A stretch of DNA of 60,566 nucleotides. It comes from an uncultured Verrucomicrobiota bacterium. GTDB lineage: Bacteria; Verrucomicrobiota; Verrucomicrobiia; Opitutales; Opitutaceae. Where the stretch lies: NCBI GenBank assembly GCA_903904685.1, contig CAIVDS010000043.1, positions 1 through 60,566 of the forward strand. Reading direction: 5' to 3'. Shown piece after piece: positions 1 through 60,566 of the stretch. Below the pieces are notes generated by a model. It searched no databases. It was not told the DNA's origin and saw only the letters and a program-made list of their open reading frames with translations. Within the stretch, counting starts at the first letter, position 1, and every line of letters begins with the position of its first letter. The translations under genes were made by a program, and so were the position numbers.

Positions 1-820
1 CGTAGAAACGACCTCCGACGGTGCCGGCGAGGACGGCGGCGTTGTCCTTGTAGGCGGAGAGGATGCCTTCGCTGTGGAGGTTGTAGGTGTTCTTGATCAT
101 CTGGAACAGCGACTTGTCTTGGAGCTGTCCGTCGATGTCCCAGGTGGCGTTGAAAATCTTGTGGCGGCAGTGTTCGGAGTTGGCCTGCGCGAACATCATC
201 AGCTCGATGTCGTTCGGGTCGCGTTTCAATCCGGTGAAGGCCTTGACGAGGTAATCGATCTCGTCGTCGGCGAGGGCGAGGCCGAGGGAGGTGTTGGCCT
301 CGACGAGGGCGGCGCGGCCCTTGGCAAGCACGGGCACGCTCGTCATCGGGCGGGGCGACTCGTGGCTGAAGAGCGCGGAGCAGGCGTCGAGGTTTTCCAA
401 AACGACCTGGGTCATGCGGTCGTGGAGCTTGGCGAGCAGGAGCTTGGTGTCGTCGCCGGAGAGGGCGTTGCCGCCGAGGTCGAGGGTGTAGTCGATGACG
501 CGCTCGATGCGCTTGAGGGAGGCGAGACCGCAGATGTGGGCGATGTCGGTGGCCTTGGAGGACCACGGGGAAATGGTGCCGGGGCGGGGGGCGACGACGA
601 ACGTGTGGCCGGTGACGGCGGCCGAGGCGCGGCGAGGGCCGTAGGTAAGGAGTTTTCCGATGACGTCGCGCTGGGCGGAGCTGAGCTCGCCAGTGAGTTC
701 CGCGACATGGACGAACTGTGCGGAGACGGCGCGGACGGGAAGGCCGGCGGCAACGAGGTCGTTGAGAAGCTTGTTGAGACGGAATTCGGAGAGAGCGGGG
801 GAGCCGCGGAGGATCAACAT
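1..820 (-). CDS. purL: Phosphoribosylformylglycinamidine synthase, N-terminal part (runs off the window)
   Basis: FGAM synthetase of purine biosynthesis: converts FGAR to FGAM using ATP and glutamine in the cytoplasm. The first 273 codons are here, from [14 protein letters not shown]. The N-terminal segment resembles the large single-chain Gram-negative enzyme (about 1300 aa), with the blocks [28 protein letters not shown] and [16 protein letters not shown], the last being the signature of the synthetase domain. The C-terminal synthetase and glutaminase parts lie beyond base 1. The start is the ATG at 818-820, which gives the usual N-terminus of the family. Recognition is by motif similarity from memory and is strong. 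Confidence 0.95.
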
Positions 821-953
821 GGTCGGGAAAATGGCCTCAATCTGAACAGGGCGCGGGCGGCCTTGGCGATAGGGAAAAACAGGCGTGTCAAAGTCACCCG
901 CTTTGGGATCTGGCGCAGACGGATGGGTTCTGCATTTTCCCCATTCGGACGGC

Positions 954-1394
954 TCAGGGAAACTTGGGTGCGCGGCCCTCCTCGACATCCTGGAGATCGA
1001 CGTAGGTTTGGATGTCGGCGCGGTCGGCGAGGCCGTTGGCGGCTTTTCCGGCGATCAGGCCGGGGGTGCCGGTGTCGCGCCAGCCGCGTTTGGAGAGGAA
1101 GGCGTTCCACACCAGAATTTGAATGTCGGTGGGCGGGGTGCGATTACGGAAGGCGTGACGGAAGACCTCCTCGGTGGTCGCTCCTTCGAGCGTCTTGGCG
1201 GCGATCTCATCGTAGGAAACTTCCCAGAACCGGCAAAACCGGACGTCGAAGGCCGTGGGATCGCCGGAGACGCCGAGGTGATAGCCGGGCGGGAGAACAC
1301 CGCGGGCTTGCAGGCGGATTTTGTCCACCATGCGGGCGAAAAAGATGATGCCGAAGGTTTCGACGTGGGCGCTGACGGGTGTTTGGGCGGGCAT
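954..1394 (-). CDS. DUF5069 family protein
   Basis: A 146-aa cytoplasmic protein with no signal peptide. The stretch with '[16 protein letters not shown]', '[17 protein letters not shown]' and '[12 protein letters not shown]' matches my recollection of DUF5069, a small family frequent in Verrucomicrobia with no established biochemistry. The chosen start (ATG 1392-1394, [15 protein letters not shown]) gives a family-like N-terminus; the frame stays open upstream, but that extension overlaps menD and is low complexity. It is divergent from menD across a 118-bp spacer and lies upstream of purL on the same strand. Function unknown. Confidence 0.75.
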
Positions 1395-1512
1395 GGCGTG
1401 TGTGTTTGCAGTCCATTGTCGCCGTGCGGATGTTTTTGGCAAAGTGAGAAACGTGATTTTTGCGGTGTGTTCTCGGTTGAGCTGTGGCGGACGGCGGGTA
1501 TGGTGGGCGCCC

Positions 1513-3240
1513 ATGCCGATCTTGGATTTTCGCACAACCAACACCCTTTGGGGTAGCGTGCTCGTGGAGTCACTGGTGCGCAGCGGGGTGACCCAGGCTG
1601 TCATTTCGCCCGGCTCGCGTTCGACGCCGTTGACGATGGCGTTTGCGCGGCATCCGCAGATCGAGGCGATTCCGGTGCTCGACGAGCGTTCGGCGGGGTT
1701 TTTCGCGCTGGGCCTGGCGAAACAGCAGGGGCGGCCGACGGTGCTCGTATGCACCAGCGGGACGGCGGGGGCCAACTACCTGCCGGCGGTGATCGAGGCG
1801 CAGGAAAGCGGCGTGCCGTTGATCGTGATCACGGCGGACCGTCCGCCGGAGATGCGCGACTGTTCGTCGGGACAGACGATCGACCAGCAAAGACTTTTTG
1901 GCGGCCATGTTGGTTTTTATCACGAACTGGCGGTACCGGAGCCGAAGCTGGAACGGTTGCGCTATCTCCGGCAAACGATGGTTCACGCGTTTGACCGCAC
2001 GCTGGCGCCGGCGGCGGGGCCGGTGCATATCAACGCGCCGTTTCGCGACCCGCTTTCACCCATCGAGGATGGCAGCGCGGACGCGATGAAGGACAACGAT
2101 TGGGAGACGTTCTTCTCGCTGACGGTGTTTCCGCCGGTGAAGACCTCGCCGGTGAGTCTCATCCCGGTGGCGGCGCGGGGGCTGATCATCGCCGGGCCGG
2201 CGCAGCCGACCGATCCGCGACGTTGGAGCGACGCGGTGTGGACCCTGGCGAAGCATCATGGCTGGCCGGTGCTGGCGGACGCGCTCAACCCGCTGCGGTC
2301 CCATGCCTCGACCGAGGCGACGGTGGTGTCGACCTACGACGTCATCCTGCGCTCGCCGTCATTGGCGAAGAAACTCAAGCCGGAGTTCATCGTGTGCATC
2401 GAGAACTGGCCGACGAGCAAGGTGCTGCGCGAGTGGCTGGCAGGGTTGAACGTGCCGGTCATGCTGCTGACGGCCGCGGTGCAGAATCGCGATCCGCTGC
2501 ACGGGCGCACATGGCATTTCAGGCATGGCATCGAGGAAGTTCTGATGAGTTCGGCGCAGACGTTTCCCGATCCGGGAGCGGAGGCGTATGAGACCGCGTG
2601 GCGGCAGGCCGACGCGGCGGCGCGCGGGTTGCTCGACGAGGCGCTGACCGAGGACGCGGGTTTTGAGGGCGCGGTGGTGTGGAAGCTATCGCGCCATTTG
2701 CCGGCGGGCACGCCGCTCTTCATCGCCAACAGCATGCCGGTGCGCGACGCGGAGTATTTCTGGCCGGCGTCGGATCGCGGCGTGCGGGTTTACGTGAACC
2801 GCGGGGCCAACGGCATCGACGGCACGCTCTCGACCGCGCTCGGCGTGGCGCACGGCGGGCGTCCGGCGGTGCTGCTCACCGGCGACCTCGCGCTGCTGCA
2901 CGACACCAACGGATTTCTCCATCGTCCGCAGTTTCGCGGATCGCTGACAATCGTGCTCATCAACAACAACGGCGGCGGCATCTTCGACCACCTGCCGGTG
3001 GCTCAGTTTGATCCGCCGTTCGAGAAATACTGGGCGACGCCGCAGGACGTGGATTTCAAAAAATTATCCTCGGCCTACGGCGTCGAGCATGTCGCGGTGG
3101 ACGACGACGAGCAGTTTTTTGAACTGATCTCGACGCTGCCCGGAGCGGGTGTGCGCGTGTTGGAAATCCGCACGGACCGGAAGCGGGACGCGGCTTTCCG
3201 GAAGAAGCTTTTCGCGACCGTGGCGGCGGCGTTGAAGTGA
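1513..3240 (+). CDS. menD: 2-succinyl-5-enolpyruvyl-6-hydroxy-3-cyclohexene-1-carboxylate synthase
   Basis: ThDP-dependent enzyme of menaquinone synthesis that joins isochorismate and 2-oxoglutarate. The 575-aa product has the N-terminal Pyr-domain signature VISPGSRSTPLT near residue 35 and the conserved LDERSAGFFALGLA containing the ThDP-activating glutamate. The C-terminal PP domain has GDLALLHDTNGF followed by INNNGGGIF, the Mg-ThDP binding motif. Length is typical of MenD. Start chosen at ATG 1513 (MPILDFRTTN), because residues upstream are not family-like. menB lies 2 kb downstream on the same strand, with kup inserted in the opposite direction, so the menaquinone genes are neighbours but not one simple operon. 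Confidence 0.95.
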   Translation: MPILDFRTTNTLWGSVLVESLVRSGVTQAVISPGSRSTPLTMAFARHPQIEAIPVLDERSAGFFALGLAKQQGRPTVLVCTSGTAGANYLPAVIEAQESGVPLIVITADRPPEMRDCSSGQTIDQQRLFGGHVGFYHELAVPEPKLERLRYLRQTMVHAFDRTLAPAAGPVHINAPFRDPLSPIEDGSADAMKDNDWETFFSLTVFPPVKTSPVSLIPVAARGLIIAGPAQPTDPRRWSDAVWTLAKHHGWPVLADALNPLRSHASTEATVVSTYDVILRSPSLAKKLKPEFIVCIENWPTSKVLREWLAGLNVPVMLLTAAVQNRDPLHGRTWHFRHGIEEVLMSSAQTFPDPGAEAYETAWRQADAAARGLLDEALTEDAGFEGAVVWKLSRHLPAGTPLFIANSMPVRDAEYFWPASDRGVRVYVNRGANGIDGTLSTALGVAHGGRPAVLLTGDLALLHDTNGFLHRPQFRGSLTIVLINNNGGGIFDHLPVAQFDPPFEKYWATPQDVDFKKLSSAYGVEHVAVDDDEQFFELISTLPGAGVRVLEIRTDRKRDAAFRKKLFATVAAALK

Positions 3241-3264
3241 GCGTGCGCGGACGGCGAAGTCTGG

Positions 3265-5169
3265 TTACAGCTGCACGGGCAGGCCGATCTCGATGATCTG
3301 CGTGGGGATGATGTTGTAATAATCCTTCACGGGGCGGGCGTTGCGGCTGAGAAAGCTATAAAGATTTTTTTGCCAGTTGAACATGCGGGCGTTGCCGCCG
3401 GTGATGATCATCTCGCGGTTGAAATAGTAGGTCGTGCCCTGGCTGTTGGTGATCACCCCCTGCGCCTGGATGCGCTGGACGAGCTGGCTGACGTTGGGCG
3501 ACTCCATGTAGCCGTAGCGGCCGACGGCGCGCCACACGCCCTCGCCGAGGCATTCGAGCGTCATGCGCTCCTCGTCGTTGATGGTCGGAACCTCGTCGGT
3601 GAGGATGGTGAGCAGGACGACGGTCTTCTGAAGGCACTTGTTGGCCTTGAGATGGTGGAGCAGGGCGAGCGGGGTGCCCTTGGGCGTGCCCACCATGAAG
3701 ACGGCGCTGCCGGGCACGCGGACGATGGACTTGCTCTTGGCGATGCTGGACAACTCCAGTTCCGCGACCGCTCCGCTGTAGATCTTTTCCTGGATCTCGT
3801 TACGTCCGCTTTTCCAAGTGTGCATGATGGCCAGCACGGCGGCGGCCATGCCGATCGGCAGCCAGCCGCCGTCCTCGATCTTGTGGAGATTGGCGCCAAA
3901 GAGGGTGAGATCGACGACGAGAAACAGCCCGCAAAGCGCGCCGGCCTTCGCCCACGACCAGTTCCAGCGTCTGCGGGTGACGTGATAAAATGCGAGCGAG
4001 GTGACCGCCATCGTGCCCGTCACCGCGATGCCGTAGGCGGAGGCGAGGGCGTCGGAAGACTTGAAGCCGATCACGATCCAGATGGAGCCGATGGCGAGCG
4101 CCCAGTTGACAAGCGGGATGTAGATCTGGCCCTCAAGCGCCGCGTTGGTGTGAAGGACTTTCAGGCGGGGAAAATAACCGAGCTGGATGGCCTGCCGCGT
4201 GAGCGAGAACGTGCCGGAGATGAGCGCCTGGCTGGCGATGATGGCCGCGAGGATCGAGAGCAGGACCAGGGCGAGTTGCAACGGGCCGGACGGAGCCAGC
4301 TCGAAGAACGGATTGAAGTCTGGCGTCGCCGCTTCGGCGGGATGGGTGAGCGTGTAGGCTCCCTGCCCGAAGTAGTTCAGCAGAAGTCCGGGGCAGGCGA
4401 TGCCATACCAGGCCCATGCGATGTAGCGGCGGCCGAAATGTCCCATGTCGGCGTAAAGCGCCTCCGCGCCCGTCACGGTGAGCACGATGGCGCCGAGCAT
4501 GGCGCCGATGGACAGGGGATGGTCGGCGAGGAGATGGAAACCGTAGGCGGGATTCAGGGCCAGCACCACCTCGGGGGCGCGGCAGATCTGCCATCCGCCG
4601 AGGACGCCCAGTGTGACGAACCACGCGAGCATCACCGGGCCGAAGATGCGGCCTATCGTCCGGGTGCCCCGGCTTTGGATGTAGAAGAGGGCGCCCAAGA
4701 TCACCACGGCCATGATGACGATGGTGTGCTGCTTGAGGCCGGGGGCGAAGCTCTTGAACCCCTCCGCCGCGCTCAGCACGGAGATGGCCGGGGTGATCAC
4801 GCCGTCGCCATAGAGCAGGGCGGCGCCGAAAAGAATGATGACCGCCGTGAGCCCCAGTCCCTTGTTGCGGTCGGTCTTGCGGTCATGGCTCAGCGCCAGC
4901 AGCGCGAAAATGCCGCCCTCGCCGCGATTGTCGGCCTTGGTGACGTAGCAGAGGTATTTGAAACTCACGATGAACGTGAGCGTCCAGAACATCAGGGAAA
5001 GGATGCCGAGCACGCCGTCTTCGCGGGAAACCGCGGGCAGATGCGACAGACACTCGCGCATCGTGTAGAGCGGGCTGGTGCCGATGTCGCCGAAGACGAC
5101 CCCGAGGGCGCCAAGGCAAAGCCCGGCATGGATGGCGGTCTTTGGAACGGAGGCGGGCGTGTCTTGCAT
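3265..5169 (-). CDS. kup: KUP-family potassium uptake transporter
   Basis: An inner-membrane K+ uptake protein, probably K+/H+ symport as in the KUP/HAK/KT family. The 634-aa product starts with the family hallmark ALGVVFGDIGTSPLYT, followed by about twelve hydrophobic segments with YGDGVITPAISVLSAAEG and VTGAEALYADMGHFG. It ends in a hydrophilic cytoplasmic tail. The start at ATG 5167-5169 (MQDTPASVPK) places the first helix at the usual distance from the N-terminus; the frame runs 37 codons further without similarity. It is transcribed against menD and menB and separates them. Confidence 0.95.
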   Translation of the reverse strand: MQDTPASVPKTAIHAGLCLGALGVVFGDIGTSPLYTMRECLSHLPAVSREDGVLGILSLMFWTLTFIVSFKYLCYVTKADNRGEGGIFALLALSHDRKTDRNKGLGLTAVIILFGAALLYGDGVITPAISVLSAAEGFKSFAPGLKQHTIVIMAVVILGALFYIQSRGTRTIGRIFGPVMLAWFVTLGVLGGWQICRAPEVVLALNPAYGFHLLADHPLSIGAMLGAIVLTVTGAEALYADMGHFGRRYIAWAWYGIACPGLLLNYFGQGAYTLTHPAEAATPDFNPFFELAPSGPLQLALVLLSILAAIIASQALISGTFSLTRQAIQLGYFPRLKVLHTNAALEGQIYIPLVNWALAIGSIWIVIGFKSSDALASAYGIAVTGTMAVTSLAFYHVTRRRWNWSWAKAGALCGLFLVVDLTLFGANLHKIEDGGWLPIGMAAAVLAIMHTWKSGRNEIQEKIYSGAVAELELSSIAKSKSIVRVPGSAVFMVGTPKGTPLALLHHLKANKCLQKTVVLLTILTDEVPTINDEERMTLECLGEGVWRAVGRYGYMESPNVSQLVQRIQAQGVITNSQGTTYYFNREMIITGGNARMFNWQKNLYSFLSRNARPVKDYYNIIPTQIIEIGLPVQL

Positions 5170-5294
5170 GCGGGGGAGGCAGTCTTGCGAACGCGGGCCG
5201 TCATCCAAGCTGATTTTCAGCCCTGCGAGAAAATGGCTTGCATGTGCACCGTGCGTTGACCTTGGCGGCGCAGGGCGCACTGTGGGCGTTCACC

Positions 5295-6131
5295 ATGAGC
5301 CTCCCCGCCTGGAAGGTCGCCAAGACCTACACCGACATCCTTTATCACAAGACCGACGGCATCGCGAAGGTCACCATCAACCGTCCCGGGAAGCGCAACG
5401 CGTTCCGGCCCGAAACCGTGACGCAACTCTACGATGCCTTCATCGACGCCCGCGAAGACCCGACCATCGGCGTCGTGCTCCTCACCGGCGCCGGTCCGCA
5501 CACCGACGGGAAATACGCCTTCTGCGCGGGCGGCGACCAGAGCGTGCGCGGCCATGCCGGCTACGTCGGCGGCGACGGCGTGCCTCGGCTCAACGTCCTC
5601 GATCTGCAAAAACTCATCCGCTCCATGCCCAAGGTCGTGATCGCGCTCGTCGCGGGCTACGCCATCGGCGGCGGACACGTGCTTCACCTCGTGTGCGACC
5701 TTACCATCTCGGCCGACAACGGCGTCTTCGGGCAGGTCGGCCCGAAGATGGGCAGCTTTGACGGCGGCTTCGGCTCCGGTTATCTGGCGCGCATCGTCGG
5801 CCAGAAAAAGGCCCGCGAGATCTGGTATCTCTGCCGCCAGTATGACGCGAAGCAGGCGTTGGACATGGGCCTCGTCAACGCCGTCGTGCCCGTCGCCAGG
5901 CTCGAGGCCGAGGGCGTGAAGTGGGGTCGCGAGATCATGGGCCACAGCCCGCTCGCCATCCGCTGCCTGAAGAGCGCCTTCAACGCCGATGTGGACGGCC
6001 AGTCGGGCATCCAGGAACTCGCGGGCAACGCCACGCTGCTCTACTATATGAGCGAAGAGGCCAGGGAGTTTCACGGCGCCCAACGCGAGAAGCGCAAGCC
6101 CGACGCCCGCAAGTTCCCCTGGCTGCCGTGA
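5295..6131 (+). CDS. menB: 1,4-dihydroxy-2-naphthoyl-CoA synthase
   Basis: Crotonase-fold enzyme that cyclises o-succinylbenzoyl-CoA in menaquinone synthesis. The 278-aa product contains [11 protein letters not shown], the oxyanion-hole region [39 protein letters not shown], and the MenB-specific C-terminus ending [12 protein letters not shown]. The start at ATG 5295 ([15 protein letters not shown]) fits family length. Upstream it is divergent from kup (125-bp spacer). Together with menD it indicates a menaquinone-based respiratory chain. Confidence 0.95.
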
Positions 6132-6149
6132 CGGCGGGAGGGGATCGGC

Positions 6150-6728
6150 TCAGGCGTCCATCACGTCGTCGCCCACGGTCGGGCGCGGCGGGACGGGCGG
6201 CGGCATGACCGGCACCTCGGGCGCGGCGGTCAACGCCTCGCGCACGACGGCGCGGCGGTGGCGGTAGTATTGAATCATGCCTCCCTGATAGCCGAGGGTG
6301 ACGAACATGACCGTGCCGTAGAGCGCATAGGTGAAGAGCCGCACATAATGGACGACGTCGTGCGCGCTCATGCCTATTTGATCGAGCGCGGACTTCATGT
6401 CCGGGGTCATGTTCGCCATGGCCGTGTCGGCGTCGAAGCCGGTCATCCGGCTGATCGCGTAGGCCCAGATCACGCCGATCACGACGCATTGCGAGTAGAC
6501 GAGGAAATCCATGCCGCCGTCGGCGTCGTGTTGGGTGAGGCGGCGACGCCCGCGAAGCTCGATCACGCCCCCGGCGGTCACGAGCAGTCCGACAAACCCC
6601 CCGACCCAATCGCCGAACACGAGCGAGGCGACCGTGCACAGACCGGCGACGAGCGCGATGCTCCAGCCGTCGATCAACGACACGAGCAGGATGCGGTGCA
6701 GGATTTCCTTGGGGGTTTTGGTGGCCAT
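6150..6728 (-). CDS. Multi-pass membrane protein of unknown function
   Basis: 192 aa with an N-terminal MATKTPKEILHR and about four hydrophobic segments (roughly residues 13-35, 40-58, 75-95 and 128-148), then a proline-rich cytoplasmic-looking tail. No motif that I recognise. It ends 18 bases from the menB stop in convergent orientation, and follows the YdcF-like gene in the same direction by a 24-bp gap, so the two are probably cotranscribed. Confidence 0.6.
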   Translation of the reverse strand: MATKTPKEILHRILLVSLIDGWSIALVAGLCTVASLVFGDWVGGFVGLLVTAGGVIELRGRRRLTQHDADGGMDFLVYSQCVVIGVIWAYAISRMTGFDADTAMANMTPDMKSALDQIGMSAHDVVHYVRLFTYALYGTVMFVTLGYQGGMIQYYRHRRAVVREALTAAPEVPVMPPPVPPRPTVGDDVMDA

Positions 6729-6752
6729 TGGGTAAAGCGGGTGAGGCTGCGA

Positions 6753-7424
6753 TTATTCCGCCGTGAACACGAACGTGGCGTAGAGATAGGCGATGAACTC
6801 GTCGGTGACCGTGCGGAAACCCTGGCTTGTGCGCCACCAATGCCGGGAGTCGTAGTCGCGGCCCGCCACCGCGATCACGCCGACCTCCGTTCCGGGGCCG
6901 AACGCCTTGGCGAACATCATCCGCGAGCGGCGGGCGTGCGCGCCGATGGACACGAGGTTGAGTTTGGCGGGGGCCCCTCCGTGCGCTTTCAACCACTCGC
7001 GCAGCGTGACCGCCGAGGCGTAGGTGCGATCCCGGCGCACGTCGCCGGCGGGCACGGCGATCGGCGCTGGCGTGGCGGGACCGAGCTTTTCAAGCGTGGC
7101 CGCGCCGAGTTCGGCGAAGGTCTTGTAAACGGAAAGCGGTTTGCCCTGCTCCAGAGGACCGCCGGTCACGTAGATCGCCGCGTAGGGCGTGCGGCGCGCC
7201 TCGGCGAGCGCGGCTTCCATGGCGAAGTCCGGCAGCCAGCCCTCGATCACGAGAACGCCGCCGGGCGCGGGACGGTTCAGGGCGAGGAAGGGCTGCAGCC
7301 CGCGCAAGCCGGCGACGACCAGCGGCACGACGATCAGCGCGGCCATCAGCCAGCCGCGCCACGTGGGGCAAAGGCACGTGCGCCGTTGCAGGAGACCGAA
7401 GAACGGGGGGCGATCGCTTGGCAT
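6753..7424 (-). CDS. YdcF/DUF218-like membrane-anchored protein
   Basis: 223 aa with one N-terminal hydrophobic anchor (WLMAALIVVPLVVAG) and a following soluble domain. That domain has LVIEGWLPDFAMEAALAEAR, AIYVTGGPLEQG and LNLVSIGAHARRSRMMFAKAFG. The pattern (VxxGW or G near the N-terminus, a 'vtGG' turn, then an 'SxxxHxxRs' segment) resembles the DUF218/SanA-YdcF superfamily, which is associated with envelope functions but has no settled activity. Start chosen at ATG 7422-7424 (MPSDRPPFF); the open frame extends 38 codons upstream into the promoter region shared with rarD. Confidence 0.6.
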   Translation of the reverse strand: MPSDRPPFFGLLQRRTCLCPTWRGWLMAALIVVPLVVAGLRGLQPFLALNRPAPGGVLVIEGWLPDFAMEAALAEARRTPYAAIYVTGGPLEQGKPLSVYKTFAELGAATLEKLGPATPAPIAVPAGDVRRDRTYASAVTLREWLKAHGGAPAKLNLVSIGAHARRSRMMFAKAFGPGTEVGVIAVAGRDYDSRHWWRTSQGFRTVTDEFIAYLYATFVFTAE

Positions 7425-7541
7425 GACGTCCTCGGTTGAGACACATCGCGCCGCCGGCGTCGAGATCAGCCTGAACGGACGCGCAACGGCGGCGAGGCGA
7501 CGGTTGACGCCGCGCGCGGGGATGATGACGTTGCCCATCCC

Positions 7542-8456
7542 TTGAACGCCGACTCACCTTCATCCTCCGCCGCCACGCGCGGCGTGCTGACCGCGCTCGG
7601 ATGCTACGTCATGTGGGGGCTGCTGCCGGTGTATTGGAAGCAGCTTCACGCGGTGCAGGCGGCGGAGTTGATCGCGCACCGGATGGTCTGGTCGCTGGTC
7701 TTCCTCGCGGCGGCGATGGCGTGGCGCGGTTCGCTGGGCGAGGTGCGGGGCGCCCTCGGCTCGTGGCGCGGCGTCGCGCTCAACGGCGTGAGCGGCGCCA
7801 TGCTCACGGTCAACTGGCTGGTGTATGTGTGGGCCGTCAACACGGGGCGCGTCATCGACAGCAGCCTCGGCTATTTTCTCGTGCCGCTGCTCAACGTCGC
7901 GCTGGGGCGGTTCGTGCTCGGCGAGCGCGTGCGCCGGTTGCAAGGCGTGGCCATCGCGCTGGCCGCGCTGGGCGTCGCGGCGCAGGTGGTGGCGCTCGGC
8001 AGGCTCCCGTGGATCGCGCTGGCGCTCGCCGGCTCGTTCGGGATCTACGGCCTGTTGCGCAAGCAATCCCCGCTCGGAGCCTTCGCCGGGCTGACGGTGG
8101 AGACTCTCCTCGTGCTGCCGTTCGCAGCGGGCTACCTGCTGTGGCGGCAACACACGGGCGAAGGCGCGCTCGGCACGGTGGACACGCCCACGACGCTGCT
8201 GGTGCTGAGCACCGGCGTGGTGACGGCGGTGCCGCTCCTGATGTTCGCCTACGGGGCGCGGCAACTGAGGTTGACCACGCTCGGGCTGCTCCAATACGTG
8301 TCGCCCACGTTGCAGTTCCTCGTCGGCTGGGCCGTTTATCACGAGTCGTTCACCCGTGCGCGGGCGATCTCCTTCGCGTTCATCTGGGCGGGGCTGGCGG
8401 TTTACACGGCGGACACGTTTTTGACGCAGCGGCGGGCCGCGCTTGCGGCAACCTAG
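7542..8456 (+). CDS. rarD: RarD-type EamA family transporter
   Basis: A ten-helix drug/metabolite transporter superfamily protein of the inner membrane, 304 aa. RGVLTALGCYVMWGLLPVYWKQL and the 'AAELIAHRMVWSL' block are characteristic of RarD-like EamA proteins, as is the C-terminal LGLLQYVSPTLQFLVGW. The only start giving the full first helix is TTG at 7542; no convincing Shine-Dalgarno sequence precedes it, so the start is uncertain by a few codons. RarD was named from a chloramphenicol phenotype in other bacteria; its real substrate is unknown. Divergent from the YdcF-like gene. Confidence 0.8.
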   Translation: MNADSPSSSAATRGVLTALGCYVMWGLLPVYWKQLHAVQAAELIAHRMVWSLVFLAAAMAWRGSLGEVRGALGSWRGVALNGVSGAMLTVNWLVYVWAVNTGRVIDSSLGYFLVPLLNVALGRFVLGERVRRLQGVAIALAALGVAAQVVALGRLPWIALALAGSFGIYGLLRKQSPLGAFAGLTVETLLVLPFAAGYLLWRQHTGEGALGTVDTPTTLLVLSTGVVTAVPLLMFAYGARQLRLTTLGLLQYVSPTLQFLVGWAVYHESFTRARAISFAFIWAGLAVYTADTFLTQRRAALAAT

Positions 8457-8498
8457 AGCCGTCTCGACACGCGGGCTTCTCTGCGCACGCTCTCTCTT

Positions 8499-8948
8499 AT
8501 GCCTACGATCTACGAAACGCTCCGCGCCGACATCATCACCGCCGTGAAGGCCCGCGATTCCGTCCGCGCCACCATGCTGCGCACCAACGACGGCGCGATC
8601 CAGCGCGCGGCGATGGACCAGAACAAGCCCATCGACGACGAGCTGGTCGTCGCGACGCTGCGCAAGGCCGTGAAGAACCTCTCCGCCGCCAACATCGAGT
8701 TCGAGAAAGGCCTGCGCGCCGATCTGGTTGCGGCCAATCTTGCCGAGATCGCCGTGCTTGAAAAATATCTTCCCAAGGGACTCGACGCGGCGAAGCTCGA
8801 AGCCCTCGTGGTCGCGGCGATCAAGGCGACAGGCGCGCAATCGAAGAAAGAGATGGGCAAGGTCATCGGTGCGCTCAAGGCGTTGCCCGAAGCCCCGCTC
8901 ATCGACTTCGGCGCGGCGAGCAAGCTCATCCAATCGAAGCTGCCCTGA
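8499..8948 (+). CDS. yqeY: GatB/YqeY domain protein
   Basis: 149 aa, soluble and helical. It resembles YqeY, the free-standing version of the C-terminal tRNA-binding tail of GatB. Recognisable blocks: 'LRADIITAVKARDSVRATMLR', 'VATLRKAVKNLSAANIEFEKGLR', 'EIAVLEKYLPKGLD' and 'KEMGKVIGALKA'. Full family length, starting at ATG 8499, 42 bp after rarD on the same strand. Its role is probably connected with tRNA or aminoacylation, but no activity is established. The gene is followed directly by the 21-bp repeat region. Confidence 0.9.
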   Translation: MPTIYETLRADIITAVKARDSVRATMLRTNDGAIQRAAMDQNKPIDDELVVATLRKAVKNLSAANIEFEKGLRADLVAANLAEIAVLEKYLPKGLDAAKLEALVVAAIKATGAQSKKEMGKVIGALKALPEAPLIDFGAASKLIQSKLP

Positions 8949-8953
8949 GCGGC

Positions 8954-9016
8954 GCGGTCGAGGCGGGGCGCGATGCGGTCGAGTGGGGGAGAGGCGCGGC
9001 GAACATCGCGCACGCG
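8954..9016. repeat. Three outlying GC-rich units in the same 21-bp phase
   Basis: Immediately after the yqeY stop, GCGGT occurs at 8954 and 8975 and GCGGC at 8996, spaced exactly 21 bases. These three units are GC-rich and lack the A-tract of the main array. The phase is lost before the main array at 9069 (the distance from 8996 is not a multiple of 21). They may be older, eroded units of the same family. Confidence 0.45.
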
Positions 9017-9068
9017 ACTGACGGCTCGTGGAGGTCCGCCGGAGCCCCGTGGCCGCCCAACCCCTTGC

Positions 9069-9530
9069 GAGGTGAGGAAAAATCCAAGCGCGGCGGTCGA
9101 AAAACCGAGTGCGGTGATAATAAAACTTAGTGCGGTGATAATAAAGTCTAGTGCGGTGATAATAAAGTCTAGTGCGGTAATAAGAAAAGTTAGTGCGGTA
9201 GGAGTAAAACCGCGTGCGGTAATAGAAAAAGCAATTGCGGTAGTCGTAAAAGCGAGTGCGGTGATGATAAATGTTAGTGCGGTGATAAGAAAACCTAGTG
9301 TGGTAGGAATAAAACCGATTGCGGTAACAAGAAAAGTTATCGCGGTAGGAGTAAAAACTATCGCGGTAGCAATAAAAGTTAGCGCGGTAGTCGTAAAAGA
9401 GATTGTGGTGATAATAAAAGTTATCGGAGTAGTCGTAAAAAAGATTGCGGTGATAGGAAAAATTAGCGCGGTAGGAGTAAAAACTAGCGCGGTAGGAAGA
9501 AAACCGATTGCGGTGAGCACAAAACCAAGC
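9069..9530. repeat. 21-bp tandem array, 22 units, no indels
   Basis: Twenty-two consecutive units of exactly 21 bases (first at 9069-9089, last at 9510-9530) with no insertion or deletion. Of the 20 units from 9111 on, 17 begin with GCGGT; the others begin GTGGT (two) or GGAGT. Base 12 is A in every unit, and bases 12-15 are AAAA in nearly all; base 19 is almost always A. Bases 6-11 and 16-18 vary freely. Two adjacent units are identical (9132-9152 and 9153-9173); most others differ at many positions. Because 21 is divisible by three, both strands stay open by construction, giving peptides with a 7-residue period such as AVIIKSS. The invariant codon third bases argue that the conserved object is DNA rather than protein. 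The array is AT-rich against a GC-rich background and lies between convergent genes. Confidence 0.95.
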
Positions 9531-9617
9531 CGTGGGATGCCAAAGGGTGGCGATAGCCCGCCGATTTCAAGCCGGGTCGCGTTCCCCCGAAGCGTGGTTT
9601 ACCCAGATTCAATCGCC

Positions 9618-9670
9618 GGGAGGGGATGGGTTTACGCGGAGGCGCGGGGGGCACGGCAGGGGGAATCAAC
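9618..9670 (+). repeat. Dispersed repeat copy 1 (left of the restriction-modification region)
   Basis: About 50 bases containing GGGTTTACGCGGAGG, then a G-rich stretch, then GGGGGAATC. A second imperfect copy in the same orientation lies at 13584-13633. Together they bracket the small membrane protein and the MmeI-like gene. Confidence 0.5.
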
Positions 9671-9687
9671 CCTGCCTTGCTCCGCGT
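9634..9687. other. Nested inverted repeat; remaining gene-free sequence 9531-9712
   Basis: ACGCGGAG (9634-9641) pairs with CTCCGCGT (9680-9687), and inside it GGCAGGG (9655-9661) pairs with CCCTGCC (9670-9676) around an 8-base loop. It sits 26 bases downstream of the stop of the minus-strand gene at 9713, so it could act as a factor-independent or pausing structure for that gene, though no T-run follows on the minus strand. Nothing else is recognisable in 9531-9712. Confidence 0.45.
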
Positions 9688-9712
9688 TCTCCTCGACTCC
9701 GCGTGAGCTGCC

Positions 9713-10009
9713 TCAAGCCCCGTTTTGCAGGTCCGCCTCTCGGGCGGCTTTGCGCTTGAGATGCGCCCGGATGTCGGGGTCGTCGGCGCTGATGGAGGTG
9801 CCGCCGGTTTTGCCGGTCGCCGTTTCCTCCGGGTCGTCGGAGCCGGAATACCGGAAGACGTAGCACAGGATCAACGTCACCACCACCACCGGAAAGGCGA
9901 TGACTGCCAGAGCCAAGAGGACGGGGCCGGCGAAGAAGATCATCCCGGTAACGACGATAAGCCCCAGGTTCAGTATCGTCCGCAGGTCTTCGGTCTGATC
10001 GGTTTTCAT
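9713..10009 (-). CDS. Small two-helix membrane protein
   Basis: 98 aa: a charged start (MKTDQTEDLRTILNLG), about 45 hydrophobic residues forming one or two helices (LIVVTGMIFFAGPVLLALAVIAFPVVVVTLILCYVF), then a hydrophilic tail ending RKAAREADLQNGA. No family recognised. It follows the restriction-modification gene by 12 bases in the same direction and is probably cotranscribed, which makes a role as an accessory of that system possible but unproven. Confidence 0.55.
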   Translation of the reverse strand: MKTDQTEDLRTILNLGLIVVTGMIFFAGPVLLALAVIAFPVVVVTLILCYVFRYSGSDDPEETATGKTGGTSISADDPDIRAHLKRKAAREADLQNGA

Positions 10010-10021
10010 GGGGCGGGCGGG

Positions 10022-13000
10022 CTACCGCACGAAGGTGCCTTGGGTGTCGCCGGGGTGGGCGCGGGCCAACGCCACCAACGTTTCCAGGATTTCGAGGACT
10101 TCGCTTTCCTTGGCCCGCGTGAACCGCTTCGCGAGTTCGGCGGACGTGATCGGGCGGTCGGCGGAGGCCAGCGCGGCTTCTACCGCCTTGGCACGGGCGG
10201 CGAGGGTTTTGGGCCAGGGCAGTTTCGCTGCCTTCGGTGGACGGTGGCCGGTGGCCGGTTTGACAGGCGCGTCGGTGAGGCCGAGATCGGTCTGCTTGGT
10301 GCCGGCGAAGAGGGGCTTCTGGTAATCGGGGCGGAGCCAGCGGATGCGGCCCTCGGCCTCCTCGGCGGCGCGGGTGGCGTTGAGGGCGACCACGCGGTTA
10401 AGGATTTCGGCGTCGGCGATCGGCCAAGGCCAGCCGTAGGCGTCGGCCACGGCGGCGTCGAGGTCGTCGTGGAGTTGTTTCAACGTGGAGACGAGCGCGG
10501 CGTCGTGGATGATCTTGTCCTTGGTCGTGAGCAGTTCGCCGGCGCGGAGTTTTTCGAGGACGTTGTAGATGTCGGTGAGGCCGAGGCCGTGCTTGGCCTG
10601 AGCGCGCTTGCGGTGGGCGTCGAGTTCCTCGGCCAAGACGCGGATGCGGGTCTTTTGTTTCTCGGTGCAGTCGGGGAAAGGGAAGGGATCGAAGCAGCGT
10701 GACTTGTTGTAGCGGGGGCGATCTTCGAGCGTGCCACCGGCGGCAAGGGCGTAGGTCGTATGGATGCGGCTGCTCAGCACGCCGAGGTGGAAGGCGTCGT
10801 CCGTCGCGATGGCAATGAGCATGTTGTCGGGCAGGACTGAGCCATCCAGAAACTGGAAATGCCGATGCTTGCCGGTTTCTCCGGTGGCAATGTAGCGGGA
10901 GAGTCCTGCGAGTGCGGGACGCAAGTCGCGACGCGGTTCGCCAAACACCCACCAATTATCTCGGTAGGTTGCACGGTTATTGGAGTCGCGCTCGGGTTTT
11001 ACGGTCTGCACGACGTGTTCGTAAACTTTAGGGAAGCGATATTTGACCTCTTCTGACGTAAGACCAAAGAGGTCCATGACCATTACGCCACGAGGCGAAT
11101 CCGCGAGATCACGACCATTGAGGTAAGGACGGATGTGCTTTTCCAGCCCCTTGATTTTGCCGAGGCCGAGAGCCTTGGCCTCATCGGGCGTAACGATGAA
11201 GCCAGAGCCGTGAAGTTTAACGCCGGGTGATGAAAGGCCGGCGTTGGAAGTGAGTTCACCGGTGCCCGAAACATCCGCGCCGCCGGTGAGATCTGCGCCG
11301 ACCTTGCCAAGTTCGAGAAGGAGCTGGACTTCGTTTTCGCCGGTTTCCTCGTTGGCGGTTTCGGTGGTGACGCGTTGGAGCTTGGCTTCGGGCGCGGGAT
11401 TCATGGACGCTCCCACGGTCATGGCGATGCGGACGGCGGCGCATTCGGTGGCGTCGATCCACGGGTGATCGGGAATGGCGAAGGTGAGGTAAATACCGTC
11501 GTCCATCGCGGCCTGCACGACGCGACGGTTGAAAGTCTGGCGAATGGAGTTGGTGGTGATGAAGCCGAAGCGGCGGGTGCGACCGGCGAGCGTTTCGAGG
11601 GCGGCCTTGTGCCACCAGAACATGACGAAGTCGGCGCTCTCGGGCATGGCGGGATAGGCGGCGCGGAGCGTCTCGGTGTAGCCGTCGCCCAAGTCTTCGC
11701 GCATGCGGGAAGCGCCGAGGAAGGGAGGGTTGCCCACGATGAAGTCGGCCTGCGGCCACGCGGCGGGGCGAGGGTTGACGAAGGTGTCGAGCGGGCGCAC
11801 GGCCTTGTCGTCGGGCACGTCGCGGCCGGTGACGGGGTCGGTCTTGAAGGTGGTGCGGTTCCAGACGAACTTGGTTTTGCCGTCGGGGCCTTTGGCGAAG
11901 TCCTTTTTGTCGCAGGCAAGGACGGCGTCGCGGCACTCGATGTTCTTGAAGGCGCGGAGGACGGGCTCGGGCCACTCGGTGGCGCCGCGATTGCGGTGGT
12001 GCCACTGGAGGAAGCCGATCCAGAGGACGAGCTCGGCGATGGTGGCGGCGCGGGGGTTGATCTCAAGGCCGAGGAACTGGCGCGGGTCCACGGTCTCGCC
12101 GCCGAGGTCGAGGCGCATGTTCTCGCCGAAGCCCTCGATGAGCTGGAGCACCTCGCCTTCGAGGCGCTTGAGGTGTTCGAGGGTGACGTAAAGGAAGTTG
12201 CCGGAACCGCAGGCGGGATCGAGCACGCGCACGGCGCAGAGTTTATGGAGGAAGGCGCGGGTTTCCTTGATGGCGCCCTTGAGGTCGCCGCGAGTGGCGA
12301 GGGTGACGGCGGCGGTCTTCGTGGCGGTCCACTCCTCGCGGAGAGGCTCGATCACGGTGGGGAGGACGAGGCGCTCGACGTAGGCGCGAGGAGTGTAGTG
12401 CGCGCCGAGCTTGTGGCGTTCGGCGGGGTCGAGGGCGCGCTCCAGCAGGGTGCCGAAGATGGCGGGCTCGACGTGCCGCCATTGGAGGCGGGCGGCGCGG
12501 ATGAGGAGGCCGAGCTGGGTGCCGTTGAGCGGGAGGGCCTTGGCCTCGGCGAAGAGGCCGCCGTTGAAGTGAAGGATCTTTTGACGGAGGATGACGGAGA
12601 ACTTGCCGACGTTCATCTCGGCGAAGAGTTGCTCAAGGAGAGGGACGGCGGCGCCGGGGTCGGCCTTCACGGATTCGAGGAGCTCGGAGAAACTGTCCTT
12701 GGGGAGCAGCTCGACATCCTCGGCGAACATGCAGAAGAGGCAGCGGGAGAGAAAGGCGGCGACGGCGGCGGGGTCGTGCTTTTTCTCGAAGGACTTGGCG
12801 AGCTCGGCGAGATGGCCGGCGACCTCGCGGGTGACGGCGGCGGCGACCTTGGCGGGATCGAGGGAGCGCGGATCAAGCCAGAGCGCGCGGAGCTTGGCGC
12901 GGACATCCTCGCGGGCGAGATCGGCGAGGCGGATGCGGTGGGCGCGGGCGTCGGGGAACGGGAGGTAGGCCTTGCCCTTCTGGGTGAAGTCGGCGAAGAG

Positions 13001-13486
13001 CTCGATGACGTGGCCGACATCGACGACGAGAAGGAACGGAGGCGGGTTTTCGTCGTCGGGCAGGGAGCGGGCGTAGCGGTCGGCCTGGCCCTGGGCCTCG
13101 ATCATGGCGCGGTCCCAAGCCTCGGAGCCGCGGACCACGCCGCTGCGCGGCTTGATTTCAAATTTGAGATTCGCGATCTCAGATGCGGCGGCGTCGGGAG
13201 CGCGGGCGTATTGCTTGCACTCGCAGACGAAGCAGTCGCGCTTGTAGAGATCGATGCGGCCGGTGGTGGTCTTGACGGAGCCGCGATGATGGAAGGTGAC
13301 GGCGCGCTCGAAGACATAGGCGTTGTCGGCGGTGTCGGGGCCGGCGGGATCGGGACGAGGCACGCCGAGCAAGTCGCAAAGCTCGGAAAGGAAGAGGACG
13401 TAGTTGGCGCGTTCGGCGGCCTCGGCGCGGGACCAGCGGGCGATGAAGGCGGCGACGGCGGCGGGGCTGGTGGTCTCGGGAGACAT
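10022..13486 (-). CDS. MmeI-like (type IIL) restriction-modification fusion protein
   Basis: 1154 aa that appear to carry nuclease, methyltransferase and specificity functions in one chain. N-terminal nuclease motif: D79, nine residues, E89-C-K91 ([14 protein letters not shown]), the D-X9-E-X-K spacing described for MmeI. A helical linker follows. Amino-methyltransferase motif I is [10 protein letters not shown] at about residue 423 and motif IV is NPPF at about 586, an N6-adenine type arrangement. The region after 700 should hold target recognition, and the last about 120 residues look like an added helical or winged-helix tail. No separate methylase, specificity or nuclease gene is adjacent, as expected for a stand-alone type IIL enzyme. 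Start chosen at ATG 13484-13486 ([14 protein letters not shown]). The recognition site cannot be deduced from sequence alone. Confidence 0.85.
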
Positions 13487-13583
13487 GCGACGGGGAGTTT
13501 GTGGAGCGCGCAAGGCGCGGGCGCAACGCCGGTTTCGGGAAAAGAACGGAAACCGGAGCGGGGTTCCTCCCGCATCAACCATC

Positions 13584-13633
13584 AGGAAGGGGCGGGTTCA
13601 CGCGGAGGGGCGTCAGGGTCGGGGGGAATCCAC
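13584..13633 (+). repeat. Dispersed repeat copy 2 (right of the restriction-modification region)
   Basis: Contains GGGTTCACGCGGAGG, a G-rich stretch and GGGGGAATC in the same order and orientation as 9618-9670. It overlaps the last codons of the DUF2167 gene on the opposite strand. Confidence 0.45.
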
Positions 13634-14557
13634 GGGGGCGGTGAAGGCGTTTTTGGCTTTTCGATCTTTCCAAAGCTTTTTGAAGAAAGCCCCGACCGCG
13701 ATCACCGCGATGATGATGAATTTCTTCAAGGCGAGGAGGCCGACCCAGAGAAGCTTGAAGAAACCGGCCTTGGCCGCCACGCCGCCGGCGACGAGGGCGG
13801 CGATGCCGTAGGCCGCGACCTTGTCGGTGTCCTCCTTGAAATCGGCGTAGCGGTGGCCTTCCTGGAAGTTGACCATCCCGAGGATGGCGGGGGTGGAGGC
13901 TTCCACTTCCTTGAGCTGGCGCATGACGGCCACGGCGTTGAGCACGAGCACGCCGCGGCGGCCGAGAATGCGGATGTTGTAGTTGAGCGTGTGCACGGGG
14001 GATTGGCCGAACTTGAGTTCCTTGGCCCAGTAGAGCTTGTGCGTGGCGGCGTCGTAGCGGGGCGGCGAGGCCCAGCCGACGAGATCGATCGGCGCGTAGC
14101 CTTGCTTCACGCGTTCCTCGTTGGACTCGGCCGTGGATTTTTTCATGTCGGCCATCATCTTGGCGTAGTCGATCGTGGCGGCGTCCTTGTCCTTCACGTA
14201 GCCGTCTTCCTCGTAGTTGACGACGACCACCCAGCTTTCGTCGGAGAGCGGGTCGAAGCCGGCGGGCACGAGCATGCCAAGCGGCTTCCTGCCGGAGGGA
14301 TTGCCCCAGATCTTGGTGAGGACGGTCGCGGCGTCGTCGGGCGTGAGGAAGCGGAAGTTGGCGGGGAGGGCGACCTTGGCGAGACCGTTGGCGAGGATGA
14401 TGTCGCCTTGCTGCGGTTTGAGCTCGGCGGCGAGCCGGCGGATTTCCGCGAGCCGGGCGGCCGGATCGGGCGGCGTGGCGGGCGCGGTTTGCGCGGAGAG
14501 GACGGATGCCAGCAGGCATGCGCAGAGCGGCACGAGGAGGCGGAGCGGGGGCTTCAT
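13613..14557 (-). CDS. DUF2167 membrane protein
   Basis: 314 aa with a Sec signal peptide (MKPPLRLLVPLCACLLASVLSAQTA). The large periplasmic portion has 'GFDPLSDESWVVVVNYEEDGYVKDKDAATIDYAKMM', 'GYAPIDLVGWASPPRYDAATHKLYWAKEL' and 'LNYNIRILGRRGVLVLNAV', the conserved core of DUF2167. Two C-terminal hydrophobic helices follow (about 245-290), then a basic tail. The biochemical role of the family is not known. Start at ATG 14555-14557, which gives a clean signal peptide; the longer open frame upstream is not signal-like. Confidence 0.8.
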   Translation of the reverse strand: MKPPLRLLVPLCACLLASVLSAQTAPATPPDPAARLAEIRRLAAELKPQQGDIILANGLAKVALPANFRFLTPDDAATVLTKIWGNPSGRKPLGMLVPAGFDPLSDESWVVVVNYEEDGYVKDKDAATIDYAKMMADMKKSTAESNEERVKQGYAPIDLVGWASPPRYDAATHKLYWAKELKFGQSPVHTLNYNIRILGRRGVLVLNAVAVMRQLKEVEASTPAILGMVNFQEGHRYADFKEDTDKVAAYGIAALVAGGVAAKAGFFKLLWVGLLALKKFIIIAVIAVGAFFKKLWKDRKAKNAFTAPVDSPRP

Positions 14558-14876
14558 GGAGTGCGGGGGTAGGTTGAGATGCGGGAAAAAGAGTCCGGTG
14601 GCGGCGCGGTGTTGTATCGGCGGGGGCCCGTCAAGCCGTCGTTGAGGGGGCGGTGTCGCGCATTCCCCAAATGACGCAAGATTCGGGCGGGACGGAAAGG
14701 GCAAAGCGCGGACGGGGGAGGTTTTTCCGGGAACTAATAATAGTCAATATCCGGGATGTTAACGTCCGACGGTGGTCGGAGGAGCGGAGCCCGCCGGCAG
14801 GCGGCGAGCGCGACGAAACCGGCGGGCGGGCCCTGCGCCGGATAACCGGGGCGATCGCCGCCGAGTGCCGTGCGGA
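14558..14876. other. Gene-free stretch with an inverted repeat
   Basis: 319 bases between two minus-strand genes. The only structure I see is GCCCGCCGG (near 14789-14797) facing CCGGCGGGC (near 14819-14827), a 9-bp perfect dyad. It lies downstream of the lipoprotein gene and could terminate it, although no T-run follows. An AT-rich patch at 14733-14760 may hold the promoter of the DUF2167 gene. Confidence 0.35.
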
Positions 14877-15305
14877 TTATTTCGCGACGGCCAGCAACTC
14901 GCCCACGAGTTGGCCGACCACGTCGTCGAGCTGCGTGCTCAGGGCGATGTTCTTTTGATAAGACACCGTGGCGAAGGGACGGACCGCCGCCGGGGCCTGC
15001 GCGCCGAGGGTGAGCTGCACCATGTGGGTGGAAAAATCCCACGCCCACTTGTCGTCATAGACGACGACGGCCTGCGCCGTGTCGGGCAGCATGGTGAGCG
15101 GGCCGCTGTCGGCCTCGAACCCGCGGGCCTTGAGGGCGCGGACGATGCTCGGGGCGATGCCGTGGTTGTCGTTGAGGTTGACCAGCACGAAAAAACGGCG
15201 GCAGGCGGCGAGGTGCAGCTTGCTGTCCTTGTCCGCATGCGTGGTGACGGCGGTGCAGCCGGAAAGCGTCAGGACGAGGAGCAGAAGGAGCGAAACGGGT
15301 TTCAT
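14877..15305 (-). CDS. Putative lipoprotein
   Basis: 142 aa beginning MKPVSLLLLLVLTLSGCTAV, a type II signal peptide with lipobox LSGC, so the mature protein should be lipidated at Cys18. The remainder is about 125 residues with alternating strands and helices (RRFFVLVNLNDNHGIAPSIVRALKARGFEADSG, then AVVVYDDKWAWDFSTHM and a C-terminal LVGELL). This suggests a small alpha/beta domain resembling outer-membrane-associated DUF4136-type proteins, but I cannot assign a family firmly. Start at ATG 15303-15305. Confidence 0.65.
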   Translation of the reverse strand: MKPVSLLLLLVLTLSGCTAVTTHADKDSKLHLAACRRFFVLVNLNDNHGIAPSIVRALKARGFEADSGPLTMLPDTAQAVVVYDDKWAWDFSTHMVQLTLGAQAPAAVRPFATVSYQKNIALSTQLDDVVGQLVGELLAVAK

Positions 15306-15442
15306 GAAGCGGACAAGCCACGGAAGAAATCGGTCGCGGTGCAATCCTTCATCGTCGTGAAGGCGAACCGGACAACCGCAGCCGTGCCGTTTATCCGTGA
15401 ACATCCCAGGAATCTATGGTCCAGTGACGGCCACGTTTCCCC

Positions 15443-16693
15443 ATGGCCGTCCGCGCACCCAACATTCTCTGGATCGTCACGACGCAGTGGCGGGCGCAGG
15501 CGTGCGGCTATGCGGGCGACGTGAACGCGCGAACGCCATGCCTCGACGCGCTGGCGGCGCGGAGCGTCAACTACGCGCAGGCGGTGACGCCGCATCCGTT
15601 CGGGCCGTTTGCGCGGGCGGCGATGCTGACCGGCGTGCCGTCGCCGGAAAACGGCGTGTCCGATTACTATGATCCGCTGCCGACGGATGCGCGGACGATC
15701 GCGCATGAGCTGAACGGGCGCGGTTATGACACGGCGTTTTTCGGCAAATGGCATCTGGGCGCGCGGGATCGCAACGCACCGCTCGTGGGCGAGGCGCATG
15801 CGAGGACGGTCGTGCCGCCGGAGGGGCGCGGCGGTTTTTCGTTTTGGGAGGGTTTCGAGAGCGGGTTTCTGCTCAATGATCCCTGGCTGCACGGTTCGCG
15901 GCTGCCTGAGCCGGTGCAGGTGCGCGGGTATCAGGGCGACGTGGTGTGCGGGCGGGCGGCGGAGTGGTTTGCGCGGGGGCGGGCCCCGTGTTTCGCGGTG
16001 GTGAGCCTGGAGTCGCCGCATCCGCCCTACGACGCGCGGACGCCGGAGGGCATCATGCGCATGAGGCCGGAGGACGTTGCGCTGGCGGGCAACGTGCCGC
16101 GCGGCGGCACGACGGAGGCGACGGCGCGGCGCGAGCTGGCGGGTTATTACGCGCACATCGAAGCGACGGACCGGGCGATCGGGCGGTTGCTGGCGGCGGT
16201 GGAGGAAACGGGGATGACGAGAAAGCAGAAGGAGAAAGAGAGGGAGGCGGAGACGATGGTGGTTTTCACCTCGGTGCACGGGGACATGCACGGGGCGCAC
16301 GGGCTTTTCCGGAAGGGCTGGCCGCACGAGGAGAGCGTGAGGGTGCCGCTGCTGACCGGAGGCGGGGGTCGGGAGGGTGGAGGACGGCGGTCGGACGAGT
16401 TGGTGTCGCTGATCGATTTGCCGGCGATGACTCTGGCGTGGGCCGATGGCCGGACATGGGGTTGCGAGCGGGATCACGCGGTCGTCTCGATGCCGAGCGT
16501 GGTGGCGTTGCCGCACCAGTGCGACCGTGCGTGGCGCGGGGTACGCACGGCGGAACGCAAGCGGATTTTCGACGCGGACGGTTCGATCTGGCTGGATTTC
16601 GATCTGGGCAACGATCCTTTGGAGACGAACAACCGCGCCGCGGCGGGCGGTGCGGCAGCAGACGCAACGTCGGATTCAGGCGGCTTCCTATAA
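15443..16693 (+). CDS. Sulfatase-fold protein lacking the catalytic residues
   Basis: 416 aa related to the alkaline-phosphatase-superfamily sulfatases: PNILWIV at the N-terminus, FFGKWHLG near residue 99, and HGLFRKGWPHEESVRVPLL near the C-terminal third. The active-site positions are changed. The first metal loop reads VTTQWR where sulfatases have TDQ or TDDQ. The formylglycine segment reads PFGPFARAAMLTG where CxPSR or SxPSR is expected, so there is no Cys or Ser nucleophile. The second metal loop reads TSVHGDMHG where a D precedes H-G. No signal peptide is seen. The reading frame is intact, so this looks like a maintained pseudoenzyme rather than a decayed gene. Its last six bases overlap the end of alr, which is convergent. 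Confidence 0.8.
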   Translation: MAVRAPNILWIVTTQWRAQACGYAGDVNARTPCLDALAARSVNYAQAVTPHPFGPFARAAMLTGVPSPENGVSDYYDPLPTDARTIAHELNGRGYDTAFFGKWHLGARDRNAPLVGEAHARTVVPPEGRGGFSFWEGFESGFLLNDPWLHGSRLPEPVQVRGYQGDVVCGRAAEWFARGRAPCFAVVSLESPHPPYDARTPEGIMRMRPEDVALAGNVPRGGTTEATARRELAGYYAHIEATDRAIGRLLAAVEETGMTRKQKEKEREAETMVVFTSVHGDMHGAHGLFRKGWPHEESVRVPLLTGGGGREGGGRRSDELVSLIDLPAMTLAWADGRTWGCERDHAVVSMPSVVALPHQCDRAWRGVRTAERKRIFDADGSIWLDFDLGNDPLETNNRAAAGGAAADATSDSGGFL

Positions 16694-17836
16694 TCCGAGC
16701 GTGGTGCGGTAGAGACGCGGGACGCGCTTGGTGACGGAGCAGAGCGTTTCCCAGGGGATCGTGTCGGCCCAGCGGCTGAATTCGGTGAGGCCGATCTCCG
16801 CCCCGGATTGGCCGCCGATGAGCACCACCTCGTCGCCGGCGCAGACGCCCGGCACGTCGGTCACGTCCACGATGGTCTGGTCCATGGTGACGCGGCCAAG
16901 CACGGGGCAGCGTTGTCCGCGGATGAGCACGTGGCCGCGATTGCTGGCGGCGCGCGGCAGGCCGTCGCCGTAACCGGCGGTGAGGATGGCCACGACCGAA
17001 TCGCGCTTGAGCACATGGGTGCGCCCGTAACTGATGCTGTTGCCCGCAGGAAGGCGTTTCACGAGGCCGACGCGCGTGCGGAAGCTGAAGACGGGCGTGG
17101 TCTGGACCTGCGCCAGCAGGGAGCGCGAATGGGGAAGGATGCCGAATTGCAGCAGGCCGATGCGCACGGCGTTGAACGGTCCGGCGACCGCGATGGTTTC
17201 CAGCCCCGCGCTGTTGTCGGCGTGAATGAGGAGGGCGGAGAGGTCGATGCCGTCGCAGCGCCCGAGCGCGGCAAGGAAGCGGCGACGTTGCTCGGCGGTG
17301 AAGGCGGCGTCGTCGTCGGGGCTGGAGAAGTGGGTGAACACGCCGGCGAGCTTGAGGTTTTGGGAGTCGCGGATTTTTCGATACAGCGCGGGGGCTTCCT
17401 CGTGCCACACGCCGAGGCGGCCCATGCCGGTGTCGATTTTCAAGTGGACGGTCACGGGGCGGCCGGCGGCGCGGCCCGCGGCTTCCAAGCGCGCGACTTC
17501 ATCCGTCGATGAAACCGTGGCGGCCACGTCATACTCGATCACGTAGCGATCCTCGTCCGGCAAAAGGGGGCTGAGAAGGAGGATGGGCCAGTCGGGGCTC
17601 AGCTCGCGAATCGCGGCGGCCTCGGCGAGGTTGGCCACGCCGAAAAGATCGGCCCCCGCGTGCATGAGGCGGGCGGCGGTCTGCGGGAGTCCGTGGCCGT
17701 AGGCATCGGCCTTCACCACGGAGACGTAGCGCATGTGCGGGGGAATCGAGGCGCGGATCAGGTGGAGGTTGCGCTCAAGGATGGCGAGGTCGATCTCGGC
17801 CCAGCAGCGCAGGGGAAGTCGTGAGGCGGTGGCCAT
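16688..17836 (-). CDS. alr: Alanine racemase
   Basis: PLP-dependent interconversion of L- and D-alanine for peptidoglycan. The 382-aa product has the PLP-lysine motif VVKADAYGHG near residue 40 and 'HLKIDTGMGRLG'. The second catalytic residue lies in the block TAGYGDGLPR in the C-terminal beta-domain, followed by VTMDQTIVDVT. Length and domain order (TIM barrel then beta) are standard. The start codon lies 3 bases after the tsaB stop, so tsaB-alr is a two-gene operon. Confidence 0.97.
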   Translation of the reverse strand: MATASRLPLRCWAEIDLAILERNLHLIRASIPPHMRYVSVVKADAYGHGLPQTAARLMHAGADLFGVANLAEAAAIRELSPDWPILLLSPLLPDEDRYVIEYDVAATVSSTDEVARLEAAGRAAGRPVTVHLKIDTGMGRLGVWHEEAPALYRKIRDSQNLKLAGVFTHFSSPDDDAAFTAEQRRRFLAALGRCDGIDLSALLIHADNSAGLETIAVAGPFNAVRIGLLQFGILPHSRSLLAQVQTTPVFSFRTRVGLVKRLPAGNSISYGRTHVLKRDSVVAILTAGYGDGLPRAASNRGHVLIRGQRCPVLGRVTMDQTIVDVTDVPGVCAGDEVVLIGGQSGAEIGLTEFSRWADTIPWETLCSVTKRVPRLYRTTLGL

Positions 17837-17839
17837 GAA

Positions 17840-18487
17840 TTAACGGGGAGGCGCCTGATGGACCTGGGGAGTCCAAGTCGCGTAGGAAGGTGCCTCGTGC
17901 ATGAACGCGTCGGGTTCGGGGCTCGCGTGGAAAAGGTCGGCGTCGAGGACGGCGGGCAGGGCGAGGAGCGTGGCGAGATCGTAGCCGGTGCGCGCGAGGG
18001 CGGGCGGTAGCGGGGTCCAGTGGCGGAAGTGTTCCGGCATCACGCATTCGCCGGACAGCTCGGCGGTGGGCACGCGGCGGAGGGGTTCGCCGAGGCGGGC
18101 GACGTGCCACGAATCGCGGCGGGCATCGGCGATGACGTTGAGCGCGGGATTGCCGAGGGCGAGGGTGACGACGGCGAGGCTTTGGTAGGCGTAGGCGGGG
18201 GCGGGGTTGACCACGCGCCAGGTGCGGAGGGCGACGGCGGCGGTGCGGATGCCGAGGACGGAGCCGGGGCCTTCGCAAAAGACGAAGGCGTCGAGATCGC
18301 CGATGCGCAGGCCGCTGGAGGACAGCAGCAACTCCGTGCAGGCGAATACGCCTGATCCGGCTTCGGTCTCGCTGGTTTGCCATGCGACGGTGCCGTTGTG
18401 CCAGAGTCCGACCTGAATCCGCGCCGAGGCGGAGTCGATCAGGAGGAGGGTGGGGTGCTCGGCAAGCAGATGGCGGAGACTGGGCAT
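17840..18487 (-). CDS. tsaB: tRNA threonylcarbamoyladenosine biosynthesis protein TsaB
   Basis: Non-catalytic partner of TsaD in t6A37 modification of ANN-decoding tRNAs. The 215-aa ASKHA-fold product has the phosphate-1 loop LLLIDSASARIQVGLW and the TsaB signature CEGPGSVLGIRTAAVALRTW. It lacks the metal-binding histidines of TsaD, as expected for TsaB. Divergent from tig and upstream of alr. Confidence 0.9.
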   Translation of the reverse strand: MPSLRHLLAEHPTLLLIDSASARIQVGLWHNGTVAWQTSETEAGSGVFACTELLLSSSGLRIGDLDAFVFCEGPGSVLGIRTAAVALRTWRVVNPAPAYAYQSLAVVTLALGNPALNVIADARRDSWHVARLGEPLRRVPTAELSGECVMPEHFRHWTPLPPALARTGYDLATLLALPAVLDADLFHASPEPDAFMHEAPSYATWTPQVHQAPPR

Positions 18488-18545
18488 GGGCAGACGTGCA
18501 TCAAGTTTGGCCGAGGCCCGGGTTTCAAGCGTTATGAATCAGGCA

Positions 18546-18575
18546 TTGACCGCGCAGAGAGGACACCCGTATTTT
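18546..18575 (+). promoter_or_regulatory. Candidate sigma-70 promoter for tig
   Basis: TTGACC at 18546-18551, 18-base spacer, TATTTT at 18570-18575, 40 bases before the tig start, in the tsaB/tig divergent region. No other good match in this 128-bp spacer. Confidence 0.45.
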
Positions 18576-18615
18576 TCCCAATTCTTTCAATAAAACACTC
18601 TGCTCTTTTCAAACC

Positions 18616-19938
18616 GTGAACATCGAAATCAAAGACATCTCCGAAACCCGCAAAAGCCTCGTCGTCACCCTCGACCAGGCGGAAGTCGCCGCCGAGCATA
18701 AGGCCGTGGTCGGTGAGATTTCCAAGCAGGCCCGCCTCCCCGGCTTCCGTCCCGGCAAGGCTCCGGCCAGCCTCGTGCTGAAGCGTTACGGCAAGGAGAT
18801 CGCGGACGAATTCAAGCAGAAGGTTCTTTCCAAGGCCTATCGCGGCGGTCTCGAACAGTCGAAGATCGACGCCCTCAACGTCACCGATGTCCAGGAAGGC
18901 ACCTTGGCGTCCGACCAAGCCGCCACCATCACCATCACGCTGGATGTGCGTCCGACCTTCGTGCTGCCCGATTACGTGGGGCTCTCCACGGAGATCAAGT
19001 CGGTCGATGCGACCGATGCCGAAGTCGACACCGTCATCGACGGGATGCGTTCCGAGCGGGCCGACTTCAAGGTCGCCGAGCGTCCGGCCGCCAAGGGCGA
19101 CTACGTGAAGCTCGCCTACGAAGGCGCCATTGACGGCAAACCCGTCCTCGAACTCGCGCCCGACAAGCAGATCTACGGCAAAGTCCCGCAGACCTGGGAG
19201 GAAGTTGAAGGCGAAAACGAGGGACTCATCCCCGGCCTCGGCAAGCAGCTCGCCGGCCTCAAGGCGGGCGACAAGAAAGACGTGACCATCGCGTTCCCGT
19301 CCGACTTCAGCGCCGTTCCCGCCCTTGCCGGCAAGACCGCCGTCTATGCGGTCGAGGTCCAGGAAATCCGCGAGCGCGTTCTTCCCCCGATGGACGAAGC
19401 CTTCTTCAAGGCCCACCAGTCCGCCGATCTCGAAAGCCTCAAGGTCAACGTCCGCAACAATCTCAAGGGCCGCAAGGAACACGAGAACCGCCAGGCCCAG
19501 CGCCGCCAGGTCACCGAGTCGCTCAACGCCAAGGTTGATTTCGCCGTCCCCGAGAGCCTCGTCGAGAGCGAGACCCAGCAGGTGCTCCGCCAGTTTATCG
19601 AGGAAAACATGCGCCGCGGCATGTCGGCCGACCAGTTCGAAAAGGACAAGAAGCAGCTCCACGAAGGCGCCAGCAAGGCCGCCCGCATCCGTGTGAAGAC
19701 CCAGCTCATCCTCGCCAAGATCGCCGAGAAGGAGAAGATCACCGTGACGGAGAAGGACATCGACACCTTCATTTACCGCGAGTCCGTGATGAACAACCAG
19801 AAGCCGGAAAAGCTCGTCAAGGAACTCACGCAGAACCGCGACAAGCTCCGTTCCGTGCAGCAATCGATCATGTTCGACAAGGCCCTTGATTTGCTCGTTT
19901 CCAAGGCTACCGTGACAACGGCATCGGCGCAGGCCTGA
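18616..19938 (+). CDS. tig: Trigger factor
   Basis: Ribosome-associated chaperone with peptidyl-prolyl isomerase activity. The 440-aa product starts at GTG 18616. N-terminal ribosome-binding domain carries the signature GFRPGKAPASLVLKRYG near residue 45. The FKBP-like domain spans about 155-245 (GDYVKLAYEGAIDGKPV ... VEVQEIRE), and a long helical C-terminal substrate-binding domain follows. First gene of tig-clpP-clpX, the order found in many bacteria. Confidence 0.95.
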   Translation: MNIEIKDISETRKSLVVTLDQAEVAAEHKAVVGEISKQARLPGFRPGKAPASLVLKRYGKEIADEFKQKVLSKAYRGGLEQSKIDALNVTDVQEGTLASDQAATITITLDVRPTFVLPDYVGLSTEIKSVDATDAEVDTVIDGMRSERADFKVAERPAAKGDYVKLAYEGAIDGKPVLELAPDKQIYGKVPQTWEEVEGENEGLIPGLGKQLAGLKAGDKKDVTIAFPSDFSAVPALAGKTAVYAVEVQEIRERVLPPMDEAFFKAHQSADLESLKVNVRNNLKGRKEHENRQAQRRQVTESLNAKVDFAVPESLVESETQQVLRQFIEENMRRGMSADQFEKDKKQLHEGASKAARIRVKTQLILAKIAEKEKITVTEKDIDTFIYRESVMNNQKPEKLVKELTQNRDKLRSVQQSIMFDKALDLLVSKATVTTASAQA

Positions 19939-19953
19939 TCGGAAATATCAACC

Positions 19954-19960
19954 AAGGAGG
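19954..19960 (+). promoter_or_regulatory. Strong Shine-Dalgarno of clpP
   Basis: AAGGAGG ends 5 bases before the clpP ATG. It is a perfect anti-16S match in a window where such sites are scarce, and implies efficient clpP initiation. Confidence 0.8.
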
Positions 19961-19965
19961 ATTCC

Positions 19966-20586
19966 ATGAGCTACTACGTCCCCATCGTTTTGGAAAACAC
20001 CGGCCGCGGCGAGCGGTCGATGGACATCTATTCCCGTCTGCTCAAGGACCGCATCATCTTCATCGGCACGCCGATCGACGACATGGTCGCCAATCTGGTG
20101 ATCGCCCAGATGCTGTTTCTCCAGATGGAGGACTCGAAGAAGGACATCCACTTCTACATCAACTCGCCGGGCGGCGTGGTGACGGGTGGCATGGCCATCT
20201 ATGACACGATGAATTTCCTCCAGTGCGATGTGGTGACGTATTGCATCGGCCAGGCCGCCAGCATGGCCACCGTGCTGCTCGCCGCCGGCACGCCGGGCAA
20301 GCGTTTCGCCCTGCCCAATGCCCGCGTGATGATCCACCAACCCAGCGGCGGCGCGGGCGGACAGACGGCCGACATCATGATCGCATCAAAGGAAATCCTC
20401 CGCTGGCGCCAGACGCTCAACACCGTCATCGCCAAGCATACCGGCAAGACTGCCGAGCAGGTCGGCTCCGACTCGGATCGCGACTACTACCTGAGCGCGC
20501 ACGAGGCCAAGGCCTACGGTATCGTTGACCACGTCGTCGAATCGACCCGCGAGGTCGCGAAGCTCGCCGCCCCGGTCGCCGCCTGA
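19966..20586 (+). CDS. clpP: ATP-dependent Clp protease proteolytic subunit
   Basis: Serine peptidase that forms the tetradecameric chamber of ClpXP. The 206-aa product carries the catalytic serine in [14 protein letters not shown], the histidine in [12 protein letters not shown] and the aspartate in the [18 protein letters not shown] segment. Oxyanion residues are in [12 protein letters not shown]. Starts at ATG 19966, 27 bases after tig. Confidence 0.97.
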
Positions 20587-20611
20587 ATAGTCGGCGACGT
20601 ATCAAATCAAT

Positions 20612-20640
20612 GACGGTGCCTTCGGGGACCGTCTTTTTTT
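20612..20640 (+). terminator. Hairpin with T-run between clpP and clpX
   Basis: GACGGTGCC, TTCG loop, GGGACCGTC (20612-20633; one G-G mismatch in an otherwise 9-bp stem), followed directly by seven T. It has the form of an intrinsic terminator and would reduce readthrough from tig-clpP into clpX. Confidence 0.8.
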
Positions 20641-20682
20641 GTGAACTCGACTCCCGTCTCCTTCCGCTGACATTCTCCTCTC

Positions 20683-21990
20683 ATGGCAAAACCGACGCGC
20701 ATGACCCTTTGCTCTTTCTGCGGGAAATCGCAGTCCGAGGTGAAGAAGATCATCGCTGGCCCGGGGGTTCACATTTGCGACGCCTGCGTCAATGTCTGCA
20801 AAACCATCATCGACCGCGAGGTGAAGCAGCCGGCGACCGACATCAAGCCCACTTTCCGCCTCGTCAAGCCGTCCGAGATCAAGCGGGTGCTCGACGACTT
20901 CGTCATCGGCCAGGATCACGCCAAAAAAGTTCTCTCGGTTGCGGTCTACAACCACTATAAACGCATCATGTTCGACGCGGCCAGAACGGCCGGCGACAGC
21001 GGCGCGCTTTCGCACGAGTTCAATGAAGTCGAGGTCGAGAAGAGCAACATCCTCCTCACCGGCCCGACCGGTTCCGGCAAGACGCTTTTGGCCCGCACGC
21101 TCTCCAAGATCATCGACGTGCCCTTCGCCATCGCCGATGCCACGACACTCACCGAGGCGGGCTACGTTGGCGAAGACGTGGAGAACGTCGTCCTGCGCCT
21201 GCTGCAATCGGCCAACTACGATGTGAAGCGCGCCGAGTGCGGTATCATTTACATCGATGAAATCGACAAGATCGGGCGCAAAACAGAAAACGTGTCCATT
21301 ACCCGCGACGTCTCCGGCGAAGGCGTGCAGCAGGCGCTGTTGAAGATTCTCGAAGGCACGGTGTGCAACGTTCCGCCGCAGGGCGGCCGCAAGCATCCAA
21401 ATCAGGAATACGTGCAGATCAACACTGCGGGCATTCTCTTTATCTGCGGCGGAGCGTTCGTGGGATTGGAAAACATCATTCAGCGGCGCCTCGGCCAGCG
21501 CAGCCTTGGTTTCTCCTCGATCAAGGCCCAGCACGACAAGGCCAAAGAGGAGGGGATGTCGGCCGAGAGCATCATGAAGTCGATCGCTCCCGAGGATCTC
21601 ATACGCTTCGGCATGATCCCCGAGTTCATCGGACGTCTGCCGGTCGTCACGGTGCTCGATCCGCTTCAGGTCGCCGACCTCGAAAAAATCCTCGTTCGCA
21701 CCAAGAACGCGATGGTGAAGCAGTATTCCAAGCTCTTCGCCATAGACGGCGTCCGCCTCCGTTTCACAACCGACGCGATCAAGGCCATCGCCGTCAAGGC
21801 GGTCGAGCTCAAGACCGGCGCCCGCGCCCTGCGGGCCATCATGGAGAATCTCATGCTGGAGGTGATGTATGAACTCCCGCAGCGCACCGACGTGGCCGAG
21901 GTGGTGATCGACTCATCCGTGGTCGCCGGCAAGCGCCGTCCGATCCTCAAGAAGATTCCCAAGGGTGAACCGAAGCAGGACGCGGCTTGA
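20683..21990 (+). CDS. clpX: ATP-dependent Clp protease ATP-binding subunit ClpX
   Basis: AAA+ unfoldase that feeds ClpP. The 435-aa product has an N-terminal zinc-binding domain (CSFCGK ... [10 protein letters not shown]), Walker A GPTGSGKT near residue 125, Walker [11 protein letters not shown], the RKHP loop region and sensor motifs ending [23 protein letters not shown]. Start at ATG 20683. Probably transcribed both by readthrough and from its own promoter, given the terminator upstream. Confidence 0.97.
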
Positions 21991-22121
21991 CGGCATATCA
22001 CTGATTTTTCGGGATAGCCTTGTCGCGTTTCCTGTAATGCTCATTTGCCTTCATCATCATGCCAGAGAACTATTCTTGGGATAGCCCGAAGAACGCCCCG
22101 TCGTCTTGGCTTCAATCAATT

Positions 22122-25100
22122 ATGTTACCCCTCATCACCTCCTCCCTTCGGCGAGCGCTCCTGATCATTGCCTCCGCCTCTTTTTGCCTCGCCTGCATAA
22201 CCATCCGCGCCGAGTCGCTCAACGCCCTCTCCTTCACTTCACCCAGCCGAGGCTTTGTCAGCATGGGGGTCTATGACGGACAGGGACAACTCATCCGAAA
22301 TCTTCTGCACGCCCAACCCGTGGAAGCCGGCAAACAGGCTGTCACATGGGATGGGACCACCAATCTCGGATTACCCGCTTCGCCGGCCAACTATCAGGTG
22401 CGTGGCGTCTGGTTTTCCGAGCCGCCCAAGATCAACTACATCATGAAAGTTGGTCTGAGCGGCAACCCTCCCTACCTCACGCCTGACGATCGCGGCGCCT
22501 GGGGTGGCAATCTGGGACCGGCAAGGGCCATCTGCACCAACGGCAAAGCGCTGCTGGCCGTTTTCCAATGCGTGGAGAGCCCAAAGACGACAGGCATCCA
22601 ATTGATGGACTTCGAGGGCAACATCACACGGCGTTTCACCAGTTTCCTCGGTTGGGACGAACGCCTGTCGGCGACCATGGACGACAAAAATGCCTACATC
22701 GTCATGAATCACATCGGCTCGAAACGGCTCTTTATCGGGAAATACGATCTCGACACACCGCCCCGGGGAAAAATCCTCTGCGATATTCCCGCAGGCGACC
22801 ACGTGACACCCGAGGGGCTTTGGAAAGGACGCTGGATAGCGAATTCCGAAGGCATCGCGCTCAACAACGGACGCCTCTATGTTTCCGTGGTGCTGGACGA
22901 CAAACTGTTTGTCGTCGATGCGGTGAGCGGCCAAATCCTTAACACCGTAAGCATTCCCTCTCCCCACGGCGTCGCCGTTCACAACGGGAAGGTTTTCCTC
23001 GCCAGCGGAAACACCGTGGTCCCGCTTGACTCCGACGGCAAACCTAGCGGCACCCCTGTCATTTCCGGACTTGAAGATCCTAGCGGGCTCGCCATCGATA
23101 CAGCGGGGAATTTCTACATCTGCGACGGCGGTGCCTCCCAGCAAGTCAAAGTCTTTACATCCACGGGCAAGCCGCTCCGTGAGATCGGCCTCAAAGGCGG
23201 ACGCCCCCGCAGCGGCATTTACAACCCCGCCGGTCTGCTCGACCCCCGCAGTCTCTGTGTCGCACCCGACGGCAAAGTATGGGTCACTTCACGCGCCGAA
23301 GATTTCCAAGAAATCACAGCCTGGGACAAAAACGGAAATCGCGACAAGGTTTTTTACAACATCTTCATTTCCTCGGGGCTGGGGCGACTCTCCCCCGACC
23401 ACACCGAATTGCTGGCGGGCTACCGGTCCATCGGAGGCAGCATGCCCGGCATCACCGGGTATAAACTCGATTACGAACACGGCACATGGGCTCCATCATG
23501 GCATCTCGACGCCCCTCACTCGACGTTCCAGCAGAACGATGTGTTTCTTGGCTATCGCATGAATCAGGGACGGTCCTCTACCGCCTTTGATGGCCATTCA
23601 CCCTACCTGAGCTTCGAGGACGGCATGGTCACCGGCACCAACGGCAAGACCTACCTCGTAGGCGGAGACTTCTCCATCTGGCTCTTTGATCCCGTAACAA
23701 AACAGACCAAGCTCGCCTCGCTCGTCTATACCCACCGGGCGCACAAATTGCCCGATGGGCGCTACGAAGGAGACTATGACCAAGGGCAGAACAATTGGCT
23801 CACCTGGGCCGACACCAACGGCGACGGTAAAATGTCCCTTGATGAAATCCGCTTCACTGAAAAACCTGCGCTGATGGAAAACGTCGCCCGCCTCTTCGGT
23901 TGGCAGCTTGAGCCCGACCTCAGCATCCTCATGCTCGTGCCGGAGAAAATCGCCAACGCGCCGATCTTCCCAGGAAAATACAGTGTCTTGCGGCTTTCGC
24001 CACGCCAGGTGCTCCCCAGCGGTGTGCCGGTATACGACTGGAGCGACGTAAAAAAAGTGGTCGAACTTCAAGCGCCCGATTTCAAAGGCGGCGACGGCGG
24101 TTACAAAGACCCTTTTCGCATTCAAATGGATCATTTCAGCGTCATCAACGGCGCGGTTTACGTCAATGTCGCCCCCGGCACCAAGACCAAACTCAAGCTC
24201 ACCGGCATCGACGGCGACGGCTGGTGGGCCAGCCGCAACTGGCGGATGACTCCCATGAAATTCGACTTGAAGACCGGCCAGCCCGCCTGGCTCAAACTCG
24301 GCAACCGCGCCCCCGGCCTGGCGAAACCAGGGGAAATGTATTACCCCGGCTGGGGCCTCGCTGGCTCAGTGGACGGCATCAGCTACTACGCCGACACCAT
24401 GAGCCAGGTCTGGGCCTGGACAGACGACGGCCTCTTTCTCGGCAATCTCTACCACGAAGGTGGCAATACTTTTGACGCCAATAGCCTCGCCGTCGAACTC
24501 GTCGGCTCCTTTGTCTATAAGATAAACGGCAAGCCCATCATCCTCACCGGCGACCACGGCGTTTCTGTCCACGAAATTAAAATCCCTAAACTGACACCTA
24601 TCGACCTCGGTATGGTGACGCTCACCGCTGATGCCGCCAAAGCCGCAAAACCGTGGGATCCGGACGGCCCTGCTCCCGGTAAACGTCCGACTTGCATCGC
24701 GCGGAGCATCTTTGATTTTGACAACAAGGTTCAAAAACAGACCCGGACCATTACCATTGACGGCAAACTCGATCCCGCCGAATGGAACGGCATCGCCCCC
24801 ATGCCGCTCCTTCTCGACGGTAAAAACGTCGGAACCGTCCGCGTCACCTTTGACAAAACAAATCTCTATCTCGCCTACGAAGTGCAGGACGCCAACGGAT
24901 TGAAAAACGATGGCCATGAGCTCCCCTATTCTCCCTTTGTAAGCGGAGCCTACGTCGATTTCTGCCTCGGTCCCGATTGGACAACACCAAACCGGGATAA
25001 AAACCTGGAAGGCGACGTGCGCGGTATCTTGGCCAAAATCACCAACGCCGCCGATTACCAAATGGGATACTGGCCGGTAAAACAGGAGCTGAGGCGGTAT

Positions 25101-25475
25101 TCTTCAGTCAAAAAAGCCAATCCGCAAATCATCACTTCACCCGCCCAGAAGAGGGACTTCGACGACATCAACCCTATCATAGGCTTGAGCTTTGCCTATC
25201 AAGTCACACCCAAGGGCTACACACTTGAGGCGCAGATTCCCTTCGCCTCTCTGGGAATCAACCCCGCCCGCCAATCCGTCGTCGGCTTCGACGCCTCCGT
25301 CGGATTTTCCGACACGGCGGGCCGGGTCCGCACCCGCGCCGTCCACTGGGCGGGAGAAAGCGAAGCCGTGGTGGTTGATCGCCCGGGCTCTGCCGAATTG
25401 AAGCCGGGCACATGGGGAACACTGCAGTTTGATCGCACCCCCTTGGAGACGGTTGCCACCAGCGCCATTAAGTGA
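22122..25475 (+). CDS. Secreted NHL-type beta-propeller protein with EF-hand and CBM9-like domain
   Basis: About 1117 aa. A signal peptide is seen if translation starts at ATG 22122 (MLPLITSSLRRALLIIASASFCLAC); an in-frame ATG at 22059 is the alternative, and neither has a clear ribosome site. Residues about 30-95 look like a FlgD-Ig type domain (GVYDGQGQLIRNLLHA ... VTWDGTTNLG). Then NHL/propeller repeats (SPHGVAVHNGKVFLASGN, DPSGLAIDTAGNFYICDGG, DPRSLCVAPDGKVWVTSR), an EF-hand DTNGDGKMSLDE, more propeller, and a C-terminal domain (TITIDGKLDPAEWNG ... YLAYEVQDANG ... GYTLEAQIPFASLG) typical of CBM9-like/DOMON folds. Likely a periplasmic or surface carbohydrate-associated protein; no catalytic motif seen. 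Lower GC than neighbouring core genes. Confidence 0.75.
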   Translation: MLPLITSSLRRALLIIASASFCLACITIRAESLNALSFTSPSRGFVSMGVYDGQGQLIRNLLHAQPVEAGKQAVTWDGTTNLGLPASPANYQVRGVWFSEPPKINYIMKVGLSGNPPYLTPDDRGAWGGNLGPARAICTNGKALLAVFQCVESPKTTGIQLMDFEGNITRRFTSFLGWDERLSATMDDKNAYIVMNHIGSKRLFIGKYDLDTPPRGKILCDIPAGDHVTPEGLWKGRWIANSEGIALNNGRLYVSVVLDDKLFVVDAVSGQILNTVSIPSPHGVAVHNGKVFLASGNTVVPLDSDGKPSGTPVISGLEDPSGLAIDTAGNFYICDGGASQQVKVFTSTGKPLREIGLKGGRPRSGIYNPAGLLDPRSLCVAPDGKVWVTSRAEDFQEITAWDKNGNRDKVFYNIFISSGLGRLSPDHTELLAGYRSIGGSMPGITGYKLDYEHGTWAPSWHLDAPHSTFQQNDVFLGYRMNQGRSSTAFDGHSPYLSFEDGMVTGTNGKTYLVGGDFSIWLFDPVTKQTKLASLVYTHRAHKLPDGRYEGDYDQGQNNWLTWADTNGDGKMSLDEIRFTEKPALMENVARLFGWQLEPDLSILMLVPEKIANAPIFPGKYSVLRLSPRQVLPSGVPVYDWSDVKKVVELQAPDFKGGDGGYKDPFRIQMDHFSVINGAVYVNVAPGTKTKLKLTGIDGDGWWASRNWRMTPMKFDLKTGQPAWLKLGNRAPGLAKPGEMYYPGWGLAGSVDGISYYADTMSQVWAWTDDGLFLGNLYHEGGNTFDANSLAVELVGSFVYKINGKPIILTGDHGVSVHEIKIPKLTPIDLGMVTLTADAAKAAKPWDPDGPAPGKRPTCIARSIFDFDNKVQKQTRTITIDGKLDPAEWNGIAPMPLLLDGKNVGTVRVTFDKTNLYLAYEVQDANGLKNDGHELPYSPFVSGAYVDFCLGPDWTTPNRDKNLEGDVRGILAKITNAADYQMGYWPVKQELRRYSSVKKANPQIITSPAQKRDFDDINPIIGLSFAYQVTPKGYTLEAQIPFASLGINPARQSVVGFDASVGFSDTAGRVRTRAVHWAGESEAVVVDRPGSAELKPGTWGTLQFDRTPLETVATSAIK

Positions 25476-25707
25476 TGATCCGCAGACTCAGATTCTCTCT
25501 CAACGGTCCCATGATTTTCTCCTCATGCCAACCAGCCATCCATTGCTGTTATTTTGAAATCGCAGCTGCGAACGTTAGCGAGTGGACGAGCCAACACTTG
25601 CGACTGCGCGATCATACGACAGTAAATAAACTTCGGATGATTGGCATCATGGACTGATCGTTCCATTTTTTCTTGCGTCTATCTAAAGAGGAAAGGCTCT
25701 AGTCGTC

Positions 25708-26997
25708 GTGTCGTCGCCCGTTCCATCATCCTCAATCAAACCCGTCGCACGCTTCCCGTTTCACCTGATGGCGAAGCCCTCCGGTTCGATCTGCAACCTC
25801 GGGTGCAGCTACTGTTTTTACCTGGAGAAAGAGCACCTGTATCCCGACACGCGTCGCTTCCGCATGTCGCCCGAAGTGCTGGAGACCTACGTGTGCGACT
25901 ACATCGCGGCGCAGCCAGGGCCACAGGTCTCCTTCGCTTGGCAAGGTGGCGAACCTACCCTCATGGGCGTGGAGTTTTTCCGGCAGGCGGTGGCCTTGCA
26001 GGCGCGCCATGCCAATGGAAAAACAATCGAAAACGCTTTTCAGACCAACGGCGTGTTGCTTGACGACGAGTGGGGCGAGTTTCTCGCCGCCAACAAATTT
26101 CTGGTCGGCATCAGCATCGACGGTCCGCGCCACCTGCATGACGCCTACCGCATCGACAAAGGCGGTCAGCCGACATTCGACCGCGTGATGGCCGGTTTGG
26201 CGGTGCTGAAAAAGCACCGCGTCGAGTTCAACACACTCACCACGTTGCACCGTAAAAACGCCACCCAGCCGTTGGAAGTTTACCGTTTCCTGCGCGAGTT
26301 TGGCTCCGGTTTCATGCAGTTCATCCCTATCGTGGAGCGCGCGGCTCCCGATCAAATCCAGACGCCGGGGTTGTGGCTGGCTCCGCCGCCCGATCACGCC
26401 GAGGCGGCCGAACTCGACGGACAGGTGACGCAGTGGAGCGTGCGCCCTGCGGATTTCGGAAAGTTTCTCTGCACGATCTTCGACGAATGGGTGCGGCAAG
26501 ACGTGGGGCGAATTTTTGTGCAACAGTTCGACGCAGCGCTGGCCAACTGGATCGGCGAGCCGGCGAGCATCTGCCTTTTCAGCGAGAATTGCGGACGGGC
26601 GATGGCCATCGAGCACAATGGCGACATCTTCAGTTGCGATCACTATGTCTATCCGGCCTATAAGCTGGGCAACCTCTGCGAGACGCCTCTGGCGGCGCTC
26701 GCCGACGATCCGCGTCAGACGGCGTTTGGCGAAGCAAAGTCGAAAAGCCTGCCGCGTTACTGCCGCGAATGTCCCGTGCGCTTCGCTTGCCATGGAGAGT
26801 GTCCCAAGCACCGCTTCTTGCGCACGCCGGATGGCGAGCCGGGACTCAATTACCTATGTGCGGGTTACAAACAGTTCTTCCACCACATCGAGCCGGCGAT
26901 GAACACGATGGCTGCGATGCTAAGATCGGGTCGCGCGCCGCTGGAGATCATGAGCCTGTCGCGCGGGCAGTGGATGCCTGCCCGCCTTCGGCGCTGA
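25708..26997 (+). CDS. Anaerobic sulfatase-maturating enzyme (radical SAM)
   Basis: Converts the active-site Cys or Ser of sulfatases to formylglycine. The 429-aa product has the radical SAM cluster CNLGCSYC (Cys29, 33, 36), FAWQGGEPTLMG for SAM binding, and a C-terminal SPASM-type cysteine set (CGRAMAIEHNGDIFSCDHYVYP ... CRECPVRFACHGECPKHRF ... YLCAGYK) for two auxiliary clusters. This layout is typical of anSME. Starts at GTG 25708, with the purine-rich AAAGAGGAAAGG about 11 bases upstream. The only sulfatase homologue in the window (15443-16693) lacks the residue this enzyme modifies, so its substrates must be encoded elsewhere. Confidence 0.88.
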   Translation: MSSPVPSSSIKPVARFPFHLMAKPSGSICNLGCSYCFYLEKEHLYPDTRRFRMSPEVLETYVCDYIAAQPGPQVSFAWQGGEPTLMGVEFFRQAVALQARHANGKTIENAFQTNGVLLDDEWGEFLAANKFLVGISIDGPRHLHDAYRIDKGGQPTFDRVMAGLAVLKKHRVEFNTLTTLHRKNATQPLEVYRFLREFGSGFMQFIPIVERAAPDQIQTPGLWLAPPPDHAEAAELDGQVTQWSVRPADFGKFLCTIFDEWVRQDVGRIFVQQFDAALANWIGEPASICLFSENCGRAMAIEHNGDIFSCDHYVYPAYKLGNLCETPLAALADDPRQTAFGEAKSKSLPRYCRECPVRFACHGECPKHRFLRTPDGEPGLNYLCAGYKQFFHHIEPAMNTMAAMLRSGRAPLEIMSLSRGQWMPARLRR

Positions 26998-27075
26998 TCG
27001 CCGGCTCGGCTGTCGCCGTGTGACTTGACTTGGGTTTGGACAGACTGAGTATCGTGCGAACTTCGACTCATCATA

Positions 27076-28206
27076 ATGTCCCTTTACTCCAACCAACCCC
27101 TCCGCCCAAAGTGGGGCGGGACCCTCACCGGGCGCGAGCGTTTCCGTCGCCAGATGCACCACCAGCCTGTGGACCGCTGCTTCAACATGGAGTTCGGCTA
27201 CTGGGAAGACAACTTCAAGCTCTGGCCGATGTTCCGCGACCACGGCATCACCAACAACGCCGACGCCGACATTTTCCTTAACTTCGACCGCACCGTCAGC
27301 CTCTGGGCGCCGTGGATGCTCCCGGGCTTCCCGTGTGAGGAAATTTCGCGCACCGCCACCACGCGCATCATGCGCAACAGTGACGGACTCCTCGGCGAGG
27401 TGCCGCTCGACGGCCACGACACCATTCCCCATTATATAGAGGCTACCGTCAAAACGCCCGGCGATTGGGCCCGTGTGAAGGCCGAGCGTTTCAACCGCGA
27501 CCACCCTGACCGCAAGCCCGACATCGCCGCCCTCCTTCGCGAGCATCCGGCTGACCGCGATTACCCTGTCGGGATCTGGACTAGCTCGATGATCGGCAAG
27601 GCGCGCGACATGCTCACCGTCGAGGGTCTGGCCTACGCGGTTTTCGACTACCCTGAGATGGTCGAGGACATCGTCGAGACTTCATGCCTCCTCGTGGAGG
27701 ACTTCCTTGATGCCGTTCTGCCACACATGCAGGTAGACTATGCGTTCGGCTGGGAGGATATTTGCTACAAAAGCGGTCCGCTCGTCTCAGTCGGATTTTT
27801 CCGCGACGTGGTCGTGCCGCGTTACAAGCGTATCAGCGCCAAGCTCCGCGCCCACGGTGTGGACATTTGGTGGATTGATTGCGACGGCGACGTGCGGCCT
27901 CTCATCCCCCACTTCCTCGAAGGCGGGGTGAACACCATGTTTCCATGGGAGGTCAACGGCTCCGGCCATCCTGGCGAATCGCTTGACCGCTGGGGTCCGG
28001 AGCTGCGGATCATGGGCGGCGTGGACAAAATGGTTCTCGGGAGCACCCGCGCCGATATCCGTAGCTGGCTCGAATCCCTCGCCCCCTACGTGGAGAGAGG
28101 CGGGTTCATCCCTTTCTGCGACCACCGCTGCCCGCCCAATGTCGATCCCGACGACTACGTCTACTATCTCGACCTCAAGGAAAAACTCTTCGGCTTGCGC
28201 GGCTGA
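27076..28206 (+). CDS. Uroporphyrinogen-decarboxylase-like (URO-D superfamily) protein
   Basis: 376 aa with a URO-D/methyltransferase fold: opening 'GRERFRRQMHHQPVDRCFNMEFGYW', middle 'VDYAFGWEDICYKSGPLVSVGFFRDVVVPRYKRI', ending 'ERGGFIPFCDHRCPPNVDPDDYVYYLDLKEKLFG'. The C-terminal C-D-H-R-C-P-P segment is reminiscent of zinc-binding cysteines in corrinoid methyltransferases (MtaA/CmuA), though this is inference. It is not the haem-pathway HemE, which has a different N-terminus. Start at ATG 27076. Neighbours are anSME upstream and a secreted protein downstream; substrate unknown. Confidence 0.75.
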   Translation: MSLYSNQPLRPKWGGTLTGRERFRRQMHHQPVDRCFNMEFGYWEDNFKLWPMFRDHGITNNADADIFLNFDRTVSLWAPWMLPGFPCEEISRTATTRIMRNSDGLLGEVPLDGHDTIPHYIEATVKTPGDWARVKAERFNRDHPDRKPDIAALLREHPADRDYPVGIWTSSMIGKARDMLTVEGLAYAVFDYPEMVEDIVETSCLLVEDFLDAVLPHMQVDYAFGWEDICYKSGPLVSVGFFRDVVVPRYKRISAKLRAHGVDIWWIDCDGDVRPLIPHFLEGGVNTMFPWEVNGSGHPGESLDRWGPELRIMGGVDKMVLGSTRADIRSWLESLAPYVERGGFIPFCDHRCPPNVDPDDYVYYLDLKEKLFGLRG

Positions 28207-28303
28207 ATGCAGCTTGTTGGAGCGGCGCGCCATAACGTGCGGAACATGGTTGTCCTTGGAGAGAAGGGAGCCGTGTGCTCCATTCCATGGCATGGTGGAG
28301 TTT

Positions 28304-29386
28304 ATGGCGCGTTTGCTCCCAAGTTTATCTATCGGAGGCTTCCTATCTCCTAGATGGATGTTGCGCATGGGGTTTATCCTGTGGGGCGCATCTTTTCTGT
28401 CGGCTGATTCGTTTACCCGTCCGTTCAGCGCGGACTCTGTATGGAACCGTCCAATTCCGGAGAAGGCGGCTTATGAGAACGTCCCAAGCATCGGTAAAAT
28501 TTACGGTGGCATCAATTGGAACGATCGCTGGACCACCTTCGTCTACAAGACAGATGCGCAGTCGCGCAAGGCGAGGCTCTTCATTCACCCGCCTACGCTC
28601 TGGAGTCAGCGACATTCGGAGGCGGTTGCACCCACTGGCAACTCTGACGCGATCGAGGAAAAACTCAGGGCCGCCTCCGCGCCCCGAAACGGGTTTCCTG
28701 CGAACTTCTATTCTACGACCGTCCGATCCCCGCCGGGAAAGCGCACGTTTCCGTCCGCCGTTCAAGCTATCCACACGGCCTGGCGTAGCGAAATTGTCGT
28801 GCCCGTTACGCCGTTTTCACCCTCTCCCGACACGGATGGCCACCTCGCGATCTGGCAGCCCGACGGCAGGGTTCTCGAAGTCTATTGCGCGGTTGTCTGT
28901 AAAAATGGCGACGTCATCGGCACGATGGCGAGTTTCACCGATCCGTCGGGCGACGGATCGGGCCTCGCGAACGGCCGCTGCGCGAGCCTGATCCCAAATT
29001 TCGCCGGCCTTATCCGGAGGGGGGAGGTCGCCTCGGGCTCCATTGGGCATGCGCTCGCCTGCACGTTTCCAGCAGCGCTGCTGGCTTGCGAGGCGGTTTA
29101 TCCGGCCGTGGCCTTCGACATGAATGACGGTTACAAAGGCACGGTTCCGATGGGCTCTCTGCTCGCCCTGCCTCCTTCCACCGACCTGTCCTCGCTAAAT
29201 CTTTCTCCTGCCGCCATGGTGATCGCGCGCGCGGCGCAACGCTATGGAATCTACGTCGTGGATCGCGGCGGCGACGGCCTGACTCTCAAGGCTGATCAAG
29301 ATGCTGCGGATGCGGTGACCCCTGAAATCCGCAACGATCTCTACAAAATCGTGCGCGCCTTAAAACTCGTCCATGGATCGCGGTAG
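28304..29386 (+). CDS. Secreted protein of unknown function
   Basis: Up to 360 aa. The mature part begins near SADSFTRPFSADSVWNRPIP. It then has TDGHLAIWQPDGRVLEVYCAV, DPSGDGSGLANGRCASLIPNFAGLIRRGEV, SGSIGHALACTFP, and RAAQRYGIYVVDRGGDGLTLKADQD. I recall similar 'DGH', 'HAL' and 'RALQxYGxYVVDxGG' blocks in exported proteins of actinobacteria and proteobacteria whose function is not known. Three in-frame ATGs are possible (28292, 28304, 28358); 28358 gives the shortest and cleanest signal peptide (MLRMGFILWGASFLSADS), while 28304 has a nearby GGTGGAG. Confidence 0.65.
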   Translation: MARLLPSLSIGGFLSPRWMLRMGFILWGASFLSADSFTRPFSADSVWNRPIPEKAAYENVPSIGKIYGGINWNDRWTTFVYKTDAQSRKARLFIHPPTLWSQRHSEAVAPTGNSDAIEEKLRAASAPRNGFPANFYSTTVRSPPGKRTFPSAVQAIHTAWRSEIVVPVTPFSPSPDTDGHLAIWQPDGRVLEVYCAVVCKNGDVIGTMASFTDPSGDGSGLANGRCASLIPNFAGLIRRGEVASGSIGHALACTFPAALLACEAVYPAVAFDMNDGYKGTVPMGSLLALPPSTDLSSLNLSPAAMVIARAAQRYGIYVVDRGGDGLTLKADQDAADAVTPEIRNDLYKIVRALKLVHGSR

Positions 29387-29551
29387 AGTGATCTCGCTGT
29401 GATTAAAATCCGCCGGTGGATGCCATGTGGGTAACGGGTGCGCGCACACATCCACCGGCACGGTGCCCTCGTGACCCCGCGAGAGCAACCTGCTCGTGGA
29501 GATCGTGTCGGACGGCAGAGGCCGGTGCGGGTGTCCGGGAATGAGTGCCCT

Positions 29552-30403
29552 TCAGCATTCGCCGGGCAGCGGCGGCGGCCTGGGGCCGCGGGGCTGGTTA
29601 CGGAATTCGCTTGGCGTCAGACCGGCGAGCGTGGCGAAGCGGGTGCAAAAATAGCGTTCATTTTGGAAACCGCACTGCTCTGCCACCGCCTTGAGCGGTA
29701 GGCGCGAGTGCCGGAGCAGTTCCTTGGCGCGTTCGATGCGGATGCGGGTGAGGGCCTGGTTGATGCCGGATCCCTCGCGTTTTTGGAAAAGGTGGCGCAG
29801 GTAATCCTCGCTCACGCCGACATGCACGGCGACCGCCGCCACATCCGGCATGGTGGCGAAGTGTTCACGGAGGTATTGCCGGGCTTTTTGCAGGTAGACG
29901 GATTGCAGGTCGCCCGCCTGATCGCGGATGCTGGCGGCAACGTGGAGGCGCAGCAGGAGGGCCGTCACCCGCAGGTCGAGCACCGCTCCGAGGGACGCGT
30001 CGGTTTGCGGTGGCGTGCGCGAGAGGGACCAGAATTCTTCGCCGACGTAGGGATCGGAAACGGGGGGATAATAGGCGGCGGGTGGAAAGAGCTTCGCCAC
30101 GGGCGCAGGCACCTGCACGTGGACGCATACGTCGGCGCCGGGTTGGTTGGGCGTTTGGTCGTGGGCCACGTGGGCGGAGTAGAGAACCACGCCGCCGGCG
30201 CCGTAGCTGAGCGTAGTGCCGTCGGCCAGGCTGGTCGCGCCCTGGCCGGTCGGGTGGTAGACCAGTTCGATGACCGCATGGTCGTGCATGGGGCAGGGGC
30301 GCAGGGTGGTTTCCTGCGACCAAGCGCAGACAAACTTGAGCGGGGTGGTGCCGCGCAGCAACTGCAGGGCGCTGGATGATGAGTGGGAGCCGTTTCTTGG
30401 CAT
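29552..30403 (-). CDS. AraC-family transcriptional regulator
   Basis: 283 aa. N-terminal cupin-like sensing domain (MHDHAVIELVYHPTGQGATSLADGTTLSYGAGGVVLYSAHVAHDQ). The C-terminal pair of helix-turn-helix motifs spans about 180-275 (YLREHFATMPDVAAVAVHVGVSEDYLRHLFQKREG; PLKAVAEQCGFQNERYFCTRFATLAGLTPSEFR). Such regulators typically sense small sugars. It is divergent from the MDR/Gfo-Idh pair with a 127-bp spacer, so it most likely controls that pair and perhaps the glycosidase operon beyond. Confidence 0.9.
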   Translation of the reverse strand: MPRNGSHSSSSALQLLRGTTPLKFVCAWSQETTLRPCPMHDHAVIELVYHPTGQGATSLADGTTLSYGAGGVVLYSAHVAHDQTPNQPGADVCVHVQVPAPVAKLFPPAAYYPPVSDPYVGEEFWSLSRTPPQTDASLGAVLDLRVTALLLRLHVAASIRDQAGDLQSVYLQKARQYLREHFATMPDVAAVAVHVGVSEDYLRHLFQKREGSGINQALTRIRIERAKELLRHSRLPLKAVAEQCGFQNERYFCTRFATLAGLTPSEFRNQPRGPRPPPLPGEC

Positions 30404-30460
30404 TCGCAGGATTCAGTTTCGCGAAAATCATAGCGTGGGCAAAACGCAAATGAGTAAAAT

Positions 30461-30486
30461 AGCCGAAAAGTGGAATAAACAGCCGA
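30461..30486 (+). promoter_or_regulatory. Candidate AraC-type operator half-sites
   Basis: AGCCGA occurs at 30461-30466 and 30481-30486, exactly 20 bases apart in the same orientation, inside the 127-bp regulator/target spacer. Direct repeats at about two helical turns are the usual arrangement for AraC-family dimers. No experimental or comparative support. Confidence 0.3.
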
Positions 30487-30530
30487 TTCGTTCATTTGCC
30501 TGAAGGATGGCAGAGGATCACCAAAAGGTG

Positions 30531-31586
30531 ATGAATAAAAAATATCCCGCCGTTGTTTTTACCGCCCCGAATGAAGTCGCCGTTGGCAGCGTCGAACGCG
30601 CCGTCTGCGGCCCCACTGAAATTGTCATTCGCACACGCTACTCGATGATTTCCCCTGGCACCGAACTGCGTATGCTGGCCGGTCACTATGGCGCCGGTGA
30701 CAAATTCCCCTACGTGCCCGGCTACAGTTCGGTGGGGGAAGTCATCGACGTCGGCGCCGGCGCCAAGGGCTGGCGCGTGGGCGATCTGGTGAGCGCACGC
30801 AACACCCAGCCGTTTGCCGATGCACGAGCGCTCTGGGGCGCACACAGCGCGGTCAAAGTGCTCTCAACCACGGATACCGACCGGCCGGTACTGTTGCCGG
30901 CAGGCGTGGATTTATTGACCTACGTTTTGTGTGAAATCGGTGCCATCCCGCTGCGCGGGATTGAGGCCGCCGCTCCCAAGCCCGGCGAAACCGCCATTGT
31001 GGTCGGACAGGGCCTGATAGGTGCGCTCGCCGCCGCATGGCTGGTGCGCGCTGGCTGTCGCGTGGCGGTGGTTGACTTCGAGGAAAGCCGGCTCGAACGC
31101 GCTCGTCGCAACGGTGTGGCGTTCACCGTGTCGCCGGCCGATCCCGATCTGAAGGAACGGCTGAAGGTCTTTACGAACGGCGGCGCCGACATCGTGGTCG
31201 AGGCCTCGGGCTCGACGCCAGGCGTGGAACTGGCTCGTTCGCTGTTGCGCCGCAAACCGCAGAACTACTCGCCCGAGTACACGGTGGAGCCGATTATGTT
31301 TTACGGCGGCGACTGGCCGCGGCTGGTGTTCCAAGCGAACTACCTGGAGACCATGCCGTGGAATCCCGACCACACGGCGCCCGGCGAGGGGGTCATCATC
31401 ATCACGCCGCGTGATCGCGGAACGGAGGAGCGTCAACGCGTGGTCGAACACGTGCGAGCCGGTCGCTTCAATGCGAAGGATTTCATCGATGCCATCATTC
31501 CCTACGACCGTGCACCCGAGGCGTATGCTGGCCTCAAAGCGCGCAAGTTGTTTTCTGCGGTGATCGACTGGAAAGGAGCTGTGTAA
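30531..31586 (+). CDS. MDR-family dehydrogenase without the catalytic zinc ligands
   Basis: 351 aa. Medium-chain dehydrogenase fold with the Rossmann segment AIVVGQGLIGALAAAWLVRAGCRVAVVDFEESR. At the zinc site, the usual Cys is replaced in YSMISPGTELRML and the usual GHE is PGYSSVGEVIDVG. This 'ISPGTE' subgroup (BchC-like and sugar-pathway proteins) is probably not a classical zinc alcohol dehydrogenase. Start taken at ATG 30531 (MNKKYPAVVF) rather than the in-frame ATG at 30507. The stop overlaps the Gfo/Idh start by one base (TAATG), so the two are translationally coupled. Confidence 0.8.
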   Translation: MNKKYPAVVFTAPNEVAVGSVERAVCGPTEIVIRTRYSMISPGTELRMLAGHYGAGDKFPYVPGYSSVGEVIDVGAGAKGWRVGDLVSARNTQPFADARALWGAHSAVKVLSTTDTDRPVLLPAGVDLLTYVLCEIGAIPLRGIEAAAPKPGETAIVVGQGLIGALAAAWLVRAGCRVAVVDFEESRLERARRNGVAFTVSPADPDLKERLKVFTNGGADIVVEASGSTPGVELARSLLRRKPQNYSPEYTVEPIMFYGGDWPRLVFQANYLETMPWNPDHTAPGEGVIIITPRDRGTEERQRVVEHVRAGRFNAKDFIDAIIPYDRAPEAYAGLKARKLFSAVIDWKGAV

Positions 31587-32614
31587 TGAGCAAGGCTCTG
31601 CGTGCGGTCATCATTGGTTGCGGGCCGGGCGGCAAAGGCCGTGCGGGTTGCCACTCCATAGGCTACGCCCATGGGCTGAGCATGCGGCGCAGCGGCGGAC
31701 GCGTGGCGCTCGTCGCTGCGGCGACGCGCACACCGCTCAACGCAGCGACGTTCGCGGCGGAGTTTCCCGAGGCGAAGATGTATGCGAACTATCGAGAGAT
31801 GCTCGCGGTGGAGAAACCCGGCTGGGTGAGCGTGTGCGCCTTCCCTCCGGATCGCGAGACGATGGTCATGGATGCGCTGGCGGCGGGCGCAAAAATCATC
31901 TGGGCGGAAAAACCCTTTGCTCTCAACGGGGCCTCGGCCCGCCGTATGATGGCGGCGGCGAAAACTTGCGGGGCTCGCATCTTTGTCAATTTCCAACGTC
32001 GCTACGGGGCGCCGTTTGAAGCGGCTTACGATGCGATTCACACGGGGAAAATCGGGAAACTGCGCTCGGCGCACGTGGTCCATCCGGGCACGGGGTTTAT
32101 CAACTTCGGCCCGCACTTGATCGACGTGGCCACCGGTTGGCTGGCGCCGCGGAAGCCGGCGCACGCCTTTGCGGCCATTCGTTGGTCGGCGACGGAGAAA
32201 TACCAGGGTGTACCGATTGAGGAGCAGTTGCTGGGCACGGTGCATTTCGACGACGGCAGCCGGTTGGTGGTCGAATCGGGCGCGCAGGCGGCGACGCGTT
32301 CGTCGATTTTGCGAGCGGATGGAGATCAGGGTTTCGTGGAGTTCGTGCTGAATCCGGAGCCGGGAGAAACCGGCTTCCTGCGCGGGCGCGGGGTTGATGG
32401 CGTGATCTCGTGCAAGGTGGACAATGAAAATTTCCACCACGAAACAGTCGAAACTAATCTATATTTCGACCGACAGTTGATCGATATGGTGCGGGCGCAT
32501 GAGACCAAGACGGGCTCGCGCGTCGATGTTGAGCACGCGCTTCCCGGCATCGAAATTCTGGAAGCCATGGAGAGATCGGCGCGAGAGAACCGCGTCGTGT
32601 CCTGGCCGCTTTGA
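31586..32614 (+). CDS. Gfo/Idh/MocA family oxidoreductase
   Basis: 342 aa. N-terminal NAD(P)-binding Rossmann domain (AVIIGCGPGGKGRAGCH), the family motif AEKPFALNG near residue 110, and the C-terminal alpha/beta sugar-binding domain with FNFGPHLID-like 'INFGPHLIDVATGWL', the usual position of the catalytic His. Such enzymes oxidise or reduce hydroxyls of sugars, inositols or their derivatives. Coupled to the MDR gene; convergent with the GH26-like gene 26 bases downstream. Confidence 0.88.
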   Translation: MSKALRAVIIGCGPGGKGRAGCHSIGYAHGLSMRRSGGRVALVAAATRTPLNAATFAAEFPEAKMYANYREMLAVEKPGWVSVCAFPPDRETMVMDALAAGAKIIWAEKPFALNGASARRMMAAAKTCGARIFVNFQRRYGAPFEAAYDAIHTGKIGKLRSAHVVHPGTGFINFGPHLIDVATGWLAPRKPAHAFAAIRWSATEKYQGVPIEEQLLGTVHFDDGSRLVVESGAQAATRSSILRADGDQGFVEFVLNPEPGETGFLRGRGVDGVISCKVDNENFHHETVETNLYFDRQLIDMVRAHETKTGSRVDVEHALPGIEILEAMERSARENRVVSWPL

Positions 32615-32640
32615 GCGTGCGGCTGCCGTCTCCGATCGTC

Positions 32641-33717
32641 CTAGGGTAGGAAGTCCAGGTCGCGGAAAAGGGACGGCGAGGCATGCAGCCAGGCCGGAGA
32701 GGAAACCGTCTCCAGCCAGCGGGCTTTTAGGTCGGGGTTGGCCTGGATACGGGAGTCACCCCAGTAACCTTGGCGGTAGGGCCAAGCCCACATGAGCTGG
32801 CTGTCCCAATCGACGTTGATGTAGGCGATGATTTTAATCACGTCGGCGTTTTTTTCAATATAGGCGAAGAAGGGAGCATACCACTCGGCCCAAATTTTCT
32901 CGGGTGTTTTGGTTTGTGGATCCTTACCTTTTGAGAGGCTGCGCTTAGTGAGTTTGGTGAGATCGTAGCCTTGCGGTGCGGATTCGCAGACCATGACGGG
33001 TTTCCCGTGTGCGCGGGCGAAGGCGAGCAGCTTGTCGGTCAACTCGATCTGCTTCGGCGTGCTAAGAAACCACGAGTAGCCGGCCCAATCGACCACGTCG
33101 TCGCCCGGATACCAGTCGTTGATGTCCTTTTTCTGGTAGCCGTTGACGGGCGACGTACAGGACTGCCAGACGAAGGCGCAGTTGGTGACTTCGAGACGAC
33201 GGAAAATCGAGACGATGCGGCGGAACGCCTCCTTGTAGGCGGGCGGATCATAGTGGTTCCACGAGCCGTCGAATTCGTAGCCGATGCGCAGGAACACGGG
33301 CCGACGCGCGGCCTTGATCCAGCGCGCCAGCATTTCGACGCGGTCGTCCTCATCGCCGGCTGCGATCTTTTTTTCTTGATCGACGATGTGCAGGCCGATC
33401 GCGAGCACCGAGTGGGCGTAGAGCGGATTGTCCACGATGCCTTGAGCGGAGACGTCGCCAGACCACAGGTTGACCTTGGAGGTGAGGCCCCAGAGTCGAG
33501 GTAGGCTGACATAAGTGGTCACGCCTCCCGGTTTGAGGTCGAAGTGGTTGCTGTAGCCGTCGTTGTTGGGGGCTGCGAAACCTCCGATGGCACCGAGGTC
33601 CTGGCCGATGATGAGCAGGCGTTTGTCCGCCGGTGGTTCAAACAGGGCACGGGCGTGGAGGAGGAAGCTAGGGAGGAAGACCAATAAACCCAACGCGGCG
33701 AGGCGCAGTGGTCTCAT
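32641..33717 (-). CDS. GH26-like secreted glycoside hydrolase
   Basis: 358 aa with a signal peptide (MRPLRLAALGLLVFLPSFLLHARA). A (beta/alpha)8-type sequence with RPVFLRIGYEFDGSWNHYDP, where the Glu matches the acid/base position of GH26 and related clan A enzymes, and GKPVMVCESAPQGYD with the candidate nucleophile Glu. Also VVDWAGYSWF and a C-terminal WAWPYRQGYWGDSRIQ. GH26 enzymes are mostly beta-mannanases; other specificities cannot be excluded. Start overlaps the DUF998 stop by 4 bases (ATGA), so the genes are coupled. Confidence 0.72.
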   Translation of the reverse strand: MRPLRLAALGLLVFLPSFLLHARALFEPPADKRLLIIGQDLGAIGGFAAPNNDGYSNHFDLKPGGVTTYVSLPRLWGLTSKVNLWSGDVSAQGIVDNPLYAHSVLAIGLHIVDQEKKIAAGDEDDRVEMLARWIKAARRPVFLRIGYEFDGSWNHYDPPAYKEAFRRIVSIFRRLEVTNCAFVWQSCTSPVNGYQKKDINDWYPGDDVVDWAGYSWFLSTPKQIELTDKLLAFARAHGKPVMVCESAPQGYDLTKLTKRSLSKGKDPQTKTPEKIWAEWYAPFFAYIEKNADVIKIIAYINVDWDSQLMWAWPYRQGYWGDSRIQANPDLKARWLETVSSPAWLHASPSLFRDLDFLP

Positions 33718-34388
33718 GATGATTTTGGCCGAGGGCGACGCAGGTGAACCAAAGCCATGAGTATCCAGACGCAGAACGAAGCGACCACGCACCATTCGAG
33801 CACGGCGATGTCCCAGACGGCCGGTCTCTGAAAATCCTTCGGAGCTTTGAACGCCCCGTTCAGGAATCCCACCAGCGCGGTGATGAGCACAGTAAGAAAA
33901 AGCGCGGCCATCAATGCCGACACGATGCCGGAGAGCAGAAGGCCCGGTGTCTGCCTGAAGGAGTATTTCCGCCAGAGCCCCACCGTGAAAACCAGCGTGG
34001 TGGCCAGCCAGCCCCAGAAAAACAGCATGGCTCCCGCGAGGTGCAGCTTGAGGTGGTCCATGGAGACAAACCCCAAGCTGACGGAACCGATCAGGCTGCA
34101 GATTCCTGCGACCAGCGCGAGGCGACGAACCCGGCCGTCGAGGCGTGAAGCCAGTGTATAGACGAGGGGGAACAGTAGCAGGCTGCTGACGACCAGGCAT
34201 AAGTTGAACACGGCGGCCATGTGCGAGGCTTTTTCTGAACCCAGCTCGGAGACGAAGTTGCGCAACGGATTGAACGCCGTGCCGTCGGCATTTTTGAAAT
34301 GGACTGCAGTCCACACGATGCCCGCGGCCAAAACGCCGAGACCGGCCAGGCCTGCGCGAATGATCTTAGTGGTATTGTCTCCGGGCAT
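33714..34388 (-). CDS. DUF998-like membrane protein
   Basis: 224 aa with about six hydrophobic helices: 'LAGLGVLAAGIVWTAVHF', 'FNLCLVVSSLLLFPLVYTLA', 'LALVAGICSLIGSVSLGFV', 'LHLAGAMLFFWGWLATTLVFTVG', 'LLLSGIVSALMAALFLTVLI' and 'VLEWCVVASFCVWILMALV'. 'NFVSELGSEKASHMAAVFN' after helix 1 and 'SMDHLKLHLAGAMLFF' match DUF998. Function unknown. Start at ATG 34386-34388, 26 bases after the alpha-galactosidase. Confidence 0.75.
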   Translation of the reverse strand: MPGDNTTKIIRAGLAGLGVLAAGIVWTAVHFKNADGTAFNPLRNFVSELGSEKASHMAAVFNLCLVVSSLLLFPLVYTLASRLDGRVRRLALVAGICSLIGSVSLGFVSMDHLKLHLAGAMLFFWGWLATTLVFTVGLWRKYSFRQTPGLLLSGIVSALMAALFLTVLITALVGFLNGAFKAPKDFQRPAVWDIAVLEWCVVASFCVWILMALVHLRRPRPKSS

Positions 34389-34414
34389 ATCGGGCGGTTG
34401 AGGGAAGGAGGAGG

Positions 34415-36028
34415 TCAAAGCCACTCGTTCCAGTCGTAGCGGACTTCCTCGCCCTGGAGTTTCCAGTGGCCGGGGACGGCGGTGTCGAACCAGTCGAGCG
34501 GTTCGGCCGGAGGAGAGGGCTTCACGGCGGCGGCGAGGGCGTTGCGAATGGCCTGATTCGTCTCCGCGTCGCAGGCCGCCGGGTCCATGGAGAGGAAAAG
34601 CGGCGTGCCGCTGCGGGCGACGAGATCGAGCCATCGATTTGTCAGCCGCGCTGGTATGTGCGGGCTGATCGGAACGCAGTCGGCATCGGCGGCGAAGAAC
34701 GTGTTTTGCTGAACACTGCGGAAGGCGAGGGTGTTGACGCCCATGCGCCGGGTGCGGTCCCAGTCGGAGGCGGAGGTGTCGTCGCCGATGCGCTGGATGT
34801 CCACGAGGCCGGCGGCGAGGTGCCCGACGGTGTTGCAGCCGATGAGGAGGACATCGGGGCCGGCGGCCTCCCGGATGACACGGTAGAAGGCGGTGAGGAT
34901 TTCTGCGGTTGTGCGGGTGGAGTCGGCGTAGGCCCAGCCGTTGGGCGCGAAGCCGTCGGGAGAACCGGTCATCTCAAACCCCCAGCGACCGGTGACATCG
35001 TAGGAGGAGAAGTCGTGTTTGATCAACTCGTAGCCCCAGTCGCAGATGCGGGCGATGTCGGTGCGGACGAGGTCGAGGACCTCGGGCACGGTCGGGTCCA
35101 TGACGTAGCCGCCCTCGCGAGAGTTTGGCTTGGGGCAGCGGATCTTCCATGCGTCGGGAATGGACGCCTTGGTCTGCAAGGGGCGCATCCAAATGCCGGG
35201 GCGGGCGCCGAGGGCCTTGATCTTGGCGGCGAGGCCGGCCATGTCGGGGAAAAGCGCGTTGCCCTTGTCCCAGGGACCGCCGTTACAGTGGGGGCCGGAT
35301 GGGGCGGACGGCATCTGCCAGCCGTCATCAATGACGGACCACGGACGGACATCGGTGTTTTTCGGATACAGCGCCATGAAGCGGCGGGTCGCCTCGAGGA
35401 TGAGGGCCTCTGAGTTTTTGCCATAGAGCCAATACCAATCATTGTGGCCGATGACCGGCAGGCGGGGCGTGAGGTGGGCGGGATGGAGCGAGGCGCATAG
35501 GGCGCGGGTGGCCTTGAAGGGGGATTCGCCGGGATGGGGCGGACGTTGCACGAGCACGGCGGCGGGAAGCAAACGCTCGCCGGACATTACGCCCACGCCG
35601 CCGGAGCGCAGATCGAGTGTCAGGGTGAGTCCGGTGGAATCGGCCTGCCAGCAGGCGAAAGCCGCACCTCCGGTCATCACGCCATAGCCGGTAGTCCGAC
35701 CTTCGTGATGGGAGAGGAAATACCATGGCATGAGCCGATGCGGGGTTGCGCCACGCCATTCAAGATCGCCGTAGGAACGCTCCCAAGCGTCGCCGAGGAG
35801 GCGCGTGCCGGGGGCGAAGGGGTTGTTCCAACGCAGCACAACCCGGATTAGAGGCACGGTAGTCGTGATAGTAATGGCCGCTCGATGTTCAGCGGTTGGA
35901 AAGAGGGTTACGCGAACGGAACCCTGTTCCCATGCGAGGCCGTTGCGGCAGGCGGACTGCGGACGGGGGTTGTCGCCGGCAAGAATAAAAACGGCGGCTG
36001 GTTGGTCGATAATGTTAGATGAGGACAT
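34415..36028 (-). CDS. Clan-D alpha-galactosidase-like glycoside hydrolase (GH36-type)
   Basis: 537 aa, no signal peptide, so probably cytoplasmic. N-terminal beta-sandwich, then a TIM barrel with the clan-D hallmark SVIDDGWQMPS near residue 230. GARPGIWMRPL follows. The nucleophile aspartate is in LIKHDFSSYD and the acid/base aspartate in IQRIGDDTSASDWDR. Alpha-galactosidase is the most likely activity; related GH36 transferases or alpha-N-acetylgalactosaminidases remain possible. First gene of the minus-strand operon with DUF998 and the GH26-like enzyme, a combination consistent with galactomannan use. Confidence 0.8.
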   Translation of the reverse strand: MSSSNIIDQPAAVFILAGDNPRPQSACRNGLAWEQGSVRVTLFPTAEHRAAITITTTVPLIRVVLRWNNPFAPGTRLLGDAWERSYGDLEWRGATPHRLMPWYFLSHHEGRTTGYGVMTGGAAFACWQADSTGLTLTLDLRSGGVGVMSGERLLPAAVLVQRPPHPGESPFKATRALCASLHPAHLTPRLPVIGHNDWYWLYGKNSEALILEATRRFMALYPKNTDVRPWSVIDDGWQMPSAPSGPHCNGGPWDKGNALFPDMAGLAAKIKALGARPGIWMRPLQTKASIPDAWKIRCPKPNSREGGYVMDPTVPEVLDLVRTDIARICDWGYELIKHDFSSYDVTGRWGFEMTGSPDGFAPNGWAYADSTRTTAEILTAFYRVIREAAGPDVLLIGCNTVGHLAAGLVDIQRIGDDTSASDWDRTRRMGVNTLAFRSVQQNTFFAADADCVPISPHIPARLTNRWLDLVARSGTPLFLSMDPAACDAETNQAIRNALAAAVKPSPPAEPLDWFDTAVPGHWKLQGEEVRYDWNEWL

Positions 36029-36137
36029 GGATGGGTGTATCCAGATATTTTATCAGGAAAGTGAAATTATGGGCAAGCGGGAGACAGGATAGGGATTATC
36101 AACGAATGCTGCGAAATAAAATGACGGCGAATACCAA

Positions 36138-36290
36138 GTGAACGAACGCGAAATAACATCAGGCGAGTTTCTCGCAATGGGTGATGATGCGATGGCCGTC
36201 GAAGAGCTTGAGGAGGTGATTTTCTATTCAATGCCGGAGTTTGAGGCGTTCGGTCGCATATGCGGCGTGTCACGGAGGTTTTTAGAATAA
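36138..36290 (+). CDS. Possible 50-aa acidic peptide
   Basis: GTG-initiated open frame (MNEREITSGEFLAMGDD ... FGRICGVSRRFLE) in the 356-bp interval between the alpha-galactosidase and pnp. The composition is protein-like (acidic, balanced hydrophobics), but there is no Shine-Dalgarno sequence and no recognised family. It could be a remnant of a longer gene. The rest of 36029-36384 holds the presumed alpha-galactosidase promoter and the pnp terminator. Confidence 0.25.
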   Translation: MNEREITSGEFLAMGDDAMAVEELEEVIFYSMPEFEAFGRICGVSRRFLE

Positions 36291-36332
36291 ATCGAAATCT
36301 TTGTATCTGTTTTACGGTTTGTTCGTAGGCAT

Positions 36333-36363
36333 AAAAAAGCCACAGCGGTTAGGCTGCGGCTTT
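36333..36363 (-). terminator. Intrinsic terminator of pnp
   Basis: On the minus strand, GCCGCAGC, short loop CTAACC, GCTGTGGC, then TTTTTT, 20 bases past the pnp stop. One G-T wobble in an 8-bp stem. Confidence 0.85.
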
Positions 36364-36384
36364 GAAGTTTAGCTAGCGGAGTGA

Positions 36385-38577
36385 TTAGGCGACCGGAGCT
36401 TCGGCGGCTGGAGCGCCGTTTTGGGCTTCGAGTTCCTTCATGGCGGCTTTGCGGGAGAGACGGACCTTGCCGGAGCGCTCGTCGATACCGATGCACTTGA
36501 CGGTGATGCTGTCGCCCATCTTGACGACATCCTCGGTGCGGCGGACACGGAAGTCGGCCAACTCGGAGATGTGAACAAGACCTTCCTTGCCTGGGAGGCA
36601 TTCGACGAAGGCGCCGAAGTCCTTCACGCCAGTGACGCGACCGGTGTAGATTTTCCCATTCTCGATGGGAACGCCGCCATCGCGGCCACCACCGCCACCA
36701 CCGCAGAGGTTGTCGATCTCTTGGATCGCACGGTTCATGGCTTCGCCGTTGTTCGAATAGATGAATATCTTGCCGGAGTCGGCATCGGAGATATCGATCT
36801 GCGCGCCCGTCGTCTCGGTGATGCGGCGGATGGTCTTACCGCCGGGTCCGATGAGCAGGCCGATCTTTTCGGGATCGATCTGGATCGTCTGGATGCGGGG
36901 AGCGTAGGTGCTGAGGTCTTTGCGGGGAGCTGGAAGCGCGCCGAGCATGGTCTTCAGTATCTCGACGCGGGCCTCGCGGGCCTGATGGATGGCGGTCTTG
37001 GCGATCTCGAAGGGAAGACCGTTGATCTTCAGGTCGAGCTGGAAGCCGGTGATGCCCTTGGTGGTGCCGGCGACCTTGAAGTCCATGTCGCCGAAATGGT
37101 CTTCCTCACCGATGATGTCGGTGATGGTGGTCCACTTGGTGATGGCGCCGTCGGTATTCTCGGTCATGAGGCCGACGGAGATGCCGGCGACGGGGGCGAT
37201 GATGGGCACGCCGGCGTCCATGAGGGAGAGGCAGCCACCGCAAATCGAGGCCATCGAGGTCGAGCCGTTGGATGCCATGATCTCGGAGACGACGCGGATG
37301 GAGTAGGGGAACACGTCCTCGGGCGGGAGCACGGGAACGAGGGAGCGTTCGGCGAGGGCGCCGTGGCCGATCTCGCGGCGACCGGGGCTGCCGAAGCGGC
37401 CCGTCTCACCGACGGAGAACGGAGGGAAGTTGTAGTGGAGGATGAAGCTCTTGGACTTCACGCCGCCGGTTAGGGCGTCGAGGGACTGGGCTTCCTTGGT
37501 CGGCCCGAGGGTCGTGATGACGAGGCCCTGGGTGTCGCCGCGCTGGAAAAGGGCGGAACCGTGGACGCGGGGGAGGACGTTGACCTCGGCGCTGATCTTC
37601 CGGAGGGAGAGGGCGGTGCGGCCGTCGGCGCGGACGCCACGGGCGAGGACGGTCTGGCGGTAGGCTTTGTATTGGAGGTCTTCGAAGACGACGTTGAGGT
37701 CGACATCGGTGAACTTGCCGTCGCCGAGTTCGGCGAGGAGGGCGGTCTTGGCCTCTTCCTTGAGCTTCTTAACGTTGGCGGAGCGGACGTTCTTCTCGAA
37801 GCCGAAGATGGCGGCGGAGACGCGCTCGGCGGGGACGACGCGCTCGATGATGGCGCGGGCCTCGGCGGTGGCGCCGACGAGAGGGAACACGGACTTGGGC
37901 TTGCCGCAGAGGGCGACGAGTTCCTTGATGCCGCGGATGATCGGCTGGATGGACTGGTGGGCGAAGGAGAGGGCCTCGATGAAGCGGTCTTCGGGGATCT
38001 GGTCGGCGGAGCCCTCGATCATGAGCATGTCCTTCTCGTTGCCCACATAGATGAGGTCGAGCGAGCTGCTGAACATCTGCTCGATGGTCGGGTTGGCGAT
38101 GAACTGGCCGTCGATCTCGGCGACGCGGACGGCGGCGATGGGCCCGTTCCACGGAATGTCGGAGATGGCGAGGGCGGCGCTGGCGCCGTTGACCATCGGG
38201 ATGTCGGCTTCGTTGATCTGGTCGGCGGAAAGGAGCTGGCCGACGATCTGGACCTCATTCAAGAACCCTTCGGGGAAGAGGGGGCGGCAAGGACGGTCGC
38301 AAAGGCGGGAGGTGAGGATTTCCTTTTCGGAAGGACGACCCTCGCGTTTGAAGTAACCGCCGGGGAAGCGACCGGCGGCGGCGTATTTCTCACGGTAATC
38401 GACGGTGAGGGGGAAGAAGTCCTGGCCGGGCTTCATCGTTTGGGCGACGGAGGCGGCGACAAAGACGTTGGTCTCACCGACGGCGACGTTGACCGCGCCG
38501 GAGGCGAGGGCGGCGATGGAGCCGGTGGAGAAGGTGATCCCGAGTTCGGGCACCGTGACGGTATATTTCTGATTCAT
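36385..38577 (-). CDS. pnp: Polyribonucleotide nucleotidyltransferase
   Basis: 3'-5' phosphorolytic exoribonuclease of the RNA degradosome. The 730-aa product has two RNase PH domains (first with [34 protein letters not shown], second with the [25 protein letters not shown] core), followed by KH ([25 protein letters not shown]) and S1 ([38 protein letters not shown]). Full length. Located after rpsO, the conserved order; the leader between them contains a strong hairpin. Confidence 0.97.
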
Positions 38578-38891
38578 TATCTTTTCTTTCGGTTTGCGTG
38601 TCGCGGATAGGAAGAGCGGTTCAGCGACACGCGGCTGAAGGGCTCGGGGGTTAAGACGACAGGCCAGCCATAGAGAGGCGGGCTGACCACGCGGGGCGCG
38701 GGTCGTCGTAAAGGGTTAAAGCTGTTGGAAGAACGGGTGACCCGTTTCGCATCCTCGTCTTGGACGAGAGATTCCCGTTTGCCGTCGCGGTTGTTAAAAC
38801 CTGAAGGCAAACGGAAATGTCCCGGTCGTCGCCGAGTGTCAGAAAGACAACGGGCGACCCCCGGATGGGGTCGCCCGTGTTGCAAAGTGGG
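38578..38891. other. rpsO-pnp intergenic leader
   Basis: 314 bases without a gene. It holds the hairpin at 38851-38877 and the pnp 5' leader. In other bacteria this region carries an RNase III site and pnp autoregulation; here I can see only the hairpin and no clear second structure. Confidence 0.4.
38851..38877 (-). terminator. Strong hairpin after rpsO
   Basis: Minus strand CGGGCGACCCC, ATCC loop, GGGGGTCGCCCG: an 11-bp GC-rich stem starting 14 bases past the rpsO stop, followed by a broken T-run (TTGTCTTTC). It may terminate partially or act as a processing/stability element upstream of pnp. Confidence 0.75.
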
Positions 38892-39155
38892 TTACTTGCG
38901 GAGACTTAACTTCTGCAGAAGTTCATTATACTTTGGCAGGTTGTGGCGCTTGAGATAGTCGAGCAGCTTGCGGCGGCGGGAGGCCATTTGGAGGAGACCA
39001 CGGCGGCTGTGGAAATCCTTGCGGTGCGTGCGCAGATGCTCGGTCAAGTGATTGATGCGAGCGGTGAGCAGCGCGACCTGGACCTCGGACGAGCCGGTGT
39101 CTGTGTCGTGGATTTTGTATTCGGAGATGATTTCGGGTTTTGCGATCGTTGACAT
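38892..39155 (-). CDS. rpsO: 30S ribosomal protein S15
   Basis: Primary 16S rRNA binding protein of the central domain. 87 aa with the family signature [50 protein letters not shown]. Start at ATG 39153-39155 ([16 protein letters not shown]); the 27 codons of open frame upstream are leader sequence. Confidence 0.98.
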
Positions 39156-39394
39156 GGTTGTATGATGGAGTTGCACAACTATAGGGAGCCCTTGCAGGCC
39201 CCGTGCCACCCGCTTGCGACGTGGGGTAAACCACACCGTTGGCCGGCAGCACCGTTATAATCCGGCGGAATGCCAGACTAGTCATGGTGGAACCCCGTAA
39301 CCGACGGAGTTTCACTAACGCAAGGGGCTACGTTCCAGAATCCGAGGACAGCGCGCAAGCGTTTTTTTGAAAATTGTCGCAGGCGGTCGGCAGG

Positions 39395-39781
39395 TCAGCC
39401 GGCGCGGACATTGATTTCTCGGACGTGGCTGCAACCAGGGAGGTTGCGGATGCGTTCGACGATGGTCTTGCGGTGCATGAACAATTCGTTGCGCACGACG
39501 GCGTGGCCGGCGAGCACGGCGAGGCGGCAACGGGGATCGATTTGCGCGGCATGCGAATAATGGGCGTTGGCGGGGCCGACGATCTCCGTCCAGTGATCGC
39601 GGATGGTTTGTTCGGGCGAGGCGCGGCCGACCTGGTATTGAACCATCAACTCCTCGACGAGATTGCCGAGTGCCTTGGTCGGGCGCTTTTTCATGCGCGC
39701 CGGGGTGTCGTCGGGGAGACGGCGAAGGGCAGCTATTAGTTTTTCTGCCTGAAACGAGAAGGATGCGGGGTCCGTCGCCAT
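39395..39781 (-). CDS. DUF721 (DciA-like) protein
   Basis: 128 aa with the DUF721 core: 'ALGNLVEELMVQYQVG', 'IRDHWTEIVGPANAHYSHAAQI' and 'RLAVLAGHAVVRNELFMHRKTIVERIRNLPGCSHVREINVRAG'. The family includes DciA, a loader or recruiter of the replicative helicase in bacteria without DnaC. Start at ATG 39779-39781, leaving a 38-base gap after oppC; a longer frame would overlap oppC. Confidence 0.8.
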   Translation of the reverse strand: MATDPASFSFQAEKLIAALRRLPDDTPARMKKRPTKALGNLVEELMVQYQVGRASPEQTIRDHWTEIVGPANAHYSHAAQIDPRCRLAVLAGHAVVRNELFMHRKTIVERIRNLPGCSHVREINVRAG

Positions 39782-39819
39782 GGGAAAGAGCATTAAACGG
39801 GAGGACGGGGCATTCCACG

Positions 39820-40728
39820 TCAATCTTTCGAAGACTGGACATCAAGCGCGTCTCGCAAGCCGTCGCCGAGGAAATTCAGCGAGAACAGCGTGAGTGAGAA
39901 CACGCTTCCGGGGAAGATCAGCAACCAGGGATATTCTTCCATGCGTTCCGCGCCGTCCTTGATGAGCACGCCCCAAGAACTCATCGGCGGCTGCACGCCG
40001 AGACCGAGGAAACTGAGGAAAGCCTCCAGCAACATGACAGCGGGGATCGTGAGCGTGGTATAAACGATGATCGGTCCAAGGATGTTGGGGATCATGTGGC
40101 GGAAAATAATGCGGCGCCGCCCGAAGCCGAGCGAGCGGGCGGCCTCGATGTATTCCATGCGCTTGATGGCCATGATCTGGCTGCGGACGATCCGCGCCAT
40201 GGTCAGCCACTCGACTGCGCCGATGGCAAAGAAGAGCAGAAATATATTTCTCCCGAAGAATACCATGAGCAGGATGACGAAGATCGTGAAGGGCAGTGCG
40301 TAGAGAATATCAACGATGCGCATCATGACCGCGTCGAGTTTTCCGCCAAAGAAGCCGGCAATCGCTCCGTAGGTGACGCCGATAGTCAACGCGACCGAGG
40401 TGGCGACGAGGCCGACCATGATGGAGATGCGTCCCCCGTAGAGCAGGCGCGCAAACAGGTCGCGTCCGAGTTGATCGGTGCCCATCCAGTGGGCGGTGCT
40501 GGGCGGGGCGAAGGTATTATAGAGATTCTGGGATTGGTAGTCATTGTGCATGACCCACGGACCGATGGCGCACAGCACGGCGAGAATGATGAGCATCGCG
40601 CCACCGAAGACGGCGGGTTTGTTTCTGCTCAGGCGGTGCCAGGCGTTTCTCCACGGCGAGATGCCTTGTTCAAGCTGCAGGGCGGCGGCCTCGGTGGAGA
40701 GCAATTTTTCGGGTGACGGCGAGAGCAT
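39820..40728 (-). CDS. oppC: Peptide/nickel-type ABC transporter permease (OppC/DppC family)
   Basis: 302 aa. N-terminal cytoplasmic stretch, first helix AVFGGAMLIILAVLCAIGPWV, an extracytoplasmic loop with HWMGTDQLGRDLFARLLYGGRIS (OppC signature) and the EAA loop EAARSLGFGRRRIIFRHMIPNILGP that contacts the ATPase. About six helices in all. It works with the OppB-type permease 9 bases upstream. Substrate inferred from family only: oligopeptides or similar. Confidence 0.92.
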   Translation of the reverse strand: MLSPSPEKLLSTEAAALQLEQGISPWRNAWHRLSRNKPAVFGGAMLIILAVLCAIGPWVMHNDYQSQNLYNTFAPPSTAHWMGTDQLGRDLFARLLYGGRISIMVGLVATSVALTIGVTYGAIAGFFGGKLDAVMMRIVDILYALPFTIFVILLMVFFGRNIFLLFFAIGAVEWLTMARIVRSQIMAIKRMEYIEAARSLGFGRRRIIFRHMIPNILGPIIVYTTLTIPAVMLLEAFLSFLGLGVQPPMSSWGVLIKDGAERMEEYPWLLIFPGSVFSLTLFSLNFLGDGLRDALDVQSSKD

Positions 40729-40737
40729 GGGGGAGGC

Positions 40738-41658
40738 TTATTCGAACTTCAGTTTCGGGTTGAGCCACACCTGTACCACATCGACCACGAGATTCAGGGT
40801 CACGATCAGAACGGCGTAGAGGATGACCGTGCCGAGCACGAGGGTGTAGTCGCGGTTGAAAGCGCTGTTCACGAACTCGCGACCGAGACCGGGGATTTGA
40901 AAAATCGTCTCGATCACGAAAGATCCGGTGAGGATACCGGCGATGGCCGGCCCGAGATAGGAAACCACTGGCAGCAACCCGCCGCGCAGCGCGTGGCGGA
41001 AGATAATGCGCAGCTCCGACGCGCCCTTGGCCCGGGCGGTGCGGATGTAATCTTGGTTTAGAACTTCGAGCATGCCGCCGCGAGTGAGCCGGGCGATGTA
41101 GGCCGCATAAACAACGCCGAGTGTGAGCGACGGCAGGATGCGATCTTGCCAGTTATACCAACCGGAGGCGCTGAACCAACCGAGGTGAATCGCCAGCCCC
41201 AATACCAAAAGCGGTCCGAGCACAAAGGTGGGAACGCAAATGCCGATCATCGCAAAGGAGGAGGCCGCATGGTCGATGAACGAATTCCGTTTCACCGCCG
41301 CGAGAATGCCGGCGGTGAGACCGAAGACGAGTGCGATAGTGAGCGATAGAAGGCCAAGCTCAATGGAGGCGGGCAGTTTATCCGCGATGATTTCGTTGAC
41401 GGTTCGGTTGGCGTATTTGGTCGAACGGCCAAGGTCGCCGTGAATCAGGATGCTGTCGAGGTAGTTGAGATATTGGCGATGCAGAGGCAGATTCAGGCCG
41501 TAGTAGGCCTCAAGGTTACGCTTGATTTCAGGCGTGGTGGCCTTTTCTCCGTCAAACGGTCCACCGGGCACGAAACGGACCATGAAAAACGTGGCCGTTA
41601 TGATGATGAAGAGAACTGGGATCGTCTCCAGAAGACGACGGACGATGAAACGAAGCAT
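40738..41658 (-). CDS. oppB: Peptide/nickel-type ABC transporter permease (OppB/DppB family)
   Basis: 306 aa with the N-terminal OppB hallmark MLRFIVRRLLETIPVLFIIITATFFMVRFVPGGPF, the segment 'YYGLNLPLHRQYLNYL ... GDLGRS', and the EAA-type loop IRTARAKGASELRIIFRHALRGGLLPVVSYLG. Start at ATG 41656-41658; the upstream open frame is not family-like. Cotranscribed with oppC. Confidence 0.92.
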   Translation of the reverse strand: MLRFIVRRLLETIPVLFIIITATFFMVRFVPGGPFDGEKATTPEIKRNLEAYYGLNLPLHRQYLNYLDSILIHGDLGRSTKYANRTVNEIIADKLPASIELGLLSLTIALVFGLTAGILAAVKRNSFIDHAASSFAMIGICVPTFVLGPLLVLGLAIHLGWFSASGWYNWQDRILPSLTLGVVYAAYIARLTRGGMLEVLNQDYIRTARAKGASELRIIFRHALRGGLLPVVSYLGPAIAGILTGSFVIETIFQIPGLGREFVNSAFNRDYTLVLGTVILYAVLIVTLNLVVDVVQVWLNPKLKFE

Positions 41659-41742
41659 GGGAAAAGGTGAGATCTCCGAATGCCGAAGGCGACGGGAAAG
41701 CCAAATACTTTCCCAACGTTGGTCTCGCACGGATTATCTGGA

Positions 41743-42327
41743 TTAAGCGGAGCGTGGGCGACTGGGGGATTCTGGTCGCGTGAGTTGTTCGATCAACGCG
41801 GCGAAGCGTGGGTATTGCTTCTGCAACTCGTCGCGGTAGCCGATTTCACAGTCTTCATACTCGAACCCTGGGGCGAGCGTGTTGCCAAAAAACGAATAGA
41901 CGGCGGGGTGGTTGCACAGCGGACGTGACCCCTGCCAGACACCTCGTGGGACGGTGAATTGCGGATGCTGGCCGCCAAGTGCATCGGGGCCGATGATCAC
42001 GATCTCCCCGTGTCCGTCGGGATGCAGCAGAAGCATCTCGATCGGGTCGCCGCCGTAGAAATGCCAGATCTCGTCGGTCGCCAGTTTGTGGAGAGCCGAA
42101 AAGTCCACGCGGGTTTCCAGTGCGCAAATGGCTGAGCCAGCCAAGCGGACGCCGTGGTAGCGGGATGGGAGTGCGCCGACCGGGAGGGAGTCGGTGCTCT
42201 TATAGGTCACGCTGAACCACGGTCCCTCCACCGGGATTTTCTGCATATTGAAATGAGCGATGAGTTGTCCTGCCATGCCGCCGGGCGCGGTATCGGTTGG
42301 TTTGAACGATGTCGTTGCCATGGCCAT
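41743..42327 (-). CDS. Cupin_5/DUF985 family protein
   Basis: 194 aa. Cupin-type beta-barrel segments 'FSVTYKSTDSLP', 'SAICALETRVDFSALHKLATDEIWHFYGGDPIEMLLLHPDG' and 'QFTVPRGVWQGSRP ... YSFFGNTLAPGFEYEDCEIGYRDELQKQYP', typical of the DUF985 family (small-molecule epimerase/isomerase-like cupins of unclear activity). It lies between oppA (7-base gap) and oppB in the same direction, an uncommon insertion in a transporter operon. Confidence 0.8.
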   Translation of the reverse strand: MAMATTSFKPTDTAPGGMAGQLIAHFNMQKIPVEGPWFSVTYKSTDSLPVGALPSRYHGVRLAGSAICALETRVDFSALHKLATDEIWHFYGGDPIEMLLLHPDGHGEIVIIGPDALGGQHPQFTVPRGVWQGSRPLCNHPAVYSFFGNTLAPGFEYEDCEIGYRDELQKQYPRFAALIEQLTRPESPSRPRSA

Positions 42328-42334
42328 TCACCGG

Positions 42335-43948
42335 CTATTCGAGCCATACCTGCTTATAAGGATGATGATCGAGCAAGGTCGGATACCAACCCTTCACGGA
42401 AGGTTGGATGAGGAAAACGTGCGTGTAATAATAGATGGGGATGAGTGGCGCGTCCGCCATAAGCAAGGCTTCGGCTTTTTGAAAGAGCGCCAGTCGTTCG
42501 ACGTCGTCGGTGGTGCGGGCCGCCTGGTAGAGCAACTGGTCGTAGGTCGTGTTGCTCCAACCCGTGTGGTTGTTGCCGCTGTCGCTCGTCCAAACCGAAA
42601 GGAAGGAGGACGGATCGGCGTAGTCGCCTATCCACGACGAGCGCAAAAGTTGGAAATCGCCGGAGCGACGGGCGGCGAGCACGCTCTTGCCCTCCATGTT
42701 GAGCAGGCGCACGTCGAGACCTAAGTTGTCCTTCAACATGCCTTGGATGGCCTCGGCGATGAGGCGGTGATTGTCCGAGGTGTTGAGCAGAAGGTCGATG
42801 ACGGGAGCGCCCTTGCCTCCGGGATAGCCGGCTTCGGCGAGCAGGCGGCAGGCTTCGGGGATGTCGGTTTTTAAAACGGCGGCAGATGTGTAGCCGGCGG
42901 TGTTGGGTGGCGTGAAGGCGCCGGCGGGTTGCTGGCCGCCGTGAAGCACATTTTCGACGATCGATGAGCGGTCGATGGCGAGCGCGAGAGCTCGACGAAC
43001 CTTGGCTTCGTTGAGGAAGGGGCGGTTGACGTTGATGCTGTAATAATAGGTGCCGAGATATGGATCGATGCGGAGGAGTTCGGGATGGTCGTGGCGGTAG
43101 GCGTCAACTTTGCCGACAGGCAGTGCCTCGGTGATATGCAGTTGTCCGGAGCGGAAAGCTCTTTCCTCGGCGTTGATGTCCTCGATCGGATAGAAACGGA
43201 TGCCGTTGAGGTGAACGCGAGCGGCGTCCCAGTAGGTTGCCGATTTTTCGACCTCGATGCGCTGGCCGACGCGCCATTCCTTGAGTGTGAACGGGCCGTT
43301 GCCGACAAAGGTCGCTGGGAGGGTCCAGTGGTTGCCACGATTATAAACGGAACCATTTTTTTCGATGACGAATACTGGGACGGGCCACCAAACCCAGTGC
43401 TGGAGGAGTGAGAGGAAATAGGACGCCGGATGCTCCAGCGTGATGCGGACGGTTCGCTCGTCAGGGGTACTGAAGCCGACTTGGGAGAAGTCGGTGGTGC
43501 GGCCTTTGTTGAAAGCCTCGGCGCCTTGCACGATGTAGAGCATGCTGGCGTTGTCCGCCGCGAGTGACGGAGTCAGCACGCGCCGCCAAGAGGCGATGAA
43601 ATCACGAGCGGTAACGGGATGACCGTCAGACCAGCGGGCGTCGGCGCGGAGGTGAAAGGTGTAGGTGAGATTGTCGGGCGAGAGTTCCCAGCGCTCCGCT
43701 ACACCCGGCACGGGATGGAGGTCAACGGGGTCCTCGGTAACGAGGCCCTCGAAGAGTGCGGAGAGCACGGTGTGGTCGTTGGCGGTGGTGGCGAGCTGCG
43801 GATCGAGATCGGCGGGTTCAGGCCCCATGCCGCGATAAAGAACCTGCTCACGGTTGCCGCTGGCGACGGCGGTTTTACGCGGTGCGCAGGCGGTGAAACC
43901 GAGGATGGCTGCAAGAAGGCAAAGGAGGCGCAAAGATGAAAAAGCCAC
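42335..43948 (-). CDS. oppA: ABC transporter substrate-binding lipoprotein (SBP_bac_5, OppA/DppA type)
   Basis: 537 aa with a lipoprotein signal (MAFSSLRLLCLLAAILGFTAC, lipobox FTAC). The family 5 core includes 'GMGPEPADLDPQLATTANDHTVLSALFEGLV', 'WELSPDNLTYTFHLRADARWSDGHPVTARDFIASWRRVL', 'VGNGPFTLKEWRVGQRI' and 'VRRALALAIDRSSIVENVLHGG'. Delivers oligopeptides or related ligands to the OppB/OppC permease. No OppD/OppF ATPase is encoded nearby. Confidence 0.92.
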   Translation of the reverse strand: MAFSSLRLLCLLAAILGFTACAPRKTAVASGNREQVLYRGMGPEPADLDPQLATTANDHTVLSALFEGLVTEDPVDLHPVPGVAERWELSPDNLTYTFHLRADARWSDGHPVTARDFIASWRRVLTPSLAADNASMLYIVQGAEAFNKGRTTDFSQVGFSTPDERTVRITLEHPASYFLSLLQHWVWWPVPVFVIEKNGSVYNRGNHWTLPATFVGNGPFTLKEWRVGQRIEVEKSATYWDAARVHLNGIRFYPIEDINAEERAFRSGQLHITEALPVGKVDAYRHDHPELLRIDPYLGTYYYSINVNRPFLNEAKVRRALALAIDRSSIVENVLHGGQQPAGAFTPPNTAGYTSAAVLKTDIPEACRLLAEAGYPGGKGAPVIDLLLNTSDNHRLIAEAIQGMLKDNLGLDVRLLNMEGKSVLAARRSGDFQLLRSSWIGDYADPSSFLSVWTSDSGNNHTGWSNTTYDQLLYQAARTTDDVERLALFQKAEALLMADAPLIPIYYYTHVFLIQPSVKGWYPTLLDHHPYKQVWLE

Positions 43949-43964
43949 AGGCAGAAAAGCGGAG

Positions 43965-44444
43965 TCAAGCTTTTTGAATCAACGCCACGGCATGGGCGGC
44001 GATCGCCAAGCCTTGGCCGATCTGGTCGATGCCTTCGTTGGTCGTTGCCTTGAGGCCGATCTGCAACAGGTCGAGCCCGGTGGAGTGGGCGAGGGCTGCT
44101 TTCATCTCGGCGAGTCGCGGATAGAACTTGGGTTTCTCGGCAATGAGCGAGGCGTCGATGTTAACAATGCGCCAACCGCGCGAGGCCAGCTCGGCGGTGA
44201 CGCGTTGGAGCAGAATCTGCGAATCGATGTTTTTGTAGGCGAGATCGGTGTTCGGAAAAAAATGGCCGATGTCAGGCAGGGCGGCGGCTCCGAGCAGGGC
44301 GTCGCAAATGGCATGGGTTAGGCAGTCGGCGTCCGAATGTCCTTCGAGTCCGTAGTCGGTTTCGAAGCGCACGCCACCGAGCACCAGCGGACGTCCGCTC
44401 ACGATGCGGTGGATGTCGTAGCCGTGGCCAATGCGGAGGTTCAT
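43965..44444 (-). CDS. ispF: 2-C-methyl-D-erythritol 2,4-cyclodiphosphate synthase
   Basis: Fifth step of the MEP isoprenoid pathway. 159 aa with the zinc ligands in GHGYDIHRI and the EGHSDADCLTHAICDALLGAA block, and the C-terminal 'LQIGLKATTNEGIDQIGQGLAIAAHAV'. The start codon overlaps the ispD stop by 4 bases. Confidence 0.97.
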   Translation of the reverse strand: MNLRIGHGYDIHRIVSGRPLVLGGVRFETDYGLEGHSDADCLTHAICDALLGAAALPDIGHFFPNTDLAYKNIDSQILLQRVTAELASRGWRIVNIDASLIAEKPKFYPRLAEMKAALAHSTGLDLLQIGLKATTNEGIDQIGQGLAIAAHAVALIQKA

Positions 44445-45121
44445 GCCTGTTGTTGCGTCAGCAGATATTCAAACCACGGCAAGTCGGCAGGCGTGGTGAG
44501 CTTGGGGTTGGCGTGGGTGTTTTCCAGAAGGGCAACGGGGTATTTGAGCAGTTCTACGGCGGCGGCGTCGTCAGTGATGCGGAGTTTCTTTTTGGCGACC
44601 TTGGCGTAGGCGGCGACGATGAGGTCGCGGGCGAAGACTTGGGGTGTTTCCATGGCCCAGAGTTTATCGCGGTTCAGGGATTTTAGATGGCCGTCGTCGG
44701 AGTGTTTCTTGATCGTATCAGTGACGCGGTGGGCAAGCACGACGGCATCCTCGCGCAACACGATTTTATGGAGCGCGATGAGCTGATCAACACGAACGAA
44801 AGGCCTGGCACAGTCGTGAATAAAAACGGTTCCGATGTCGGGCGGGAGAGACGAGAGCGCTGCGGCCACCGAGTCCTGCCGCTCGCGTCCGCCGGGCACA
44901 AACAAGGCGGGTGTTGGCGCATAGGCGGAGAGTTCCAGCATTTGTTTTTGGTCGCGGTAAACGATGACGTAGAAATCGGCCACGCCGCTTTCCATGAAGG
45001 CGCTGGCGGAGTGCAAAAACAGCGGGCGGCCGCCAAGCGAGGCGAGGATTTTGTCCTCGACGGCGCCTTGCATGCGCTGGCTGCTGCCGGCGGCGAGTAG
45101 AATGACGGCGGTGCGTGGCAT
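44441..45121 (-). CDS. ispD: 2-C-methyl-D-erythritol 4-phosphate cytidylyltransferase
   Basis: Third step of the MEP pathway (MEP + CTP). 226 aa with the nucleotide loop VILLAAGSSQRM, 'FIHDCARPFVRVDQL', and 'KLWAMETPQVFARDLIVAAY ... ITDDAAAVELL'. Start at ATG 45119-45121, since a longer frame would overlap pyrF. Pair ispD-ispF is coupled. Confidence 0.97.
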   Translation of the reverse strand: MPRTAVILLAAGSSQRMQGAVEDKILASLGGRPLFLHSASAFMESGVADFYVIVYRDQKQMLELSAYAPTPALFVPGGRERQDSVAAALSSLPPDIGTVFIHDCARPFVRVDQLIALHKIVLREDAVVLAHRVTDTIKKHSDDGHLKSLNRDKLWAMETPQVFARDLIVAAYAKVAKKKLRITDDAAAVELLKYPVALLENTHANPKLTTPADLPWFEYLLTQQQA

Positions 45122-45164
45122 GGTGGGAGTAGTCAGAGTTGGAGATGAAAGTTGAGAGACGCTA

Positions 45165-45863
45165 TCAGGCGGATTTGAGATCGGCAAGGATGGCGCGAGT
45201 GGCAGCGACAGGGTCTTTGGCTTTCAGAATAGGGCGACCAACGACGATGTAACTGGAGCCGGCGCGGGCGGCGTTAGCGGGGGTCATGATGCGTTTTTGA
45301 TCGTCGCCACCGGTCTCGTCGGCTGGGCGGATGCCGGGTGTGACGAGTTGCACATCGGCGGGAAGTTGGGCGCGGAGGAGGCCGACTTCCAGAGGCGAGC
45401 ATACGAGACCGCGCAGGCCGGCGGCGGCGGCGAGTTTGCCGAGGCGGGAAACTTGGGTGGCAGGGCTAACGTTGATGCCGAGTTCGGAGAGCCCGGTGGC
45501 ATCCATCGAAGTCAGCACAGTAACGCCGAGCAGGAGCAGATCGGGCTTGGTCTGGAGCTGGGCCTTGCGGGCGTAGGTCATCATCTCGCGGCCACCGGCG
45601 GTGTGGAGCGTGAGCATACCGATGGGCAGCGGGGCGAGGGACTCTATGGCCTTGGCGACGGTGTTGGGAATATCGTGAAGCTTGAGGTCGAGGAAGATGT
45701 TAAAACCTTCGCCGGCGACGGTACGCACGTAGTCCGGCCCGTAGGCGGTGAACATTTGCAGGCCGATCTTCACCCAGCGAAGTTCGCCGCACAACTGGCG
45801 GAGGATGGGCGCCGCTTCTTCGCGGGTGGGAACGTCGAGGGCAAGAATGAGATCGCAGGTCAT
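45165..45863 (-). CDS. pyrF: Orotidine 5'-phosphate decarboxylase
   Basis: Last step of UMP synthesis. 232 aa (beta/alpha)8 barrel. The catalytic Asp-Lys-Asp set is in FLDLKLHDIPNTVAKAI, phosphate binding is in the VTPGIRPADETGGDDQKRIMTP and YIVVGRPI segments. Group I PyrF type. First gene of the long minus-strand run, divergent from ispE. Confidence 0.97.
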   Translation of the reverse strand: MTCDLILALDVPTREEAAPILRQLCGELRWVKIGLQMFTAYGPDYVRTVAGEGFNIFLDLKLHDIPNTVAKAIESLAPLPIGMLTLHTAGGREMMTYARKAQLQTKPDLLLLGVTVLTSMDATGLSELGINVSPATQVSRLGKLAAAAGLRGLVCSPLEVGLLRAQLPADVQLVTPGIRPADETGGDDQKRIMTPANAARAGSSYIVVGRPILKAKDPVAATRAILADLKSA

Positions 45864-45967
45864 AATCTTGACGCACTAATCCACGCTATTCCGGGCCAAT
45901 CGGAAGAAAATTCGTTCAACTGAAAATTAGCGTTCAGTAGTCATGGCAGAATCGTTTTAGTGCGGGA

Positions 45968-46849
45968 GTGAAAGTCATCGTTTTTAGTCCCGCGAAACTC
46001 AATCTCTTCCTCGCTATCACCGGTCGGCGGGCGGATGGGTTTCATAGTCTGGTTTCCGTGGCCGCGCCGGTGACGTTTGGCGATAGGCTCGAAATCGAGC
46101 CGATGGATAGTGGGTTTTCTCTGGTCTGCGACGAGCCTTCGCTGGAGGTGGATGAGACGAATTTGGTGCTCCGGGCTGCGCGGGTGTTTGCCAGCGCTAC
46201 AGGGTGGAAAAGCGGGGCGCGGTTTGCGCTCACGAAACACATTCCGATGGGTGCAGGGCTCGGTGGCGGGAGCAGTAATGCCGTCGCGGCGCTGAAGGGT
46301 CTTAATCAATTAGCTGGGGGGCCGCTTGATATCGCACATCTGACGGACATCGCTACCCAACTAGGATCGGACTGCCCCTTGTTTTTTTATGGAGGCCCGG
46401 TGGTTATGCGCGGGCGGGGTGAACACATTGAATCACTTCCGACTACGGCGGCTGGCAGGTTGAGCGGGCGGCGCGTGTTGATTTTCAAGCCCGGGTTTCC
46501 GATTAACACGGCGTGGGCTTATCGGCAGATGGCAGTTGGAGCTCCGATGACCTATTTGTCTGCGGTTGAAGCCGAGGCGCGGCTGGCGGCTTGGGTTAAG
46601 CATCCCGAAGTGGCGGCCGAGAAACTTCTTTTCAACAACATGGAAGGTCCTGCGTTTGCCAAACACATGGCGCTGCCAGTCCTGCTCGACGTGTTGCGTG
46701 ACAAATTTGGACTCGCACCGCGCATGAGTGGCAGCGGCAGCGCTTGCTTTGCGTTGCTGCCTGATCGAAATCCTGCCGACCCCATTATAGGATGCATTCG
46801 CGAGCATTGGGGCGACGAGGCTTTTATCGTTGAAACCCATCTTGCGTAA
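45968..46849 (+). CDS. ispE: 4-diphosphocytidyl-2-C-methyl-D-erythritol kinase
   Basis: Fourth MEP-pathway step; GHMP kinase of 293 aa. 'FSPAKLNLFLAITGRRADGFHSL' and the ATP loop PMGAGLGGGSSNAVAALKGLN are diagnostic. The C-terminal RMSGSGSACFALL is also typical. Starts at GTG 45968. With ispD and ispF just across the divergent spacer, three MEP genes are clustered. Confidence 0.96.
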   Translation: MKVIVFSPAKLNLFLAITGRRADGFHSLVSVAAPVTFGDRLEIEPMDSGFSLVCDEPSLEVDETNLVLRAARVFASATGWKSGARFALTKHIPMGAGLGGGSSNAVAALKGLNQLAGGPLDIAHLTDIATQLGSDCPLFFYGGPVVMRGRGEHIESLPTTAAGRLSGRRVLIFKPGFPINTAWAYRQMAVGAPMTYLSAVEAEARLAAWVKHPEVAAEKLLFNNMEGPAFAKHMALPVLLDVLRDKFGLAPRMSGSGSACFALLPDRNPADPIIGCIREHWGDEAFIVETHLA

Positions 46850-46959
46850 TTTTTCGACGAAACACGCCGAAGTTACGTAAAACCGTGTTGACCCTACACC
46901 GGTGCGAGACGTTATTGGAATGCTGCTGATTGATACCTCTCGATTGGTGGCCATTTTTC

Positions 46960-48729
46960 ATGCCTACGGAAGATCTTGGTAAGATCGAAACCATCGTGCA
47001 AGGCATCGCCGCCTCGCAGGGAATCGCGTATGGGCAGATATTTCTCTATCTTAAAAGCGATATTGAAGTGCCATCTTATCAGATTGAGCCGACCAAGCGT
47101 CTGGATGAGATCAGTCGGTTCGATCAAGCCATTCTGGTCACACGCCAGCAGATCCAGAAGATCATGGCGGAGGTGGACAAAAATCTGGGGCCGGATGAGG
47201 CACGTATTTTTGACGCCCACCTGCTCGTGCTGGAAGACCAAGCGCTGATTGCGGAAACGATCCGTGAGTTCGAGTCCACGGGGCTCAACGTGGAGACGTG
47301 CTTCAATAAAATTTCACAGCGCTACATCAATGCCTTCGCGGAGATCGACGATGAATACTTGCGTGAGCGGGCTGGTGACCTTCGTGACGTCGCGCAGCGC
47401 GTGTTGCAAAATCTGCTGGGGCAGCCGGATCAGAGTCTTAGCCGACTCGTTGAAAAGCGTGTGGTGGTGGCCAACGATGTTTCACCTTCGGATGCAGCCG
47501 GCATAGACAGTTCGCAGGCGATCGCGATCATCACCGATTTAGGCAGCAAAACCAGCCACGCAGTCATCGTCGCCAGATCGATGCAAGTGCCCGCCGTGGT
47601 GGGCCTGCGGGATATCACCAAGCAGGTGAAGCATGGAGACTGGGCTCTCGTCGACGGCTACGAAGGCATTGTCATTCTCAACCCTTCCGAGCAGACGCTT
47701 TTTCGCTATGGCAAAATCAAGCGCATCAAGAAAGGATTCGAACAGCGATTAAGAGAAGCCAATCGCCAACCTGCAGTCACGCTTGACGGAATTACTGTAA
47801 CACTGCGGGCGAATATCGAGAAGGTGGACGAGGTTTCATTGGTAAAGGACTTTCTGGCCAATGGGGTGGGGCTTTTTCGCACCGAGTATCTCTATCTCAA
47901 CGCCAACCGCATTCCTTCGGAAGATGAGCAATATTTCGCCTACAAAACCGTGGTTGAGGCCCTCGCGCCGGCACCGGTGGTTATTCGCACTCTCGACCTC
48001 GGTGGTGACAAACCCATGGCCGGAGCCGCGCATCTTTTCCCCAAGGAGGACAATCCGTTCCTTGGATATCGCGCCATCCGCTTCTGTCTCGATCACCCGG
48101 ATATTTTTAAGGATCAGCTCAAGGCGATTCTTCGCGCCAGTATGCATGGAACTGTTCATCTGATGTATCCGATGATCAGTGGTCGTGAAGAACTAGCTCG
48201 AGCCAACACCGTGCTGGACGAATGCAAGGCCGAGTTGGACGCGAAACAAGTTGCCTTTGATCGAAAGTTGTTGGTTGGAACCATGATCGAGATTCCAAGT
48301 GCTGCCGTCACGGCCGATCTGCTCGCCAAGGACTGCGGTTTTTTCAGCATTGGGACAAACGATCTGATCCAATACCTGCTCGCGATCGATCGGGGCAATA
48401 ACAGCATCGCGCATCTCTATGAACCGACGCACCCCGCCGTGCTCCGCATCTTAAAGAACGTGGTTGATCAAGGACACCAGCAAAAGATTAAGGTGAGCGT
48501 GTGCGGCGAGATGGCCGGCGACGTTATCTACGTGCCGTTGTTGCTGGGACTGGGGGTGGATGAACTTAGTATGACGCCGCCGCTCCTTCCTGCGGTTAAG
48601 TATTTCATTCGCTCCATGAAGCTGTCCGACGCACGGAGTCTGGCGGACGAGGCATTGAAAATAACTTCGCCGAAAGAAATTTACGCACTATGCGAGCGAT
48701 TTTATAACGAACGCGTCAAGGTCGAGTGA
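46960..48729 (+). CDS. ptsI: Phosphoenolpyruvate-protein phosphotransferase (PTS enzyme I)
   Basis: Transfers phosphate from PEP to HPr. 589 aa: N-terminal HPr-binding helical part, phosphohistidine in GSKTSHAVIVARSMQVPAVVG, and a C-terminal PEP-binding barrel with GLFRTEYLYL, 'RTLDLGGDKP', 'FFSIGTNDLIQYLLAIDRGN' and the catalytic cysteine in KVSVCGEMAGD. Start at ATG 46960; an in-frame TTG 30 bases earlier is less likely. No HPr or EII gene in the window, so a regulatory PTS is possible. Confidence 0.95.
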   Translation: MPTEDLGKIETIVQGIAASQGIAYGQIFLYLKSDIEVPSYQIEPTKRLDEISRFDQAILVTRQQIQKIMAEVDKNLGPDEARIFDAHLLVLEDQALIAETIREFESTGLNVETCFNKISQRYINAFAEIDDEYLRERAGDLRDVAQRVLQNLLGQPDQSLSRLVEKRVVVANDVSPSDAAGIDSSQAIAIITDLGSKTSHAVIVARSMQVPAVVGLRDITKQVKHGDWALVDGYEGIVILNPSEQTLFRYGKIKRIKKGFEQRLREANRQPAVTLDGITVTLRANIEKVDEVSLVKDFLANGVGLFRTEYLYLNANRIPSEDEQYFAYKTVVEALAPAPVVIRTLDLGGDKPMAGAAHLFPKEDNPFLGYRAIRFCLDHPDIFKDQLKAILRASMHGTVHLMYPMISGREELARANTVLDECKAELDAKQVAFDRKLLVGTMIEIPSAAVTADLLAKDCGFFSIGTNDLIQYLLAIDRGNNSIAHLYEPTHPAVLRILKNVVDQGHQQKIKVSVCGEMAGDVIYVPLLLGLGVDELSMTPPLLPAVKYFIRSMKLSDARSLADEALKITSPKEIYALCERFYNERVKVE

Positions 48730-49014
48730 AGCAATATGGTGATGTGTGGTGGCGTCGAGACTGCCCAGTGTTCCAGTTGATACCGTCGCTTAAGTGATTG
48801 TAATCAAATTGCTTGTTTATCTGGCTGGCAGTACTACAGGTGCGTTTTCCGCGAAAGTAAACAATGACCTGAAAGGGCGCTTTAGGTGGACTGCGTCGTC
48901 CAGTTCCACGATGCCCGCGTTACTGGTGGCGTTTTGTGGCTCTGCACGATGCGGAATATGTCGGGGAATTGCAGAGGAGGATTCAAGCTCCCTCTGGGAA
49001 GGCCTCGGTTTCGG

Positions 49015-49089
49015 TGGTGGGTCGACCGGGATTCGAACCCGGAACCAACAACTTAAAAGGATGCTGCTCTACCATTGAGCTATCGACCC
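49015..49089 (-). tRNA. tRNA-Lys (anticodon TTT)
   Basis: Minus-strand cloverleaf: acceptor GGGTCGA / TCGACCC (perfect), D arm GCTC-AATGGTA-GAGC, anticodon loop CTTTTAA, variable loop TGGTT, T arm CCGGG-TTCGAAT-CCCGG, discriminator A, and an encoded CCA (49015-49017). 72 nt without CCA. The anticodon stem GCATC/GTTGT has a T-T mismatch at its fourth pair and a G-T first pair. Confidence 0.93.
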
Positions 49090-49310
49090 CCGAACCGAAA
49101 GAGGGTTTGAATTGGTTTCCCCTCTCCGTTTTGGCAAGCGTTTTTTCCCTGTAAAAACCTTTGCCCATTGACACTATCAATGAACCGAAGACCTCTAACG
49201 GCACTCTTCTTCTCCCTGCACTGCTCCAATCGGCCCGATAGCCTCTTACAACCTTTGCATCAATTTTGGGAACAATCCAAAAATACGCGCATCATACTTC
49301 CTCTGAACGT

Positions 49311-49913
49311 ATGTCCACGAAAGCTCAGGAAGTAGCCTTAGACCGCCTGTTGGTTGACCGTTTCAAAAATGGAGACGAAGCCGCCTTCAATGAAATGGTT
49401 TCCCGGCATTGGGACCGCATTTACGGCATGGTCCATCAGCTTCTGCGTAATCAGCAGGACGCGGAGGAGGTCACCCAAGACGCCTTCATCCGGGCGCATC
49501 GCGGCCTCGTGAATTTCCGCGGCGACGCCGCTTTCTCCACTTGGCTCTATCAGATCGCGACCAATCTTGCCCGCAACCGTTACTGGTATTGGTGGCGTCG
49601 CAAACGGGACAAGACCGTCTCTTTTGATCAACCGGTCAGCGCCGACAACGACACTCCGCTTTCCGAGGTGTTCGCAACCGAGATGGAAACCCCTGGCGAC
49701 ATTACGGTCACCAACGAGTTTGTTGATCGCATCGCCGAGAGCATGGAGAAACTTAATCCCAAACACCGCGAGATCCTCATTTTGAGAAACGTTAAAAATA
49801 TGGCCTACGAAGACATTTCCGAAGTCCTCGGGATTTCCGTTGGCACGGTGAAAAGCCGTATCGCCCGGGCTCGCGAGAGCCTGCGCTCACTTGTGGGAGG
49901 AGACTTCAAGTGA
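49311..49913 (+). CDS. ECF-type RNA polymerase sigma factor
   Basis: 200 aa. Sigma region 2 (AFNEMVSRHWDRIYGMVHQLLRNQQDAEEVTQDAFIRAHRGLVNFRGDAAFSTWLYQIATNLARNRYWYWWRRKR) and region 4 (MEKLNPKHREILILRNVKNMAYEDISEVLGISVGTVKSRIARARESLRSLV); no region 3. Start at ATG 49311 (MSTKAQEV). Upstream, GGAAC at 49269 is a possible ECF -35 element, compatible with autoregulation. It overlaps the next gene by 4 bases (GTGA), the usual sigma/anti-sigma coupling. Confidence 0.92.
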   Translation: MSTKAQEVALDRLLVDRFKNGDEAAFNEMVSRHWDRIYGMVHQLLRNQQDAEEVTQDAFIRAHRGLVNFRGDAAFSTWLYQIATNLARNRYWYWWRRKRDKTVSFDQPVSADNDTPLSEVFATEMETPGDITVTNEFVDRIAESMEKLNPKHREILILRNVKNMAYEDISEVLGISVGTVKSRIARARESLRSLVGGDFK

Positions 49914-50593
49914 ACGACTCCCGCTTCATTGAATTGCTGAACCTCTACGTTGATCATCAGATCACGCAGGAAGAAGCCGCCGAGTTGGAAGCCACTATTG
50001 CAGGCAATCCCAGTCGTCGGCGTACTTATCAGGATTACTGCCGCATGCAGCGGGCCTGCGGGCTTTTGGTGGCGCGCGATTGCACCCAAGCCCCAGCATC
50101 GTTTGCTTTTCAGAAATCCCTGCAGGAAGCCGAACGAAAAATCATCGCGTTTCCCAGTCGGCGGCAAGTCGGTCGGCGCGCTTACATGGCGGCATTCGCC
50201 GGCATGGCTGCACTGGCCGCTTGCGTCGCTTTTGTGGTGTTGCACGGAGGATTCCAACCGATCGAACATGGTAGGCAAGAGACCGCACCTGTTGCGATGG
50301 TCGCATCTGTCGCGCAGCCGACGACTGGCAACAAAATGGAAACTCTCGTGGCTCAGCAGAGTTTCGTCGCCCAGAACGTCGCGGTTTCACGCCAACCGGA
50401 GACATTGCCCGCCGAGCAGCGGCTGCCGCTTGAATGGATGCAGCGGGTGGAATTGCCACCGGTGCAGCGCGTCTTGGTGGACGACAATACCTTCGAAGTG
50501 CGGCCGACTTTGCAGCAGGACAACCGGGTGTTCCGCAGTCGCCGCCCTGTCCAGGGAAACGCCGAGTTCGCTGCTTTTCAGTTTCAGCGATAA
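49910..50593 (+). CDS. Putative anti-sigma factor (membrane-anchored)
   Basis: 227 aa starting at GTG 49910. The N-terminal about 75 residues (MNDSRFIELLNLYVDHQITQEEAAELEATIAGNP) resemble the anti-sigma domain, but the H-x3-C-x2-C zinc motif is absent. One transmembrane segment at about 85-105 (YMAAFAGMAALAACVAFVVL). The remaining about 120 residues are Gln- and Val-rich and presumably periplasmic. Role inferred from coupling to the ECF gene and topology. Confidence 0.75.
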   Translation: MNDSRFIELLNLYVDHQITQEEAAELEATIAGNPSRRRTYQDYCRMQRACGLLVARDCTQAPASFAFQKSLQEAERKIIAFPSRRQVGRRAYMAAFAGMAALAACVAFVVLHGGFQPIEHGRQETAPVAMVASVAQPTTGNKMETLVAQQSFVAQNVAVSRQPETLPAEQRLPLEWMQRVELPPVQRVLVDDNTFEVRPTLQQDNRVFRSRRPVQGNAEFAAFQFQR

Positions 50594-50614
50594 GCTGAAT
50601 TTAAAAGCATCTGT

Positions 50615-50656
50615 ATAACCAATAAAGCTCCGGTCACGAACCGAGGGCTTTTTTAA
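50615..50656 (+). terminator. Possible terminator after the sigma/anti-sigma operon
   Basis: An imperfect stem (AGCTCCGGT ... ACCGAGGGCT) followed by six T, running into the 3' end of ruvA on the other strand. Stem pairing is weak. Confidence 0.4.
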
Positions 50657-51251
50657 TGAGCTGCTCGGTCGTCGCCTTGGGGCCGAGGATGAGCATGACG
50701 CGGCGCACGGCCTCGTCGGCATCGGCTGTCTTGTAACCAAGTGCGGAAAGGGCGAGCACGGCGTCGCGGAGCCGGCTGTCACCCGAAGTGGTGGAACCCT
50801 CGCCAGCTGAACCGCCGGCGGACAGCACGGACTCCGAGGGACCGGTGGCACCAACCTTGGCTCGTAATTCGATCACGAGGCGCTCGGCGGTTTTTTTGCC
50901 GATGCCCGGACACTTCGCGAGTGTTGCGATATCGCCGTTGCGAATCGCACCTTCAAGCAGGGGCAGGGACAGCTTGCTCATGATGCTCAACGCCATCTTG
51001 GGTCCGACCCCCGTGACATGCTCGATCATGAGCCGAAAGAAATCACGTTCGGCCGGCGTCGCGAAACCGTAGAGTGTCTGCGCATCCTCGCGATAAATCA
51101 CGAGGGTATGCAGCTTAACCGTCGAGCCGGTCGCGGGCAGTTTTTCAGCGGTCGTGACCGGGATGTTTACCTCGTAGCCGAACCCGTTGAGTTCGACGAT
51201 GGCGTGCAGCGGAGTCGCGGCGGTGAGAGTTCCTTGAATGGAGATGATCAT
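50634..51251 (-). CDS. ruvA: Holliday junction DNA helicase subunit RuvA
   Basis: 205 aa. N-terminal OB-fold (MIISIQGTLTAATPLHAIVELNGFGYEVNIP). Helix-hairpin-helix region has LAKCPGIGKKTAERLVIELRAKV near residue 110. A C-terminal three-helix domain binds RuvB (DAVLALSALGYKTADADEAVRRV). Recognises four-way junctions for branch migration. Start overlaps the dapB stop by 4 bases. ruvB and ruvC are not in the window. Confidence 0.96.
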   Translation of the reverse strand: MIISIQGTLTAATPLHAIVELNGFGYEVNIPVTTAEKLPATGSTVKLHTLVIYREDAQTLYGFATPAERDFFRLMIEHVTGVGPKMALSIMSKLSLPLLEGAIRNGDIATLAKCPGIGKKTAERLVIELRAKVGATGPSESVLSAGGSAGEGSTTSGDSRLRDAVLALSALGYKTADADEAVRRVMLILGPKATTEQLIKKALGS

Positions 51252-51979
51252 TTCAGGCCAAGAACGTCCTGCATGTCATAGACGCCCGGCTTTTTTTCGA
51301 CCACCCATTGGGCGGCGCGAATCGAACCACGGGCGAAAATACAACGATCCGAAGCCTTGTGGGTGAGTTCAATCCGCTCGCCAAGCGCCGCAAACATCAC
51401 GGTGTGCTCGCCGACGACGTCGCCCCCGCGCAGGGCGTGGATGCCGACCTCGGTTGAGGTGCGTTCGCCGGTGATGCCTTCGCGACCGTGGCGAAGGGCG
51501 GAGGAGGTGAGTTTGCGCTCCTCAAGGATGATTTCGAGCAGGCGGGCGGCAGTTCCGCTGGGTGCGTCCTTCTTGAAGCGGTGATGCATCTCGACGACCT
51601 CGGCATCGTAGTCGGCTCCGAGTACGGCCGCGGCACGGCGTGTAAGAGCAAAGAGCAGGTTGACGCCGACCGAATAATTGCCCGACCAGACCGTGGGGAC
51701 CTTGGCAATCTCGGCGAGCAGGTGTTTCTTTTCGGCGGCGGCGTGGCCGGTCGTGCCCATGACAAGCGGCTTGTTGAAGGCAACGGCCAGCTTGACGACC
51801 TCGGCGGAGATTTTGTGCGAGCTGAAGTCGATGATGACGTCGGCTTGTTTGATGCCCGTGGCAAAATCGTCACCGGTGTCGATGGCGGCTGCGATAGTGA
51901 CGCCAGCCTCCTTGGCGGCGGCAATGATGGTCTGGCCCATGCGACCACGGGCCCCGATAAGCGCGATGCGTAGAGACAG
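51248..51979 (-). CDS. dapB: 4-hydroxy-tetrahydrodipicolinate reductase, apparent CTG start
   Basis: Second committed enzyme of diaminopimelate/lysine synthesis. Catalytic block EMHHRFKKDAPSGTAARLLE and C-terminal 'GSIRAAQWVVEKKPGVYDMQDVLGL' are standard. The NAD(P)H loop IALIGARGRMGQT lies at the extreme N-terminus. The first ATG in frame (51938-51940) falls inside this loop and would remove most of it. Upstream the frame reads CTG TCT CTA CGC ATC, then meets the dapA stop TAA at 51983-51985. There is no ATG, GTG or TTG, so CTG at 51977-51979 is the best start (243 aa). Otherwise there is a sequence error or an ATC start. Confidence 0.85.
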   Translation of the reverse strand: MSLRIALIGARGRMGQTIIAAAKEAGVTIAAAIDTGDDFATGIKQADVIIDFSSHKISAEVVKLAVAFNKPLVMGTTGHAAAEKKHLLAEIAKVPTVWSGNYSVGVNLLFALTRRAAAVLGADYDAEVVEMHHRFKKDAPSGTAARLLEIILEERKLTSSALRHGREGITGERTSTEVGIHALRGGDVVGEHTVMFAALGERIELTHKASDRCIFARGSIRAAQWVVEKKPGVYDMQDVLGLK

Positions 51980-51982
51980 GGA

Positions 51983-52870
51983 TTATTTGGCGAACGCCTT
52001 GAGCGTCGCGATGAGGATTTGTTCGTTGGCCTTGCTCATCTCGCACAACGGCGAGCGCACCTCGGCAGAGCCGATGATACCGGCGCGGGCGAGAGCAATT
52101 TTGACGGGCACGGGATTGGGTTCGATGAAGAGCGTCTTGAAAATCGGGTAAAGCTTCCGGTGGAGCTTGGCGGCCTTGGCCAAATCGTTGCCCAACGCGG
52201 TGTTCACCAGTTGAACGACTTCCTTGGCGAAGAGATTGGAGGCGACGCTGATGACGCCCTCGGCGCCAACCGAAATAAACGGTAGGGTGAGGCTATCGTC
52301 GCCGCTGAGCACGATGATGTCTTTGCCAAGAGCCTGCTTGAGTTGGTCCACGCGGTCCACCGAACCGCCCGCTTCCTTGATATAGCGAACATGCGGATAC
52401 TTCGCGCGCAGGCGCTCCACAACCGACACGCCAATCTCGATGCCGCAACGTCCGGGGATGGAATAGAGGATGATTGGCTTGTCGGTCGCCTCGGCCACGG
52501 CGGAGAAGTAGCGGAAAACACCTTCTTGGCTTGGCTTGTTATAATAAGGGGCGACGACGAGCACGGCGTCGGCGCCTGCTTTGGTTGCCAGCGTGGTGAG
52601 GTCAACCGCTTCGTTCGTCGAGTTGGATCCCGTGCCGGCGATGCCCGGCACGCGGCCACGAGCCATTTCAATGACGGCGCGGACAACGTCGAGGTGCTCT
52701 TCGTGTGAAAGGGTGGGGGACTCGCCGGTGGTGCCGACCGGGACAAGACCGTTGATACCGGACTTTATCTGGAACTCCACGAGTTTGCGCAAATCGTCAT
52801 AGGCGACGGCTTGGTTCTTGAAAGGCGTTACCAGTGCGGTGATCGTGCCGGTGAGAGGGCGGAGTTTCAT
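51983..52870 (-). CDS. dapA: 4-hydroxy-tetrahydrodipicolinate synthase
   Basis: Condenses pyruvate with aspartate semialdehyde. 295 aa with 'GTITALVTPFKNQAVAYDDL', VPVGTTGESPTLSHEEH, the proton-relay tyrosine in ILYSIPGRCGIEI and the Schiff-base lysine in YIKEAGGSVDRV. Start at ATG 52868-52870. dapA-dapB-ruvA are tightly linked; divergent from pilT. Confidence 0.96.
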   Translation of the reverse strand: MKLRPLTGTITALVTPFKNQAVAYDDLRKLVEFQIKSGINGLVPVGTTGESPTLSHEEHLDVVRAVIEMARGRVPGIAGTGSNSTNEAVDLTTLATKAGADAVLVVAPYYNKPSQEGVFRYFSAVAEATDKPIILYSIPGRCGIEIGVSVVERLRAKYPHVRYIKEAGGSVDRVDQLKQALGKDIIVLSGDDSLTLPFISVGAEGVISVASNLFAKEVVQLVNTALGNDLAKAAKLHRKLYPIFKTLFIEPNPVPVKIALARAGIIGSAEVRSPLCEMSKANEQILIATLKAFAK

Positions 52871-52951
52871 GGAAGGAGTACGGAAGATACCTTGCACAGC
52901 AGAGCACCTCACTTTAACAAATCCGCAACGTTTTTCATCTGCTTCATCTCC

Positions 52952-54037
52952 ATGACGCCTACCACTGAAATATTTAACGATCTGCTTAAACTCGCGGTGG
53001 AAAGCGGAGCGAGCGACGTTGTCACCAAGTCCGCAAGGCCCGGTTATGTTCGAATCTCAGGTCGGTTGAAGCCGGTTGACATGGATCCGATCACGCCGGC
53101 CGAAGTGAGCGAGTTTATTGATACGCATGTGCCGGCGATTTTTCGGGCGCGCTGGATGGAGCAGACGCAGGTTGACTTCGCTTACGTGGCTGAAGGCATT
53201 GGCCGTTTCCGTGTAAACGCATTCCACCAGCGCGGCATGGCCAGCATCGTGTTCCGTCACATTAAGGACCACGTGCCGTCCTTTGCCGACCTCGGGTTGA
53301 ATGCCGATCCGATGCTCAACCTCGCGAAGGCAAAAGATGGAATCCTACTGGTCTGCGGGGCCACGGGCTCCGGCAAGAGCTCCACCTTGGCGGCGATGCT
53401 CAACTGGATAAACCAGAATCTCGACAAGCACATCATCACTTTGGAAGACCCGATCGAATACACGTTCCTTGATGACAAATCCGTTTTCCAGCAGCGTGAA
53501 ATCGGCCTTGATGTACCCAACTTCGAAATGGCGATAAAGTCGGTGCTCCGGCAAAACCCCGACATCATCTTCATCGGGGAAATGCGTGATCGGGAGACTT
53601 TTGAAACCGCCATTTCGGCGGCGGAAACCGGTCACTTGGTGTTGTCGACGATGCATGCCGGCACGGTGGCGCAGTCCTTGACGCGTTTGTTCGAATTCTT
53701 CCCTCCAGAGCAACAAATCCAAGCCCGCCGACAGATTTCCAGCACGATCCGCGGGTTTATCTGCCAAAAGCTTATCCCCACGATGGAGGGCGGCGGTCGC
53801 GTGCCTGCCAACGAGATTCTTACGACCGACTCGGTTATCCGAAATCTCATTCTCGATGGTCAGTTCGAGAAGATTCAGGGTCTCCTTGAGGCCGGCACCG
53901 ACTCGGCAAGTTTTTCTTTTAACCGCGATCTCTATCGTCTGGTCAAAGCGGGGACTATCAGCAAGGCCGAGGGCCTGCGTTTCTCGCCGAATCCGCAGGC
54001 GCTGGAAATGAATCTCAAGGGTATCTTCTTCAAGTAA
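52952..54037 (+). CDS. pilT: Type IV pilus retraction ATPase PilT/PilU family
   Basis: 361 aa. N-terminal PAS-like domain (LLKLAVESGASDVVTKSARPGYVRISGRLKPVD). RecA-like core has Walker A GATGSGKSS, Asp box ITLEDPIEYTF, Walker B IIFIGEMRDRETFE and His box AETGHLVLSTMHAG, ending near NRDLYRLVKAG. Powers pilus retraction (twitching, DNA uptake) in the inner membrane machine. Assignment between PilT and PilU is not certain. Start at ATG 52952; no other pilus genes in the window. Confidence 0.9.
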   Translation: MTPTTEIFNDLLKLAVESGASDVVTKSARPGYVRISGRLKPVDMDPITPAEVSEFIDTHVPAIFRARWMEQTQVDFAYVAEGIGRFRVNAFHQRGMASIVFRHIKDHVPSFADLGLNADPMLNLAKAKDGILLVCGATGSGKSSTLAAMLNWINQNLDKHIITLEDPIEYTFLDDKSVFQQREIGLDVPNFEMAIKSVLRQNPDIIFIGEMRDRETFETAISAAETGHLVLSTMHAGTVAQSLTRLFEFFPPEQQIQARRQISSTIRGFICQKLIPTMEGGGRVPANEILTTDSVIRNLILDGQFEKIQGLLEAGTDSASFSFNRDLYRLVKAGTISKAEGLRFSPNPQALEMNLKGIFFK

Positions 54038-54116
54038 TCCGGCATGGGCAGGCGTGCGGTGGATTTAAGACTTGGTTTCGGCGGGCGAGGGCTTTACGCG
54101 TGTTCGTTTCATCACT

Positions 54117-55022
54117 ATGGCTATCGCACTTATTTTCTCCGGACAGGGCGCGCAAAAGGTCGGCATGGGCAAGTCGCTCTACGAAAACTCGGCGACTGCT
54201 CGCGCCCTCTACGACGAGGCCAATCGCGTCTTGGGCTGGGATCTCGCGAAAATCTGCTTTGAGGGGCCCGACGTCGAACTCACGCAAACCAAGGTTTGCC
54301 AGCCGGCGCTTTTTGTCCACGGGCTCGCATTGCACGCCATTTTGAAAGAACAGGGTAAACTCGGAGACGTTAAGTTCGCCCTTGGCCTGAGCCTTGGTGA
54401 AGTGACCGCCCTGACGGCGGCGGGCGTGTTTGATTTTGCCACCGGTCTCAAAGTCGTCGCCGAGCGCGGCCGTCTCATGCAGGTGGCCTGCGAGCAGACT
54501 GTCGGCGGCATGGCCGCTGTGATCGGCGAGGAGCGCGCCAAAGTCGCCGAGCTGTGTCGTGATTTCGATATCGAAACCGCCAATTTCAACGCACCGGGCC
54601 AGATCATCGTGTCGGGCGAAAAGACCAAGGTCGAAGCCGCCGTCGCCGCCGCGAAAGATCGCGGCATGAAGAAGGTCATCGCGCTGAACGTCGCCGGTGC
54701 CTACCACAGCCGCCTGATGGAACCGGCCCGCGCCGCGTTCGCCAATTTCCTTTCGGGAGTGGCGTTTGCGGCCCCGCAGCTTACGGTTTTCACCAATACC
54801 ACGGGTCAAGCGGTGAGCGATACCGCCGCCATCCGCGAGGCGTTGGTGAAACAGGTCGTTTCACCTGTTCTTTGGGAAGATTGCATGCGCGCCGCAGCGG
54901 CGGCGGGCGCGACCGGATTTTGGGAACTGGGAACCGGCGGCGTGCTGGCCGGCCTGGCCAAACGCACGGACAAGGCTTGGGTCGTAAAAAGCTTCGCGGA
55001 GTTTCCTGATTTAGTCGCTTGA
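54117..55022 (+). CDS. fabD: Malonyl-CoA:ACP transacylase
   Basis: Loads malonyl groups on acyl carrier protein for fatty acid synthesis. 301 aa with 'ALIFSGQGAQKVGMGKSLYE', the nucleophile serine in FALGLSLGEVTAL (Leu rather than the common His before Ser) and the catalytic histidine in NVAGAYHSRLMEPA. C-terminal 'WELGTGGVLAGL' is typical. Start at ATG 54117. Isolated from other fab genes here. Confidence 0.95.
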   Translation: MAIALIFSGQGAQKVGMGKSLYENSATARALYDEANRVLGWDLAKICFEGPDVELTQTKVCQPALFVHGLALHAILKEQGKLGDVKFALGLSLGEVTALTAAGVFDFATGLKVVAERGRLMQVACEQTVGGMAAVIGEERAKVAELCRDFDIETANFNAPGQIIVSGEKTKVEAAVAAAKDRGMKKVIALNVAGAYHSRLMEPARAAFANFLSGVAFAAPQLTVFTNTTGQAVSDTAAIREALVKQVVSPVLWEDCMRAAAAAGATGFWELGTGGVLAGLAKRTDKAWVVKSFAEFPDLVA

Positions 55023-55125
55023 AAGTGGCAGGGGTCGTCCGCACGATGACCCTTTAACACTTCTCAACCGCATCGCCGTCCCGCATTGGCGGGACTCCTC
55101 AAGCTCAGCAGTTCGCAAGCACAGC

Positions 55126-56919
55126 ATGGACGTCCTTCACACCCGTAATTTCTGCATCATCGCCCACGTCGACCACGGCAAAACCACGCTCTCAGACCGT
55201 CTCCTGGAATACACCAATACGGTCGCGCAACGCGTGCTCACCGAGCAGCATCTTGACGCGATGGACCTTGAGAAGGAGCGCGGCATCACCATCAAAAGCC
55301 ACCCGGTGACGATGCTCTACACCGCGAAGGACAAGCAGGTTTACCGGCTTAACCTCATGGACACGCCCGGCCACGTGGACTTTTCCTACGAGGTCTCCCG
55401 CTCGCTCGCCGCCTGTGAGGGCGCTCTCTTGCTCATCGACGCCGCCCAAGGCGTCGAGGCGCAGACCGTGGCCAACGCCCACCTCGCCTTCGGCCAGAAT
55501 CTCAAGGTCATCCCTGTTATCAACAAGATCGACCTGCCGAGCGCCAATCTCGAACTCTGCTCAAAACAGTTGGAGGATATTCTCACGATTTCCGCCGAGG
55601 AGGCTATTCTTGCCAGTGGCAAGTCCGGCATCGGCATCGAGGACATCCTGGAGGCCGTCGTCGCCCGGGTGCCGCCTCCGCGCTGGTCGGATTATCCCCA
55701 GACGCGCGCGCTCGTGTTCGACTCCCTCTATGATTCCTACCGCGGCGTGATCGCCTACATCCGCGTGTTTTCCGGTTCCATCAAGGCCGGTGACACGATG
55801 ATGCTGATGAGCAACGGGCAAAAATCCGAGGTCAAGGAAGTCGGCGTGTTCATGCCCAAGATGACCAAGTCCGCGCTGTTGGAACCCGGCTCCGTCGGCT
55901 ACATCGTCACCAACGTCAAAGACACCGCCGACATCAAGACGGGCGACACCATCACCATCGCCAGCAAGCCTGCCGAGGAGGCGCTGCCCGGCTACAAGGA
56001 AGTCCGCCCGATGGTTTTTTGCGGCCTGTATCCGCTTGAGAGCAACGACTACGAGAAGCTCAAGGCCGCCCTCGGCCGTCTGCGCCTCAACGACGCCGCT
56101 TTCCTTTACTCGTCCGAAAGCTCGCTCGCGCTTGGTTTCGGTTTTCGCTGCGGTTTCCTTGGACTGCTCCACATGGAGATCATCCAGGAACGCATTCGCC
56201 GTGAGCACGACGTCGATATCATCTCTACGTATCCGAGCGTCGTTTATCACGTGAAGCCGCATAGCAAGCCGGAGTTCGACGTTGATAATCCGGTGAATCT
56301 TCCCGACCCCGGCACCATCGAGTATATCAGCGAGCCGACGATCAAGGCCTCCATCCATATTCCCAACGATTCCATGGGCGATATCCTTGCCCTCGTCATG
56401 GAGAAACGCGGCTCGGTCGATCATACCGACACGCTCGATTCCACCCGTGTCATGCTCAGTTGCGTCCTCCCGCTCAACGAGATCCTCGTCGATTTCAACG
56501 ATCGGCTCAAGTCCGTCACCCATGGCTACGGCTCGATGGACTACGAACTCGGCGCCTACCAGATCTCCGACCTCGTGAAGATGGACATCATGATCAACGG
56601 CGACCCGGTGGACGCCTTCGCCAGCATCGTCCATCGCGACAAGGCCGAGGCCAAGGGCCGCGTCCTCTGCGAAAAACTCGCCCAAATCATCCCGCCCCAG
56701 ATGTTCAAGGTCGCCATCCAGGCCGCCATCGGCGGCAAGATCATCGCCCGCGACAACGTGAAGGAGATGCGCAAGGACGTCACCGCGAAGTGCTACGGCG
56801 GCGACATCTCCCGCAAGCGCAAGCTCCTCGACAAGCAGAAAGAGGGCAAAAAGAAGATGAAGATGATCGGCAAGGTGAACATCCCGCCGGACACGTTTAT
56901 CCAGATACTCAAAAACTAA
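55126..56919 (+). CDS. lepA: Elongation factor 4 (LepA GTPase)
   Basis: Translational GTPase that acts on stalled or post-translocation ribosomes. 597 aa: G1 AHVDHGKTTLSDRLLE, G2 RGITIKSHPV, G3 DTPGHVDF, G4 NKIDLPSA; domains II and III; the LepA-specific C-terminal domain (SRKRKLLDKQKEGKKKMKMIGKVNIPPDTFIQILK). Start at ATG 55126. Upstream of lepB, the classical pair. Confidence 0.97.
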   Translation: MDVLHTRNFCIIAHVDHGKTTLSDRLLEYTNTVAQRVLTEQHLDAMDLEKERGITIKSHPVTMLYTAKDKQVYRLNLMDTPGHVDFSYEVSRSLAACEGALLLIDAAQGVEAQTVANAHLAFGQNLKVIPVINKIDLPSANLELCSKQLEDILTISAEEAILASGKSGIGIEDILEAVVARVPPPRWSDYPQTRALVFDSLYDSYRGVIAYIRVFSGSIKAGDTMMLMSNGQKSEVKEVGVFMPKMTKSALLEPGSVGYIVTNVKDTADIKTGDTITIASKPAEEALPGYKEVRPMVFCGLYPLESNDYEKLKAALGRLRLNDAAFLYSSESSLALGFGFRCGFLGLLHMEIIQERIRREHDVDIISTYPSVVYHVKPHSKPEFDVDNPVNLPDPGTIEYISEPTIKASIHIPNDSMGDILALVMEKRGSVDHTDTLDSTRVMLSCVLPLNEILVDFNDRLKSVTHGYGSMDYELGAYQISDLVKMDIMINGDPVDAFASIVHRDKAEAKGRVLCEKLAQIIPPQMFKVAIQAAIGGKIIARDNVKEMRKDVTAKCYGGDISRKRKLLDKQKEGKKKMKMIGKVNIPPDTFIQILKN

Positions 56920-56928
56920 GGGGGGGGG

Positions 56929-56952
56929 CGTTGCCGCCGACGCGCCTTTTTC
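56929..56952 (+). terminator. Weak terminator between lepA and lepB
   Basis: GGGCGT, loop, ACGCGCC, then TTTTT directly after the lepA stop; the stem has a bulge, so readthrough into lepB is expected. Confidence 0.4.
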
Positions 56953-56987
56953 TTGTCCCGCCCACCTTCAATTAACACCCTCTTCCC

Positions 56988-58304
56988 GTGCTTTTCGGAC
57001 TCTTCGATTCAGTGGAAAAGAAAATGCGGGCCAACGCCGCCAACTGGCTGGAATTGTCCTCGAAGGTTTATCACTACCGGCGCGACCTGATGACCGACGC
57101 CGAGCGCGGCGCGCTCCAGCAGGCGACCGAGACCGTTCGCCGGCAACTCCGCGACAAAGCCGATTCGAGCAAGCTCAAGCTCGGCATCGAATCGCTTGAA
57201 GGCGTCCTGCGCCGCGTCGGCGGCACGCATTATCCGAAGTCGAGCTGGACGGAGAACGTGGAGTTTTTCCTCGTCGCCGCCATCGTTATCCTCGGCGTGC
57301 GCGCGTATTTCGTGCAGCCGTTCAAGATCCCGACGAATTCGATGTGGCCGAGCTACAACGGCATGACTTCCGAGGCGTTTCTCAAACCTGCGGACGAGCC
57401 AGGTCGCTTGCAGGAAGCCTTGCGCATGGTGACCGTCGGCGCATGGCCCTGCCGTTTGGATGCGCCTGCCGATGGAGAGGTGCTCATTCCGATCGGTGGC
57501 GCCGAGAGTCGGGGATACGTTCATTCCCGGATCGTGGCGGGCCGCTCATGGCTCGTCCTTCCGACGCAGGTGAGGAAATACACCCTGCTCGTGGACGACC
57601 AGCCGGTGAGCGTGCGCGTCCCGCTCGATTTCGATTTCGATTGGGCGGTCTATGATGCGTTTCTCACGGAGGGGAAGGCCTTCAACCCCGAAAACCTCGG
57701 TGCCGCGATCAGGCATAAGTTCGATTCGGGCGCGATTGTCACCCGTGACGTCGATGGCGAGCCCTTGAGGTGCATTCGCACCGGCAAATACGTGAAGACC
57801 GGCGAACGCGTTTTCTCGTTCGACAAATTGACCGGCGATCAGCTCTTCGTCGACCGGTTCAGTTACAACTTCGTGAAACCCACCGTGGGCGACGGCTTCG
57901 TTTTCCGCACCGGCAACATCCCTGTTCTGGGCGAGAGATACGGCGACCAGTATTACATCAAGCGTCTCGTCGGCACGCCGGGCGATGTGATGGAAGTCAG
58001 GGAGCCTGTGCTTTACCGCAACGGCCGGCCCATCTCCGGCTCCGCCGCTTTCGACCGGAATGCGCACAGGACGGGACACTACACCGGCTACTTCAACGGT
58101 CATCCGGACGACCGCTATCCCAACGCCCAGCTCTTCGCCGGTCAAAAGATCACCGTTCCGCCCGCCGGTTACCTCGCGATGGGGGATAACTCGGCCAACA
58201 GTCAGGACGGTCGCTATTGGGGCTTCGTGCCGGCCAAAGACGTCGTGGGCCGTCCGCTTGTCATCTATTATCCGTTTACCACGCGTTGGGGAGTTGCGCC
58301 GTAA
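56988..58304 (+). CDS. lepB: Signal peptidase I
   Basis: Membrane serine protease that removes Sec/Tat signal peptides. 438 aa, longer than usual. After an N-terminal cytoplasmic stretch, one transmembrane helix (NVEFFLVAAIVILGVRAYFV) precedes the serine motif QPFKIPTNSMWPS (near residue 117). The catalytic lysine is in QYYIKRLVGTPGDVMEV, and GYLAMGDNSANSQDGRYWGFVP is box E. About 190 residues separate the Ser and Lys boxes, an extended beta-rich insertion. Start at GTG 56988. Confidence 0.93.
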   Translation: MLFGLFDSVEKKMRANAANWLELSSKVYHYRRDLMTDAERGALQQATETVRRQLRDKADSSKLKLGIESLEGVLRRVGGTHYPKSSWTENVEFFLVAAIVILGVRAYFVQPFKIPTNSMWPSYNGMTSEAFLKPADEPGRLQEALRMVTVGAWPCRLDAPADGEVLIPIGGAESRGYVHSRIVAGRSWLVLPTQVRKYTLLVDDQPVSVRVPLDFDFDWAVYDAFLTEGKAFNPENLGAAIRHKFDSGAIVTRDVDGEPLRCIRTGKYVKTGERVFSFDKLTGDQLFVDRFSYNFVKPTVGDGFVFRTGNIPVLGERYGDQYYIKRLVGTPGDVMEVREPVLYRNGRPISGSAAFDRNAHRTGHYTGYFNGHPDDRYPNAQLFAGQKITVPPAGYLAMGDNSANSQDGRYWGFVPAKDVVGRPLVIYYPFTTRWGVAP

Positions 58305-58395
58305 GGTTTGATCGGGCGGGGCGTGAAAGCCTCCTGAAACGTTCCCAGGCGGAATCCGGGCGCATTGAGTCGGTGCCAGTGCGAGTCCGGTCTCT

Positions 58396-58542
58396 ATGAC
58401 TGATCAAACTCGCCGCGCCCCCTTTGGATTTTACTGCGAGCAGTTCCCGATGACGGTGTTCGACCTCAAGATGGACCGCATCCGGTTCATCGCGGGCAAC
58501 GCAGCGATCTGCGCGAAGCTGCGCACGGTGCTGGAGCTTTGA
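58396..58542 (+). CDS. Possible 48-aa protein or gene fragment
   Basis: ATG-initiated frame MTDQTRRAPFGFYCEQFPM ... CAKLRTVLEL between lepB and a minus-strand gene. No recognised family and no ribosome site; may be a remnant of a longer gene. Confidence 0.25.
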   Translation: MTDQTRRAPFGFYCEQFPMTVFDLKMDRIRFIAGNAAICAKLRTVLEL

Positions 58543-58564
58543 GCGGACCGCGCCGCCTTGGGTT

Positions 58565-58951
58565 TCATTTCGTATAAACGGGCTTTGAGCCGTTTGCGGA
58601 TAGGACGGTCATTCGACTGTCTTCACGAACGATGCAAACGATTCTGGATGGATTCAGCGGAAGCGTTTGGGGAATAAACAAGACCACTTGATCTTGCAAA
58701 AGACGGTCTCGGTATGTCCCGAAACAACCGGGTTGGTATTTTCTGAGATCGTCGATGGTTACGATTTTACCAAAGTCTTTTTCCCCATGGTCCGCTTCAT
58801 ATAACAGGCAAAGCGTTACAAGTTCGCGAGCAAACCGGAAGTTTTCGGGAACCCCGTCGCGATCCGTGCGATAGGGGCGAAATAAATAGTATGATCCAAC
58901 GGCGGCACCGATAAGAACAATGGGGAGAATCTTGAGGAATAATTTTTTCAT
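58565..58951 (-). CDS. Small signal-anchored protein of unknown function
   Basis: 128 aa with one N-terminal hydrophobic helix (MKKLFLKILPIVLIGAAVGSYYLF) and a soluble domain (ENFRFARELVTLCLLYEADHGEKDFGKIVTIDDLRKYQPGCFG ... ILS-like C-terminus ending SKPVYTK). No family known to me. Start at ATG 58949-58951, overlapping the upstream stop by 4 bases (ATGA). The sequence is AT-rich compared with flanking genes. Confidence 0.65.
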   Translation of the reverse strand: MKKLFLKILPIVLIGAAVGSYYLFRPYRTDRDGVPENFRFARELVTLCLLYEADHGEKDFGKIVTIDDLRKYQPGCFGTYRDRLLQDQVVLFIPQTLPLNPSRIVCIVREDSRMTVLSANGSKPVYTK

Positions 58952-59286
58952 TCTTTGCCGGACGGGGTTATCGAGCAACTCGCCCGCCCCCTTTGTCTTG
59001 CCAGTAGAAAGCCGCTTAAAACCAAATTTATCCCCGTGAATCCCAAGGCGGAATATATCAATAGACATCCAATGGTTTGATCAACTCCCCGGTCTTTATC
59101 TGCTGAAATTTGACGCAGGTAGGCTTTCCTGAGTTCGTCATTTCCTTCTTTTTCGAATATTGTTTTTTGGATTTGGGCGGTGGCGGCGTAGAAACCAATG
59201 TTTGATCGAGCGGCATGCAAATAGCGGAGACTGAACGCCATTGCGATCAGGGCGAAAAGTGAAGACAGCAGGATTGTGATTTTCAT
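58948..59286 (-). CDS. Small two-helix membrane protein of unknown function
   Basis: 112 aa: N-terminal helix MKITILLSSLFALIAMAFSLRYLH, a polar middle (IQKTIFEKEGNDELRKAYLRQISADKDRGVDQ), second helix TIGCLLIYSALGFTGINLVLSGFLL, basic tail ending TPSGKE. Coupled to the next gene. The bases around its stop (TCCGGCAAAGAATGA) are nearly repeated just before its own start (TCCGGCAAAGAAATGA), which suggests a local duplication. Confidence 0.6.
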   Translation of the reverse strand: MKITILLSSLFALIAMAFSLRYLHAARSNIGFYAATAQIQKTIFEKEGNDELRKAYLRQISADKDRGVDQTIGCLLIYSALGFTGINLVLSGFLLARQRGRASCSITPSGKE

Positions 59287-59316
59287 TTCTTTGCCGGACA
59301 GAGTTATTGGCATTAG

Positions 59317-59540
59317 CTACGCCTTTTCATTCCTGCTGGCAGGCTGCTTCTTCTTTGCATGGGTGGGCAATCTGTCGAGTCTTTGCTGCCAATCCAAAGG
59401 CTTCGGGATATTTCTTTTTCCGATTTTTATATACTCACTGAAAAGCTCGATAAAAAGAGCCGAATCGCCATCTCCCAAACACGGGACTATGCGCAGCCTG
59501 AAAGTGCGATAACCACGGCGAATAATAAGATCGGCTTCAT
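59317..59540 (-). pseudogene. Frameshifted small lipoprotein gene
   Basis: The frame from ATG 59538-59540 gives a textbook lipoprotein signal (MKPILLFAVVIALSGC) and then stops at TAG after Ala17. Reading on in another frame of the same strand gives a continuous hydrophilic sequence (IVPCLGDGDSALFIELF ... DWQQRLDRLPTHAKKK ...) to a TAG at 59317. Together they would make a lipoprotein of about 75 aa, so one or two bases were gained or lost near the Cys codon, or the sequence has an error there. Confidence 0.5.
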
Positions 59541-59736
59541 TTTGACCAACGATTTAATCAGACAGATATCCGGCGACGTTGGATGGAAATGGATTCACGT
59601 AAAGCCGCATCGCTTCCGGCGTGCGTGATGTTATCTCTCTTAATAGCCATGCTTGGGTTTCTGAATGAAGGGCGCCGCTGCGGCGCAGTTCAAGTTGCCA
59701 GTTCAAGTTCAAGGATCAGGAGCGGCGGAGAGGAAT

Positions 59737-59824
59737 CCGGCGGACGATAAAACGGGCACCGTGGCTGCGCAGTTTTCAAGTTGAAGGGCGCAGCCCAGAT
59801 TGCCCGGAGTTTATCGTCCACCGG
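59737..59824. other. 88-nt nested palindrome in the gene-free stretch 59541-59844
   Basis: Outer arms CCGGCGGACGATAAA (59737-59751) and TTTATCGTCCACCGG (59810-59824), 15 bp with one mismatch. Inside: GGGC/GCCC, then GGCTGCGC (59763-59770) with GCGCAGCC (59788-59795), then TTCAA/TTGAA at the centre. It begins 20 bases past the stop of the minus-strand gene at 59845, so it could be a terminator or a small palindromic element. Just upstream, GCGCCGCTGCGGCGC (near 59672-59686) is a second short palindrome, and AGTTCAAGTT occurs twice near 59688-59709. Confidence 0.7.
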
Positions 59825-59844
59825 GTCCTGTTCTTTTTACGGGG

Positions 59845-60566
59845 TTACTTCATGGGGTGGTCGGGGCGGAGTTTGAACTCGACGCGGATGCCGGCGTTGA
59901 GGGGATTGGTCGAGGGCCAGATCGCCTCCACGGCGTATTGGATATCCCGGCGCTTTTCGGAGACCTGCTTCACCTTGGCCACGCATTGCGCGTGGGTGGT
60001 GGTGGAGACGGCTTGGGCGCCGGACTGGGACGCCTGCGAATCGACGTAGGCTTTGCGGGCGGCCTGCATCTCGGTCACATCCGTGGGTTTCATGCCTTTG
60101 AGGGTGTCAACCCCGAGGCGATCGATGATGGCCTGCGAACTGGTTTCGAGGAGGGTGCGGGTGGTGGAGAACTTGAGGCCGATGTAATAGTTGTCGCGGC
60201 GGGGGTCGTCGGCCTTGGGGTAGGTGCGTTTGGCGCGGGTTTGGGTGGCGGAGATGAGTTTAAGGAGGGCGGCTTTGGCCTCTTCCTCGCCGATGGTGTC
60301 AACCTTCTTCTCGGTGCTTTTGCCGCCCGTGCTGCCGAGGAGTTTGGTGGCCTCTTCGGCGAGGGTCGCGAGTTCGGCGACGAGGGAGGCCTCGATGCCT
60401 TCGGCGGCGAGGGCGGCGGCGTATTCGATCTTGGCGGCGGCGGTGGCGACCGCGCCACCGAGGGTGACTTCGGCGGAGAGGGCCTGGTTGATGACGGAGC
60501 GAAGGCGTTTGGCCTTCTCCGAGTTGGGATCGTCGGGCGGGGGGGTGGGTGAGTTTAAGTCAGCCA
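59845..60566 (-). CDS. Hypothetical helical protein, start codon cut by one base at the window edge
   Basis: The frame runs from the window end: bases TG GCT GAC TTA AAC at 60566 downward, so the start is almost certainly [A/G]TG with its first base just outside. The product would be 240 aa (?ADLNSPTPPPDDPNSEKAKR ...). It is mostly helical and Ala/Glu/Lys-rich, with 'ISATQTRAKRTYPKADDPRRDNYYIGLKFSTTRTLLETSSQAIIDRL' in the middle and 'QYAVEAIWPSTNPLNAGIRVEFKLRPDHPMK' at the end. No family recognised and no signal peptide. Only the last 82 residues start with an internal ATG; the whole frame is the better gene model. Confidence 0.7.
   Translation of the reverse strand, partial: ADLNSPTPPPDDPNSEKAKRLRSVINQALSAEVTLGGAVATAAAKIEYAAALAAEGIEASLVAELATLAEEATKLLGSTGGKSTEKKVDTIGEEEAKAALLKLISATQTRAKRTYPKADDPRRDNYYIGLKFSTTRTLLETSSQAIIDRLGVDTLKGMKPTDVTEMQAARKAYVDSQASQSGAQAVSTTTHAQCVAKVKQVSEKRRDIQYAVEAIWPSTNPLNAGIRVEFKLRPDHPMK

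Follow-up and report, generated by a model that had tools for sequence, protein, structure and literature searches.

A solo 21-bp tandem-repeat array in a verrucomicrobial genome belongs to a multi-locus class linked to three unnamed protein families

In plasmid modules of the iteron-Rep and centromere type, the gene of a binding protein is preceded by the direct repeats that this protein binds, which are spaced by about two helical turns. Each replicon carries a conserved site, and the Rep or ParR protein is recognisable. In REP/RAYT systems, dispersed short repeats are linked to a single-gene family and orphan repeats occur elsewhere. RAYTs are Y1 transposases. The full module that we describe here is a 21-bp direct-repeat array followed, 0-943 bp on (median 262 bp), by a gene from one of three unnamed protein families of ~190-260 aa: FAM1, FAM2 or FAM3. 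Unlike iteron-Rep modules, it has no Pfam Rep domain, its repeat consensus differs from locus to locus, and tblastn with one protein per family, a search that distant copies could escape, matched none of 72,556 plasmid records. Dispersed repeats, a linked gene family and orphan copies are shared with REP/RAYT but no transposase was matched in Pfam or NCBIfam. CRISPR differs too; units in the array studied here are few variants at the same columns, rather than a constant repeat with unique spacers.

The closest described system that we found is BrickBuilt, a MITE of Porphyromonas gingivalis (Bacteroidota) with a 23-nt repeat and IS-like terminal inverted repeats (PMC4596501). In the excerpts of that paper drawn on here, BrickBuilt resembles our modules in being intergenic and multi-copy, with spacerless direct short repeats, frequent stops, and leader and tail segments. 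However, those excerpts mention no linked gene family, whereas the arrays here are linked to a protein gene. The unit lengths also differ (23 nt against 21 bp, with a consensus here that changes at every locus). ToxIN, a type III toxin-antitoxin system, has a conserved pseudoknot as its repeat core, a terminator hairpin between array and gene, and an endoribonuclease toxin, according to the cited part of PMC8860590. As in our modules, the small protein gene of type III loci is preceded by a tandem array. Unlike ToxIN as described there, the modules show no terminator excess and keep one unit length across families. Sequence profiles in Pfam (for the FAM1-3 members scanned) and NCBIfam gave no match to a ToxN-like endoribonuclease. 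TIGR-Tas has 36-nt tigRNA units with edge and loop repeats and a Nop-domain protein, and its main carriers are phages, viruses of archaea and parasitic bacteria (PMC12045711, in the portion cited). The same portion describes two conserved boxes with two variable stretches, a single protein gene and locus-specific repeats, all as in our modules. The 36-nt unit contrasts with 21 bp here, and no Nop match was found in Pfam. In literature on 21-bp tandem repeats in bacteria, Verrucomicrobia and Bacteroidetes we met no description of the linkage reported below; subscription journals lay mostly outside that scope and may hold one.

The starting point was a single array in an Opitutaceae genome of 3.2 Mb. 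The window is the whole stretch of DNA analysed, 60,566 nt long, and corresponds to contig C43. Its relevant features are as follows.

8499-8948, plus strand: yqeY, left neighbour of the array, outside the module (Pfam PF09424, E 7.7e-31)
8947-8999, plus strand: degenerate remnant with 21-bp spacing, GCGGT or GCGGC at 8954, 8975 and 8996 (TRF score 64)
9069-9530, plus strand: solo 21-bp array of 22 units, majority consensus GCGGTAATAATAAAACCTAGT
9713-10009, minus strand: 98-aa ORF from the ORF list, convergent right neighbour, outside the module
59845-60564, minus strand: unnamed FAM1 gene of ~239 aa, the tenth copy, its first codon at the end of window and contig

A sequence-only reading had described the array as 22 units of exactly 21 bases without indels, and this was borne out. 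Register 0 gave the best consensus match for 22/22 units, and TRF reported 0 % indels in its period-21 rows. Identity at lag 21 was 0.694 over the entire array, compared with 0.292 at lag 20 and 0.293 at lag 22. The best 84-nt window reached 0.83 at lag 21, while the maximum in 200 dinucleotide shuffles was 0.52. GCGGT is exact in 17 of the 22 units, AAAA occupies bases 12-15 in 18, and columns 1, 4, 12, 13 and 14 are invariant. The remnant directly 3' of yqeY (TRF period 21, 2.5 copies) differs in phase from the main array. Rfam had no match between positions 8400 and 10100, and the 98-aa ORF had no Pfam match above the cut-off. Next to this ORF lies an MmeI-like restriction-modification gene (10022-13582, minus strand; PF20473, PF20464, PF20465, PF20466).

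The position of the array after yqeY, which the sequence-only reading had proposed to compare among relatives, is not conserved. We found yqeY in 8/9 genomes searched, the window's own included. In none of the seven relatives did a 21-bp array follow it (best lag-21 window 0.38-0.51; at locus L173 just 418 bases were available downstream). In three genomes of the same genus, the ORF 3' of yqeY looks photolyase-like by eye. The GCGGT pattern, which that reading had proposed to follow through related genomes, was found in one of 150 genomes drawn from the family when at most one mismatch was allowed. That genome is the window's own, where the pattern matches seven contigs.

Two of these contigs, C49 and C108, both start within an array and have 88 identical bases in common. 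Hence, they are probably two sides of one array. Such arrays may therefore explain breaks in the assembly. Counted in this way, the GCGGT family has six arrays (C24, C43, C49/C108, C56, C91 and C114), all with a 21-bp step. The window array is noncoding; its open frame is interrupted by in-frame TAA in the arrays of C24, C49, C108 and C114. The arrays of C24 and C56 lie in a common block of ~640 bp that includes flanking DNA (~82 % identity). On C24, the array is followed by a gene for a 238-aa protein, the first FAM1 member. C49 retains the tail of the gene beside its array, and C91 just the last bases of the gene with the sequence that follows. No FAM1 gene is found near the array on C43 or C56. 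Together, these copies look like a decay series, from whole gene (C24) through tail (C49, C91) to none (C43, C56).

Some additional repeats accompany the sister arrays. A second dispersed repeat of 113 bp (92 % identity; L026:5364-5473 and L028:1734-1846) lies near the arrays of C24 and C56. An array of GCGGT type stands directly 3' of what we take, by eye, to be a uvrA-like gene, both in Mangrovibacterium marinum (L081:2171-2362) and in the window's genome (L028:4238-4531). A decayed remnant of the 3' end of this presumed uvrA-like gene is also present in the C24 copy.

The 238-aa protein matched 12 places in the window's genome, of which ten are complete or nearly complete genes and two are fragments. 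The copies on C14 and C43 are truncated by contig ends, and the gene at 59845-60564 offers no view of an array upstream because its first codon sits at the contig end. All nine FAM1 genes with upstream sequence have a 21-bp array there, each with its own consensus. In the upstream scan, lag 22 gave no calls and lag 20 a single overlapping one; no arrays were called downstream of the genes. Among three FAM1 fragments, one has an array (C49), and those on C4 and, more distant, in genome G021 do not. FAM1 occurs in three of the 387 genomes of a phylum sample, the window's genome included. A genome of the same genus (G041) has a single copy with arrays upstream. At L152 and L147 (contigs C113 and C26), 21-bp-spaced repeats extend from the upstream region into the start of FAM1, giving N-termini rich in Pro, Ala, Ser and Thr.

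Searching for AAA every 21 bases, together with a scan of public contigs, revealed 21-bp arrays beside other small genes. These define FAM2 and FAM3. FAM2 was present in 7 of 16 chosen genomes, with 17 matches in one. From 30 loci in this first set, 28 were tested (the other two are 35-aa fragments); eight have less than 90 nt upstream. An array at lag 21 preceded 19 of the remaining 20, and none followed. A second search of 119 further genomes found FAM2 in six, including that of the query. Here, 18 loci were tested, reduced to 16 by setting aside one gene that was already counted and one locus with 167 nt upstream. A 21- or 42-bp array was upstream of 13 and downstream of none. All three misses are the three copies of one genome, G472. 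FAM3 was found in 7/44 genomes, again with that of the query, and an array accompanies nine of 13 testable copies. A last search of 16 genomes was positive in five, one of which, a relative of the window's genome, has 21 matches. Among 27 further FAM3 copies, 19 of them in that relative, an array was upstream of 18 and downstream of one.

In total, an upstream 21- or 42-bp array was found for 10/10 FAM1, 32/36 FAM2 and 27/40 FAM3 genes, or 69/86 testable complete or nearly complete genes (FAM1 fragments excluded). This figure is partly biased, since many genomes were entered via arrays, and five tested genes stand at arrays first found by the AAA search or the contig scan. Hence, the cleaner figure is that for genomes entered by protein similarity, where an array was upstream of 22/27 genes. 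By the criterion used, 17 of the 86 genes lack an array, 13 of them among the 40 of FAM3. Downstream of FAM2 and FAM3 genes, one of 86 stretches scanned held an array. Members occur in Bacteroidota (L068, L080) and in Verrucomicrobia subdivision 3 (L063, genome G161). Their distribution is patchy among species, and in some genomes copy number runs from several to many, reaching ~20 in one.

As a control, we took the remaining ORFs of 200 aa or longer at 26 loci, 133 in all. Twenty have an upstream window of at least 0.57 with lag 21 the best of lags 15-30. Five of these are module genes missed by the filter, and for 13 the 1,000 bases concerned contain the array of a module or a known solo array. 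The remaining two adjoin further arrays (L142:267-542 and L153:2796-2934) that are not upstream of a module gene; the ORF after the former looks ParA/Soj-like by eye. Across 27 module loci, period 21 accounted for 65 TRF rows and period 42 for 19, and no other period exceeded three. These loci, like those of the control, had been selected for holding modules. We conclude that linkage between 21-bp arrays and genes of FAM1-3 is well supported. The array in the window belongs to a gene-linked, multi-locus class, which goes beyond what its own sequence could reveal. The expectation from its convergent neighbours that an operator is unlikely applies to this solo copy but not to the gene-bearing copies, which are upstream of a gene.

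Unit length is constrained in this class and sequence is not, as had been supposed from the window array. The 68 arrays, of ~4 to 28 units, have 68 different consensus sequences, and scans over lags 15-30 or 12-44 choose 21 or 42. The exception, L217, is upstream of a FAM3 gene; its best lags, 41 and 20, are one base off. Inner units are in register with their own consensus in 700/730 cases, a count partly built in because lag-21 identity was used to delimit the arrays. Beside two FAM2 proteins that are 98 % identical, array similarity was 0.45, against a background of 0.34 between arrays of different families. For ten pairs with protein identity above 0.6, mean array similarity was 0.386, compared with 0.340 for the reversed strand. 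An initial view of unrelated arrays beside near-identical genes was dropped, as the arrays keep a faint similarity. Module and array therefore have a common descent, with sequence change in the array far outpacing that in the gene and unit length staying at 21 bp.

Units of FAM2 arrays are dyad-symmetric. In 32 arrays, 6.25 of 10 base pairs matched, compared with 5.27 expected (z 5.3), and the sign was the same in 5/5 genome groups (25 of the 32 arrays). The two strands of FAM2 arrays have similar folding excess (z -1.9 and -2.2), as expected of a dyad in DNA. Compensatory changes in the dyads numbered 86, against 65 in shuffles (z 3.4). This signal is weak, as slid axes slightly exceed shuffles too. 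Dyad symmetry was absent from FAM1 and FAM3 units (z 0.7 and -2.7) and from a further FAM3 set (z 0.8).

No DNA-binding domain was recognised in FAM1, FAM2 or FAM3 by Pfam or NCBIfam. FAM1 members scanned had no Pfam, NCBIfam or PHROG match beyond weak sub-threshold hits, and one of ten gave a weak match to PADLOC PDC-S02. Among PDB sequences, the FAM1 profile matched nothing but HslU, twice and weakly (E 0.015 and 0.042), and the FAM2 profile had no match. The predicted FAM1 model (pLDDT 76) is all helical; among the folds listed, comparison gave no informative relative. Internal duplication was looked for in FAM1 and not found. For FAM2, the model (pLDDT 88.8) has a helical N-terminus and a predicted fibronectin-III-like C-terminus (Z 12.6, rmsd 2.1, 93 residues). 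Profile comparison weakly aligned FAM1 155-236 with FAM2 31-109 at a probability of 47 (55 for part-alignments) and FAM3 110-162 with FAM2 11-60 at 45. For FAM3 and FAM1 it was just 2. All three profile matches hold the pattern "GI, then a leucine-rich helix". Hence, a single superfamily is possible from sequence comparison. A phage collection had no matches for one FAM2 and one FAM3 protein, though distant copies could escape, and 38 FAM1 pattern matches in viral contigs gave none that was confirmed. The FAM2 profile found nothing in 194 genomes of the phylum sample, a result that says nothing on absence as there was no known positive.

The best interpretation of our data is that the tract in the window is a solo, or orphan, copy of a dispersed gene-array module, and that the array is a putative helically phased binding platform. 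We give this reading a probability of roughly one in three. Three families from two phyla have the same 21 bp whatever the array sequence, and helical pitch is the easiest explanation. This would point to double-stranded DNA and a stacked protein assembly. Briefly, 21 bp equal two helical turns, and successive units would present the same face. On that face, the module's own protein could bind cooperatively and stack into a regular assembly carried by the units. The two-fold symmetry of FAM2 units is what a putative dimer would be expected to produce. Because contacts would be multivalent, spacing could be held constant while the bases themselves change freely. The role of the assembly would be regulation or maintenance of its own module. 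The array at 9069-9530 would descend from a module whose gene was lost, and C91 and C49 look like intermediate stages. More tentatively, Bacteroidota and Verrucomicrobia may have in these modules a new gene-array system that conserves spacing rather than sequence, and whose protein putatively reads, and perhaps builds, 21-bp arrays of any sequence.

Alternatively, the arrays could be functionless by-products: minisatellites made by slippage or recombination in a mobile, MITE-like element, with 21 bp set by a mechanical ruler. Fast drift, higher-order 42-bp units and solo copies are all consistent with this, as are the patchy distribution, exemplified by FAM1, and the ~640-bp block common to two copies. 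As regards terminal inverted repeats and lack of coding capacity, traits of a BrickBuilt-type MITE, common flanks were seen between copies, and some copies, such as that on C24, carry a gene. However, arrays are upstream and not downstream of the gene, FAM2 units are dyad-symmetric, and module loci have almost no other period. Furthermore, a sequence-independent ruler of exactly 21 bp would be new in itself. We consider this reading doubtful.

An RNA-level function is unlikely. Here, transcription would run through the array before the gene, and the transcript would be cut into 21-nt RNAs that the protein binds, in the manner of a type III toxin-antitoxin or guide array. The position upstream of a small gene, the locus-specific repeats and the range of ~4 to 28 units would suit such a system. 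When at most the first 14 units were folded, five of six related GCGGT arrays exceeded column-permuted controls as sense RNA (z -1.8 to -4.1; the sixth, -1.0), and antisense folding showed no excess over the same controls. The window array reached z -7.2 against dinucleotide shuffles, which destroy repetition too. Conversely, no clear folding excess was seen in FAM3 arrays or in the other nine of FAM1, and that of FAM2 is equal on both strands. A consensus scan of 47 gaps between array and gene found three terminators against 4.8 expected. Pair covariation among 76 distinct GCGGT units was not concentrated in one register, and RNA units would have no need of a constant 21 nt across families. 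A putative RNA hairpin with an AAAA loop in the window array would fit the sense folding excess of the five related arrays but not the lack of a covariation register.

Curved or nucleoid-organising DNA with phased A-tracts, the suggestion of the sequence-only reading, is improbable. AAA is invariant at bases 12-14 in every unit of the window array. As a general rule, however, curvature by phased A-tracts is unsupported; A-tracts are missing from other arrays of the class, A/T content of 51 arrays is not enriched at a 10.5-bp period (z -0.4 to -0.8), and position is not conserved among relatives. In the same 51 arrays, purines gave z 4.1 at this period, falling to 0.9-2.1 under two other nulls, and A/T gave z ~4 at 5.25 bp; we rely on neither signal. 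Purine-rich arrays at first seemed a FAM3 trait (mean 0.66 in nine arrays). This was abandoned when 17 further arrays averaged 0.54, with 10/17 above 0.5. Finally, a decayed coding sequence for heptapeptide repeats (21 bp being seven codons) was rejected as highly improbable: one forward frame is open across the window array, open sense frames in 51 arrays exceed column-permuted controls (51 vs 35.6) and repeats enter the gene start in two FAM1 genes, but sister arrays have in-frame stops, there is no 3-bp excess (A/T z -3.2), the open-frame excess is on both strands (97 vs 78.7 over six frames) with TA depletion (0.63), and all three sense frames are interrupted in 14/51 trimmed arrays and all six frames in nine.

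A fixed unit length, free sequence and unnamed families would together mean a new system, protein-DNA or protein-RNA, or else a new kind of selfish element. Three nameless protein families thereby gain a testable function, and scanning upstream of their genes at lag 21 would test the linkage in any genome. Other repeats were seen on the 3' side of module genes. Strong tandem repeats of 12 bp and 14/28 bp follow two FAM3 genes (L161, L169). A large imperfect palindrome lies within 260 bp 3' of two FAM2 genes (L137:4002-4130 and L138:4250-4395). Parts of it recur elsewhere in L138, and it is perhaps the right end of an element.
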